Source: an uncultured Gammaproteobacteria bacterium (lineage in GTDB: Bacteria; Pseudomonadota; Gammaproteobacteria; SZUA-229). Taken from it: 41,377 bases of DNA. The stretch covers positions 1 through 41,377 of the forward strand of contig CAJXZZ010000018.1 of assembly GCA_913065105.1 (NCBI GenBank), written 5' to 3'. This document shows, piece after piece, positions 1 to 41,377 of this stretch. Each line of letters opens with the position of its first letter. The first letter of the stretch is position 1. The notes under the pieces were generated by a model, which was not told where the DNA came from, did no database searches, and worked only from the letters and a program-made list of their open reading frames with translations. A program made the translations under genes and the position numbers.

Positions 1-417
1 TTCATGAGCTCGGCCATGTTTTACCCGTGTAATTACGGCTACGTTCCACACACCCTGTCAAAAGATGGTGACCCGATAGACGTACTGGTTACCACCCCGG
101 TACCGTTGATTGCTGGCTCAGTCATTCAATGCCGCCCAGTTGGCGTATTGAAAATGACCGACGAATCGGGTGATGACGCCAAGATTCTCGCGGTACCCAT
201 CGATAAACTATGCAAATCTTATCGTAACGCTAAAACCATCGACGACATGCAACCGATGCTGCTTGATCAAATTGCGCATTTCTTTGAACATTACAAAGAT
301 CTGGATGAAGGCAAATGGGTTCGAGTAGAAGGCTGGGGCAATCTTGAAGATGCCAAGGAAGAGATCATGTCCAGCGTTGCCATGTATAAAGACGCGCCGG
401 TTAAACCAAACTTTTAA
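1..417 (+). CDS. ppa: Inorganic pyrophosphatase, 3' part (5' end outside window)
   Basis: This is a soluble family I inorganic pyrophosphatase, which hydrolyses pyrophosphate to phosphate in the cytoplasm and so pulls biosynthetic reactions forward. The reading frame is open from the first base of the window, so the start lies upstream. About 138 codons are visible; the family is usually near 175 residues, so roughly the first 37 are missing. The signature DGDPIDVL, which carries metal-binding aspartates, is near the visible start. It is followed by [17 protein letters not shown] and by the HFFEHYKDL segment typical of the enterobacterial enzyme. The stop at 415-417 is followed by an 11-bp hairpin. 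The identification is secure; the methionine at base 4 is internal and not the start. Confidence 0.96.
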
Positions 418-430
418 ACCCGGTACCACT

Positions 431-461
431 TCATCTCATTGCCCCAGCCGCAATGAGATGA
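431..461. terminator. Inverted repeat between ppa and tRNA-Thr, possible transcription terminator
   Basis: There is a perfect 11-bp inverted repeat, with arms at 431-441 and 451-461 around a 9-base loop. It lies between the convergent ppa and tRNA-Thr. No long T-run follows on either strand, so it may be a weak terminator or an RNA-end-protecting hairpin rather than a classical intrinsic terminator. Confidence 0.45.
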
Positions 462-476
462 AGGTGTCAATTAATT

Positions 477-553
477 TGGTGCCGGAACGCGGAATTGAAC
501 CGCGAACCTCGTCATTACGAATGACTTGCTCTACCGATTGGAGCTATTCCGGC
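477..553 (-). tRNA. tRNA-Thr (anticodon CGU)
   Basis: Read on the minus strand, the sequence folds into a full cloverleaf of 77 bases including an encoded 3' CCA. The acceptor stem pairs GCCGGAA with TTCCGGC. The D stem is GCTC/GAGC. The anticodon loop is TTCGTAA, giving CGT, and the T arm is CGCGG-TTCAATT-CCGCG. Position 27/43 is an A-G mismatch. The discriminator is A, as in other threonine tRNAs. The 5' end lies only 14 bases after the thiO stop on the same strand, so it may be processed from a thiO read-through transcript. Confidence 0.95.
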
Positions 554-567
554 TATATTGTTTAGCT

Positions 568-1653
568 TTAATGTGGCGCACTCATACTATAGGGACCGAC
601 ATCACACCAGGGCTCCCTGCCTAAAACGATATCCGTCATTAACTCTGCCGAGGCTGTGCCAAGCACGATGCCATTTCTAAAATGACCGGCATGAATATAC
701 AAACCTTCTACCTCATCATGCTGACAGATGTAAGGGATGCCTTTTTCTGTACCCGGCCTTAATCCCGCCCATTGCCTTTCTATCTCAAGACCACTTAATA
801 ATGGAATTAACTCTACTGCGGCTCGATGCAGTTCGTCAAAGGCTGTCACAGAAATGGTTTTATCGAAGCCGATTTTTTCCAGCGTACTGCCCGCCAGTAT
901 GCGGCCATCCTTACGTGGAATAATATAATGCCCTTCTGATAAAACAATACGTTTTACCAGGTCTGGCTCGCCTTTGTACATAATCATCTGGCCTTTGACC
1001 GGGATCACATTAACCGATGATTGCGTAACGCTAAATTGCGCGCTCCAGGCACCGCTAGCAACGATTATCTTATCCGCTAAAAATGTTTTTTTATCCGTTC
1101 GCACGCCAGTAACTTTATTATTCTTATTAATTATTTCTTCTACTTCGCAGTATTCACGATAAGGAATACAAAGTCTTTCAAATGATGCTTTTAACGCTTT
1201 AACAAATTTCGGATTTCTGATTTGTTTAATGTCAGGCATCCATATGCCTTTATTTACTACATCACCAACCGTTTTTTCAATTTTGTGTATGGAATCAATA
1301 TTATTTATAAAGTCTGCGTCGATCGACCATTTTTTTGTCCAGTCAATAATTTTCTGATCATTATCAACAACAGTAAACAGGCCACTGTCGAGTAATTCAC
1401 AATCTACGCTGGTTTCATCAAACAGCGTTTTAGTTAACTCAGGGTAGATTTTTTTACTGCGCTCAGCCAATACATTCACTGCATCATCATATCGCCAGGG
1501 GTAAAGTGGCGAAATAATCCCACCACCGGCCCACGAGGATTCGCCGCCTAACGGCCCTTTCTCAAGCAGCAAAACATCCACGCCTTCTAAAAATAATTGA
1601 CGCGCAGTTAATAGCCCGATGACGCCGCCGCCAACAATGATGCAATCAGGCAT
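568..1653 (-). CDS. thiO: Glycine oxidase ThiO (FAD-dependent, thiamine thiazole pathway)
   Basis: ThiO is an FAD-dependent oxidase that turns glycine into iminoglycine (dehydroglycine), one of the precursors joined by ThiG to form the thiazole of thiamine. The 361-residue protein begins with the Rossmann FAD motif IIVGGGVIGLLTA (about residues 5-17). It has the GGESSWAGGGIISP region typical of glycine oxidases and the C-terminal GLRPGT...HAGHFRNGIVLGTASA signature of D-amino-acid-oxidase-like enzymes. It is divergent from thiS-thiG, which fits its role. There is no clear Shine-Dalgarno sequence before the ATG at 1653. A minus-strand terminator hairpin sits upstream in the leader region. The family call is firm; substrate choice is inferred from context. 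Confidence 0.92.
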   Translation of the reverse strand: MPDCIIVGGGVIGLLTARQLFLEGVDVLLLEKGPLGGESSWAGGGIISPLYPWRYDDAVNVLAERSKKIYPELTKTLFDETSVDCELLDSGLFTVVDNDQKIIDWTKKWSIDADFINNIDSIHKIEKTVGDVVNKGIWMPDIKQIRNPKFVKALKASFERLCIPYREYCEVEEIINKNNKVTGVRTDKKTFLADKIIVASGAWSAQFSVTQSSVNVIPVKGQMIMYKGEPDLVKRIVLSEGHYIIPRKDGRILAGSTLEKIGFDKTISVTAFDELHRAAVELIPLLSGLEIERQWAGLRPGTEKGIPYICQHDEVEGLYIHAGHFRNGIVLGTASAELMTDIVLGREPWCDVGPYSMSAPH

Positions 1654-1738
1654 ATTTATATTATTTTAGGTAACTGCGACATCGGCAGGAGGTCGAGGGC
1701 AATGCTAACCTCGGATTTTATTATTTTTTTCATGGCAT

Positions 1739-1765
1739 AAAAAAGCAACGTTGAAACGTTGCTTT
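1739..1765 (-). terminator. Intrinsic terminator upstream of thiO, minus-strand orientation
   Basis: A 10-bp stem (arms 1742-1751 and 1756-1765, loop TGAA) is followed on the minus strand by a run of six T residues. No annotated gene ends into it from that direction. It therefore either attenuates the thiO leader or ends a small RNA starting in the 1770-1900 region. Confidence 0.6.
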
Positions 1766-1850
1766 ATATTACAGAATAAAGATATCAAGTTATACCACAT
1801 CTGGTTTATTTACAGCCTGTACCCGCCATTAACAGGCTTGCTATAGATAA

Positions 1851-1879
1851 TTGACCCTAATTTACAGGCATAATAATCT
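1851..1879 (+). promoter_or_regulatory. Sigma70-type promoter candidate for thiS-thiG
   Basis: TTGACC (1851-1856) and TAATCT (1874-1879) are separated by 17 bases. Transcription would start near 1886, leaving a leader of almost 90 bases before the preferred thiS start at 1973. Confidence 0.5.
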
Positions 1880-1972
1880 ACTATTATTAGTCGAATAAAT
1901 CCACAGCACGCAATTTAGTTTAATATGTCGCAGTCAAATAAAAACACGGCATTTTTAGGAAAAACCCATATC

Positions 1973-2191
1973 ATGAACATTGTTTTAAACGGTCAAGACA
2001 AACAAATTGACGACGATACCAATATCGAGCAACTGCTGACAAGCCTCGATTTGAACAACAAACGCCTGGCCGTAGAGATTAATCAGGAGATTATACCCCG
2101 CAGTGACTTTGCTACATTCACACTGAGCGAGTCAGACAAAGTCGAAATTGTTCAGGCTATCGGCGGCGGCAGCTGTGACCACAAAAACTAG
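1973..2191 (+). CDS. thiS: Sulfur carrier protein ThiS with a C-terminal extension
   Basis: ThiS is the small ubiquitin-like protein whose C-terminal glycine is adenylated and converted to a thiocarboxylate, the sulfur donor for thiazole formation by ThiG. I prefer the ATG at 1973, which has AGGA upstream and gives the usual N-terminus (MNIVLNGQ). The upstream ATG at 1925 would add 16 residues and has no ribosome binding site. The 72-residue protein carries the family features RLAVEINQEIIPRS and VEIVQAIGGG. ThiS normally stops at this Gly-Gly end, but here the frame continues with SCDHKN before the stop. The tail would have to be removed, or tolerated in some unusual way, for the carrier to work. 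thiG follows after 102 bases. Confidence 0.88.
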   Translation: MNIVLNGQDKQIDDDTNIEQLLTSLDLNNKRLAVEINQEIIPRSDFATFTLSESDKVEIVQAIGGGSCDHKN

Positions 2192-2293
2192 CATAGCTGT
2201 ATCGTTCAAAATCACTCTGGCACTACTTCTCGCATTCAAAAATCAAGTACAATAGCGCCTGCGTAACTAACCGGCCCCAACTAAAAAAATAAT

Positions 2294-3088
2294 ATGTCTG
2301 ACACAAATCTGGATAAACCGCTGATTATTGCTGGTAAAACATATACCTCTCGTTTACTGGTGGGTACCGGCAAGTATAAAGATAATGAAGAAACACGCCT
2401 TGCGTTAGACGCTAGCGGTGCTGAAATCATCACTATTGCTATTCGCAGAACAAATATTGGTCAAAATCCAGACGAACCCAATCTACTGGATGCTCTACCC
2501 CTCGATAAATATACATTATTACCCAATACCGCCGGTTGCTACACCATCGATGACGCCGTTAGAACATGCAAACTTGCACGTGAACTATTGGGTGGCCATA
2601 ACCTGGTCAAACTGGAAGTACTAGGCGATGAAAAAACCCTGTTCCCAGATGCTATTCAAACACTGAAAGCGGCTCAAATTCTGGTCGATGACGATTTTGA
2701 TGTCATGGTCTACACCAATGATGATCCACTCATCGCCAAGGAACTGGAAAATATTGGCTGTGTTGCCGTTATGCCTTTGGCTGCGCCCATCGGCTCAGGT
2801 TTAGGTATACGTAATCCTTACAATATCCTGACTATTATCGAAAATGCCAATGTACCAATACTGGTTGATGCGGGTGTTGGTACTGCGTCGGATGCAGCGA
2901 TAGCCATGGAACTTGGTTGTGACGGCATATTAATGAATACCGCTATTGCAGCGGCACAGAAACCCATACTGATGGCGTCGGCGATGAAAAAAGCCATCGA
3001 AGGTGGCCGCGAAGCATACCTTGCCGGGCGCATGCCAAAAAAACGTTTTGCATCAGCCTCTTCGCCCATCGAAGGCACTTTTTTCTAG
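2294..3088 (+). CDS. thiG: Thiazole synthase ThiG
   Basis: ThiG is a TIM-barrel enzyme that forms thiazole phosphate from 1-deoxy-D-xylulose 5-phosphate, dehydroglycine and ThiS thiocarboxylate. The 264 residues match the family length. Visible landmarks are [10 protein letters not shown] near the start, the ITIAIRRTN strand, the VKLEVLGD segment whose lysine (about 106) is the Schiff-base residue in the family, and the phosphate-binding IGSGLGIRN and [12 protein letters not shown] loops. Its substrate sources ThiO and ThiS are adjacent. The trmB start follows 13 bases after the stop, so the two are probably co-transcribed. Confidence 0.97.
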
Positions 3089-3101
3089 ATCATTTATTCT
3101 T

Positions 3102-3851
3102 GTGCCCGCAGAAGATCCGCCAAAAAAAAGTCAGGGTAAACAACCTGATGAACATAGAACCATCAGAAGCTTTGTTTTACGCCAGGGCCGTTTAACCGGT
3201 GCACAACAAAATGCCCTGGATAATTACTGGCAAGATTACGGCATTGATTATTCTGAAAAAATCTTATCCTTCAGCGATCTGTTTAAAAACAACAATGACG
3301 TTATTCTTGAGATAGGTTTTGGTAATGGCGAATCATTATTACAACAGGCGAAGAATCAACCGCAATACAACTTTATCGGCATTGAAGTGCATGGCCCCGG
3401 CGTCGGCCATTTAATACACAATGCCAACAATGATGAAGTTCATAATATAAAGGTCATACGCCACGACGCGGTTGAAGTACTAAAACATCAGATCGGCGAC
3501 AACACGTTACAGCAGGTACAACTCTTTTTCCCTGACCCCTGGCATAAAAAACGCCACAATAAACGGCGCATCATAAGACCTGACTTTATCCAGCTGATTC
3601 ACCAAAAGCTAAAAATGGACGGTTTATTCCACATGGCCACTGACTGGCAACATTATGCCGAGCAAATGCTACTACAGATGGACGAGGCCAAAGGTTTTAG
3701 CAACACTTCTGGCACCGGCAATTACTCCACAAGTAAAGCCGCCCGCTGCGAAACAAAATTCGAACGCCGCGGACTCAAACTAGGCCATGGCGTCTGGGAT
3801 TTAATTTACAAAAAATCGCAACCACCTCATTCGTCGAATATAATCGATTGA
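3102..3851 (+). CDS. trmB: tRNA (guanine-N7-)-methyltransferase TrmB
   Basis: TrmB methylates N7 of G46 in tRNAs using S-adenosylmethionine. The SAM-binding motif ILEIGFGNGES, the segment FFPDPWHKKRHNKRRI and the TDW motif are all present. The N-terminal RTIRSFVLRQGRLTGAQ is typical. The frame is open further upstream inside thiG (to an ATG at 3003), but homologues begin roughly 20 residues before RTIRSF. The GTG at 3102, 13 bases past the thiG stop, fits best and gives 249 residues against about 240 for the family. No clear ribosome binding site is visible, so translational coupling with thiG is likely. The enzyme call is firm and the start is moderately sure. Confidence 0.93.
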   Translation: MPAEDPPKKSQGKQPDEHRTIRSFVLRQGRLTGAQQNALDNYWQDYGIDYSEKILSFSDLFKNNNDVILEIGFGNGESLLQQAKNQPQYNFIGIEVHGPGVGHLIHNANNDEVHNIKVIRHDAVEVLKHQIGDNTLQQVQLFFPDPWHKKRHNKRRIIRPDFIQLIHQKLKMDGLFHMATDWQHYAEQMLLQMDEAKGFSNTSGTGNYSTSKAARCETKFERRGLKLGHGVWDLIYKKSQPPHSSNIID

Positions 3852-3992
3852 TTTATATGTATTTATACTAATTCAACGACGATTATTTTTATAATTGGGT
3901 GAAAAAGGATACAATAGCGAGCTTTTTTCAGCGCAGTGCCTGCCTTTAATGCTGCCTGCTACACAATATTTTAGTAATTTGGAGAATTAAAC

Positions 3993-4868
3993 ATGTCTCA
4001 GAAACACCCTGTTGTTGTTGTCACTGGTTCATCAGGTGCGGGCACCTCTACCGTTAAGCACGCATTTGAGCAAATTTTTACCCGTGAACAAATTAATCCT
4101 GTGATCATCGAAGGTGATAGCTTTCACCGTTATGATCGTGCAGCGATGAAAGAAGCTATGACCAAAGCTGAAGCTGAAGGTGATGAAAACTTCAGTCACT
4201 TTGGCGCCAAGGCCAACTTGTTCGACAAACTGGAAGAATTATTCAAATCATACGGTGCTACAGGTACTGGTCAAAAACGCTTATACCTGCACAGCGACGA
4301 AGAAGCCGCTGTATACGAAGGTTTAACCCCAGGGCAATTTACTCCATGGGAAGATATTCCAGCTAACTCTGACATTATGTTCTATGAAGGTTTACACGGT
4401 GGCGTTGTTACCGATGAAGCCGATGTTGCCAAACATGTTGACCTGTTAGTCGGTGTGGTACCAAGCGTTAATCTTGAGTGGATTCAAAAAATTCACCGCG
4501 ATAATGCAGAACGTGGTTATTCAGAAGAAGTGATTGTTGATACCATTCTTCGTCGTATGCACGACTACGTAAAATACATCACGCCTCAGTTCTCACGCAC
4601 TGATATCAACTTCCAGCGCATTGCTACGGTTGATACGTCAAACCCTTTCATCGCTCGTGATATTCCTACACCTGACGAAAGCTTTATCGTTATTCGATTT
4701 AAAGATACAGAGAAATTTGATACTGACTTCCAATATCTTTTGGACATGATTCCTCATTCATTCATGTCACGTCGTAACACTATCGTAGTACCCGGCGGTA
4801 AAATGGGACTAGCGATGGAACTGATTTTGACCCCTATCATTCATCAGATGATTGAAAAATCAAACTAA
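3993..4868 (+). CDS. prk: Phosphoribulokinase (proteobacterial CbbP-like)
   Basis: Phosphoribulokinase phosphorylates ribulose 5-phosphate to ribulose 1,5-bisphosphate, the CO2 acceptor of RuBisCO. The 291 residues match the octameric proteobacterial class. The P-loop GSSGAGTST is at residues 12-20, followed by EGDSFHRYDRAAMKEAM, FYEGLHGGVV, HVDLLVGVVPSVNLEWIQK and YITPQFSRTDINFQR. From memory, segments such as FSHFGAKANLFDKLEEL, HRDNAERGYS and ARDIPTPDESFIVIRF are closer to Calvin-cycle enzymes than to E. coli PrkB, whose role is unknown. It stands alone, with a good GGAG ribosome binding site and its own terminator. Autotrophy is an inference that needs RuBisCO genes elsewhere. Confidence 0.93.
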   Translation: MSQKHPVVVVTGSSGAGTSTVKHAFEQIFTREQINPVIIEGDSFHRYDRAAMKEAMTKAEAEGDENFSHFGAKANLFDKLEELFKSYGATGTGQKRLYLHSDEEAAVYEGLTPGQFTPWEDIPANSDIMFYEGLHGGVVTDEADVAKHVDLLVGVVPSVNLEWIQKIHRDNAERGYSEEVIVDTILRRMHDYVKYITPQFSRTDINFQRIATVDTSNPFIARDIPTPDESFIVIRFKDTEKFDTDFQYLLDMIPHSFMSRRNTIVVPGGKMGLAMELILTPIIHQMIEKSN

Positions 4869-4895
4869 GTACATCCAGAGATGACGGTTATAATT

Positions 4896-4923
4896 AAGCC
4901 AGCTGTTAATAGCTGGCTTTTTT
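4896..4923 (+). terminator. Intrinsic terminator of phosphoribulokinase gene
   Basis: A 9-bp stem (AAGCCAGCT/AGCTGGCTT, loop GTTAAT) is followed by a T-run, 27 bases after the prk stop. The form is classical. Confidence 0.9.
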
Positions 4924-5027
4924 ACGCTCAGGGAAAGTGGGGAGACGAAAACTAGTCGGTGAAATCGCATTTCAGTGATTGCGTAGAACAGATGCACCGT
5001 TAAAGATAACGGGTTACACTAATATCC

Positions 5028-5798
5028 ATGCCTGTTAGCCAACTCATTGATTCTCATTGCCACCTTGATTTCGAATGCTTCGATGAGGATCGCGCTCAGG
5101 TTATTCAACGAGCCCTGGACAATCATATCCACAACATTGTTATTCCTGGTACTCAAAAAATATTCTGGGACAGAATCAAACAGCTATGCTCCCAACATAA
5201 ACAGCTACACGCCTGTTATGGACTTCATCCGTATTGGGTAAATGAACACGACAAACAGGATATTAATCAACTTAATAAATATATTGAAAACAGCCGGCCT
5301 GTCGCCATAGGCGAATGTGGCCTGGACTTTCGTCCACAACAGGCGGACAAAGAAACGCAACTCTATTTTTTTGAATCGCAGTTAGATATCGCAGCAAACC
5401 ATCAACTCCCCATAGTTATCCATTCAGTGAAAGCGACTGATACCGTTATACAAACCATTAAAAAATTCAAAAACCTGAAAGGCATGGTGCATAGCTATTC
5501 AGGAAGTGTCGAACAGGCAAAACAGCTTATCGATCTAAATTTTTATATCAGCGTGGGAGCAAGCGCAACTTATGACAATGCAAAAAAAATAAAACAGGTA
5601 GTAAAAGATATTCCACTAACATCACTATTACTTGAAACTGACGCACCGGATCAACCTGATCTAAACCATCTGAATAAAAGAAACGAACCGGCTTATCTGG
5701 TGAATACACTCCAGGCCATTGCTGAATTAAGAGAAGAATCCGCTGACATAATTGCAGAACAGACGACAACAAATGCAAAAAATCTGTTTAAAATATGA
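5028..5798 (+). CDS. TatD-family metal-dependent hydrolase (putative DNase)
   Basis: This is a TatD-type amidohydrolase-fold protein of 256 residues. Members bind two divalent metals and several show DNase or 3'-exonuclease activity. All expected ligands are visible: the N-terminal HxH in DSHCHLD (H10, H12), the glutamate in GECGLDF, histidines in IVIHSVKA and GMVHSYSG, and the aspartate in LLETDAP. It most resembles the YjjV branch from memory, but I cannot separate YjjV, TatD and YcfH without alignment. It is convergent with plsC, and no obvious ribosome binding site precedes the ATG. Confidence 0.88.
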   Translation: MPVSQLIDSHCHLDFECFDEDRAQVIQRALDNHIHNIVIPGTQKIFWDRIKQLCSQHKQLHACYGLHPYWVNEHDKQDINQLNKYIENSRPVAIGECGLDFRPQQADKETQLYFFESQLDIAANHQLPIVIHSVKATDTVIQTIKKFKNLKGMVHSYSGSVEQAKQLIDLNFYISVGASATYDNAKKIKQVVKDIPLTSLLLETDAPDQPDLNHLNKRNEPAYLVNTLQAIAELREESADIIAEQTTTNAKNLFKI

Positions 5799-5878
5799 CT
5801 GCCCTGCAATCTAAACAATAAAAAACTTCCTAAATCTTCACGCAGACGCATCTTTCCAGATCAGTAAGAATTACTAAA

Positions 5879-6631
5879 CTATGCTCTATTCCAATGAGAC
5901 TCATCGCTTATCTCTTGCATGGTACCTTCGATCCAGTCAAAAACCTCTTTATTGATTTCATCCGCGCTGCGGCCCTTTGACTCAATCGCCGGGCCAATAA
6001 CTACACTGATAGTACCTGGCCATTTTATAAAACTATGTCTTGGCCAAAACTCGCCTGCATTATGCGCTATCGGTATTATCGGATAACCACTTTTCTCTGC
6101 CAGTAGAGCGCCACCTATCTTATATTTTTTGGTTTTTCCAGGCACAGTACGTGTGCCTTCAGGAAACAAAACCATCCACTTACCGTCATCAAGTTTCTGC
6201 TTACCCTGTGTGATCAATTGTTTGATCGCTACCCGTCCCGCTCCACGGTTAATTCCGATCGGATCAGTTAATGCTAGCGCCCATCCAAAGATGGGGATAT
6301 ACATCAATTCGCGCTTGAACACCCAATGTACGTACGGCGTAAAAGAATGTAACGCCAACGTCTCCCAGGTTGATTGATGCTTGCTTAATATGATCGCAGT
6401 TTTTACATTTAGATTTTCCCGTCCTGCAACTTTAAAGTCTATGCCACAGAAAATCTTTAATAATAAGTTATTTATATTCGACCATAAACGGGCAATCTTT
6501 AAACGAAAAGACGACGATGTAAAAAATAAAAAAACGATCAACAGACCAAAGACAAGAACATTAAAAGTAAAAAATACCCAGAATAATAATGAGCGAACAA
6601 CTAAAACAGGTTTAGATTCCATAACAGACAT
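5879..6631 (-). CDS. plsC: 1-acyl-sn-glycerol-3-phosphate acyltransferase (PlsC family)
   Basis: PlsC-type enzymes acylate lysophosphatidic acid to phosphatidic acid at the inner membrane. The 250-residue protein has one or two hydrophobic segments in its first 40 residues. The catalytic motif is HQSTWE (H85 to E90), the HX4E variant common in one PlsC branch instead of HX4D. FPEGTR (about 156-161) is the acceptor-binding motif. The ATG shares one base with the gmhB stop (TAATG), showing translational coupling in the glyQ-glyS-gmhB-plsC run. Substrate preference cannot be told from sequence. Confidence 0.93.
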   Translation of the reverse strand: MSVMESKPVLVVRSLLFWVFFTFNVLVFGLLIVFLFFTSSSFRLKIARLWSNINNLLLKIFCGIDFKVAGRENLNVKTAIILSKHQSTWETLALHSFTPYVHWVFKRELMYIPIFGWALALTDPIGINRGAGRVAIKQLITQGKQKLDDGKWMVLFPEGTRTVPGKTKKYKIGGALLAEKSGYPIIPIAHNAGEFWPRHSFIKWPGTISVVIGPAIESKGRSADEINKEVFDWIEGTMQEISDESHWNRA

Positions 6632-7170
6632 TATTTCAATATCGCGGTAACGGCTGAAGCGAGATCGTCAAACACCGGAATATCTCCTTTATTCTCGGTC
6701 TGTAGTAATTTTTCCGCTTTTACGCCTTTGCCCGTACGCACCAACATGGCTTTGGCGCGAGCACTATGTGCCGCTTTTATATCAGAAATGCTATCGCCAA
6801 TAAAAACAACATCCTTCAGTGGCACATTAAAACGTTGGCCGATCTCTAACAGCATACCCGGTTTTGGTTTTCTGCAAACGCAGCCATCATCTGGCCCATG
6901 GGGGCAATAAAAAATAGCATCAATTCGACCACCGACCTTTGCCAGCATCAAATCCATTTTCTTATGCATGGCAGTTAAAGCTTCAATATCAAAATAGCCT
7001 CTTGCCAGACCCGACTGATTACTTGCGACGACCACGGTATAACCGCCGTGTGTTAGACGCGCAATGGCTTCGAGACTACCTTCAAGCGGCTGCCACTCTT
7101 CAGCGCTTTTAATATAAGCATCCGAATCATGATTAATGACACCATCTCGATCTAAAACGATAACTTTCAT
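6631..7170 (-). CDS. gmhB: D-glycero-beta-D-manno-heptose-1,7-bisphosphate 7-phosphatase
   Basis: GmhB is a HAD-superfamily phosphatase that removes the C7 phosphate of heptose bisphosphate in ADP-heptose synthesis for lipopolysaccharide core. The 179-residue protein has the nucleophile motif LDRDGVIN (D7, D9), ASNQSG as motif II, and GDSISDIKAA as the acidic motif. The zinc-binding insert CPHGPDDGCVCRKP is diagnostic of GmhB against histidinol-phosphatase relatives. It sits between glyS (24-base gap) and plsC (1-base overlap), an arrangement frequent in Gammaproteobacteria. Confidence 0.95.
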   Translation of the reverse strand: MKVIVLDRDGVINHDSDAYIKSAEEWQPLEGSLEAIARLTHGGYTVVVASNQSGLARGYFDIEALTAMHKKMDLMLAKVGGRIDAIFYCPHGPDDGCVCRKPKPGMLLEIGQRFNVPLKDVVFIGDSISDIKAAHSARAKAMLVRTGKGVKAEKLLQTENKGDIPVFDDLASAVTAILK

Positions 7171-7194
7171 TAGCTAATGCTTTTCGCCTGATAT

Positions 7195-9279
7195 TTATGA
7201 TTGATGTAAACGCGACAGATCTGCCGCTCGCAAGAAAAGTTGATTCATTGTATTTAGCAACGCAATACGATTATTTTTTATCGCCTCATCATCGGCCATT
7301 ACCATCACTGAATCAAAAAATGCATCAACCGGATCGCGTAATGATGACAACTGACTTAATGCTGATTCGTAATCGCCCGAATCAAACATCGGTTCTACAA
7401 CGTGACTTAAGACATTTAGAGCGTCATAAAGTTTTTTCTCTGCATCTTCTGACAATAAATTTTTATCAACAGCTACGATTGTACCCGTTGCTGATTTCTT
7501 AAGAATATTGCCTACCCGTTTATTTGCGGCGGCCAGGCTTTGCGCTTCAGCAAGTTCACGGAAAGCAGACACCGCCTTGATACGTTTATCAAAGTCCAGC
7601 GGACGCGAAGGCGATAGTGCTGATACTGCATCAAATACATCAACTGTCACTTGTTGATCGAGATAATAAGCACGAAGGCGTTCAATAATATAATCAAAAA
7701 CCTCTTGCTCGACTTTGCTCGCATCCACTTTGTCTTTAAGTAACTCTGCCGATTCTGAGATCAGTTGTTTAAGATCCAGGTCAAGCTGGCGCTCGATTAT
7801 CGTACGCAAAATACCCAGTGATGCCCGACGCAAAGCGTAAGGGTCTTTTTCACCTGTAGGTTTTTGCCCTATCGCAAAGATACCAACCAGGGTATCCAGC
7901 TTGTCACTGATAGAAAGTATCTGCCCGGTTGTCGTGCTGGCCGTATCATCACCGGCACCGCGCGGTTTATATTGCTCATCAATCGCACTCGCAACTTCAG
8001 CAGCTTCGCCTGCTTTCTGTGCATAATGTTTACCCATTACGCCCTGTAAAGATGCGAACTCGCCTACCATATCCGTCATCAGGTCACATTTACTTAACTG
8101 TGCTGCACGTTTGACATAATCGACATTTGCATTTAGTTGCACAGCGATGGATTCAGCCAATGTTGTTACACGCTGTGTTTTTTCTGCAAGACTTCCTAAT
8201 TTTTTCTGGAACACGACTTTTTCTAATGCGGTATTAAATGTTTCCAAGGGCTGTTTCTGATCTTGCGCCCAGAAAAATTTTGCATCTGCCAGGCGTGGCC
8301 GCACCACTCGCTCGTTACCTTCTTTTACTTTTTCAGGCGACTTACTATCGATGTTGCTGATTGTAATAAAATAATTTTTTAAGTTTCCCAATTTATCTCT
8401 TACCGGGAAATACTTCTGATTGTCCTGCATCGTTTTAATCAATGCTTCATCGGGCACATCAAGATAAATCGCATCAAACTCACCAGCAACCGCTATCGGC
8501 CACTCATTTAATGCTGTCACTTCATCGAGCAGATCCTCATCGATCACAGCTTCGCCTTTCAACTGCTTAACCGTATCAATAACCTGCTGCCTGATCTTTT
8601 GTTTTCTTTGTTCAAAGTCTGCAATGACAAACCCCTGCGACAGGAGTTTTTCCTGATAGTCACTGGCCTGTTTTAAAACAATCTCACCCGGTGAGTGGAA
8701 ACGATGACCGAAAGTTTTTGCAGAAGACTTAAGACCTAGAACTTCAGCATCGATAACTTTTTCACCATGCATCAAAACCAGCCAGTGCGCTGGACGCACA
8801 AATTCAGCGTCATTACTTCCCCAGCGCATACGTTTTGGTATTGGCAGTTTTGCTAGTGATTGATTAATGATATCTTCGATTAACACAGACAGCACCTGGC
8901 CTTTTTCTGACGCTTTGAAAATCAGCCAGACACCTTTATCGGTCTCCTGCTGCTGCAGGTCTTCGACCTCAACACCACAGGATTTTGCAAACCCCATTAC
9001 CGCTTTTGTTGGTTTGCCATCGGCATCATATGCTGCTTTTAATGCCGGGCCTTTACGCTCGACTTCTCGGTCAGGTTGCGAGGCAGCGACATCTTTAATT
9101 AATACTGCAAGCCTTCTGGGGGCAGCAAATGATTCGACTTCATTAATTTCAAAACCGGCTTTTTTTAAACCGTCTACAATACCATTGGTAAATGCAACAG
9201 AAAGTTTTTTAAGCGCTTTTGGCGGCAGCTCTTCGGTGCCCAGTTCTATCAATAGATCCTGATTGGCATCTGCACTCAT
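7195..9279 (-). CDS. glyS: Glycyl-tRNA synthetase beta subunit
   Basis: This is the beta subunit of the bacterial heterotetrameric glycyl-tRNA synthetase, which recognises tRNA-Gly. The 694 residues match the usual length of about 690. Recognisable blocks are the N-terminal [15 protein letters not shown], the central [31 protein letters not shown] and [16 protein letters not shown], and a C-terminal anticodon-binding-type helical region ending in RLHQS. The start overlaps the glyQ stop by four bases. No truncation or frameshift is seen. Confidence 0.98.
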
Positions 9280-10202
9280 GCTGCATCTCCTTTGGCTTCA
9301 CCTGATCCAGCATTGCCAATCGGAAAACCTAAGGCTTCACGCGAATCATAATACGCCTGTGCTACCGCTCTCGAAAGAGCACGCACCCGTAAGATAAACC
9401 GTTGACGCTCAGTCACTGAGATTGCGTGACGCGCATCAAGAAGGTTAAATGCATGGGATGCTTTTAATACCATTTCGTATGCGGGTAATGGCAGACCCAG
9501 CTCGATCAGTCGCTGGCTTTCAGCTTCACAATCATCAAACTCTTTAAACAGTATTTCAGTATTCGCGTGCTCGAAGTTATACGTCGACATCTCCACTTCA
9601 TTTTGATGGAACACGTCACCATAGGTAACATCACCTTGCGGTCCACGCGTCCAGATTAAATCGAAGACACTTTCTTTTTCCTGCAGATACATCGCCAGAC
9701 GCTCGAGTCCATAAGTAATTTCACCGGTAACAGGGCGACACTCTAAACCGCCAACCTGCTGAAAATACGTAAACTGGGTGACTTCCATACCATTTAACCA
9801 GATTTCCCAGCCCAGCCCCCAGGCACCGAGCGTCGGTGATTCCCAATTATCTTCTACAAAACGCACATCATGCTCCAGCAGATCAAATCCCAGGGCTTCG
9901 AGCGAACCTAAATATAATTCCTGAATATTGTCTGGTGATGGCTTTAATACCACCTGAAACTGGTAGTAGTGCTGTAGCCGATTAGGGTTTTCGCCATAAC
10001 GGCCATCCGTTGGGCGGCGACAGGGTTGCACATAGGCAGCACGCCAGGGTTCTGGACCGATGGCGCGTAAAAAAGTGGCAGGGTGAAAAGTGCCTGCACC
10101 CACTTCCATATCGAGTGGTTGCAATATTGCGCAGCCCTGTTTTTGCCAGTAGTCCTGTACTGCGAAAATGAGTCCCTGAAATGTTGATACATCGTAAGCC
10201 AT
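9276..10202 (-). CDS. glyQ: Glycyl-tRNA synthetase alpha subunit
   Basis: This is the catalytic class II aminoacylation subunit of bacterial glycyl-tRNA synthetase. The 308-residue protein shows the typical start [17 protein letters not shown], the block [22 protein letters not shown], and [22 protein letters not shown]. It is first in the operon glyQ-glyS-gmhB-plsC and overlaps glyS by four bases, as expected for subunits made in fixed ratio. The 191-base gap to the divergent gene at 10394 should hold its promoter, although I could not pick one with confidence. Confidence 0.98.
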
Positions 10203-10393
10203 GTAACTGAAAAGCCTGAATATTTGATTAATTAAGTTGCGAAGTATAACTCAAGACGCCCATCTATAGCTTCATTGCATAGCGTTTCCTGCAAAAAAGG
10301 CTATAACTTTAGGGTAGCTCATACTAATTACCATAAATGCTCAAAAATTCATCGATTGCCCGAAGTAAACATTAGCTAACTGGGGATGGGAAC

Positions 10394-10966
10394 ATGAGTA
10401 AACAATTTATTTTAGATTCATCAGAATTATCTCAATGGCACTCACTGGTTCATGAAGCCGAGCAGGATTATGGCTGTCAGCTAGATGAGGCTATGCAGAG
10501 TTACCTGGTATTCACCTTGATGCGCTTTGCCAAAAATCAGCAACTCAACGCAAAAGCGCTGGCACTGGATTACTTAAACACACACCATCTTCCAAACAGT
10601 ATACGCAGTGAACAATTACGCGACATCGGCGATCAATGCCTGCTGGTTTCCGGTCTGTACCCCCAATCGGCTGAAAAAAGACTGGTTGGCGTTAATTATT
10701 ATGTCGATCTTGGCCGCTCTGCCTATCAACACATTGGTGCGGTGACACAAAAAGGTATTGCTGAGTTATATCAACAACTGGCCGAAAGTTTTATTCTATT
10801 AATGGATTTGCTACAGACCATCCGTCAGTACAGCGCACCGGCATTACAGCCTATTGCCGCGATGGAGTTATGGCAGCATACCGGTAGTCGTGCTGCCTAT
10901 AATCAAATCTCTGATAATGGCTTCCCCGTCCATGAAAGCCTGCTCAAAAACCTGAACACCCATTAA
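10394..10966 (+). CDS. Conserved-looking hypothetical protein, mostly helical
   Basis: I do not recognise the family. The 190-residue protein has no signal peptide, membrane segment or catalytic motif that I can name. Its composition, rich in Leu, Gln, Ala and Tyr, suggests an all-helical soluble fold. A GGGA lies close before the ATG and the frame is clean, so it is probably a real gene. It is divergent from glyQ and convergent with the flavoprotein gene at 11017. I recall similar short uncharacterised proteins next to glyQ in other Gammaproteobacteria, but this is only an impression. No function is proposed. Confidence 0.75.
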   Translation: MSKQFILDSSELSQWHSLVHEAEQDYGCQLDEAMQSYLVFTLMRFAKNQQLNAKALALDYLNTHHLPNSIRSEQLRDIGDQCLLVSGLYPQSAEKRLVGVNYYVDLGRSAYQHIGAVTQKGIAELYQQLAESFILLMDLLQTIRQYSAPALQPIAAMELWQHTGSRAAYNQISDNGFPVHESLLKNLNTH

Positions 10967-11016
10967 AAAACCTTATAACTGTCAGCCTACGTAGTCGCGA
11001 TGGCAAACAGTTAATA

Positions 11017-12411
11017 CTAGATGCGCTCTAACTCGACCAGATCGTGTTTGATGTCCAGTTTAGGCAATACATTATAAAGCGCCGCCTGCAACGCTTCTTC
11101 AATGACTGGATGATAGAAAGGCATTTTCAGCATATCAAACACGCTCATGCCATTTTGAATCGACCAGCTAATTAAATGCGCCAGATTCTCTGCTTTAACA
11201 CAGCACATACACGCGCCTACTAACAAACCATCCGATTTTTGTACGTATAGCCTGAGCAGGCCTCGATTTTTACCCATGATAAGCGCACGCCCAACCGGGG
11301 CAAACTGTATTTCACCAATAGCGATATCTGACTCATTTAACTCGCTTAACTGCGCACCGGCAGTCGCGATGTTTGGATCACAGAAAGTGATGGCGAGTGG
11401 TATTTTACGCTTAAATTTTTCAACCGGATGATGCACCGCGTTGTAACCGGCAACGCGCCCTTCATGCCCAGCCTCATGCAATAAAGGACGATCCGCATTA
11501 ACGTCACCTGCAATATAGATCGGCAGGTCACCGACCTGCATGGTCAGTGGATCAAACAGTGGAATACCATTTCCATCCAGACGTATGTCAGTGGCCTGAA
11601 GGTTTAAATTTTCCAGATTCGGCTTACGCCCCAGACTGGCTAGTACCTTCTCAACCACCTGCTGATTATCACCCGCAGTTACCTGTATTCCGTCATCGAC
11701 TTTTTCGAGCGTTGCTGGCTGTCCCAACCATAACGGAAACTCCCTTCCTATGACCGTAACAGCAAGCTCGTTAACCTTGTCATCTTCCAGCTTGGCGATA
11801 GTTTCCAGTTGATCCACACCAACAACTTTAACCCCGAGGCGATGTAATGACTGACCAATTTCCAGACCGATAGAACCCAGGCCAATAACCGCCATCGACG
11901 CAGGCAGATCTTCCAGTTCAAAGAAATCATCGGTACTAACGATAGCATCAGCAAAATCTTGCCAGGCAGCCGGAACCACGGGGGTCGACCCTGTTGCAAT
12001 AATGATGCTTTTTGCTTTTATCTGCTCACCGTTCACCTCAACAGTATCATTCGATATAAACTTTGCGTAACCATCAATCAGGTGTGTCTCATCAAGCTCA
12101 TCAGTCACACCCAGGGTTCGATCAACAAAAACATCCCGCAGATCCTGCACGTGTTCCATGGCAGCAGGAATATCGACTGACAGCTCTTCTGCACCATCGA
12201 TGCCTTCACGTTCAAAAATGCTTTTACGATGAAAGTCCTCGGCCACCTGAATCAATACTTTAGACGGCATACATCCTACACGCGCACAGGTAGTGCCTAG
12301 TTCACCACCGTTAATTAACACGTAATTATCAGTCTGGCGTTTCACCTGCGACATAGCAAACAGACCAGCACTGCCGGCACCTAAAATGGCAACATCTACT
12401 TCACGTGTCAT
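11017..12411 (-). CDS. Dihydrolipoyl dehydrogenase-like pyridine nucleotide-disulfide oxidoreductase
   Basis: This is a two-dinucleotide-binding flavoprotein of 464 residues. The N-terminal FAD motif is AILGAGSAGLFA. The redox-active disulfide is CARVGC (C42, C47; CX4C), the spacing found in dihydrolipoamide dehydrogenases, glutathione reductase and mercuric reductase. A second Rossmann motif, VIGLGSIGLEIGQSL, binds NAD(P)H, and YIAGDVNADRPLLHEA completes the FAD site. The C-terminus has FYHPVIEEALQAAL, carrying the His-Glu pair that activates the thiol. It is not next to 2-oxoacid dehydrogenase genes, so it may serve another disulfide partner. Dihydrolipoyl dehydrogenase is the nearest name; the real substrate is open. 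Confidence 0.85.
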   Translation of the reverse strand: MTREVDVAILGAGSAGLFAMSQVKRQTDNYVLINGGELGTTCARVGCMPSKVLIQVAEDFHRKSIFEREGIDGAEELSVDIPAAMEHVQDLRDVFVDRTLGVTDELDETHLIDGYAKFISNDTVEVNGEQIKAKSIIIATGSTPVVPAAWQDFADAIVSTDDFFELEDLPASMAVIGLGSIGLEIGQSLHRLGVKVVGVDQLETIAKLEDDKVNELAVTVIGREFPLWLGQPATLEKVDDGIQVTAGDNQQVVEKVLASLGRKPNLENLNLQATDIRLDGNGIPLFDPLTMQVGDLPIYIAGDVNADRPLLHEAGHEGRVAGYNAVHHPVEKFKRKIPLAITFCDPNIATAGAQLSELNESDIAIGEIQFAPVGRALIMGKNRGLLRLYVQKSDGLLVGACMCCVKAENLAHLISWSIQNGMSVFDMLKMPFYHPVIEEALQAALYNVLPKLDIKHDLVELERI

Positions 12412-12568
12412 TTGATCACCTCAATTAAAACTAACAATCCCGAATGATATGTTATTACGCTAAGTAAAACACCTAGAAATAGGTCGGAATTATACAAATA
12501 CAGACCATGCTCTTAGCAAAAGTTTTGACTGATCATCGATTAAATATTACAGATAAAAAATTTCTTTC

Positions 12569-12597
12569 TTGACATGACATTACTGTCAATTTAGAAT
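12569..12597 (+). promoter_or_regulatory. Strong sigma70 promoter of the rubrerythrin gene
   Basis: A perfect -35 TTGACA (12569-12574) is separated by 17 bases from TAGAAT (12592-12597). The gene begins at 12669 with GGAG ten bases before the ATG. This is the best-matching promoter I saw in the window. Confidence 0.85.
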
Positions 12598-12605
12598 GAT
12601 TCCAA
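12591..12605. promoter_or_regulatory. PerR/Fur-family operator overlapping the rubrerythrin -10 box
   Basis: TTAGAATGATTCCAA is a 7-1-7 inverted repeat with one mismatched pair. It matches the PerR consensus TTATAATNATTATAA at 11 of 14 fixed positions. It covers the -10 box, so a bound repressor would block polymerase. A Fur/PerR-type regulator is encoded about 3 kb away at 15318-15746. The motif match is direct; the regulator-site pairing is inference. Confidence 0.65.
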
Positions 12606-12668
12606 CAATAAATTAGTGTAGACTCTTCACAGATTTTTTGACTAACCCTCATTCGGAGAAATAATAAG

Positions 12669-13085
12669 ATGGGCTTAAAAGACAGCAAAACCGAACAAAA
12701 CCTGAAAGACGCCTTTTCTGGCGAATCTCAGGCAAACCGTCGCTACCTTTACTTCGCAGCAAAAGCTGACGTTGAAGGTTACAATGATGTTTCTGCCGTA
12801 TTCCGCTCAACAGCAGAAGGCGAAACTGGTCATGCACACGGCCACCTTGAGTATTTAGAAGAAACTGGCGACCCAGCGACTGGCCTGCCTATTGGCAATA
12901 CTAACGACAACCTTAAAGCATCAATTGCTGGCGAAACTCACGAGTACACAGACATGTACCCGGGTATGGCTAAAACGGCACGTGATGAAGGTTTCGACGA
13001 AATTGCTGACTGGTTTGAAACCCTGGCGAAAGCGGAACGTTCTCACGCCAACCGTTTCCAGAAAGCTCTGGATAACATGGAATAA
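12669..13085 (+). CDS. Rubrerythrin-like diiron protein without rubredoxin domain
   Basis: This is a ferritin-like four-helix diiron protein of 138 residues in the rubrerythrin family, whose members reduce hydrogen peroxide. The ligands are visible as glutamates in [10 protein letters not shown] and AGETHEY and as two ExxH motifs, ETGH and ERSH. The C-terminal rubredoxin domain of classical rubrerythrin is absent, so electrons must come from a separate partner. The Fe-S protein encoded just downstream is the obvious candidate. A terminator-like hairpin at 13107-13147 separates the two. It is driven by a strong promoter with an overlapping PerR-like operator. Peroxidase function is inferred from the family. 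Confidence 0.92.
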
Positions 13086-13106
13086 GCGGTTTCCGCCTTT
13101 CCCTGT

Positions 13107-13147
13107 AAAAAGGCCAGATCTAGTACTCAATCTAGGCTGGCCTTTTT
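13107..13147 (+). terminator. Intrinsic terminator or attenuator after rubrerythrin gene
   Basis: An 11-bp stem (arms 13107-13117 and 13137-13147) has T residues at the end of its right arm. The next gene starts 39 bases later without an obvious promoter of its own, so partial read-through would give more rubrerythrin than Fe-S protein. Confidence 0.75.
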
Positions 13148-13185
13148 TATGTATTATAACTATCACCCAATTCGAAAGAGATCAT

Positions 13186-14520
13186 ATGGCTGGCAATAGA
13201 GAAGGAAGTTTAGAAGCACCAACAAGACACCCGCTCGGTCAGAATACACCAGAGTTCTGGGATGAAAAAAGTCTTTTATCAGAACTTGAACGTGTTTTCG
13301 ATATCTGCCACGGTTGCCGTCGCTGCGTTAGCTTATGCGGTTCCTTCCCGACACTGTTTGATCTGGTTGACGAGTCTGATACCTTTGAAGTTGATGGTGT
13401 AGACAAAAAAGATTACTGGAAAGTAGTCGATGACTGTTTCCTCTGCGACCTGTGTTATCTCACTAAATGTCCCTATGTACCGCCACATGAATGGAATGTG
13501 GATTTCCCGCATCTGATGTTGCGAGCCAAAGCGATAAAATTTAAAAAAGGCGAAACAAAACTACGTGACAAACTGATCACATCGACGGATACCTTAGGTA
13601 AGCTGGCCTCCATTCCCGTCATTACGCAAACCGTCAATGCGGTAACTAACAACCGTCTGACACGTAACTTGCTCGATAAAACACTTGGCATTCATGCGGA
13701 CGCCTTATTACCTAAATATGATTCGAACACACTACTTAAGCGTGATAAAAAACGTGTGGCCAGCAATATCTCTGCTGAGGCCACAGATAAAACCACTGGT
13801 AAAGTCGCTCTATTTTCCACCTGTTACGGTAACTACAATGAGCCACAAATCGGCGAAGATTTAATAAAAGTATTTGAACATAACCACCTGCAGGTACAAC
13901 TGGTACAAAATACACAATGTTGTGGCATGCCAAAACTTGAACTAGGCGATCTGGATGCCGTCACCAAAGCCAAAGAGGCCAACATAAAAATTCTCGCACG
14001 GCTGGTCGATGAAGGCTGGGACATCGTCACACCGGTGCCTTCATGCACGCTGATGTTCAAACAGGAGTTACCGCTAATGTTTCCCGATGACGCTGATGTC
14101 ATCAAAGTGCAAAAGGCAATGTTTGACCCCTTTGAATACCTTATGTTGAGGAGCAAGGCCGGAAAACTTAACACCGAATTTAAAAATTCACTGGGTAAAA
14201 TTTCTTACCATGTCGCCTGCCACCTACGCGTACAGCGCATTGGTATGAAAACACGCGAACTGCTGGAACTGATTCCTGACACTGAAGTTTTACCCATCGA
14301 ACGCTGTTCAGGTCACGATGGCACTTATACCTTCAAAAGTGAATTTCATGATACTGCGATGAAAATATGCAAACCGGTGGTCAACAAAGTCAAACAAAAC
14401 GACGCCGATGTTTATACCAGCGACTGCGCCATGGCGGGACACCATATAGAAGCAGGCCTGGCAGATGGCAGTAAACCCATACACCCGATATCGCTGATTC
14501 GTAAAGCTTACGATATTTAA
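13186..14520 (+). CDS. HdrD/GlpC-like iron-sulfur protein (ferredoxin domain plus two CCG domains)
   Basis: This is a 444-residue Fe-S electron-transfer protein related to heterodisulfide reductase subunit D and to GlpC. The N-terminal part has two [4Fe-4S] cysteine sets, CHGCRRCVSLC and CFLCDLCYLTKC. The rest has two cysteine-rich domains: one around FSTCYGNYNEP with CCGMP, the other around VACHLRVQRIG with CSGHDG. In the second domain the usual CCG is CSG, so cluster binding there may differ. The ATG at 13186, with an AAAGAG ribosome binding site, is preferred; upstream codons of the open frame overlap the rubrerythrin gene in another frame. Its place between rubrerythrin and DUF3501 genes suggests it feeds electrons to the diiron protein (inference). 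Confidence 0.88.
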   Translation: MAGNREGSLEAPTRHPLGQNTPEFWDEKSLLSELERVFDICHGCRRCVSLCGSFPTLFDLVDESDTFEVDGVDKKDYWKVVDDCFLCDLCYLTKCPYVPPHEWNVDFPHLMLRAKAIKFKKGETKLRDKLITSTDTLGKLASIPVITQTVNAVTNNRLTRNLLDKTLGIHADALLPKYDSNTLLKRDKKRVASNISAEATDKTTGKVALFSTCYGNYNEPQIGEDLIKVFEHNHLQVQLVQNTQCCGMPKLELGDLDAVTKAKEANIKILARLVDEGWDIVTPVPSCTLMFKQELPLMFPDDADVIKVQKAMFDPFEYLMLRSKAGKLNTEFKNSLGKISYHVACHLRVQRIGMKTRELLELIPDTEVLPIERCSGHDGTYTFKSEFHDTAMKICKPVVNKVKQNDADVYTSDCAMAGHHIEAGLADGSKPIHPISLIRKAYDI

Positions 14521-14557
14521 TCGCTATTTATAAAACACTCATTACAAAACGATACTT

Positions 14558-15142
14558 ATGGCAAAACTAAAACGCGAAGACCTCTACAGTCTCGAACAAT
14601 ACTCAGAAATGCGCGATGACTATCGCAAAAAAATAATGGCCCACAAAGAAAATCGGCGACTGGAACTAGGCGAGAACCTTTTACTCTCATTTGAAGACCA
14701 GCTCATCATGCAATATCAGGTTCAGGAGATGCTGAAAGCAGAGAAGATATTTGATGCCGCGGGCATTGAAGAAGAGCTGAAAGTCTACAACACGTTAATC
14801 CCTGATGGCACTAACTGGAAAGCCACCATGTTAATCCAGTATCCTGATGTCGAAGAACGCCAGCGACAACTCACACGATTAATTGGCATCGAAGATTTAA
14901 TCTGGATGCAGGTTGAAGGCTTTGGAAAAGTTTACGCGATTGCTGACGAAGACCTGGAACGAGATAATGCGGAAAAAACCTCTGCCGTACACTTCATGCG
15001 CTTTGAACTTAATAACGAGATGATAACTGCGGTAAAATCAGGTGCTGCTATTTCAGCAGGTGTTGAACATAAAAACTATCAGCAAACGGTCAGCCCTGTT
15101 GCCAGCAATCTTCGTGATTCTTTAGCTGACGACCTGAGCTAA
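14558..15142 (+). CDS. DUF3501 family protein
   Basis: This 194-residue protein is recognised as DUF3501 by KLKREDLYSLEQYSEMR, ALGEN-like RLELGENLLLSFED, LIMQYQVQEMLKAEKIF, IPDGTNWKATMLIQYPD and IEDLIWMQVEG. Its biochemical function is unknown to me. The gene follows the Fe-S protein after 37 bases and probably shares its transcript. I recall the trio rubrerythrin, Fe-S oxidoreductase and DUF3501 recurring in other proteobacteria, which implies a joint redox role. No membrane segment or signal peptide is visible, and no cysteine-rich motif is present. Confidence 0.9.
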   Translation: MAKLKREDLYSLEQYSEMRDDYRKKIMAHKENRRLELGENLLLSFEDQLIMQYQVQEMLKAEKIFDAAGIEEELKVYNTLIPDGTNWKATMLIQYPDVEERQRQLTRLIGIEDLIWMQVEGFGKVYAIADEDLERDNAEKTSAVHFMRFELNNEMITAVKSGAAISAGVEHKNYQQTVSPVASNLRDSLADDLS

Positions 15143-15173
15143 TAAAAAATCAGTAAAGTACGTCACGGGCATC

Positions 15174-15222
15174 GACACACCGCCATCCCTGGCTCCTTGT
15201 GTCATACCGCCCATCCATGGGC
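15174..15222 (-). repeat. Two-hairpin dispersed repeat, copy A
   Basis: Read on the minus strand, hairpin 1 is GCCCATGGATGGGC (15222-15209). It is followed by 5 bases, then hairpin 2 with arms GACACA and TGTGTC around an 18-base loop containing AGGAGCCAGGG. The element starts five bases after the A-run (minus-strand T-run) of the terminator at 15227-15262. Copies at 31320-31368 and 33225-33276 share loops and spacing but have different, still pairing, arms. Confidence 0.85.
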
Positions 15223-15226
15223 ATAA

Positions 15227-15262
15227 AAAAGCCTGCTCATATGTATATATGAGCAGGCTTTT
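15227..15262. terminator. Bidirectional intrinsic terminator between DUF3501 and Fur-family genes
   Basis: A perfect 16-bp stem (arms 15227-15242 and 15247-15262, loop GTAT) has A/T runs on both sides. It separates two convergent genes. Confidence 0.9.
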
Positions 15263-15317
15263 ATTCTGTCAAACAACATCCTTCACGGCACCAGATTCAT
15301 CTAGCCGTGATTTTCAG

Positions 15318-15746
15318 TTATCTGGATGTCACCTTAAAAACAATATCAGTATCTATAATTCTTAGGCCTTCTGGAAGTTCCGGCTCAGACACCATATCCA
15401 CTTCAGCATCATAAACATCTGTCAGCTCACCAGAATCTACATTATATAAGTGCTGATGAACCTCGGTGTTCGAATCATAGAAAACACGTTCTCTATCAAT
15501 CAATATTTCACGCACCACGCCTTTACTGGAAAATAAACCCATGGTGTTATAAACCGTGGCACGTGAGACACGGTTGCCTTCACCTGTGACACCAGTATGA
15601 ATTTTCTCTGCTGACAGGTGCTGAGGACGCTGAAACAGAAACTCTGCGATCTCTACACGCTGACGTGTGGGAGAAATTTTAAAGTGTTGCAGCATGGATA
15701 CAACGTCGCTACGTCCAAGTGGGAAAGTAATGTTTAAAGTATTCAT
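15318..15746 (-). CDS. Fur-family transcriptional regulator (PerR/Irr-like)
   Basis: This is a Fur-superfamily metalloregulator of about 142 residues. The winged-helix part includes ISPTRQRVEIAEFLF and VSRATVYNTMGLF. The dimerisation part has HQHLYNVDSGEL, where classical Fur/PerR would have HHHxxCxxC. The CxxC structural zinc site is absent, as in Irr-type and some PerR-like members. I choose the ATG at 15746. An alternative ATG at 15803 would add 19 hydrophobic residues and would place a TATAAT box and an operator-like sequence inside the gene. It is convergent with the rubrerythrin/Fe-S/DUF3501 genes and is their likely repressor (inference). The sensed signal could be peroxide, iron or haem. 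Confidence 0.85.
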   Translation of the reverse strand: MNTLNITFPLGRSDVVSMLQHFKISPTRQRVEIAEFLFQRPQHLSAEKIHTGVTGEGNRVSRATVYNTMGLFSSKGVVREILIDRERVFYDSNTEVHQHLYNVDSGELTDVYDAEVDMVSEPELPEGLRIIDTDIVFKVTSR

Positions 15747-16160
15747 GCACGTATTATAACCAATCCAACTGAAAATGAAACACAAAACCTGCAATTCTGT
15801 CATGGTCGTTTTTCACCCCAATCATCGCTTACAATAAAGGCCCTGCCCCAGCTGCAACGGGGATTATAGCGCTGGACCTACAGCGGATATCGAATTAAAT
15901 TATTAGATACTGTCTTAAAAATCAGGCTTTTAGAGCTAAATCCTTTTACGCTATCTGTCGAAATTCTTTCCAGCCAGCCTAGATTTATTAACGGTAAAAA
16001 GCGTTACTCAGAGTCAAATTTACACGGCTTAAACCATCAATTGATACTTAAATTCAGATGAATGCTTAACCATAGTATTTTGCTTATAAAAAACGCCAGC
16101 TTTAAGGCATAATATTAAGGCAATTCTGACTAATTATCTTAATTCTGGCGACGCCTTAAC
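15747..16160. other. Intergenic region between Fur-family gene and Lon-domain gene
   Basis: This divergent spacer is about 410 bases. Near the regulator start it has the minus-strand -10-like TATAAT (15758-15753) and the operator-like repeat at 15754-15768. A second minus-strand TATAAT lies at about 15871-15866. Direct repeats of TTAAGGCA lie near 16102 and 16114 before the Lon-domain gene. I found no tRNA, small-RNA family or open frame with support. Confidence 0.5.
15754..15768. promoter_or_regulatory. Possible autoregulatory PerR-like box before the Fur-family gene
   Basis: On the minus strand this reads TTGGATTGGTTATAA. It matches the minus-strand form of the rubrerythrin box (TTGGAATCATTCTAA) at 11 of 15 positions and contains TTATAA. 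It overlaps a TATAAT that could be the -10 of the regulator gene. The symmetry is poor, so the call is tentative. Confidence 0.4.
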
Positions 16161-16742
16161 ATGAAATGTGCTCTGTTCCCTTTAAATACCGTGATTTTCC
16201 CAGGTAGTGTTCTACCGCTACAAATCTTCGAACAGCGTTATCTGAATTTAATAAAAGATTGCATGAAACAGCAAACAGGATTTGTTATTGTTTTAATCAG
16301 TAACGGCAAGGAAGTTGGAGCCGCTCCGCAGATCTACAGTACCGGCTGTTTTGTTGAAATAGTCGACTGGGAGTCATTACCTAACGGCTTACTGGGCATT
16401 AGTATAGAAGCCAGATATCGCGTGCATCTATCGAACAGCTCCGTTAGAGACGATGGCTTATTGCTTGCTGAAGCCACCGCTATCGAATCAGCACTAGATA
16501 ACAATCCACAACTCCCTAAAGCTTTCGCACCGCTTTCTGAAACTTTACAACAACTATTAGATCACCCCTACGCACAACGCTATAAAGATAAAGTCGATTT
16601 TAACGATACCACTGCTGTTTGTTACCGCCTTAGTGAACTACTGCCTATCACCAACAAACAAAAACAACTGCTACTGGAAGCTGAGACCACCGAACAGATG
16701 CTGGATCTGCTCGTACTCCACATAAACGCTCTACAAAAATAA
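16161..16742 (+). CDS. Lon-substrate-binding (LON N-terminal) domain protein
   Basis: This 193-residue stand-alone protein has the N-terminal domain of Lon protease but no ATPase or protease part. The start CALFPLNTVIFPGSVLPLQIFEQRYLNL is the typical PUA-like first segment, followed by GFVIVLI and CFVEIVDWE. A helical C-terminal part continues to residue 193. Such proteins are widespread in proteobacteria; their role is poorly known and they may bind substrates or partner proteins. It lies upstream of djlA, another proteostasis-type gene, with a 98-base gap. Confidence 0.9.
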   Translation: MKCALFPLNTVIFPGSVLPLQIFEQRYLNLIKDCMKQQTGFVIVLISNGKEVGAAPQIYSTGCFVEIVDWESLPNGLLGISIEARYRVHLSNSSVRDDGLLLAEATAIESALDNNPQLPKAFAPLSETLQQLLDHPYAQRYKDKVDFNDTTAVCYRLSELLPITNKQKQLLLEAETTEQMLDLLVLHINALQK

Positions 16743-16840
16743 ACAGCAAAACCTTATTTGAAACATACAGACATAATCTGTGGTTAAGTTTCTGTTTTAA
16801 ATGTTAAAATCTTGAAATATTATTAATTGAGGAAATTGAA

Positions 16841-17602
16841 ATGGCCTGGTGGGGTACATTTATCGGCGGCACCTTAGGCTTTGTCTTTGGCGGCCCTATA
16901 GGCGCAATCATTGGAGCAGCCCTTGGCGGCAACCTCGATCGTGGTATCAAAATGGGTGATCAGTTTGGCGCGGGCGATCAGGAGCGAGTGCAGGCTGCTT
17001 TTTTCACTACAACGTTTTCTGTTATGGGCCACGTCGCAAAAGCAGACGGTCATGTTAGCCCGCAGGAAATAGCTGCTGCAAAAAATATCATGGCGCAGAT
17101 GCAATTATCTGCACAACAGAGCAAAGCTGCGATTAAATTTTTTGAACAGGGCAAAACCGACGATTTCCCACTTGAAGAAATACTGCATCAGTTTAAAAAA
17201 GAATGTCATGGCAGACGCAACCTGATTCAGATGTTTGTTGAGATCCAGATCGCCACTGCTCTAGCAGATGGCAAAGTTGATGCCAGTGAAAAACGTGTGC
17301 TTTATACTATCGGTGAAATCCTTGGATTTTCCCGCAGTCAGATCGACCATTTATTCAACATGCAAAATGCCGCTGAAGCCAGCGCCAGTAATTCATTAAC
17401 ACTGGCCCAGGCTTATAAGATACTCGGCGTCAGCAAAGGCAGCGGTGAAGCTGAAGTAAAAAAAGCCTACCGCCGCTTAATGAGTCAGCATCACCCTGAT
17501 AAACTCGTTGCCAAAGGTTTACCCGATGAAATGATTGCATTGGCAACAGAAAAAACTCAAGAAATTCGAAAAGCGTACGATTTAATTAAAAAAAGTTTAT
17601 AA
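16841..17602 (+). CDS. djlA: Membrane-anchored DnaJ-like co-chaperone DjlA
   Basis: DjlA is an inner-membrane-anchored J-domain protein that stimulates DnaK on the cytoplasmic side. The 253-residue protein has a glycine-rich N-terminal transmembrane segment (about residues 5-30) with GG/GxxxG spacing, matching the DjlA dimerising helix. A TerB-like helical domain follows (about 50-170) with ADGHVSPQE and ADGKVDASE. A C-terminal J domain (about 188-253) carries the HPD motif in HHPDKL, which contacts DnaK. Order and length match DjlA. The 22-base gap to the next gene suggests co-transcription. Confidence 0.95.
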   Translation: MAWWGTFIGGTLGFVFGGPIGAIIGAALGGNLDRGIKMGDQFGAGDQERVQAAFFTTTFSVMGHVAKADGHVSPQEIAAAKNIMAQMQLSAQQSKAAIKFFEQGKTDDFPLEEILHQFKKECHGRRNLIQMFVEIQIATALADGKVDASEKRVLYTIGEILGFSRSQIDHLFNMQNAAEASASNSLTLAQAYKILGVSKGSGEAEVKKAYRRLMSQHHPDKLVAKGLPDEMIALATEKTQEIRKAYDLIKKSL

Positions 17603-17624
17603 AAATATCTTTGATAGGTTAATT

Positions 17625-17948
17625 ATGGAAATAATAGGTCCTCTTAATATCGGTGTATTAGATAACGATACAGGCGGTCGTGAACTGCATCTGAGTTTTA
17701 AACCCGAGTTTAGAATTTTAAATGTACAGCAGCAGACAGAAAACTTTCAGGCGTTTATCAAAACACTGATTAATGAAATTCATAAACTGGATGTAGCTGA
17801 TGATAATCGTCAGGGTATGACCACTATCTTACAAATTTGCGAACAATTAAAACCACATATTGATGCTAATGAGTTACCACTGGAAGAAACCATCGTGGTG
17901 AATATCCAAACCCACAACCCATTCGGTAACATTCAGATTAGCGGGTGA
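17625..17948 (+). CDS. Hypothetical protein downstream of djlA
   Basis: I do not recognise this 107-residue protein. It has no signal peptide or membrane segment. The N-terminal half is predicted strand-like (MEIIGPLNIGVLD, LHLSFKPEFRI), the middle is helical, and the end is IVVNIQTHNPFGNIQISG. Codon use is like the neighbours. It follows djlA after 22 bases, so it is probably in the same transcript. It could be a small accessory protein, but no function can be supported. Confidence 0.7.
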   Translation: MEIIGPLNIGVLDNDTGGRELHLSFKPEFRILNVQQQTENFQAFIKTLINEIHKLDVADDNRQGMTTILQICEQLKPHIDANELPLEETIVVNIQTHNPFGNIQISG

Positions 17949-17970
17949 TTATCTAAAACGATGCAAATAC

Positions 17971-17996
17971 TTTTTTACTGCAGAGACGCGGTAAAT
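17971..17996. repeat. Short intergenic repeat resembling 24268-24294
   Basis: The sequence TTTTTTACTGCAGAGACGCG, then GTAAAT, resembles TTTTTTTACCGCTGAGGCGG, then TTAAAT, at 24268-24294. Both lie between convergent genes just after a plus-strand stop. They could be degenerate copies of a dispersed GCAGAGACGCGG-type repeat, or chance-like AT/GC hairpins. Confidence 0.35.
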
Positions 17997-18019
17997 TGTT
18001 TAAAAATATGCAGCAGTGG

Positions 18020-18424
18020 TTAATTTATCTTGGAACCGCTCAGCTCCCAGGCATAAGCGCAATCTAACTCAGACAATACGGCAACAACGCCGGTTTCTCC
18101 ATCTTCTAGCATAGCCTGTAGTGGGCATCGGTTTTTCAGGCGCACATGAGGTTCGGCCATCCAACGCGCACCCATCTGCAAGTTTCTCGGGTAGCTGGTG
18201 CGCAATGCGTCAATGATTCCTAGTAAAAAAGTCACTCGACAAACAACATTTTCATCATCTGGAAAGGGTGTATCTTTGCGGTATTTTGCCAGATGGCGAC
18301 TACGTTCAGTTGCCGGAAAATCTAGCACAACAAGTATCTGTTCACCGCTCAAACCCCAATCATCAAGTGCGCTCATGACTTTTTGGGTACGTAATAATTG
18401 TTGTTCCAAGTTTACTGCAGACAT
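18020..18424 (-). CDS. MbcA/ParS/Xre-type antitoxin-like protein (DUF2384 family), solo
   Basis: This 134-residue protein has an N-terminal helical part (LLRTQKVMSALDDWGLSGEQ) and a C-terminal region RTSYPRNLQMGARWMAEPHV...MLEDGETGVVAVLSELD. The latter resembles the toxin-binding domain of MbcA/ParS antitoxins, which normally pair with a RES-domain NAD-degrading toxin. No RES toxin lies next to it. The neighbour upstream is peptide deformylase, divergent. It may be a solo regulator descended from an antitoxin. The family call is moderate and the function is unknown. Confidence 0.65.
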   Translation of the reverse strand: MSAVNLEQQLLRTQKVMSALDDWGLSGEQILVVLDFPATERSRHLAKYRKDTPFPDDENVVCRVTFLLGIIDALRTSYPRNLQMGARWMAEPHVRLKNRCPLQAMLEDGETGVVAVLSELDCAYAWELSGSKIN

Positions 18425-18520
18425 AATTATTAATAAAATGAAGACTTTACTTCATTAAAATAGCTAAAATGAGTGACGATTTTATCATATTAACGGTTTT
18501 CAGATAACCATATAAACTTC

Positions 18521-19066
18521 ATGACTATACGATCTGTATTACGACTCGGCGACCCTCGACTATTACAAGTAGCAAGCGAGGTCAGTGAATTTAATAACCC
18601 GGAGCTCGATGCTTTAATTGAAGACATGTTCGACACCATGGAAGCCGAAGAAGGCGCTGGACTGGCCGCGCCACAAATCGGCATAGGGTTACGCGTCGCA
18701 ATATTTGGTTTCGATATCAACCCGCGTTATCCAGACAGTGATCCTGTTCCAAAGACTATTCTAATCAACCCGGAAATAATCCCTCTGACAAACGAAAAAG
18801 AAGATGGCTGGGAAGGCTGTTTAAGCGTACCCCAGATGCGTGGTGTGGTTGCACGTTTCACTCATATTCGCTATACGGGTTTTGATGCGTCTGGCGCAGC
18901 CATTGATGTAACCGCAGAAGGTTTTCATGCCAGAGTAGTACAACATGAATGCGATCACCTCGATGGAATCATTTACACGCAACGCTTAAGCGACCCATCA
19001 AAATTTGGCTTTACAGAAGAATTACACAATTCTGGCCAGCTGGCCTCGGTCAACTGCTCTGATTAA
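18521..19066 (+). CDS. def: Peptide deformylase
   Basis: Peptide deformylase removes the N-formyl group from nascent proteins using a metal-bound water. All three motifs are present: [10 protein letters not shown] (motif 1), [11 protein letters not shown] (motif 2, with the metal-binding cysteine) and QHECDHLDG (motif 3, HExxH). The 181-residue length is normal. It stands apart from the fmt gene with which def often pairs, so it may be a second deformylase; this cannot be settled from the window. It is convergent with the GGDEF/EAL gene after a 10-base gap. Confidence 0.95.
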
Positions 19067-19076
19067 AATGATACGG

Positions 19077-22000
19077 CTAGGAAGTAGTCTCAATCCATTC
19101 TGAAATAGTAATAAACTTCAAAAACTCTTCGTGCTCCATTGGCTCACTGACATAATAACCCTGAATAGTTTCTACACCGCGCTGGTTTAAAAATTCAAAT
19201 TGATATTTAGTCTCTACACCTTCACCAATAATGCTCAGCCCCAAACTATGAGCCATTGCTATAATCGCGTCGCATAAGGCAGTATCATCTGGATCTTCCC
19301 CAATATCAGAAATAAATGCTTTATCAATTTTCAGCACATCAAATGGAAACCGTTTTAAATAACTTAAAGAGGAATAACCCGTACCAAAATCATCGATCGA
19401 CAATCGAATCCCCATCTCTTTAAACTGATTCAATATGCTTACCACATGCGGCACATCTTTCATCAACAGGCGTTCCGTTACTTCCAGTTCAAGACTTGTG
19501 CCTGGAAGATTATGCTGTATTAATTTATTAGAAATATTTTTAATTATGTCCTTACCTCTGAACTGCCGACTGGACAAATTAATAGCAATATAAAAATCTT
19601 CAAATCCAGGTTTTTCACGCAATTTTTTTGTATCAGCAAGGGCGGTATCCAATACCCAGTCACCTATCTCCACGATCAGTCCACTTTCTTCTGCTAGAGG
19701 TACAAACTCATCGGGTGAAACCTCGCCTAATTCGTCGTCATCCCAACGTATCAATGCTTCAGCACCAACTATAACCTGTGACTTAGCATCCATTAATGCC
19801 TGATATTTTAGATAAAAATCACCATTCTCCAATGCCCGTCGTAATTTATTATCAATTTCAACACGCTTCATGACTACGTCGCCCATCTCCGGCGTGAAAA
19901 TTTCGTATGTGTCGCGTCCTTTCTTTTTGCTCCTATACATAGCAGTATCAGCATTCCTTAATAGCACATGCGGATCATCACCATCCTGTGGGAAAATTGC
20001 GACACCGACACTCGCGGTCACAGAAAACTCCATCTCATGTATTACACACGGTTTAGATATCCGGCGTAAAAGCTCTTCTGTTTTACGTCTCACAACATCT
20101 TCGAAGGACATAGCCTGGGTAGTTTCATTCTCGTCAGTCTCAAGTAGCATGATCAAAAATTCATCACCACCTAAACGAGCAACCGTATCAAAATCGCGAA
20201 CGCAGCCTTTTAAGCGACCAGCCATATATCTTAAAAACTCATCACCTGCTCCATGACCCAAAGTATCATTAATGTTTTTAAAATGATCGAAGTCCATATA
20301 TAACAGTGCGATATGTTTTTCTTCACGGATAGCATTAGCGATCGCCTGTTGTATGCGATCATATGCCAGGGTGCGATTTGGCAGGTCAGTCAGCTTGTCG
20401 TAACTGGCCTGATATAAAAGACGCTCTTCGTAATCTTTGCGCAATGAGATGTCTTCTTTAATGGCAAGATAATGCGTACTCTTGTTTTCACTATTTTTAA
20501 TAGGAGATACAGTAACGTTCTCCCAAAAGAGATCACCATTTTTCTTTTTATTATATAGCTCACCACTCCATGACTGACCCGATGTGATCGCATTCCACAT
20601 ATTCTTAAATTGAATTTCAGGGGTATGGCCTGATTTTAAAATACGAGGATTCTCTCCGATCAACTCCTTAGCCCTGTAACCTGTAATCTTACAGAGCTGA
20701 GGATTAACATACTCTATATTCCCCTGCAGATCTGTAATCATTACAGATACAGGGCTTTGCTCAATCGCCTGTGATAATTTACGCAGATTATCTTCGGTAA
20801 GTTTATGACTACCCACCTCCTCTTCCAGATCAACAATCAAGCTACTAATATTTTCGGTCATTTCATTAAAAGCACTTGCAAGGCTTCCAATTTCATCATC
20901 AGCCTCAATATTTGCTTTAGCTTTTAAATTACCTTCCGAGATCGTTTTAACAACGGTTGTTAACCGTTTCACAGGGCCCAATAGTAGCTGTGTTGCCGCC
21001 ATCACAATCAACACAACAATCAACACTATTATCGCTACTAGAAATAATGCGCTTTGAGTTTGCGCCGTCACTGGCTCAAGAAACACATCTTGCGGCATAG
21101 ACACGATAATGGTCCACGGCGCTGTTTCCAACTTAATAACTGCGGACGAAAATACAGCCGTACCCAAACCATAGAACCGCGTCTCTATAATAGGTTCACT
21201 AATACTGACAGCACTGATATTTCTTATCCAACCAGAATTTTCCACAAAAGCGCCTGAAACATTTCCTGGTACGCGTTTATCTTTTATTAATTTTTTTAAT
21301 TCGCCGTCATTCAGTTCACTTGCCAATGTATATTCAAGATCGCTACGTCGCCCATGTACCAGGCGGAGATTATTTTCATCCAGCAGGATGGAGAAAGAAC
21401 CTCGACCGTTCCTGCTCTTGCTTCGCTCAAACAATGAGCCAAGAACAGATGCATCATATTTGGCTCTTAAAACACCAAGTAATTTTCCTGACAGATCATT
21501 GATCGCGCTACTAAAGATTAAAACGTTCTGGGTTTCATCAAAAATAATTGGCGATCGATAACTAGTCAACTTAACATCTTCAATAAACGCATTAAAATAC
21601 TTCTGCTGATTCTCATCCTCGCCGATGTTGGCAGTAACAGTATCTACAACATTTATACCCTCTGCATTTAAAATAGCATAAGAAAGTATGATGTTATTTT
21701 GCCGGGATTTCAGTGCACGTAATATTTCCAGTAACGCCTGGTGATTAAAGGGTGGCTCCGCTTTTCGACTAAGAAATTTGTTTATAGCCGGCAGGCTTGC
21801 TTCTGTTCTTAAGAATAAAGAATTCTGCTTATTAAACTGATCGATTCGTTCCGCATAATTTCTTGCTGAGAAGGTTAACGATTTATTTGCACCTTTGGTT
21901 AAGTTTTCAGCCAGGATGTATCCATCAAGCAACGCCAGAACAGTTAATGAAGTCATCACGATAACCAAAAAGGCGGTAATGAGCTTTGCACGCAGGGTAT

Positions 22001-22079
22001 ATTGTCGCGCAATAAAAATACCAATAATCAACAGTAAAATACCGCTGATTACCAGTAAACCTGCAACCTCTAATAACAC
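19077..22079 (-). CDS. Membrane sensor with dCACHE, HAMP, PAS, GGDEF and EAL domains
   Basis: This 1000-residue cyclic-di-GMP signalling protein has hydrophobic helices at about residues 2-24 and 33-52. An extracytoplasmic dCACHE-like sensor spans about 55-335, followed by a third helix at 343-368, HAMP, and PAS at about 435-555. The GGDEF domain has intact RLGGDEF and an RxxD product-inhibition site (RDFD) five residues before GGDEF. The EAL domain has EALIRW, EVTERLLM, DDFGTGYSS, KIDKAFI and GEGVET. Both output domains look catalytically complete, so it could make and break c-di-GMP. The start is GTG at 22079, preceded by GGGGTG. The sensed ligand is unknown. Confidence 0.93.
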   Translation of the reverse strand: MLLEVAGLLVISGILLLIIGIFIARQYTLRAKLITAFLVIVMTSLTVLALLDGYILAENLTKGANKSLTFSARNYAERIDQFNKQNSLFLRTEASLPAINKFLSRKAEPPFNHQALLEILRALKSRQNNIILSYAILNAEGINVVDTVTANIGEDENQQKYFNAFIEDVKLTSYRSPIIFDETQNVLIFSSAINDLSGKLLGVLRAKYDASVLGSLFERSKSRNGRGSFSILLDENNLRLVHGRRSDLEYTLASELNDGELKKLIKDKRVPGNVSGAFVENSGWIRNISAVSISEPIIETRFYGLGTAVFSSAVIKLETAPWTIIVSMPQDVFLEPVTAQTQSALFLVAIIVLIVVLIVMAATQLLLGPVKRLTTVVKTISEGNLKAKANIEADDEIGSLASAFNEMTENISSLIVDLEEEVGSHKLTEDNLRKLSQAIEQSPVSVMITDLQGNIEYVNPQLCKITGYRAKELIGENPRILKSGHTPEIQFKNMWNAITSGQSWSGELYNKKKNGDLFWENVTVSPIKNSENKSTHYLAIKEDISLRKDYEERLLYQASYDKLTDLPNRTLAYDRIQQAIANAIREEKHIALLYMDFDHFKNINDTLGHGAGDEFLRYMAGRLKGCVRDFDTVARLGGDEFLIMLLETDENETTQAMSFEDVVRRKTEELLRRISKPCVIHEMEFSVTASVGVAIFPQDGDDPHVLLRNADTAMYRSKKKGRDTYEIFTPEMGDVVMKRVEIDNKLRRALENGDFYLKYQALMDAKSQVIVGAEALIRWDDDELGEVSPDEFVPLAEESGLIVEIGDWVLDTALADTKKLREKPGFEDFYIAINLSSRQFRGKDIIKNISNKLIQHNLPGTSLELEVTERLLMKDVPHVVSILNQFKEMGIRLSIDDFGTGYSSLSYLKRFPFDVLKIDKAFISDIGEDPDDTALCDAIIAMAHSLGLSIIGEGVETKYQFEFLNQRGVETIQGYYVSEPMEHEEFLKFITISEWIETTS

Positions 22080-22278
22080 GTAATCACACCCCGTTGTCAG
22101 TCATTCGTACTTAAACTCATATCGCATATGCTTGCGGCAACCGATAGCCCATGGAGAGCAGAGCATCTGTTGTAGATCAAGTCCAATAAAACAACTCTCA
22201 TAGTTGTTAGAATAGCGTCTTCGAACCTTAATTTCTATTATTATTGTTTTCTTATCTAAATATTCAGCTAAATATTTC

Positions 22279-24252
22279 ATGAATGATCAACTTAATGTGA
22301 ATAACATAAACCTTTTGCCTTACGGCACCTGGCCTTCTGCTATCACGTCTGACCTCATCGTCAACGACAGCATATCCCTTGATGAGCCAAGATTAACTTC
22401 GCAAGCTCTTTTTTACATAGAACGCAGACCGCAGGAAAATGGCCGCTGCGTTATAGTCAAAGCAACAGACGATACTGTCACAGACATTCTTCCCGCACCG
22501 TTTAGTGCGCGGTCACGAGTACATGAATACGGCGGGGGCTGCTACTGCGTAACCGATGATGTAATTTTTTTTGTCAACGATAGTGATCAGGACATATACT
22601 CTGTAAATAATGGACAAGTAACACGTCTAACAACATCAGAAAATACATGTTTTGCAGATTTTATTTTCGATAACAAACACCAACGTCTTATAGCAATCTG
22701 CGAAACTCACGATAACAAACAAACTACAAACTCTATCGTAAGTATTGATATTAATAGTGGTGCATTATCAACTATTGAAAGTGGCGATGACTTTTATGCC
22801 AGCCCAAGAATAAATTCTTGTTCGAATAAATTGTGCTGGCAAAGCTGGAATCACCCGAACATGCCATGGGACGGAAACCAGCTCTGGTTAGCAGAACTTA
22901 ACAACCATGGTCAGGTTAACAATAAAAAGCATATTGCTGGATCAGATAATATATCTGTGTTCCAGCCACAATGGTCACCTGATGACACTTTATATTTTAT
23001 TTCTGATGAATCCGGCTGGTGGCATTTATACCGCTACCTGACAACGCGAGACTCTACCAGACTACAACAGCTCACCGAAGGCAAAAAAGAATTCGGCTTA
23101 CCACAATGGGTTTTTGGACAGTCGACCTATGCTTTTATTGATGATGTTCACCTGATCTGCTGTTATAAAAATCAGGAGAAAACAAATTTAGCCATACTCT
23201 CTCTCACTGAAAAAATAACGCTAACAGATATACCAACACCCTGGCAGGAATTCAGCGCACTGACGGCCAGCAATAATAGCGTGGGGTTTATCGCTGCTTC
23301 CGACACATGCTTTCCTCAGCTGATTCTCGCGACACTAAGTGATGATGTCACAGACAAACTATCAGCATCTGTCATTAAAAACTCATGCCAATTACCCTTG
23401 TCCGATGAACATTACTCTAGAGTACAAAGCATTCGATTTTCTAATCGACATCAGCAAACTGTGTATGCAAATTATTATCCACCTGCCAATCCAGCGTATC
23501 AAGGCATTAAAAACACATCGCCACCACTCATTGTTATCTGTCATGGCGGCCCTACTGGACAAAACAGTGCGACTCTTGATCCCAGGAAACAGTTTTGGAC
23601 ATCACGTGGCTTTGCCTTATTAGATGTTAACTATAGTGGCAGCACTGGTTATGGTAGAGATTACCGTTTACGGCTAAATAATAACTGGGGAATACTGGAC
23701 GTAGAAGATTGTTGTGATGCAGCACTCTACGCTGTCTCACAGGGCCTGGCAGATAAAAATCAATTAATCATCCGCGGCAGCAGCGCGGGTGGTTACACCG
23801 TATTGTCTGCATTAACTTTCGCACAGGTGTTTTCTGCCGGCGCAAGTTATTATGGCATCTCTGAACTAAGTAGCCTGGCTGAAGATACTCATAAATTTGA
23901 ATCGCGTTATTTAGATGGTCTGATCGGCCCCTATCCTGAAAGTAAAGAGCTGTATGAACAACGATCCCCAATAAACAGTAGCGAGCAGCTTAATTGTCCC
24001 GTTATCTTCTTTCAGGGTATCGAAGACAAAGTCGTACCAAAATCTCAGGCAGAAAGAATGTTCGATGCGTTAAACAAAAAAGGTTTACCGGTCGCCGCAC
24101 AATATTTTGCAGGCGAGCAACATGGTTTTAGAAAAGCCGAAACCATCAAACAGGCATTAGAAAATGAATTAAGCTTTTATCAATTAGTATTTAACTTAAA
24201 ACCAAAAAGTAAGATCAACTTTAGAGGTGATATTTCGATAGCTAATATTTGA
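22279..24252 (+). CDS. S9 family serine peptidase (prolyl oligopeptidase/acylaminoacyl-peptidase type)
   Basis: This 657-residue protein has an N-terminal beta-propeller (repeated W/Y-rich blades such as PQWSPDDTLYFISDESG) and a C-terminal alpha/beta-hydrolase domain. The catalytic triad is visible as S502 in GSSAGG, D583 in GIEDKVVP and H615 in GEQHGF. The segment VICHGGPTGQNSA before it supplies the oxyanion region. There is no signal peptide, so it is probably cytoplasmic and acts on short peptides. It is divergent from the GGDEF/EAL gene. I cannot place it in a more exact S9 subfamily by eye. Confidence 0.92.
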   Translation: MNDQLNVNNINLLPYGTWPSAITSDLIVNDSISLDEPRLTSQALFYIERRPQENGRCVIVKATDDTVTDILPAPFSARSRVHEYGGGCYCVTDDVIFFVNDSDQDIYSVNNGQVTRLTTSENTCFADFIFDNKHQRLIAICETHDNKQTTNSIVSIDINSGALSTIESGDDFYASPRINSCSNKLCWQSWNHPNMPWDGNQLWLAELNNHGQVNNKKHIAGSDNISVFQPQWSPDDTLYFISDESGWWHLYRYLTTRDSTRLQQLTEGKKEFGLPQWVFGQSTYAFIDDVHLICCYKNQEKTNLAILSLTEKITLTDIPTPWQEFSALTASNNSVGFIAASDTCFPQLILATLSDDVTDKLSASVIKNSCQLPLSDEHYSRVQSIRFSNRHQQTVYANYYPPANPAYQGIKNTSPPLIVICHGGPTGQNSATLDPRKQFWTSRGFALLDVNYSGSTGYGRDYRLRLNNNWGILDVEDCCDAALYAVSQGLADKNQLIIRGSSAGGYTVLSALTFAQVFSAGASYYGISELSSLAEDTHKFESRYLDGLIGPYPESKELYEQRSPINSSEQLNCPVIFFQGIEDKVVPKSQAERMFDALNKKGLPVAAQYFAGEQHGFRKAETIKQALENELSFYQLVFNLKPKSKINFRGDISIANI

Positions 24253-24267
24253 AAAATATAAAAACTA

Positions 24268-24294
24268 TTTTTTTACCGCTGAGGCGGTTAAATA
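24268..24294. repeat. Short intergenic hairpin/repeat resembling 17971-17996
   Basis: A T-run precedes ACCGC-TGAG-GCGGT, a 5-bp perfect hairpin, between the convergent S9 peptidase and NUDIX genes. It is similar in sequence and placement to 17971-17996. It may contribute to termination of the plus-strand gene, but no T-run follows it. Confidence 0.35.
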
Positions 24295-24301
24295 ATCTCA
24301 A

Positions 24302-24865
24302 CTAAAAATAATTAACGCTATACGACTCATCATCCTGCTTAATAATATCGCCATAATAAGTATTGAAAACACCTTGCTTTTTATCTTTGTAATACAGTTT
24401 TAAGGTCTCGTTTATCACCTGAAAAGCAATATCCTGCCAGGGGATTTCGCTTTCATCCAATAGAGCGACGTCAAGACTTTCAATTCCTGGGCTAGCAATG
24501 CCGCCCACAAGATCACCGCGATACATCGTGTATACCTGATTAATATGCGCGATACTAAAGACACAGAACAACTGCATGTTCTCAACTTGTGCATTTGCCT
24601 CTTCAGCTGTTTCCCTTGCTGCACCCTGTAAATTTGTTTCTGCATTTTCCATAAAACCAGCTGGCAGCGTCCACAGGCCATATCTTGGCTCGATCGCACG
24701 TTTACATAATAAGATTTTATCTTGCCACTGCGGGATACAACCAGTAACAATTTTTGGATTTTGATAATGTATCGTCTGGCAACCGTCACAGACATAGCGA
24801 TGACGATTATCACCTTCCGGGATAACTAAACTAACTTTTTCACCACAGGTTGAACAATAATTCAT
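24302..24865 (-). CDS. NUDIX hydrolase with N-terminal zinc ribbon
   Basis: This NUDIX pyrophosphohydrolase has an N-terminal zinc finger (CSTCG...CDGC), as in NadC-type NADH pyrophosphatases and related ADP-ribose or FAD hydrolases. The NUDIX box reads GFMENAETNLQGAARETAEEAN. It keeps the REXXEE core but has Asn in place of the late glycine. I prefer the ATG at 24865 (MNYCSTCGEK), just before the zinc ribbon, giving 187 residues; the frame is open a further seven codons. The substrate cannot be told from the sequence. It is upstream of no partner gene and convergent with the S9 peptidase. Confidence 0.88.
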   Translation of the reverse strand: MNYCSTCGEKVSLVIPEGDNRHRYVCDGCQTIHYQNPKIVTGCIPQWQDKILLCKRAIEPRYGLWTLPAGFMENAETNLQGAARETAEEANAQVENMQLFCVFSIAHINQVYTMYRGDLVGGIASPGIESLDVALLDESEIPWQDIAFQVINETLKLYYKDKKQGVFNTYYGDIIKQDDESYSVNYF

Positions 24866-24936
24866 AACACCTACTGTTAGATTCAAATGCCTGGACCTTT
24901 TAAGGAGTCTGAACTTAAGTATTTCCGGGTCTTTTT

Positions 24937-25155
24937 TTACGCAAGGATATCTGGGATCAGAATATTTTCCAGCAACAAAATCGTATCTTTAAGCTTTAAC
25001 TTACGTTTTTTAAATCGTTTTAATTGCAACTCTTCCACATCCGGCGTTAATAACAATCTATTTATCACATCATCAAGATCACGATGCTCCTGTTTTAATT
25101 CAAACAGACGCTCTTCCAGTTTGTGTTTTTCTTCGGTGTTTAGCTGTGAGGACAT
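24937..25155 (-). CDS. YdcH-family (DUF465) small protein
   Basis: This 72-residue, highly charged, all-helical protein contains the family pattern HRDLDDVINRL followed by LKRFKKRKLKLKDTI. YdcH/DUF465 proteins are short coiled-coil hairpins of unknown function, common in proteobacteria. It is divergent from arsR with an 86-base gap and lies upstream of the NUDIX gene on the same strand. Confidence 0.85.
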   Translation of the reverse strand: MSSQLNTEEKHKLEERLFELKQEHRDLDDVINRLLLTPDVEELQLKRFKKRKLKLKDTILLLENILIPDILA

Positions 25156-25206
25156 AGATCAGGATTTACAATTAATTCAGCTCATCATAATACCGCAAAA
25201 AATAAC

Positions 25207-25234
25207 TTGCATTTCTAATTTATACTACTATAAT
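25207..25234 (+). promoter_or_regulatory. Sigma70 promoter of arsR-arsM
   Basis: TTGCAT (25207-25212) and TATAAT (25229-25234) are separated by 16 bases. The expected transcription start, six to eight bases after the -10, coincides with the arsR ATG at 25242, implying a leaderless or nearly leaderless mRNA. The direct repeat CGAAA...CGAAA at 25236-25250 could be part of the ArsR operator. Confidence 0.65.
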
Positions 25235-25241
25235 TCGAAAC

Positions 25242-25574
25242 ATGTCGAAATATAGAAACATTGAATCTGATCAACTTGTCGATATTTTCAAAGCACTGGC
25301 TAATAACCACCGTCTTAAAATATACAGCATCCTGACCGACTGCTGCGCGCCCGGTACAAGCTGTGCAACAAACGACGTGTTTAGCTGCTGCGTGGGTGAT
25401 CTTGATTCACAACTTGATATTGCGGCTTCTACATTATCACATCATTTAAAAGAACTTCATCGCGCTGGTTTAATCCATATGAAACGCGATGGTAAACAGG
25501 TATTTTGTTCAGTAAACACAGAGATAATGCAACAGATACAGAATATTTTTTCCAGTGAATTTGTCGGAGATTAA
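25242..25574 (+). CDS. arsR: ArsR-family arsenite-responsive repressor
   Basis: This 110-residue winged-helix repressor contains the ArsR core IFKALANNHRLKIYSIL and the recognition helix region ASTLSHHLKELHRAGLI. A cluster of cysteines (C34, C35, C41, C49, C50) lies just before the recognition helix, fitting the cysteine-rich As(III)-binding type found upstream of arsM genes. The arsM gene follows after two bases, so the pair is one operon. The repressor is expected to leave DNA when arsenite binds. Only the start at 25242 is available; there is no ribosome binding site, consistent with leaderless translation. Confidence 0.92.
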   Translation: MSKYRNIESDQLVDIFKALANNHRLKIYSILTDCCAPGTSCATNDVFSCCVGDLDSQLDIAASTLSHHLKELHRAGLIHMKRDGKQVFCSVNTEIMQQIQNIFSSEFVGD

Positions 25575-25576
25575 TT

Positions 25577-26434
25577 ATGAGCCAACCAGTAGATCATGCA
25601 TCAAACCAAAAGCAGGCAGACGAAATACGTCAGAATGTCCGTGAAAGTTATTCTCAGGTCGCAGAAGCCAGCAACAACAGTAGCAGCTGTGGCACTGAAT
25701 CAAGTTGTTGCGGGGTGTCCGATGATGCTGCGATTAACACACTGGTTTCAACACGTTTAGGTTATAGCGAAGATGATCTTGATAAAGTGCCTGAGGGCGC
25801 TGATATGGGTCTTGGCTGCGGTAATCCAAGCGCTATAGCCAGCATTAAACCAGGCGAGACCATACTCGATCTTGGTAGCGGCGGCGGTTTTGACTGTTTT
25901 CTTGCTGCCGCTGAAACCGGTGAATCCGGTCTGGTTATCGGTATCGATATGACGCCGACGATGATTTCTAAAGCGCGTAATAATGCCGAGAAGGGAAAAT
26001 ACAATCATGTCGAGTTTCGACTCGGTGAAATCGAACACATGCCAGTGGCAAACGATAGCGTTGATGTCATCATCTCTAATTGCGTCATCAATCTATCACC
26101 TGACAAAAATCAGGTATTCTGCGAAGCTTTTCGGGTATTGAAACCCGGTGGTCGCCTGGCGATTTCTGACGTGGTTGCCAGTACTGAACTGCCCGATGAA
26201 ATCAGAAAGGACCTGGCCTTATATTCTGGTTGCATGGCCGGTGCGTCACTCATTTCAGAATTACAAAACATTCTAGAAGAAAGTGGCTTTGATCGTATCA
26301 GTATCGCACCCAAAGATGAATCTAAAGATTTTATTAAAGACTGGGCGCCTGGCCGTGGCGTGGAAGAGTACGTTCTGTCAGCTACAATTGAAGCGGTAAA
26401 ACCGGGCGGTTGTAATGGCGGCAATTGCTGTTAA
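25577..26434 (+). CDS. arsM: Arsenite S-adenosylmethionine methyltransferase ArsM
   Basis: ArsM methylates arsenite stepwise to volatile or less retained methylarsenicals. The 285-residue protein has the SAM motif ILDLGSGGGFD. The three cysteines that hold As(III) in the family are seen in GLGCGNPSA, ISNCVINLSPD and YSGCMAGA. An N-terminal CGTESSCCG and a C-terminal GGCNGGNCC give extra cysteine clusters, as in many bacterial ArsM proteins. It is translated right after arsR. The ATG at 25577 follows GGAGATTAATT. A perfect 23-bp palindrome follows the stop. Confidence 0.95.
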   Translation: MSQPVDHASNQKQADEIRQNVRESYSQVAEASNNSSSCGTESSCCGVSDDAAINTLVSTRLGYSEDDLDKVPEGADMGLGCGNPSAIASIKPGETILDLGSGGGFDCFLAAAETGESGLVIGIDMTPTMISKARNNAEKGKYNHVEFRLGEIEHMPVANDSVDVIISNCVINLSPDKNQVFCEAFRVLKPGGRLAISDVVASTELPDEIRKDLALYSGCMAGASLISELQNILEESGFDRISIAPKDESKDFIKDWAPGRGVEEYVLSATIEAVKPGGCNGGNCC

Positions 26435-26437
26435 CTT

Positions 26438-26495
26438 TTCCGCAAATGCACGCGAATAAAATTATATTTGCATTTATTCGCGTGCATTTGCGGAA
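26438..26495. terminator. Perfect 23-bp inverted repeat between arsM and msrB (bidirectional terminator candidate)
   Basis: The arms at 26438-26460 and 26473-26495 are perfect reverse complements over 23 bases around a 12-base AT-rich loop. It separates two convergent genes and lies four bases after the arsM stop. No long T-run is adjacent. The perfection and length exceed a normal terminator and hint at a small palindromic repeat. Confidence 0.75.
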
Positions 26496-26499
26496 TGAT

Positions 26500-26889
26500 T
26501 TATTTTTCTTCCTTCTCAAATCCCAGCGATGCGGAATTAATGCAGTAACGCAAACCGGTAGGCTGCGGACCATCTTCAAAAACATGACCTAGATGAGCAT
26601 CACACTTCGGGCAACGCACCTCAACTCGGACCATGCCATGGCTAGCGTCTTTAATTTCCTCTAAAGCCACATCATCTTTTGCTTTATAAAAACTTGGCCA
26701 GCCCGAACCTGAGTCATATTTTTCATTTGAACTAAAAAGCGGCTCTCCGCAACACTTACAGTGATACATGCCGGTTTCTTTATTATTGTAATATTTACCG
26801 GTAAACGCAGGCTCTGTTCCAGCTTCTCGCGTGATCCGATACTCTTCATCACTTAGCTGCTCTTTCCATTGCTCTTTAGTTTTTTTCAC
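26500..26889 (-). CDS. msrB: Peptide methionine-(R)-S-oxide reductase MsrB
   Basis: MsrB repairs methionine-R-sulfoxide in oxidised proteins. The 129-residue protein contains [11 protein letters not shown] and [14 protein letters not shown], supplying the structural zinc cysteines, and the catalytic cysteine in [17 protein letters not shown] is a further family signature. The start is GTG at 26889; no Shine-Dalgarno is evident, and the start codon lies inside a 7-base tandem array (26885-26919). The gene follows the rhodanese gene on the same strand. Confidence 0.96.
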
Positions 26890-26919
26890 TATTAACTATT
26901 CACTATAAGTTATTCACTG
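26885..26919. repeat. Heptanucleotide tandem array, five units
   Basis: Five contiguous 7-base units are seen on the plus strand: TTCACTA, TTAACTA, TTCACTA, TAAGTTA, TTCACTG, followed by CTTTT. It lies directly before (and just overlaps) the start of msrB on the minus strand. A related seven-unit array is at 32677-32725. Confidence 0.8.
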
Positions 26920-26923
26920 CTTT

Positions 26924-27343
26924 TCAGCATTGTTCCCAGGGAAGATTATGGTAGCGCCACCCCCCAACTGAGCTGCGATGATGTTTGTCATCCAGCTTGC
27001 CTTCAAAACCTTCATCGATATGGAAAACATTTCGAACGCCTGAATCAACCAGTGCTTTACCTGCTTCATCAGAGCGATTACCACTCCGGCAAATCAGTAT
27101 GATTGGTACATCGTCATTATTTTCATTCAGGCCACCCAGTGCAAGCTTGCGAATTTCTACAACAAAATTTTTATTGACAATCCATTCGGGTTCATCGATC
27201 CATGCTATATGGATTGCACCCTGTGGATGACCAACAAATAGAAATTCCATACTTGAACGCACATCTATCAATAATGTCCGCGGGTCCTGCTGACACATTT
27301 CCCATGCTTCAGGTGCAGATATAATTTTTAATTGCTGTGACAT
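26924..27343 (-). CDS. Rhodanese-domain protein
   Basis: This is a single rhodanese domain of 139 residues. The active-site loop is CRSGNR (C85), expected to carry a persulfide and so act as sulfurtransferase or sulfur carrier. Other signatures are LLIDVRSSMEF and GAIHIAW at the start and VFHIDEGFEG at the end. There is no signal peptide, so it is cytoplasmic. GGAAAAA precedes the ATG. It is between the response regulator and msrB on the same strand, possibly one transcript. The sulfur acceptor is unknown. Confidence 0.92.
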   Translation of the reverse strand: MSQQLKIISAPEAWEMCQQDPRTLLIDVRSSMEFLFVGHPQGAIHIAWIDEPEWIVNKNFVVEIRKLALGGLNENNDDVPIILICRSGNRSDEAGKALVDSGVRNVFHIDEGFEGKLDDKHHRSSVGGWRYHNLPWEQC

Positions 27344-27418
27344 TTAATTTTTCCACATTTAGATACTGAACTTTTTATCTTAAACGGCGGCACAATTGCT
27401 GTCGTTCCATCAGGAGAG

Positions 27419-28507
27419 TTATGACCCCGTCTGATTTTCCACATACTGTATAAAGGGTGATAGACGCTCAACGACCTTAGCCAGATGCTGTTCCGGGATC
27501 TGATAAAAGTTTCCTTCAAGGACATGTGCAAACGCCTGTTCTATATCCTGCTCAGAAATCACATTAACTGGCTCGTCTGCCTCAACTTCATCATCAAAAC
27601 AAATAACATGCTCTGATGAAGAATTAATTGCTCTAGACAAGGCATCATCTGCCTGCTCGAGCATGGTATTAAAATCACTATCACTACTTAGATCCGGCGA
27701 AGAATAACCGGCTACAAAGTTAACTCTAATTTTTTCTTTGCCGGTATCAAATACCAGTTTGTTAATACTCTCACGTACCCGACCTATAACGATCTCTGTT
27801 TTATGTTTGTTTGTCATCGGCAGTACAAGCGCATATTTTGCAACAGCTATCCGTGCTGCGATATCTTCTTCACGCATAACAGCTTGCAAGCGTTTCCCGA
27901 CCGTTACGATAATATGTTGAGCCACATTTTTACCGTAATTTAAAAACACCTCCTGAAAATCCTTAATCTCAAAATACACGGTACTGATAAAAAGCTTATG
28001 CCGACTTGAAAATGAAAATGCTCTAGAACCCTGCTCTTCCAGTGAACTGGCGTTGAACAAACCGGTAAGTTTGTCGTAACCTGTTTTCTTTTCCAGCTCT
28101 ACTACTTTTCGACTTAGACGAGCATACGCCTTAGCACGACTTAACAGGTCAATAGATTCAAACGGTTTGGCAATAAAATCTGTGGCGCCAGCGTCAAAAA
28201 CAGTTTGTTTGATCGAATCAGAATCATCATGACCGGTCATGATGATTACCGGTAAATTCGCTACGTGGTCATCGCTTGAGCCACGAATATTATTAAGCAG
28301 TTGCATGCCATCCATATTAGGCATGCTTAAGTCGGTAAACACGACTGAGATCTTACTATTTTCCTGCAGCATCGCCCAACCTACCGCGCCGTCTTCTGCA
28401 AGTTGTACCTCATAATCACTGCCCAGCATTTTTCTAGCTGCAAGACGAATAACTTTAGAATCATCTACCACCAATATCTGGGGTTTATCTACAGACTGCT
28501 CACTCAT
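27419..28507 (-). CDS. Response regulator with degenerate GGDEF domain
   Basis: This 362-residue protein has an N-terminal receiver domain with acidic pocket VVDDSK, phosphoacceptor aspartate in FTDLSMPNMDG, MTGHD and the conserved lysine in AKPF. A linker helix leads to a GGDEF-like domain beginning GYDKLTGLFNASSLEEQ. The signature loop reads AVAKYALVLP in place of GGDEF, so diguanylate cyclase activity is unlikely. It may instead bind a nucleotide or act through protein contacts. The C-terminal about 45 residues are extra. It is divergent from the DUF1631 gene. No cognate histidine kinase is adjacent. Confidence 0.88.
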   Translation of the reverse strand: MSEQSVDKPQILVVDDSKVIRLAARKMLGSDYEVQLAEDGAVGWAMLQENSKISVVFTDLSMPNMDGMQLLNNIRGSSDDHVANLPVIIMTGHDDSDSIKQTVFDAGATDFIAKPFESIDLLSRAKAYARLSRKVVELEKKTGYDKLTGLFNASSLEEQGSRAFSFSSRHKLFISTVYFEIKDFQEVFLNYGKNVAQHIIVTVGKRLQAVMREEDIAARIAVAKYALVLPMTNKHKTEIVIGRVRESINKLVFDTGKEKIRVNFVAGYSSPDLSSDSDFNTMLEQADDALSRAINSSSEHVICFDDEVEADEPVNVISEQDIEQAFAHVLEGNFYQIPEQHLAKVVERLSPFIQYVENQTGS

Positions 28508-28748
28508 AAAAACATCTCTTTTTTTATTCTTTGAATTTGATCAGATGTTGGATTTTTCATCGTCATCGATAAAGCATAGTTCTATATCACACAGTTGCAA
28601 TTGAACCCGCGATAATTTCTTTTCCTAATATCAATTCTAATTATTGATTTAAGCCTCTGTTTTTTCACAACAAACAGCTATAATCTACAATTAACGGCCA
28701 ACTTTCATTTAACATTACTTTTTCAAGTGTATTTGGACACACGTTCCC

Positions 28749-31250
28749 ATGAGTGAAATCAATAAAAATCAAGAAGATAAATCAAACGATAAGATCTCGC
28801 AGTATGACAAACTGGTCGTCGACATTCGAAATAATTTAACCACTCGACTCGATGACCTGATGTCGAAACTGCTCAATTCAGCACAGGACAAGTTATTTAA
28901 CCTCTCTAACGATGCTGATAGTAACGAAGAGCAAACACGTTATTTCGATCTAATGAATCAAATTCGCACGCTAAAACCAACTATAGCGGACAACTTCAAC
29001 AAAAAAATCAAAGGCTATCTAGTTCCAGCCTCTAGTTTTGATGATACTCAACAGCTAAAAAAATCACTGCATGACGATGATGAATTAAGCCTGATTGGCC
29101 AGGACGAGATGGAAGGCATGGTTCTGGTTAAGGGCATCGGTGAGCGTGCTACGGCAAAATATCGAGAACAACTATCACACCTTGAAGCGCGTCTGGAACA
29201 TCTGGCACTTAAAACAGATACTGTTTTTAAAAATACTGCCTTAGCACCAATCAACTTTTGCCAGGCTTTTAATGATGCGCTGTCCAATGACTTTAATAAT
29301 GCTAATAAAAAAATATTATTTAGCATGTTCGACATCGATATCGCCAACAAACTTGATGCTTTATACGACTCTATCAACAATCGATTGATTGATGCTGAAA
29401 TACTGCCGCAGATAAAATTGCACATGGAAAAGCAGGCAGCATCACGTCCACGCCCGAAACCGCCACAATCAACCGCGGATAATACCGACGCAGAAATGCA
29501 ACAAGATGGTCATAGTGAAGATTACTCTGGGGGCAGTCACACCACTGGATCGAATGCCGGCGGCCAGGCAGGAAATCAGGCGAGCGGCACTAACATTGGT
29601 GGCTTTGCCATGACAGCCCCTCCGGGCGGTGGCTATCGCCGCTCCAACCAGAACCCTGCACAGCCACAAAGCGATGGTAACTACGCCGACAACTCCTCCC
29701 ATGCTGGTGGAAATCAGACAGGTGGCACTCAAGGTAACGGTGGCAGTGGACAACAGACAGGCGGTAATCACGCTGGTGGTTCGCAGGGTGGCTCGGCTGA
29801 TAGTCAGACAAACTCAAACAACGCAGGCGCCGAAAGTGGCGAGTATCAACACTACACTGCTGGCATGCCAGCCAGCCAGGTTGGTCGAGTGCTAGGTAAT
29901 TATATAGGCACACCTTTTACTCCGGACACGGCAGATAACTCCTCAGAGGATCACGGAGATTTTTTTCCTGAGAGCACCCAGCAGCATTTTGGTCATCAAC
30001 AGATCATCCACGCTTTATCCAGTATTCAAAACCTGCCCGAATTTAATCAACCCGACGGACAACGCTTAGATGGCGACGTCATCAAACAGGCAGTACTGAC
30101 GGAAATTGCAAAAACTTCTGGAGGCGCAGTTACCAAACGCATCAATCAGATTGCTGAAAAAACCATCGATTTTATCGAACTGATTTTTGATGCCATTATT
30201 GATGATGACGAAATTTCAGACACCATTAAAGCCCTGTTGTTAAGATTACAAATCCCCATCATCAAGGCTTCAATGTCTGACCAGGAATTTTTTATTTATG
30301 ATGATCACCCTGCACGTCTGCTACTCGACACCATTGCCGATGCCGGTGTAGGCATAACTGATCATACTGATGAAATGTACAAACAACTGGATAAAATTAT
30401 TTCTACTATTCTGGGCGAATACGACTTAAGTACTGAAACTTTTCAAAATGCACTGAATAACCTCAACGCCTATATCGAAGAGCAGGAAACGATAACTCGC
30501 ACCAAAGAAGAAGAAGAGCAAAAACTATTATTACGCAAACATGCACGCGCCACTGTACTAAGAGCACTACGTGCAACGACCACAGGTAAAGTATTGCCCG
30601 AGGCTGTCCATCCACTCATACTCAAGCGCTGGCCAACACTGATGTTCAATCATTATCTGGCCCATGGTAAGGAAAATGACGAATGGATAAACCTTGTATT
30701 AACCTTACGCCATATCGTAGAAAGCGTTCAAATAATAGGATCTGCTGAACAGCTCACCAGGCTATCATTTGAAAAAGACATCCTGTTTGACAAAACAGAG
30801 AATTATTTGAACGCCTCAAGCAATTCGAAAAAAGATGTGAAAGACATTATGACCACGTACAAAGAAACTGTACAAAGTCACATCGACGACGCCAACTTCA
30901 CGAAAGAACAGGTCAGCATCGCTGAAGAAATCGTAAGCAATGCAGAACCTGTAGAAGAACTGCCTATAGAAGAAGATACTGGCGACCGGCCGTCCATACC
31001 ACCAAATGTTATGCCCGGCATGTGGTTTCAAGTCTACATGGGAGAAGATCGCCCAGCCAGACGCTGCAAACTCTCCGTCATCCTGGTCGAAGATGCAAAC
31101 TTAATGTTTGTAAATCACAAAGGTGAACTGCTGGTTGAAAAATCTTTCGATGAATTCAACGAAGAGGTTGCCAACGATACAACAAAAATGATCATGGGGC
31201 ATTCTGCTTTTGATCATGCCTTCAAGTCTGTAATTAGCCGGCTTGATTAA
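28749..31250 (+). CDS. DUF1631 family protein with Gly/Asn/Gln-rich insert and C-terminal PilZ-like region
   Basis: This 833-residue protein is recognised as DUF1631 by the N-terminal helical block (NLTTRLDDLMSKLLN...ADSNEEQTRYFDLM), the central ARATVLRALRATTTGKVLPE and the C-terminal PGMWFQVYMGEDRPARRCKL...FVNHKGE. The C-terminal part resembles the PilZ-like barrel of the family. Between about residues 240 and 380 lies a low-complexity stretch rich in Gly, Asn, Gln, Ser and His, with GGNQ/GGSQ-type repeats, probably a flexible linker. It is divergent from a signalling gene with degenerate GGDEF and followed by a strong terminator. A role in c-di-GMP-linked surface behaviour is possible but only inferred. 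Confidence 0.87.
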   Translation: MSEINKNQEDKSNDKISQYDKLVVDIRNNLTTRLDDLMSKLLNSAQDKLFNLSNDADSNEEQTRYFDLMNQIRTLKPTIADNFNKKIKGYLVPASSFDDTQQLKKSLHDDDELSLIGQDEMEGMVLVKGIGERATAKYREQLSHLEARLEHLALKTDTVFKNTALAPINFCQAFNDALSNDFNNANKKILFSMFDIDIANKLDALYDSINNRLIDAEILPQIKLHMEKQAASRPRPKPPQSTADNTDAEMQQDGHSEDYSGGSHTTGSNAGGQAGNQASGTNIGGFAMTAPPGGGYRRSNQNPAQPQSDGNYADNSSHAGGNQTGGTQGNGGSGQQTGGNHAGGSQGGSADSQTNSNNAGAESGEYQHYTAGMPASQVGRVLGNYIGTPFTPDTADNSSEDHGDFFPESTQQHFGHQQIIHALSSIQNLPEFNQPDGQRLDGDVIKQAVLTEIAKTSGGAVTKRINQIAEKTIDFIELIFDAIIDDDEISDTIKALLLRLQIPIIKASMSDQEFFIYDDHPARLLLDTIADAGVGITDHTDEMYKQLDKIISTILGEYDLSTETFQNALNNLNAYIEEQETITRTKEEEEQKLLLRKHARATVLRALRATTTGKVLPEAVHPLILKRWPTLMFNHYLAHGKENDEWINLVLTLRHIVESVQIIGSAEQLTRLSFEKDILFDKTENYLNASSNSKKDVKDIMTTYKETVQSHIDDANFTKEQVSIAEEIVSNAEPVEELPIEEDTGDRPSIPPNVMPGMWFQVYMGEDRPARRCKLSVILVEDANLMFVNHKGELLVEKSFDEFNEEVANDTTKMIMGHSAFDHAFKSVISRLD

Positions 31251-31287
31251 AATCCGCTAATCATTCAGTAACCAGGTAGTTGATCAT

Positions 31288-31317
31288 AAAAAAAGCCGGC
31301 AGATGCCGGCTTTTTTT
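31288..31317. terminator. Bidirectional intrinsic terminator between DUF1631 gene and amtB
   Basis: A perfect 13-bp stem (arms 31288-31300 and 31305-31317, loop AGAT) includes GCCGGC and seven A/T pairs, giving T-runs on both strands. It is followed after two bases by repeat copy B. Confidence 0.93.
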
Positions 31318-31319
31318 AT

Positions 31320-31368
31320 GTCCATGGATGGACAGTATGTCACAAGGAGCCAGGGAAGGCGGTGTGAC
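31320..31368 (+). repeat. Two-hairpin dispersed repeat, copy B
   Basis: Hairpin 1 is GTCCATGGATGGAC (31320-31333). After five bases hairpin 2 has arms GTCACA (31339-31344) and TGTGAC (31363-31368) around an 18-base loop containing AGGAGCCAGGG. It starts two bases after the T-run of the terminator at 31288-31317. Against copy A it differs at a few bases, and several of those in the arms are compensated on the other arm. Confidence 0.87.
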
Positions 31369-31380
31369 TATGAAACAAAA

Positions 31381-32670
31381 TTATAAGATATAACCCCTTT
31401 CATCGTGCTGGTTGATATCCAGACCTTCTGTTTCTTCTTCATCAGTAACGCGCAGACCAAGAACCATATCGACAATCTTCAGCGATACAAATGTCGCAAC
31501 AGCGGTAAAAACGATGACTACAATAACACCGGTTAACTGCACACCAAGTTGTGACCCCATATTCATACCTTCGGCAAAACCGACACCACCTAGTCCTGCT
31601 GAAACAAAAATACCTGCCAGCAATGTACCTAATATACCGCCAACACCATGTACTGGAAATACATCCAGTGAATCATCAATTTTAAGTTTCTGTTTAATGA
31701 AGGAAGTCGCGAAGAAACAGACAATGCCTGCACTCACGCCTATAACCAGTGCACCCATCGGTCCGACAAAACCTGACGCAGGGGTAATAGTACCTAGACC
31801 AGCAACCATACCGGTTACTGTACCTAACGCACTGGGTTTACCGTATTTAATCCACTCCATGGTCGCCCAGGTCAATGCACCACACGCCGCACTCACGTGC
31901 GTCACCAACATCGCCATACCGGCATCACCATTGGCGGCAACAGCACTGCCACCATTGAAACCAAACCAGCCGACCCATAACATGCCTGCCCCGGTCACCG
32001 TCATTGTCATATTGTGAGGCATCATCGGCGTTGTCGGGAAACCGTTACGATTACCCATAACCAGCGCACAGACCAAAGCTGCAACACCTGCAGTAATATG
32101 TACCACTGTTCCGCCGGCAAAATCGAGTAGCCCCTGCTCTGCCAGCCAGCCACCACCCCACACCCAATGACACACCGGGAAGTAGACAACACTTACCCAG
32201 ATAACACTAAATAACAACATGGATGAAAATTTCATGCGCTCGGCAAAACCACCGACGATCAATGCCGGGGTGATGATAGCAAAGGTCATCTGGAACATGA
32301 CAAAGACACTTTCTGGCAGAGTACCGCTTAATGATTCACGCGTTACATTGGCTAAAAATGCATTATCCAGTCCACCGATCCAGGCATTCATACTGCCACC
32401 GTCACCAAAGGCTATGCTGTATCCGTAGATCACCCACAGAATACTCACCACACAGGCGATCGCAAAACACTGCATCAAAACAGACAGCACATTTTTGGCC
32501 CGGACTAAACCGCCATAAAATAATGCCAGACCCGGCAAAGTCATAAACAGAACCAGTGCCGTAGAGGTTAATATCCAGGCAGTATCACCGGTATCCGCAC
32601 CCTCTGCCTGCGCCACAGCAGGCAAAAGTATTAAGCCAAATGCCTGCATTAAATGTTTAAAAATTTTCAT
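31381..32670 (-). CDS. amtB: Ammonium transporter AmtB (first copy, with signal peptide)
   Basis: This is an Amt/Rh-type trimeric ammonium channel of the inner membrane. I choose the ATG at 32670, giving 429 residues that begin with a signal peptide ending in AVAQAEG, as in E. coli AmtB. A GTG six codons upstream is possible but lies in a 7-base repeat array. About eleven transmembrane helices follow. The pore twin histidines are in VVHITAGVAALV and FPVHGVGGILG, and AMTFAIITPALIVG-like and DFAGGTVVH segments are typical. It follows glnK on the same strand after 59 bases, the standard glnK-amtB pairing in which PII blocks the channel when nitrogen is plentiful. Confidence 0.96.
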   Translation of the reverse strand: MKIFKHLMQAFGLILLPAVAQAEGADTGDTAWILTSTALVLFMTLPGLALFYGGLVRAKNVLSVLMQCFAIACVVSILWVIYGYSIAFGDGGSMNAWIGGLDNAFLANVTRESLSGTLPESVFVMFQMTFAIITPALIVGGFAERMKFSSMLLFSVIWVSVVYFPVCHWVWGGGWLAEQGLLDFAGGTVVHITAGVAALVCALVMGNRNGFPTTPMMPHNMTMTVTGAGMLWVGWFGFNGGSAVAANGDAGMAMLVTHVSAACGALTWATMEWIKYGKPSALGTVTGMVAGLGTITPASGFVGPMGALVIGVSAGIVCFFATSFIKQKLKIDDSLDVFPVHGVGGILGTLLAGIFVSAGLGGVGFAEGMNMGSQLGVQLTGVIVVIVFTAVATFVSLKIVDMVLGLRVTDEEETEGLDINQHDERGYIL

Positions 32671-32676
32671 AATATT

Positions 32677-32725
32677 TTCACTATTCACTGTTAACTGTTA
32701 ACTGTTAACTGTTATCTATCCACTG
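32677..32725. repeat. Heptanucleotide tandem array, seven units
   Basis: Units on the plus strand are TTCACTA, TTCACTG, TTAACTG (three times), TTATCTA and TCCACTG, followed by CTTTTT. The array fills most of the gap between glnK (stop at 32730) and the amtB start at 32670. It shares unit form and the CACTGCTTTT end with 26885-26919. Confidence 0.85.
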
Positions 32726-32729
32726 CTTT

Positions 32730-33167
<438 letters not shown>

Positions 33168-33224
33168 TCATGCAAGATAGGATATTTTTTTTGATTCGCA
33201 CTCATTGAGCACTTACTTAGATAC

Positions 33225-33276
33225 GCCGCACCGCCCTCTCTGGCTACTTGCGACATACGACCACCATGGATGGTGG
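33225..33276 (-). repeat. Two-hairpin dispersed repeat, copy E
   Basis: On the minus strand hairpin 1 is CCACCATGGATGGTGG (33276-33261). After six bases hairpin 2 has arms GTCGCA and TGCGGC around an 18-base loop containing GTAGCCAGAGA. Arm sequences differ from copies A and B in both hairpins yet still pair (one G-T). It is not next to a terminator. Confidence 0.82.
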
Positions 33277-33295
33277 AAGTGCAGATATTGCATCG

Positions 33296-33309
33296 TTACA
33301 TGGATGTAA
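33296..33309 (+). repeat. Single hairpin of the repeat family, copy F
   Basis: TTACATGGATGTAA has the same CATGGATG centre with arms TTA/TAA. No matching second hairpin is clear, so this is a partial or decayed member. Confidence 0.6.
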
Positions 33310-33361
33310 GTGGTAGAACGGCTCATTATGGCAGGACGCCCGTAAGTAGAATAAGGCATAT

Positions 33362-33404
33362 GTCCATGGATGGACGGTATTAGGGCAATGCAGGAGCAAT
33401 TGCC
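33362..33404 (+). repeat. Two-hairpin dispersed repeat variant, copy D
   Basis: GTCCATGGATGGAC (33362-33375) is followed by GGTATTAG and a second hairpin GGCAAT/ATTGCC (33384-33389 and 33399-33404) with a 9-base loop holding AGGAGC. Hairpin 1 is identical to copy B; hairpin 2 is shortened. Confidence 0.7.
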
Positions 33405-33446
33405 GAGGAGCAGTTATCGAGGAGACCAAGTCGAGCTGTTGCCGAG
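33394..33446 (+). repeat. Short tandem motif GAGCNNTTNYCGAG, three copies
   Basis: GAGCAATTGCCGAG (33394-33407), GAGCAGTTATCGAG (33408-33421) and GAGCTGTTGCCGAG (33433-33446) are related 14-base units, the last two separated by 11 bases. A 13-base identical piece, AGCAATTGCCGAG, also occurs at 38094-38106 in the gap between comM and tviB. Confidence 0.65.
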
Positions 33447-33479
33447 AAGCAAAATCTGTCCGTTTATCTCTGGACATGC

Positions 33480-33527
33480 GTCGCTCCTTGCCATCCATGG
33501 CACCGCGACATACCGTACATCCTGTAC
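33480..33527 (-). repeat. Derived copy of the hairpin repeat next to the amtB terminator, copies C and G
   Basis: On the minus strand, two bases after the terminator T-run, comes GTACA-GGA-TGTAC (33527-33515), then CGGTAT, then arms GTCGC and GCGAC (33509-33505 and 33484-33480) enclosing another hairpin, TGCCATGGATGGCA (33502-33489). This looks like hairpin 1 with new arms plus a hairpin 2 whose loop has received a copy of hairpin 1. Confidence 0.7.
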
Positions 33528-33529
33528 AT

Positions 33530-33558
33530 AAAAAAGGCCGAGTACCGAAGTACTCGAC
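33530..33558 (-). terminator. Intrinsic terminator of the second amtB, with UUCG tetraloop
   Basis: On the minus strand the 9-bp stem GTCGAGTAC/GTACTCGGC (one T-G pair) closes the stable loop C(TTCG)G and is followed by six T residues, 25 bases after the amtB stop. Confidence 0.93.
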
Positions 33559-33582
33559 CTAACATTAACTAGCAGGAGTCAG

Positions 33583-34851
33583 TTATTTGCTAGTAAATTC
33601 CGGATAGGCTTCCAGGCCACATTCACCGATATCAACGCCTTCGTACTCTTCTTCAGCTGATACACGGATACCCATAGTCATCTTAAGCAGGAACCATACG
33701 ATACTGCTGGTAACAAATACCCAGCCGAAGATGGTAGCCGCGCCAATTAACTGGCCCGAGAAACTCACGCCATCATTGGTTAGAGGAACCAACATCAGAC
33801 CAAGCAGACCACATGTACCGTGAACAGAGATAGCACCCACTGGATCATCAATTTTCAGCTTATCGAGGAACACGATTGAGAACACAACTAATACACCACC
33901 GGCTGCACCAAACAGTGTTGCGAGTAATGGTGTTGGAGTAGAAGGTTCTGCAGTAATCGCAACCAGACCAGCTAAAGCACCATTTAATAACATGGTTAAA
34001 TCAGCTTTACCGAACAGTAGACGCGCTGCGATCAATGCTGCAATCGCACCACCAGCTGCTGCGGCATTGGTATTAAGGAAAACCATGGCAACTGAGTTAG
34101 CACTAGCGATATCGCCCAGTTTTAAAACTGAACCACCGTTGAAACCAAACCAGCCCATCCATAAGATGAAAGTACCTAATGTTGCCATTGGCAGATTAGC
34201 ACCAGGAATCGGGTGAACCGAACCGTCTGCACCATATTTACCCTTACGAGCGCCAAGCAGTAACACACCGGCTAACGCTGCAGCAGCACCAGCCATGTGC
34301 ACGATGCCAGAACCAGCAAAGTCAGAGAAACCTAAATCACCTAAGTTATACATGCCAAATACATCAGCACCATTCCATGTCCATGAGCCTTCCATAGGAT
34401 AGATAACACCGGTCATAACTACAGCAAACACCAGGAAGCTCCATAATTTCATGCGCTCAGCCACGGCACCAGAAACAATAGACATTGCAGTAGCAACGAA
34501 TACTACCTGGAAGAAGAAATCAGATGCACTGGAATATACTGCACCTCCAGCGAAACCATCTTCTCTAGCATTAGCCGCTGCCAAAGCATCAGCAACCAAT
34601 GTATCACCACCGGCGATTCCAGATAACATGATGTCGCCACCGTACATGATCGCGTAACCACAAACCATATACATGATGCAGGAAATGGCATACAGCGCCA
34701 CGTTCTTGGTTAAAATTTCAGCGGTATTTTTTGAACGGACCAGACCAGCTTCTAACATTGAGAAACCAGCTGCCATCCACATAACTAACGCACCGCATAC
34801 CAGAAAGTAAAAGGTATCGAGTGCGTATTGTAATTCGAGTACTTGATCCAC
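33583..34851 (-). CDS. amt: Ammonium transporter (second copy, no signal peptide)
   Basis: This is a second Amt channel of 422 residues. The best start is GTG at 34851, with GGAGG eight bases upstream; a TTG five codons earlier overlaps that ribosome binding site and is unlikely. Unlike the first copy it has no cleavable signal peptide and begins directly with helix 1 (ALDTFYFLVCGALVMWM...SMLEAGLVRSKN). The pore histidines are in IVHMAGAAAAL and SVHGTCGLLG. It follows a second PII gene after 41 bases and ends at a UUCG-loop terminator. The two Amt proteins are clearly diverged paralogues, probably with different affinity or regulation. Confidence 0.95.
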   Translation of the reverse strand: MDQVLELQYALDTFYFLVCGALVMWMAAGFSMLEAGLVRSKNTAEILTKNVALYAISCIMYMVCGYAIMYGGDIMLSGIAGGDTLVADALAAANAREDGFAGGAVYSSASDFFFQVVFVATAMSIVSGAVAERMKLWSFLVFAVVMTGVIYPMEGSWTWNGADVFGMYNLGDLGFSDFAGSGIVHMAGAAAALAGVLLLGARKGKYGADGSVHPIPGANLPMATLGTFILWMGWFGFNGGSVLKLGDIASANSVAMVFLNTNAAAAGGAIAALIAARLLFGKADLTMLLNGALAGLVAITAEPSTPTPLLATLFGAAGGVLVVFSIVFLDKLKIDDPVGAISVHGTCGLLGLMLVPLTNDGVSFSGQLIGAATIFGWVFVTSSIVWFLLKMTMGIRVSAEEEYEGVDIGECGLEAYPEFTSK

Positions 34852-34892
34852 GTTGAGATCCTCCAAATTAAATTAATTTATTTCAGAAAAAA

Positions 34893-35294
<402 letters not shown>

Positions 35295-35315
35295 TTAATA
35301 AATATTAATGGATTC

Positions 35316-35996
35316 TTAAAGTTCGAAATCTACTTTATAACTAGCAGTGAAACGTACATTGTCTGCACTACCACCATCTTGGTCATTTTTATCAACAGCA
35401 AAAGTGAAACCATCTTTACCGACACTTGCTCCAAAGTGGTTATAATCGACTTCTCCTACACCTGGCTTACCGTCATTATCAAATGCATAAGTACCGGCAT
35501 ACAGGCTCAAGTCAGTCTTACCCGCTGGGAAATCAAGGCTGCCTGATAAATACATATCGCCTGAATCAAATACACCGCCATCATTTCCTGATGCCGCATC
35601 AACCGTATAATTCAAACCAATAGTAACGATGCTGGCTGTACCTGATACATACACTTCAGTGAAATTGAACTCGGGTGTTATAGGGTATTGATAGGTAATT
35701 ACACCTACGTCATAACCCAACTTGCCTGCTTCACCTGCAAAACCAGCATAAACGTCCATTTCATAACCATCATCTGAGTTATCAAAATTTACATTTGAAA
35801 CCCAGGTACCGACATAGAGACCAGACTTATGACCCCAGTCAATACCACCCTGGCCAGCAGCTTGATCAGAGGTTTGTGTAACACCACGCCAGATGTAGTT
35901 AGAGGTGATTGCAGCATTTGCAGACAATTCAGCAGCAGCAACACCACTGGCTAATACCGCAGCAACCGCAGTTGCTAAAACAATAGATTTTTTCAT
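35316..35996 (-). CDS. TorF-family putative outer-membrane porin
   Basis: This 226-residue protein starts with a Sec signal peptide (MKKSIVLATAVAAVLASGVAAA). It continues with the TorF (TIGR02001) signature SANAAITSNYIWRGVTQTSDQAAGQGGIDW. The rest is a series of amphipathic beta strands ending in a strand finishing FEL, as expected for an outer-membrane barrel. A sigma54 promoter lies 65-81 bases before the start, with an NtrC-like site about 110 bases upstream of the expected transcription start. Together with the PII/amt genes downstream this points to a pore for nitrogen compounds made during nitrogen limitation; the solute is not known. Confidence 0.9.
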   Translation of the reverse strand: MKKSIVLATAVAAVLASGVAAAELSANAAITSNYIWRGVTQTSDQAAGQGGIDWGHKSGLYVGTWVSNVNFDNSDDGYEMDVYAGFAGEAGKLGYDVGVITYQYPITPEFNFTEVYVSGTASIVTIGLNYTVDAASGNDGGVFDSGDMYLSGSLDFPAGKTDLSLYAGTYAFDNDGKPGVGEVDYNHFGASVGKDGFTFAVDKNDQDGGSADNVRFTASYKVDFEL

Positions 35997-36060
35997 GGAA
36001 CAAGACTCCTAATTAAGTATTAAAAATAAACAGTTTTTATGCAAAACTTACCTGTCACAG

Positions 36061-36077
36061 AGCAGGTACTATGCCAA
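36061..36077 (-). promoter_or_regulatory. Sigma54 promoter of the torF-like gene
   Basis: On the minus strand the sequence is TTGGCATAGTACCTGCT, matching the -24/-12 consensus with GG and GC exactly ten bases apart. Transcription would begin near 36049, giving a leader of about 53 bases. Confidence 0.75.
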
Positions 36078-36150
36078 CTTTAAAATATATAGATAAATCA
36101 TTAAGTTAGTGTATATCGTGGTATTTAGGAACTATTCATTACAACATAGA

Positions 36151-36167
36151 CGCACCATTTCAGTGCG
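36151..36167 (-). promoter_or_regulatory. NtrC-binding site upstream of the sigma54 promoter
   Basis: CGCACCATTTCAGTGCG contains the exact GCAC-N7-GTGC core of NtrC sites. Its centre is about 110 bases upstream of the inferred start site; a half-site (TTGGTGCG) lies near -140. These distances match classic NtrC enhancer positions, such as those of glnA. Confidence 0.65.
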
Positions 36168-36240
36168 CTCCCAATAGTGTGGTTACATATTGGTGCGGCA
36201 TTTGATTTAATATACATAAAACCAACAGGATCAATTAATC

Positions 36241-36471
36241 ATGACTAACGATGCACTTGAAAACTTAACCAAACGTATCAGTTCACTCATTCCGGGTGAT
36301 GTTAAACATTTACAGGAAGATATCGAAAGCAATGTCCGCAGTTTGCTGCAATCAACACTGACAAAAATGAATCTGGTTACACGCGAAGAATTCGATGTAC
36401 AATCAGCCGTGTTACAGAGAACGCGAGAAAAACTCGAAGAACTGGAAAAGATAGTGTCACAACTGAAGTAA
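36241..36471 (+). CDS. ubiK: Ubiquinone biosynthesis accessory factor UbiK
   Basis: UbiK (YqiC family) is a small accessory factor of the aerobic ubiquinone pathway, interacting with the lipid-binding UbiJ. The 76-residue protein has the usual features: an amphipathic N-terminal half (NLTKRISSLIPGDVKHLQED), NVRSLLQSTLTKMNLVTREEFDVQ, and a C-terminal coiled coil (VLQRTREKLEELEKIVSQLK). AGGA lies ten bases before the ATG. It is upstream of comM, an arrangement shared with many Gammaproteobacteria. Confidence 0.95.
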   Translation: MTNDALENLTKRISSLIPGDVKHLQEDIESNVRSLLQSTLTKMNLVTREEFDVQSAVLQRTREKLEELEKIVSQLK

Positions 36472-36507
36472 TCTAAATGACACAGATAATCTCAAGGAAG
36501 GGATACC

Positions 36508-38019
36508 ATGCAACTAGCCACTCTATATACCCGTGCCCTCAATGGCATTAACGCCGCTGAAGTCACTGTCGAAGTCCACCTGTCAAACGGCCTGCCGGCA
36601 TTTTCCATCGTCGGTTTACCCGAAGCCGCCGTAAGGGAAAGCAAAGACCGGGTACGCGCTGCCATTATCAACTCAGGCTTTGAATTCCCCGCACGGAAGA
36701 TCACCGTCAACCTGGCGCCGGCAGATCTACCCAAAGATGGTGGCCGCTATGACCTACCTATTGCTCTCGGTATTCTTGCCGCGACCGGACAGATTGATAA
36801 AACATTACTCGCTAAATACGAATTTCACGGTGAATTAGCCTTATCAGGTTTATTGCGAGAAGTGACTGGCAGCCTGCCCGTTGCCCTTGCCGCCCAACAA
36901 AATAATAAAAAATTAATCATGCCGGTGAAAAGCGCCAGACAGGCGGCACTGATCGAACATGCCGAAGTTTATGCCGCCGATAACCTGCTAAGCGTATGTC
37001 AGCATCTACAGGGATTTGAGCAACTGCCGTATGCAGAGCGGACTAGCGAACAGGCTTTTATTTGTAACACACTCGATATGTCTGATGTTCGCGGCCAGCA
37101 CCGCACGCGGCGCGCTTTAGAAATTGCCGCGGCCGGGCGTCACAATATGCTAATGATCGGACCACCAGGTACGGGCAAATCGATGTTAGCCAGCCGCCTG
37201 CCCGGTATATTGCCACCGATGAGCACACAGCAGGCGCTGGAAAGCGCGTCCATTAACTCCATCAGTCATCAGGGATTCGATATCCAGCAATGGAAAAAAC
37301 GCCCCTTCCGCAGTCCACATCACACCGCATCCGGCGTTGCCTTAGTCGGGGGCGGCTCAAAACCCTCACCTGGCGAAATCTCTCTGGCGCATCAAGGCGT
37401 ATTATTTCTTGATGAGCTGACCGAGTTTGACCGAAATACGCTGGATGTACTGCGAGAACCGATGGAGACTGGCACCATCACCATTTCACGTGCCGCCAGA
37501 CAGGCCGACTTTCCAGCACGCTTTCAGCTCATTGCCGCCATGAACCCCTGCCCGCAGGGTTACAGCTGTGATGGTAAAAACCTGTGCCGATGCACCCCCC
37601 AGCAACAACTAAAACACCGCAGCCGTATCTCCGCACCGTTTCTTGATCGTATCGACATTCACATCGAAGTACCAAGAATCGACAAACAGGCACTTGATAA
37701 TAACGCCCCCAGAGGTGAAACCAGCGAGCAGATACGGCAGCGGGTTTATACTGCCTACCAGCAGCAAAAAAACCGCGGCCCACACTTTAATGCTGAGTTA
37801 AGCGTAAAAGAGATAGAAACTTTTTGCGCACTAAAAGAAAAAGAAAAAATGTTACTGGACAAGGCAATGGACCGATTAAAACTTTCCGCCCGTGCTTATC
37901 ATCGCATATTAAAACTGGCACGCACTATTGCGGATATTGATGAAAGCTTAAATATAGAAATGCCGCACCTTACAGAAGCGATTAGTTATCGTAGTCTGAA
38001 TCGGTTTATAAACAACTAA
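36508..38019 (+). CDS. comM: ComM/YifB-family Mg-chelatase-like AAA+ ATPase
   Basis: ComM is an AAA+ helicase that promotes branch migration during natural transformation; YifB is the same family. The 503-residue protein has an N-terminal ChlI-like domain (LPAFSIVGLPEAAVRESKDRVRAA), a central AAA+ domain with Walker A GPPGTGKS and Walker B LFLDELTEF, an arginine-finger region, and a zinc-type cysteine set (CPQGYSC...CRC). The C-terminal helical domain contains LSARAYHRILKLARTIAD. The length is normal. AAGGAAGGG lies just before the ATG. It suggests, but does not prove, competence in this organism. Confidence 0.95.
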   Translation: MQLATLYTRALNGINAAEVTVEVHLSNGLPAFSIVGLPEAAVRESKDRVRAAIINSGFEFPARKITVNLAPADLPKDGGRYDLPIALGILAATGQIDKTLLAKYEFHGELALSGLLREVTGSLPVALAAQQNNKKLIMPVKSARQAALIEHAEVYAADNLLSVCQHLQGFEQLPYAERTSEQAFICNTLDMSDVRGQHRTRRALEIAAAGRHNMLMIGPPGTGKSMLASRLPGILPPMSTQQALESASINSISHQGFDIQQWKKRPFRSPHHTASGVALVGGGSKPSPGEISLAHQGVLFLDELTEFDRNTLDVLREPMETGTITISRAARQADFPARFQLIAAMNPCPQGYSCDGKNLCRCTPQQQLKHRSRISAPFLDRIDIHIEVPRIDKQALDNNAPRGETSEQIRQRVYTAYQQQKNRGPHFNAELSVKEIETFCALKEKEKMLLDKAMDRLKLSARAYHRILKLARTIADIDESLNIEMPHLTEAISYRSLNRFINN

Positions 38020-38263
38020 GGAAAAGCAGGACTATCAAAAATCATCCTGAAGTAAGCCGAATCCTGAATCTGCTTAGGTAATTAGAATAATACAGCAATT
38101 GCCGAGACAATTAATCTACAGCCCAACAACTTAAAACCCTTACCTTTAGACTATAATAACCATCTTTACTGAAATAACTGGTTTGCAGATGATCATCAGC
38201 GTTATGCCAGTCGAGTTACCCCACTAATAATTCTTGAAAAATATATAAATTGGAGCAGATTAG

Positions 38264-39541
38264 ATGCTATCTCTTGATGAAACTAAAATAGCCATTGTTG
38301 GCCTTGGCTATGTAGGCTTACCACTAGCAGTGGAATTTGGCATGAAGATGCCAGTTATTGGTTTTGATATTAATAAACCGAGAATAGGTGAACTAAATTC
38401 AGGAATTGATAGCACATTAGAAGTTAGCAGTGATGAACTAGCACAGGCAACAAAGCTTTCATATAGCGCAGATGTCGACGATCTAAAATCTTGCAATGTA
38501 TACATCGTGACAGTACCCACGCCTATCGATAAGTTTAAGAATCCGGATTTAACACCACTTGAAAAAGCTAGTTTTATGTTAGGTGGAGTTATCTCAAAAG
38601 GTGATATCGTTATTTATGAATCCACAGTGTACCCAGGTGCAACCGAAGAAGTTTGTATTCCAATTATTGAAAAACAATCAGGATTGGTTTTCAATAAAGA
38701 TTTTTATGCCGGATATAGTCCTGAACGTATCAACCCTGGAGATAAAGAGCATCGAGTCTCAACCATACTTAAAGTTACCTCTGGCTCTACACCTGAAGTA
38801 GCTGACTTTGTGGATCATTTATACCAGACAATAATTACCGCCGGTACGCACAAAGCAAGCAGTATACGTGTTGCTGAAGCAGCTAAGGTTATAGAGAATA
38901 CACAAAGAGATGTAAACATCGCACTCATAAATGAGTTAGCGCTTATCTTTAATCGTTTGGATATAGACACAGAAGAAGTATTGATTGCTGCTGGAACAAA
39001 ATGGAATTTCCTGCCGTTTAGACCTGGCCTGGTGGGCGGGCATTGTATTGGTGTTGATCCATATTACCTAACCCATAAAGCTCAAGAGATCGGATATAAC
39101 CCGGAAATGATTCTTGCCGGCAGAAGATTAAACGATAACATGGGAAGTTATGTAGTATCTCAGGTTATAAAGTTAATGCTGAAAAAACGTATACATGTTA
39201 ACGACGCTAAAATATTGATGATGGGACTAACCTTTAAAGAAAATTGTCCAGATCTGCGAAATACACGCGTGACGGATATGATTGAAGAACTTGAAAATTA
39301 TGGCGCTACAGTAGACGTTTATGACCCATGGGTGGATGCGGATGAGGCGCAACAGGCATATGACATAACGCCTGTTAAAACGCCTGCAAAAGAAAACTAT
39401 GACGCCATAATATTAGCCGTAGGCCATGATCAATTTAAAAACATGAGCGTTGCTGAAATCCGAAAATATGGAAAAGATAAACACGTACTTTATGATATTA
39501 AATATATTTTCCCTACGAAAGATGTGGACGGGCGACTTTAA
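38264..39541 (+). CDS. tviB: UDP-N-acetyl-hexosamine 6-dehydrogenase (TviB/WbpO type)
   Basis: This nucleotide-sugar dehydrogenase oxidises UDP-GlcNAc or UDP-GalNAc to the uronic acid in surface-polysaccharide synthesis. The 425-residue protein has the NAD motif [35 protein letters not shown] and the catalytic cysteine in [31 protein letters not shown] starts the C-terminal domain. This pattern is closer to the TviB/WbpO group than to UDP-glucose 6-dehydrogenases. An epimerase of the matching pathway starts nine bases after the stop, forming a two-step unit. TTGGAG precedes the ATG at 38264. Confidence 0.93.
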
Positions 39542-39550
39542 GGAACTGAC

Positions 39551-40582
39551 ATGCACTATAACGAAACACTAAAAATACTGAACGAACAACCTAAAAAGTG
39601 GTTGATTACAGGCGTCGCTGGATTCATCGGTTCAAATTTATTAGAAACCTTGCTGAAAAATAATCAACTCGTTGTCGGTCTAGATAATTTTTCGACAGGT
39701 CATCAACACAATCTTGATCAGGTTAAAGACCGTGTCAATTCTGAACAATGGAAGAACTTCGCACTAATTAAAGGTGACATTCGTCAGTTACAAGATTGCC
39801 ATGACGCATGCAAAGGCATGGATTATGTATTGCACCAGGCTGCTTTAGGCTCGGTGCCACGATCTATCGAAGACCCGATAACTACCAATGAAACTAATCT
39901 TACTGGATACCTGAATATGCTTGTCGCAGCAAAAGATGCAGAAGTTAAAAGATTTGTTTATGCAGCATCAAGCTCAACTTATGGCGACCACCCTGATCTA
40001 CCAAAAGTTGAAGATAAGATTGGCAACCCACTATCACCATATGCAGTAACAAAAGTTGCAAATGAATTATATGCGAACGTTTTTGCGCGTACCTACGGAT
40101 TTAAAACTATAGGTTTGAGGTACTTCAATATTTTTGGACAACGTCAGGACCCTAATGGAGCGTATGCCGCAGTGATACCTAAATGGGTAGCAGATATGAT
40201 GACTAATAACCCTGTTTACATAAACGGTGATGGCGAAACAAGTCGCGATTTTTGTTATATCGATAATGCGGTACAGGCTAATATTTTAGCGGCAACTTCA
40301 AATAATTCTGACGCGGTTGATCAGGTTTATAATGTTGCAGTCGGAGAAAGGACTACATTAAATGAGTTGTTCGAGTTAATCAGATCAGGCTTATCAGAAC
40401 AATTCCCTCATCTGGATAATTACAAGGTAATCTATAGAGATTTTCGAGCAGGTGACGTCAGACACTCACTCGCAGACATATCAAAAGCAAAAAAACTTCT
40501 CAGCTACAAGCCAACACATCGTATCGGTGAAGGAATGGATATAGCATTAGGCTGGTATGTGAACGACATCGCACACAAATAA
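39551..40582 (+). CDS. tviC: UDP-N-acetylglucosamine/glucuronate 4-epimerase (TviC/WbpP type)
   Basis: This is a short-chain-dehydrogenase-type epimerase of 343 residues. The NAD-binding [12 protein letters not shown], the catalytic SSSTYGD and YAVTK motifs, and [23 protein letters not shown] match the WbpP/TviC group, which interconverts N-acetylated UDP-sugars or their uronic acids at C4. Immediately upstream tviB supplies the likely substrate. Both are typical first genes of O-antigen or capsule loci. AAGGAACTGAC precedes the ATG. The gene ends next to decayed fragments, so the locus either stops here or has lost its neighbours. Confidence 0.93.
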
Positions 40583-40771
40583 TTAATAGCCACCCACACG
40601 TGATGGCCTCTGCACACCACCAAAACCATAAACAAGGGTGACAAACACACTAGCCTCTTCATAATTTTGTGAAAATGAGGTGCTTTCTTTGGTTCGATAT
40701 TTAATATCAAATAAACCCCGCCATTTACGTTTAAAACGGTAATTTAAATTACCCCCAACAGTCAAATATTC
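40583..40771 (-). pseudogene. C-terminal fragment of an outer-membrane beta-barrel protein
   Basis: On the minus strand a frame of about 60 codons ends at 40583. It encodes alternating aromatic strands (LTVGGNLNYRFKRKWRG, LFDIKYRTKES, EEASVFVTLVYGFG). This looks like the last strands of an outer-membrane barrel, such as those found in exopolysaccharide loci. There is no proper start, and upstream the frame meets a stop within about ten codons. The neighbouring plus-strand sequence belongs to an unrelated fragment. It is best read as a remnant; the family is uncertain. Confidence 0.5.
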
Positions 40772-40772
40772 A

Positions 40773-40991
40773 TATGCTGGACAAAGCTGGTCAGATTATG
40801 ATCCGACAAATTTAGTCGGCAATATACAATTTGTAGATCCTGAACAGGCGTTTCATGTCTTACTCGGATCAGTAGGATTTGACCAGTGAAATCCTTACCC
40901 CACCTTCAATGACTTTGATGGTACTCGTAATGATATTGGAGCCTATGGTGGCCCTTTAGGTAATTGGGATTTTGATTTTTCTGATTTGTAA
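40773..40991 (+). pseudogene. C-terminal remnant of a parallel beta-helix repeat protein, with in-frame TGA
   Basis: The plus-strand frame beginning near 40773 reads SWSDYDPTNLVGNIQFVDPE, then FHVLLGSVGFDQ, a TGA at 40887-40889, then NPYPTFNDFDGTRNDIGAYGGP. The pattern FVDP...LLPGSPxIDAGNP...NDxDGTRNDxGAYGGP is the typical end of secreted right-handed beta-helix proteins. The TGA falls exactly where a glycine codon (GGA) is expected, so it looks like a nonsense change. No start is present. This is a dead fragment. Confidence 0.7.
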
Positions 40992-41007
40992 TAAGGACCA
41001 GAGATTT

Positions 41008-41355
41008 TTATACTATTTTTGCAACTTCCTCAAAATTTTTCTTAGAAATTATTGGTACCTGTGCATTTTCTGCAGGGTATCCAACCGGTAGTAATAAAAA
41101 TGGCTTTTCGTTTTTTGTTCTTTTGAGAATTTCTTGAAGGAATCCCATTGGGCTCGGCGTCTGTGTTAATGTAACCAATCCCGCCTTATGGAGGGCGGTG
41201 ATTAAACAACGGCGTGCAATACCAGCTGATTCATTCACATCATAGTGTTTGCTTGGCGGATTGGTTTTTTAATCCTAAGAAATTTTAAAGACCGTCAGAA
41301 GATAGGGTGCATGTTCTATAAATTTTTTATGGACATCTGTGTGCAATTCACCTTC
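41008..41355 (-). pseudogene. Nitroreductase-family remnant with in-frame stops
   Basis: The minus-strand frame encodes, in order, EGELHTDVHKKFIEHAPYLL and TVFKIS, then TAG and TAA stops at 41277-41275 and 41271-41269. It continues with NPPSKHYDVNESAGIA, LITALHKAGLVTLTQTPSPM and EKPFLLLPVGYPAENAQVP up to the stop at 41008. These blocks are the C-terminal two thirds of a flavin nitroreductase of the type ending LLLPVGYPA. Another stop lies at 41358-41356, where the recognisable homology ends. The protein cannot be made intact. Confidence 0.75.
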
Positions 41356-41377
41356 TTATTACACGTATGTTTGTGTT

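Follow-up and report, generated by a model that had tools for sequence, protein, structure and literature searches.

A dispersed two-hairpin repeat behind intrinsic terminators of Gammaproteobacteria resembles REP and BIME elements

The window analyzed here, 41,377 nucleotides long, is one whole contig (C18) of an uncultured gammaproteobacterium whose genome comprises 3.06 Mb in 147 contigs. At 31381-34866 it carries a PII gene flanked by two ammonium transporter genes of different subtypes. Modules made of two small hairpins (h1 and h2) adjoin the end of one transporter gene, and others lie between the second transporter gene and the PII gene. A further module follows a gene of the Fur/Irr type. 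The features, read from the sequence and supported as given in parentheses, are:

15171..15224, minus strand: complete h1+h2 module; h1 GCCCATGGATGGGC, h2 GACAC..GTGTC (the genome's best covariance-model match, 82.3 bits, E 1.2e-17)
15225..15258, minus strand: the Fur/Irr-type gene's terminator, a stem-loop plus T6 run that the 15171 module follows directly (orthologous sites, most without a module)
31295..31317, plus strand: terminator stem-loop GCCGGC-AGAT-GCCGGC and T7 run, directly 5' of the 31318 module (group statistic)
31318..31371, plus strand: complete h1+h2 module; h1 GTCCATGGATGGAC, foot AGTAT, h2 GTCAC..GTGAC with GCC-AGGGAA-GGC (80.1 bits, E 4.3e-17; fold z -3.1)
33222..33276, minus strand: third reported copy; inverted h1 CCACCATCCATGGTGG (33261-33276), then h2 with an AGAGAG loop, lacking GGA (38.1 bits, E 2.5e-6; fold z -3.13)
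33296..33309, plus strand: lone inverted hairpin TTACATGGATGTAA within the compound element
33362..33375, plus strand: lone inverted h1-type hairpin GTCCATGGATGGAC within the compound element
33477..33529, minus strand: fourth module, with h2 of the mirrored type; h1 GTACAGGATGTAC, h2 GTCGC-GGT-GCCATGGATGGC-AAGGA-GCGAC; directly behind a terminator (45.7 bits, E 2.8e-8; fold z -1.73)
33530..33559, minus strand: the ammonium transporter gene's terminator, with stem-loop GGTCGAGTAC..GTACTCGGCC and a T6 run, immediately preceding the fourth module

A preliminary description had reported three copies of one architecture, at 15174-15222 (minus), 31320-31368 (plus) and 33225-33276 (minus). All three are present with the arms as described. 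The common architecture holds for the first two copies; in the third, hairpin 1, read along the hairpin-2 strand, is CATCCATGG and thus inverted relative to the others. The hairpin-2 loop of this copy is AGAGAG, without any GGA. The three copies are unlikely to have arisen by chance, since AAGNAGCCAGNGANGGCGG with up to three mismatches occurs five times in the window against 0.13 expected, and the three mismatch-free occurrences are the reported copies. CCATGGATGG occurs five times exactly, and seven times with at most one mismatch where 2.06 are expected. The RNA fold z-scores of the three copies are -3.1, -2.7 and -3.1 (-3.13 for the copy taken as 33222-33276), and that of the fourth module is only -1.73. 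This full module, an addition to the earlier account, shares a gap with the third copy; the same gap, between the ammonium transporter gene and the PII gene, holds the two lone inverted hairpins. By its sequence, the stretch 33222-33529 may be regarded as a single compound element of two modules with two inverted hairpins between them. Also new is that both plain copies and the fourth module begin directly behind the T-run of a terminator.

One unit of about 52 nt consists of TATG, hairpin 1, GGTAT and hairpin 2. Hairpin 1 follows the pattern NNNCA(N)GGA(N)GNNN, and in hairpin 2 outer arms surround AAGGAGCC-ANGGAN-GGCGG. The helices have 5, 6 and 3 pairs in 14 modules aligned from the genome itself, from which we built a covariance model. 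Distant relatives use other letters and keep the plan of the unit, as in CGCGAGAGGCAGGAGCCGGCAGCG or CGCGGGAGGCAGGACGCCGGTAGCG. The loops are mostly CA(N)GGA(N)G while the arms covary strongly. When hairpin-2 loops were located without using their letters, 180 of 190 were A(N)GGA(N), a count biased upward like that for hairpin 1 because many loci were fetched with a pattern that contains the loop. Among 188 hairpin-1 sites, 149 form a 4-bp stem, 137 of these with an A(N)GGA loop; 39 lack such a stem, and 9 are inverted. The foot is GTAT at 178 of the 190 hairpin-2 sites and GTAG, GTGG or CGTC at three; the hairpin-1 foot, outside this count, is mostly ATG.

The preliminary description held that most arm differences are compensated, so that the fold appears to be kept, and it called for a covariance model, a search of the genome and its relatives, and a statistical test of covariation. 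Many further copies were found, their arm changes are mostly compensated, and covariation exceeds that of shuffled alignments. In the 14 own-genome modules there are 24 two-sided cells against 8.1 after shuffling. The percentage paired, the two-sided cells and the covariation score exceeded all 500 shuffles; the two of the five measures that count pairs or types did not. Among 140 distinct modules, 164 two-sided cells compare with 56.4 (+/- 9) in shuffles and 47 in the best slid control, 90.7% of cells are paired, and all five measures exceed all shuffles, in an alignment that leans towards structure as its rows (150 of 179 matches aligned) were fitted to the model. The bases of columns 87/123, the outermost hairpin-2 pair, fail to pair in 81 of the 140 rows. 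At the two covarying hairpin-2 pairs G-U outnumbers A-C by 40 to 9, with a rough p as the copies are related, and at the conserved pairs the bias is reversed (10:32). We had considered this asymmetry as a test for the functional strand; the variable and conserved pairs contradict each other, leaving a hint only. The bases just outside the hairpin-2 helix (model columns 23 and 52) also co-vary, with TT at 61, GC at 52 and AA at 36 of the 190 sites. The covariation of A with A and T with T there (window 33222-33529, loci L035-L204) is not Watson-Crick pairing.

To determine how widespread the element is, we searched with the model, scoring a limited number of candidates per genome. The genome itself has at least 53 matches at E<=1 (150 of 1134 candidates scored). 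At E<=0.01, at least 30 of 58 relatives have matches, counting the genome itself. All 18 genomes of the genus have them, with at least 1 to 97 each (99 candidates scored per genome), G011 having a single weak match only. Across the class, with only 15 candidates scored in each genome, at least 31 of 369 have matches at E<=1e-4, and at least 28 of the 272 sampled gammaproteobacterial genera have the element. A pattern scan of named genomes gave at least 111 stretches; among those listed, the titles are of gammaproteobacterial, proteobacterial or Pseudomonadota MAGs, some bearing the label Thiotrichaceae, Sedimenticola or Kangiellaceae. The carriers are marine bacteria. A plasmid or phage origin found no backing: one 66-base stretch gave no match with blastn, and one strict pattern found no stretch in viral contigs.

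That the repeat belongs to no named family, as had been stated, is borne out by the elements searched against Rfam 15 (4227 families, TwoAYGGAY presumably among them). At the gathering threshold there was no match on the elements of the window, and a permissive search of one window gap and five loci gave none on elements. The matches that did appear permissively were MicF (E 2.4) on a terminator in the window gap, L20_leader (E 1.3) on the terminator before the array of locus L103, overlapping that array by 7 nt, and miRNA-like families elsewhere in loci L099 and L103. No paper describing the element was found in the open-licence literature, a scope outside which most subscription papers fall, and the accessible parts of PMC12306157 and PMC2864571 hold nothing that matches it.

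Units mostly start behind a hairpin and a T-run, usually an intrinsic terminator. With MITE copies and array interiors excluded, a stem test found a hairpin plus T4 at 72 of 95 array starts compared to 23 of 1220 random positions; 23 of the 95 starts lack it by the same test. The test was passed by three of 16 starts within MITEs and by none of 11 array-internal starts. At least four T end within 3 nt of hairpin 1 at 73 of 118 distinct array starts. Orientation is one-sided: among 91 starts whose two flanks both leave enough room, the hairpin and T4 precede 68 on the same strand and follow one on the opposite strand. Arrays contain one to four units (83, 21, 9 and 5 arrays, respectively) with a tandem period of mostly 52. 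When sites were grouped by their neighbor genes, which we recognize as including rpoS, pilB and moxR, several species carried arrays at them. The arms differ between species, whereas the units of one array often have almost identical arms.

Presence at a given terminator is patchy. Behind the Fur/Irr gene, where up to 400 nt were read, the element follows the T-run directly in two of 12 informative genomes (G000 and G010) and none is seen in the other 10; G014 contributed only 213 nt, and a thirteenth genome was excluded as its contig ends after 36 nt. Behind amtB, in 330 nt inspected by reading for 14 of 16 matches, the element is intact only in G000. A copy in G001 reads as decayed, G004 perhaps retains a remnant, a lone inverted hairpin lies further off in G009, and the other ten have nothing recognizable.

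Filled and empty sites are also found within two host repeats. Thirteen copies of a palindromic MITE, 12 of them in the JALWKV MAG and one in JALULB, contain a single unit, and four copies (three JALWKV, one JAFLJY) are uninterrupted. The gap is 50-51 nt in 12 of the 13 interrupted copies, and an alignment of five filled and two empty copies gives an insert of 51 nt with its border within a T4 run. In JAFLJY a second, unrelated host repeat, a hairpin followed by GTTTAC, is empty in five copies and filled in 10, with the border at GT/TTAC. Behind the unit the filled copies read TTTAC as in the empty form (4 of 10), TTAAC (5 of 10), or run into a second unit (1 of 10). Because element patterns were used to fetch the loci, ratios of filled to empty copies are biased. 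Neither repeat shows a target duplication, although one or two T could hide in the T-run. The filled MITE copies share one site and may go back to one event after which the MITE itself spread, and empty copies could be precise losses. The insertions into the MITE and into the JAFLJY repeat look like two events following the same rule. The MITE is roughly 150 bp long with ends GTAACTRCTCAG; MAGs from at least two gammaproteobacterial families carry it, either with one unit inside or uninterrupted (loci L097, L100, L111, L121, L127, L139, L144, L151, L157, L167, L176 and L187). In L313 and L327, which come from two distant genomes, the element is embedded in a different palindromic repeat with the end GCGGAGTT. 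This may be a third host repeat; no empty copy of it was found among the loci examined.

The preliminary description had left the choice between a structured RNA and a REP-like DNA element. The insertion evidence favors the second. We consider the family a non-autonomous, REP/BIME-like mobile DNA element, with a probability of roughly 55%, given its dispersed, tandem and patchy units, its landing rule, and its precise gain or loss in two host repeats. A transposase acting in trans on single-stranded DNA would read the folded strand, recognizing the hairpins, the GTAT and TATG feet and the CA(N)GGA(N)G loops. We infer an HUH-like enzyme because the units contain hairpins, land strand-specifically and leave no visible duplication. 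It would join the unit into T-runs exposed next to a DNA hairpin, for which intrinsic terminators would be the commonest place, and tandem arrays may form when units insert again, or are duplicated locally, at the same border. Cleavage at AT guided by the GTAT foot, by the rule published for GTAG REPs in the accessible part of PMC8266576, was rejected as it fits neither empty site.

Such a mover was sought among the RAYTs, a link that had been suggested. None was found by family searches of the genome itself, its relatives and 369 genomes of the class, or in the flanks of 50 loci, which cover part of the listed Y1 genes. The sole Y1-transposase match in the genome itself (L034, 237-530) is broken by a stop codon and has no h1+h2 module beside it. 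No module lies within about 1.5 kb of 30 Y1 loci of relatives, 11 of them from the genus; these loci gave one weak h2-like match with five mismatches and one h1-like match. Among 20 further stretches, one has a module, beside a broken Y1 remnant, and three more have a lone h1-like match. Element matches number 5, 7 and 30 in G015, G016 and G017 (65, 84 and 97% complete), respectively, and none of these three genomes has a Y1 match. Over the 369 genomes, Y1 is encoded in 25 of 31 with the element and 216 of 338 others, which is not significant (p 0.075). Neither flanking nor association thus supports a RAYT as the mover. No mobility gene recurs among 531 clustered ORFs within 1.5 kb of arrays; the largest cluster (85) is mostly ORFs reading through the element, and the others look by reading like orthologous host genes. 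It is possible that the mover is an enzyme since lost, of another type, or acting from elsewhere.

We also compared the element with known systems. Group IIC introns insert behind terminator hairpins. Unlike them, the 52-nt unit is too short for ribozyme domains or a reverse transcriptase and has no Rfam intron match in the searches above. IS200/IS605 elements insert strand-specifically 3' of a short target with no duplication. The element differs from them in having no linked TnpA gene and a T-run next to a hairpin as its target; recognition through hairpins and a guide tetranucleotide on their 5' side, as the accessible part of PMC8266576 gives them, are points of likeness. From classical MITEs it is set apart by the lack of a visible target duplication, though one or two T could hide, and by unit ends that are not inverted repeats.

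GTAG and CGTC REPs, the latter without a dedicated transposase, are defined in the accessible part of PMC3733652, and REP recognition and REP-flanked genes are described in those of PMC8266576 and PMC6006769, respectively. Like the GTAG REPs, BIMEs and REPINs of PMC3733652, as far as that part goes, the element consists of short, dispersed, clustered extragenic hairpins with conserved unpaired foot letters, occurs in both orientations in compound elements, is patchy between relatives, and is common in Gammaproteobacteria. It is a dispersed, clustered, palindromic repeat as GTAG REPs are, and differs from them in its foot (GTAT/TATG, not GTAG/GTGG), in a unit of two different hairpins in direct order with variable arms and nearly fixed loops, and in landing behind a hairpin and T-run; a RAYT (TnpA_REP) flanked by elements was not found in the searches above. 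With CGTC REPs it shares the status of a REP-like family lacking a dedicated transposase. As the accessible part of PMC3733652 describes them, those carry a CGTC tag on stems of 8-9 bp and are mainly alphaproteobacterial, whereas the element has no such tag, stems of 3-6 bp, tandem direct arrays and gammaproteobacterial hosts. Judged from its sequence, the element resembles REPs and BIMEs in its working while lacking their tag and flanked RAYT, and is set beside them rather than among them. It would add a REP-like class with a clear landing rule, hairpin plus T-run, and a clean collection of sites with and without a unit, making the spread of REPs without a dedicated transposase directly testable.

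The loops suggest the principal rival explanation, which may also be an additional role: binding of CsrA/RsmA. By this explanation the repeats are a dispersed CsrA sponge: low-level read-through of the terminator ahead of a unit would make RNA tails that titrate CsrA. Each unit would offer two or three putative A(N)GGA sites, with two placed in the loops of its hairpins like those of CsrB, and selection for binding would keep both loops and stems. The accessible part of PMC7652899 gives CsrB repeats as CAGGA(U/A/C)G and the SELEX consensus as RUACARGGAUGU, with hexaloops and short stems; the loop consensus of the units matches such sites, and the SELEX consensus is close to GTACAGGATGTAC. Precedent exists in the E. 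coli rrA/B/F RNAs, which are made by terminator read-through and bind CsrA in vitro according to the accessible part of PMC8144298. The genome encodes CsrA, A(N)GGA fills 180 of 190 hairpin-2 loops and 137 of 149 stemmed hairpin-1 loops (with the upward fetch bias), and the excess of G-U at the covarying pairs (p rough) is as expected if the GGA strand folds. However, the conserved pairs have the opposite bias, and compound elements mix hairpin orientations, so that part of them has no GGA on either strand; the copy at 33222-33276 keeps its stems with no GGA. Genus g137 (G159, 95% complete; G273, 55%) has elements and no CsrA match, and CsrA is encoded in 27 of 31 element genomes and 286 of 338 others (p 1.0). 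The precise insertion into host repeats is left unexplained. Unlike CsrB, CsrC and RsmZ, with which it shares repeated short hairpins and loops of the CAGGA(U/A/C)G type as far as the accessible source goes, the element forms DNA repeats dispersed behind many terminators and not one RNA gene, has inverted hairpins, and binds CsrA only putatively. We regard CsrA binding as an unlikely account of the family. Less likely again is a combination, in which a mobile element homing to terminators, moved by neither a RAYT nor a known IS transposase, carries CsrA-binding hairpins and forms a genome-wide sponge metered by read-through. If the loops do bind CsrA, mobile repeats would be linked to a global regulator.

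By a generally known mechanism, template switching inside a hairpin copies one arm onto the other, and functionless hairpins could in that way stay paired with no selection on the fold. Copying and homogenizing do seem to occur, given that orthologous arrays differ in their arms between species while units within an array are often nearly identical. Copying fails to explain the near-fixed loops, the feet (GTAT at 178 of 190) and the GCC/GGC core beside variable arms, or the G-U over A-C bias at the variable pairs, and we think this explanation improbable. Least probable is a local RNA component of terminators that acts as a second barrier to read-through or to 3' exonucleases and spreads by ordinary recombination. 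This would suit the position behind terminators and the arrays that several species carry at the same terminators but not the insertion into a MITE and another repeat, the absence from most orthologous sites of the two genes tested, or a copy number that ranges from 1 to 97 within one genus.

A second dispersed repeat was noted in the genome itself (loci L011, L022 and L024 on contigs C10, C3 and C7, and further places). It reads AAT(T/C)CGCCAGGGAAGGCG, followed by GCGCGCAGGGATAGCGCG in the copies read, and there too hairpin loops are CAGGGA.
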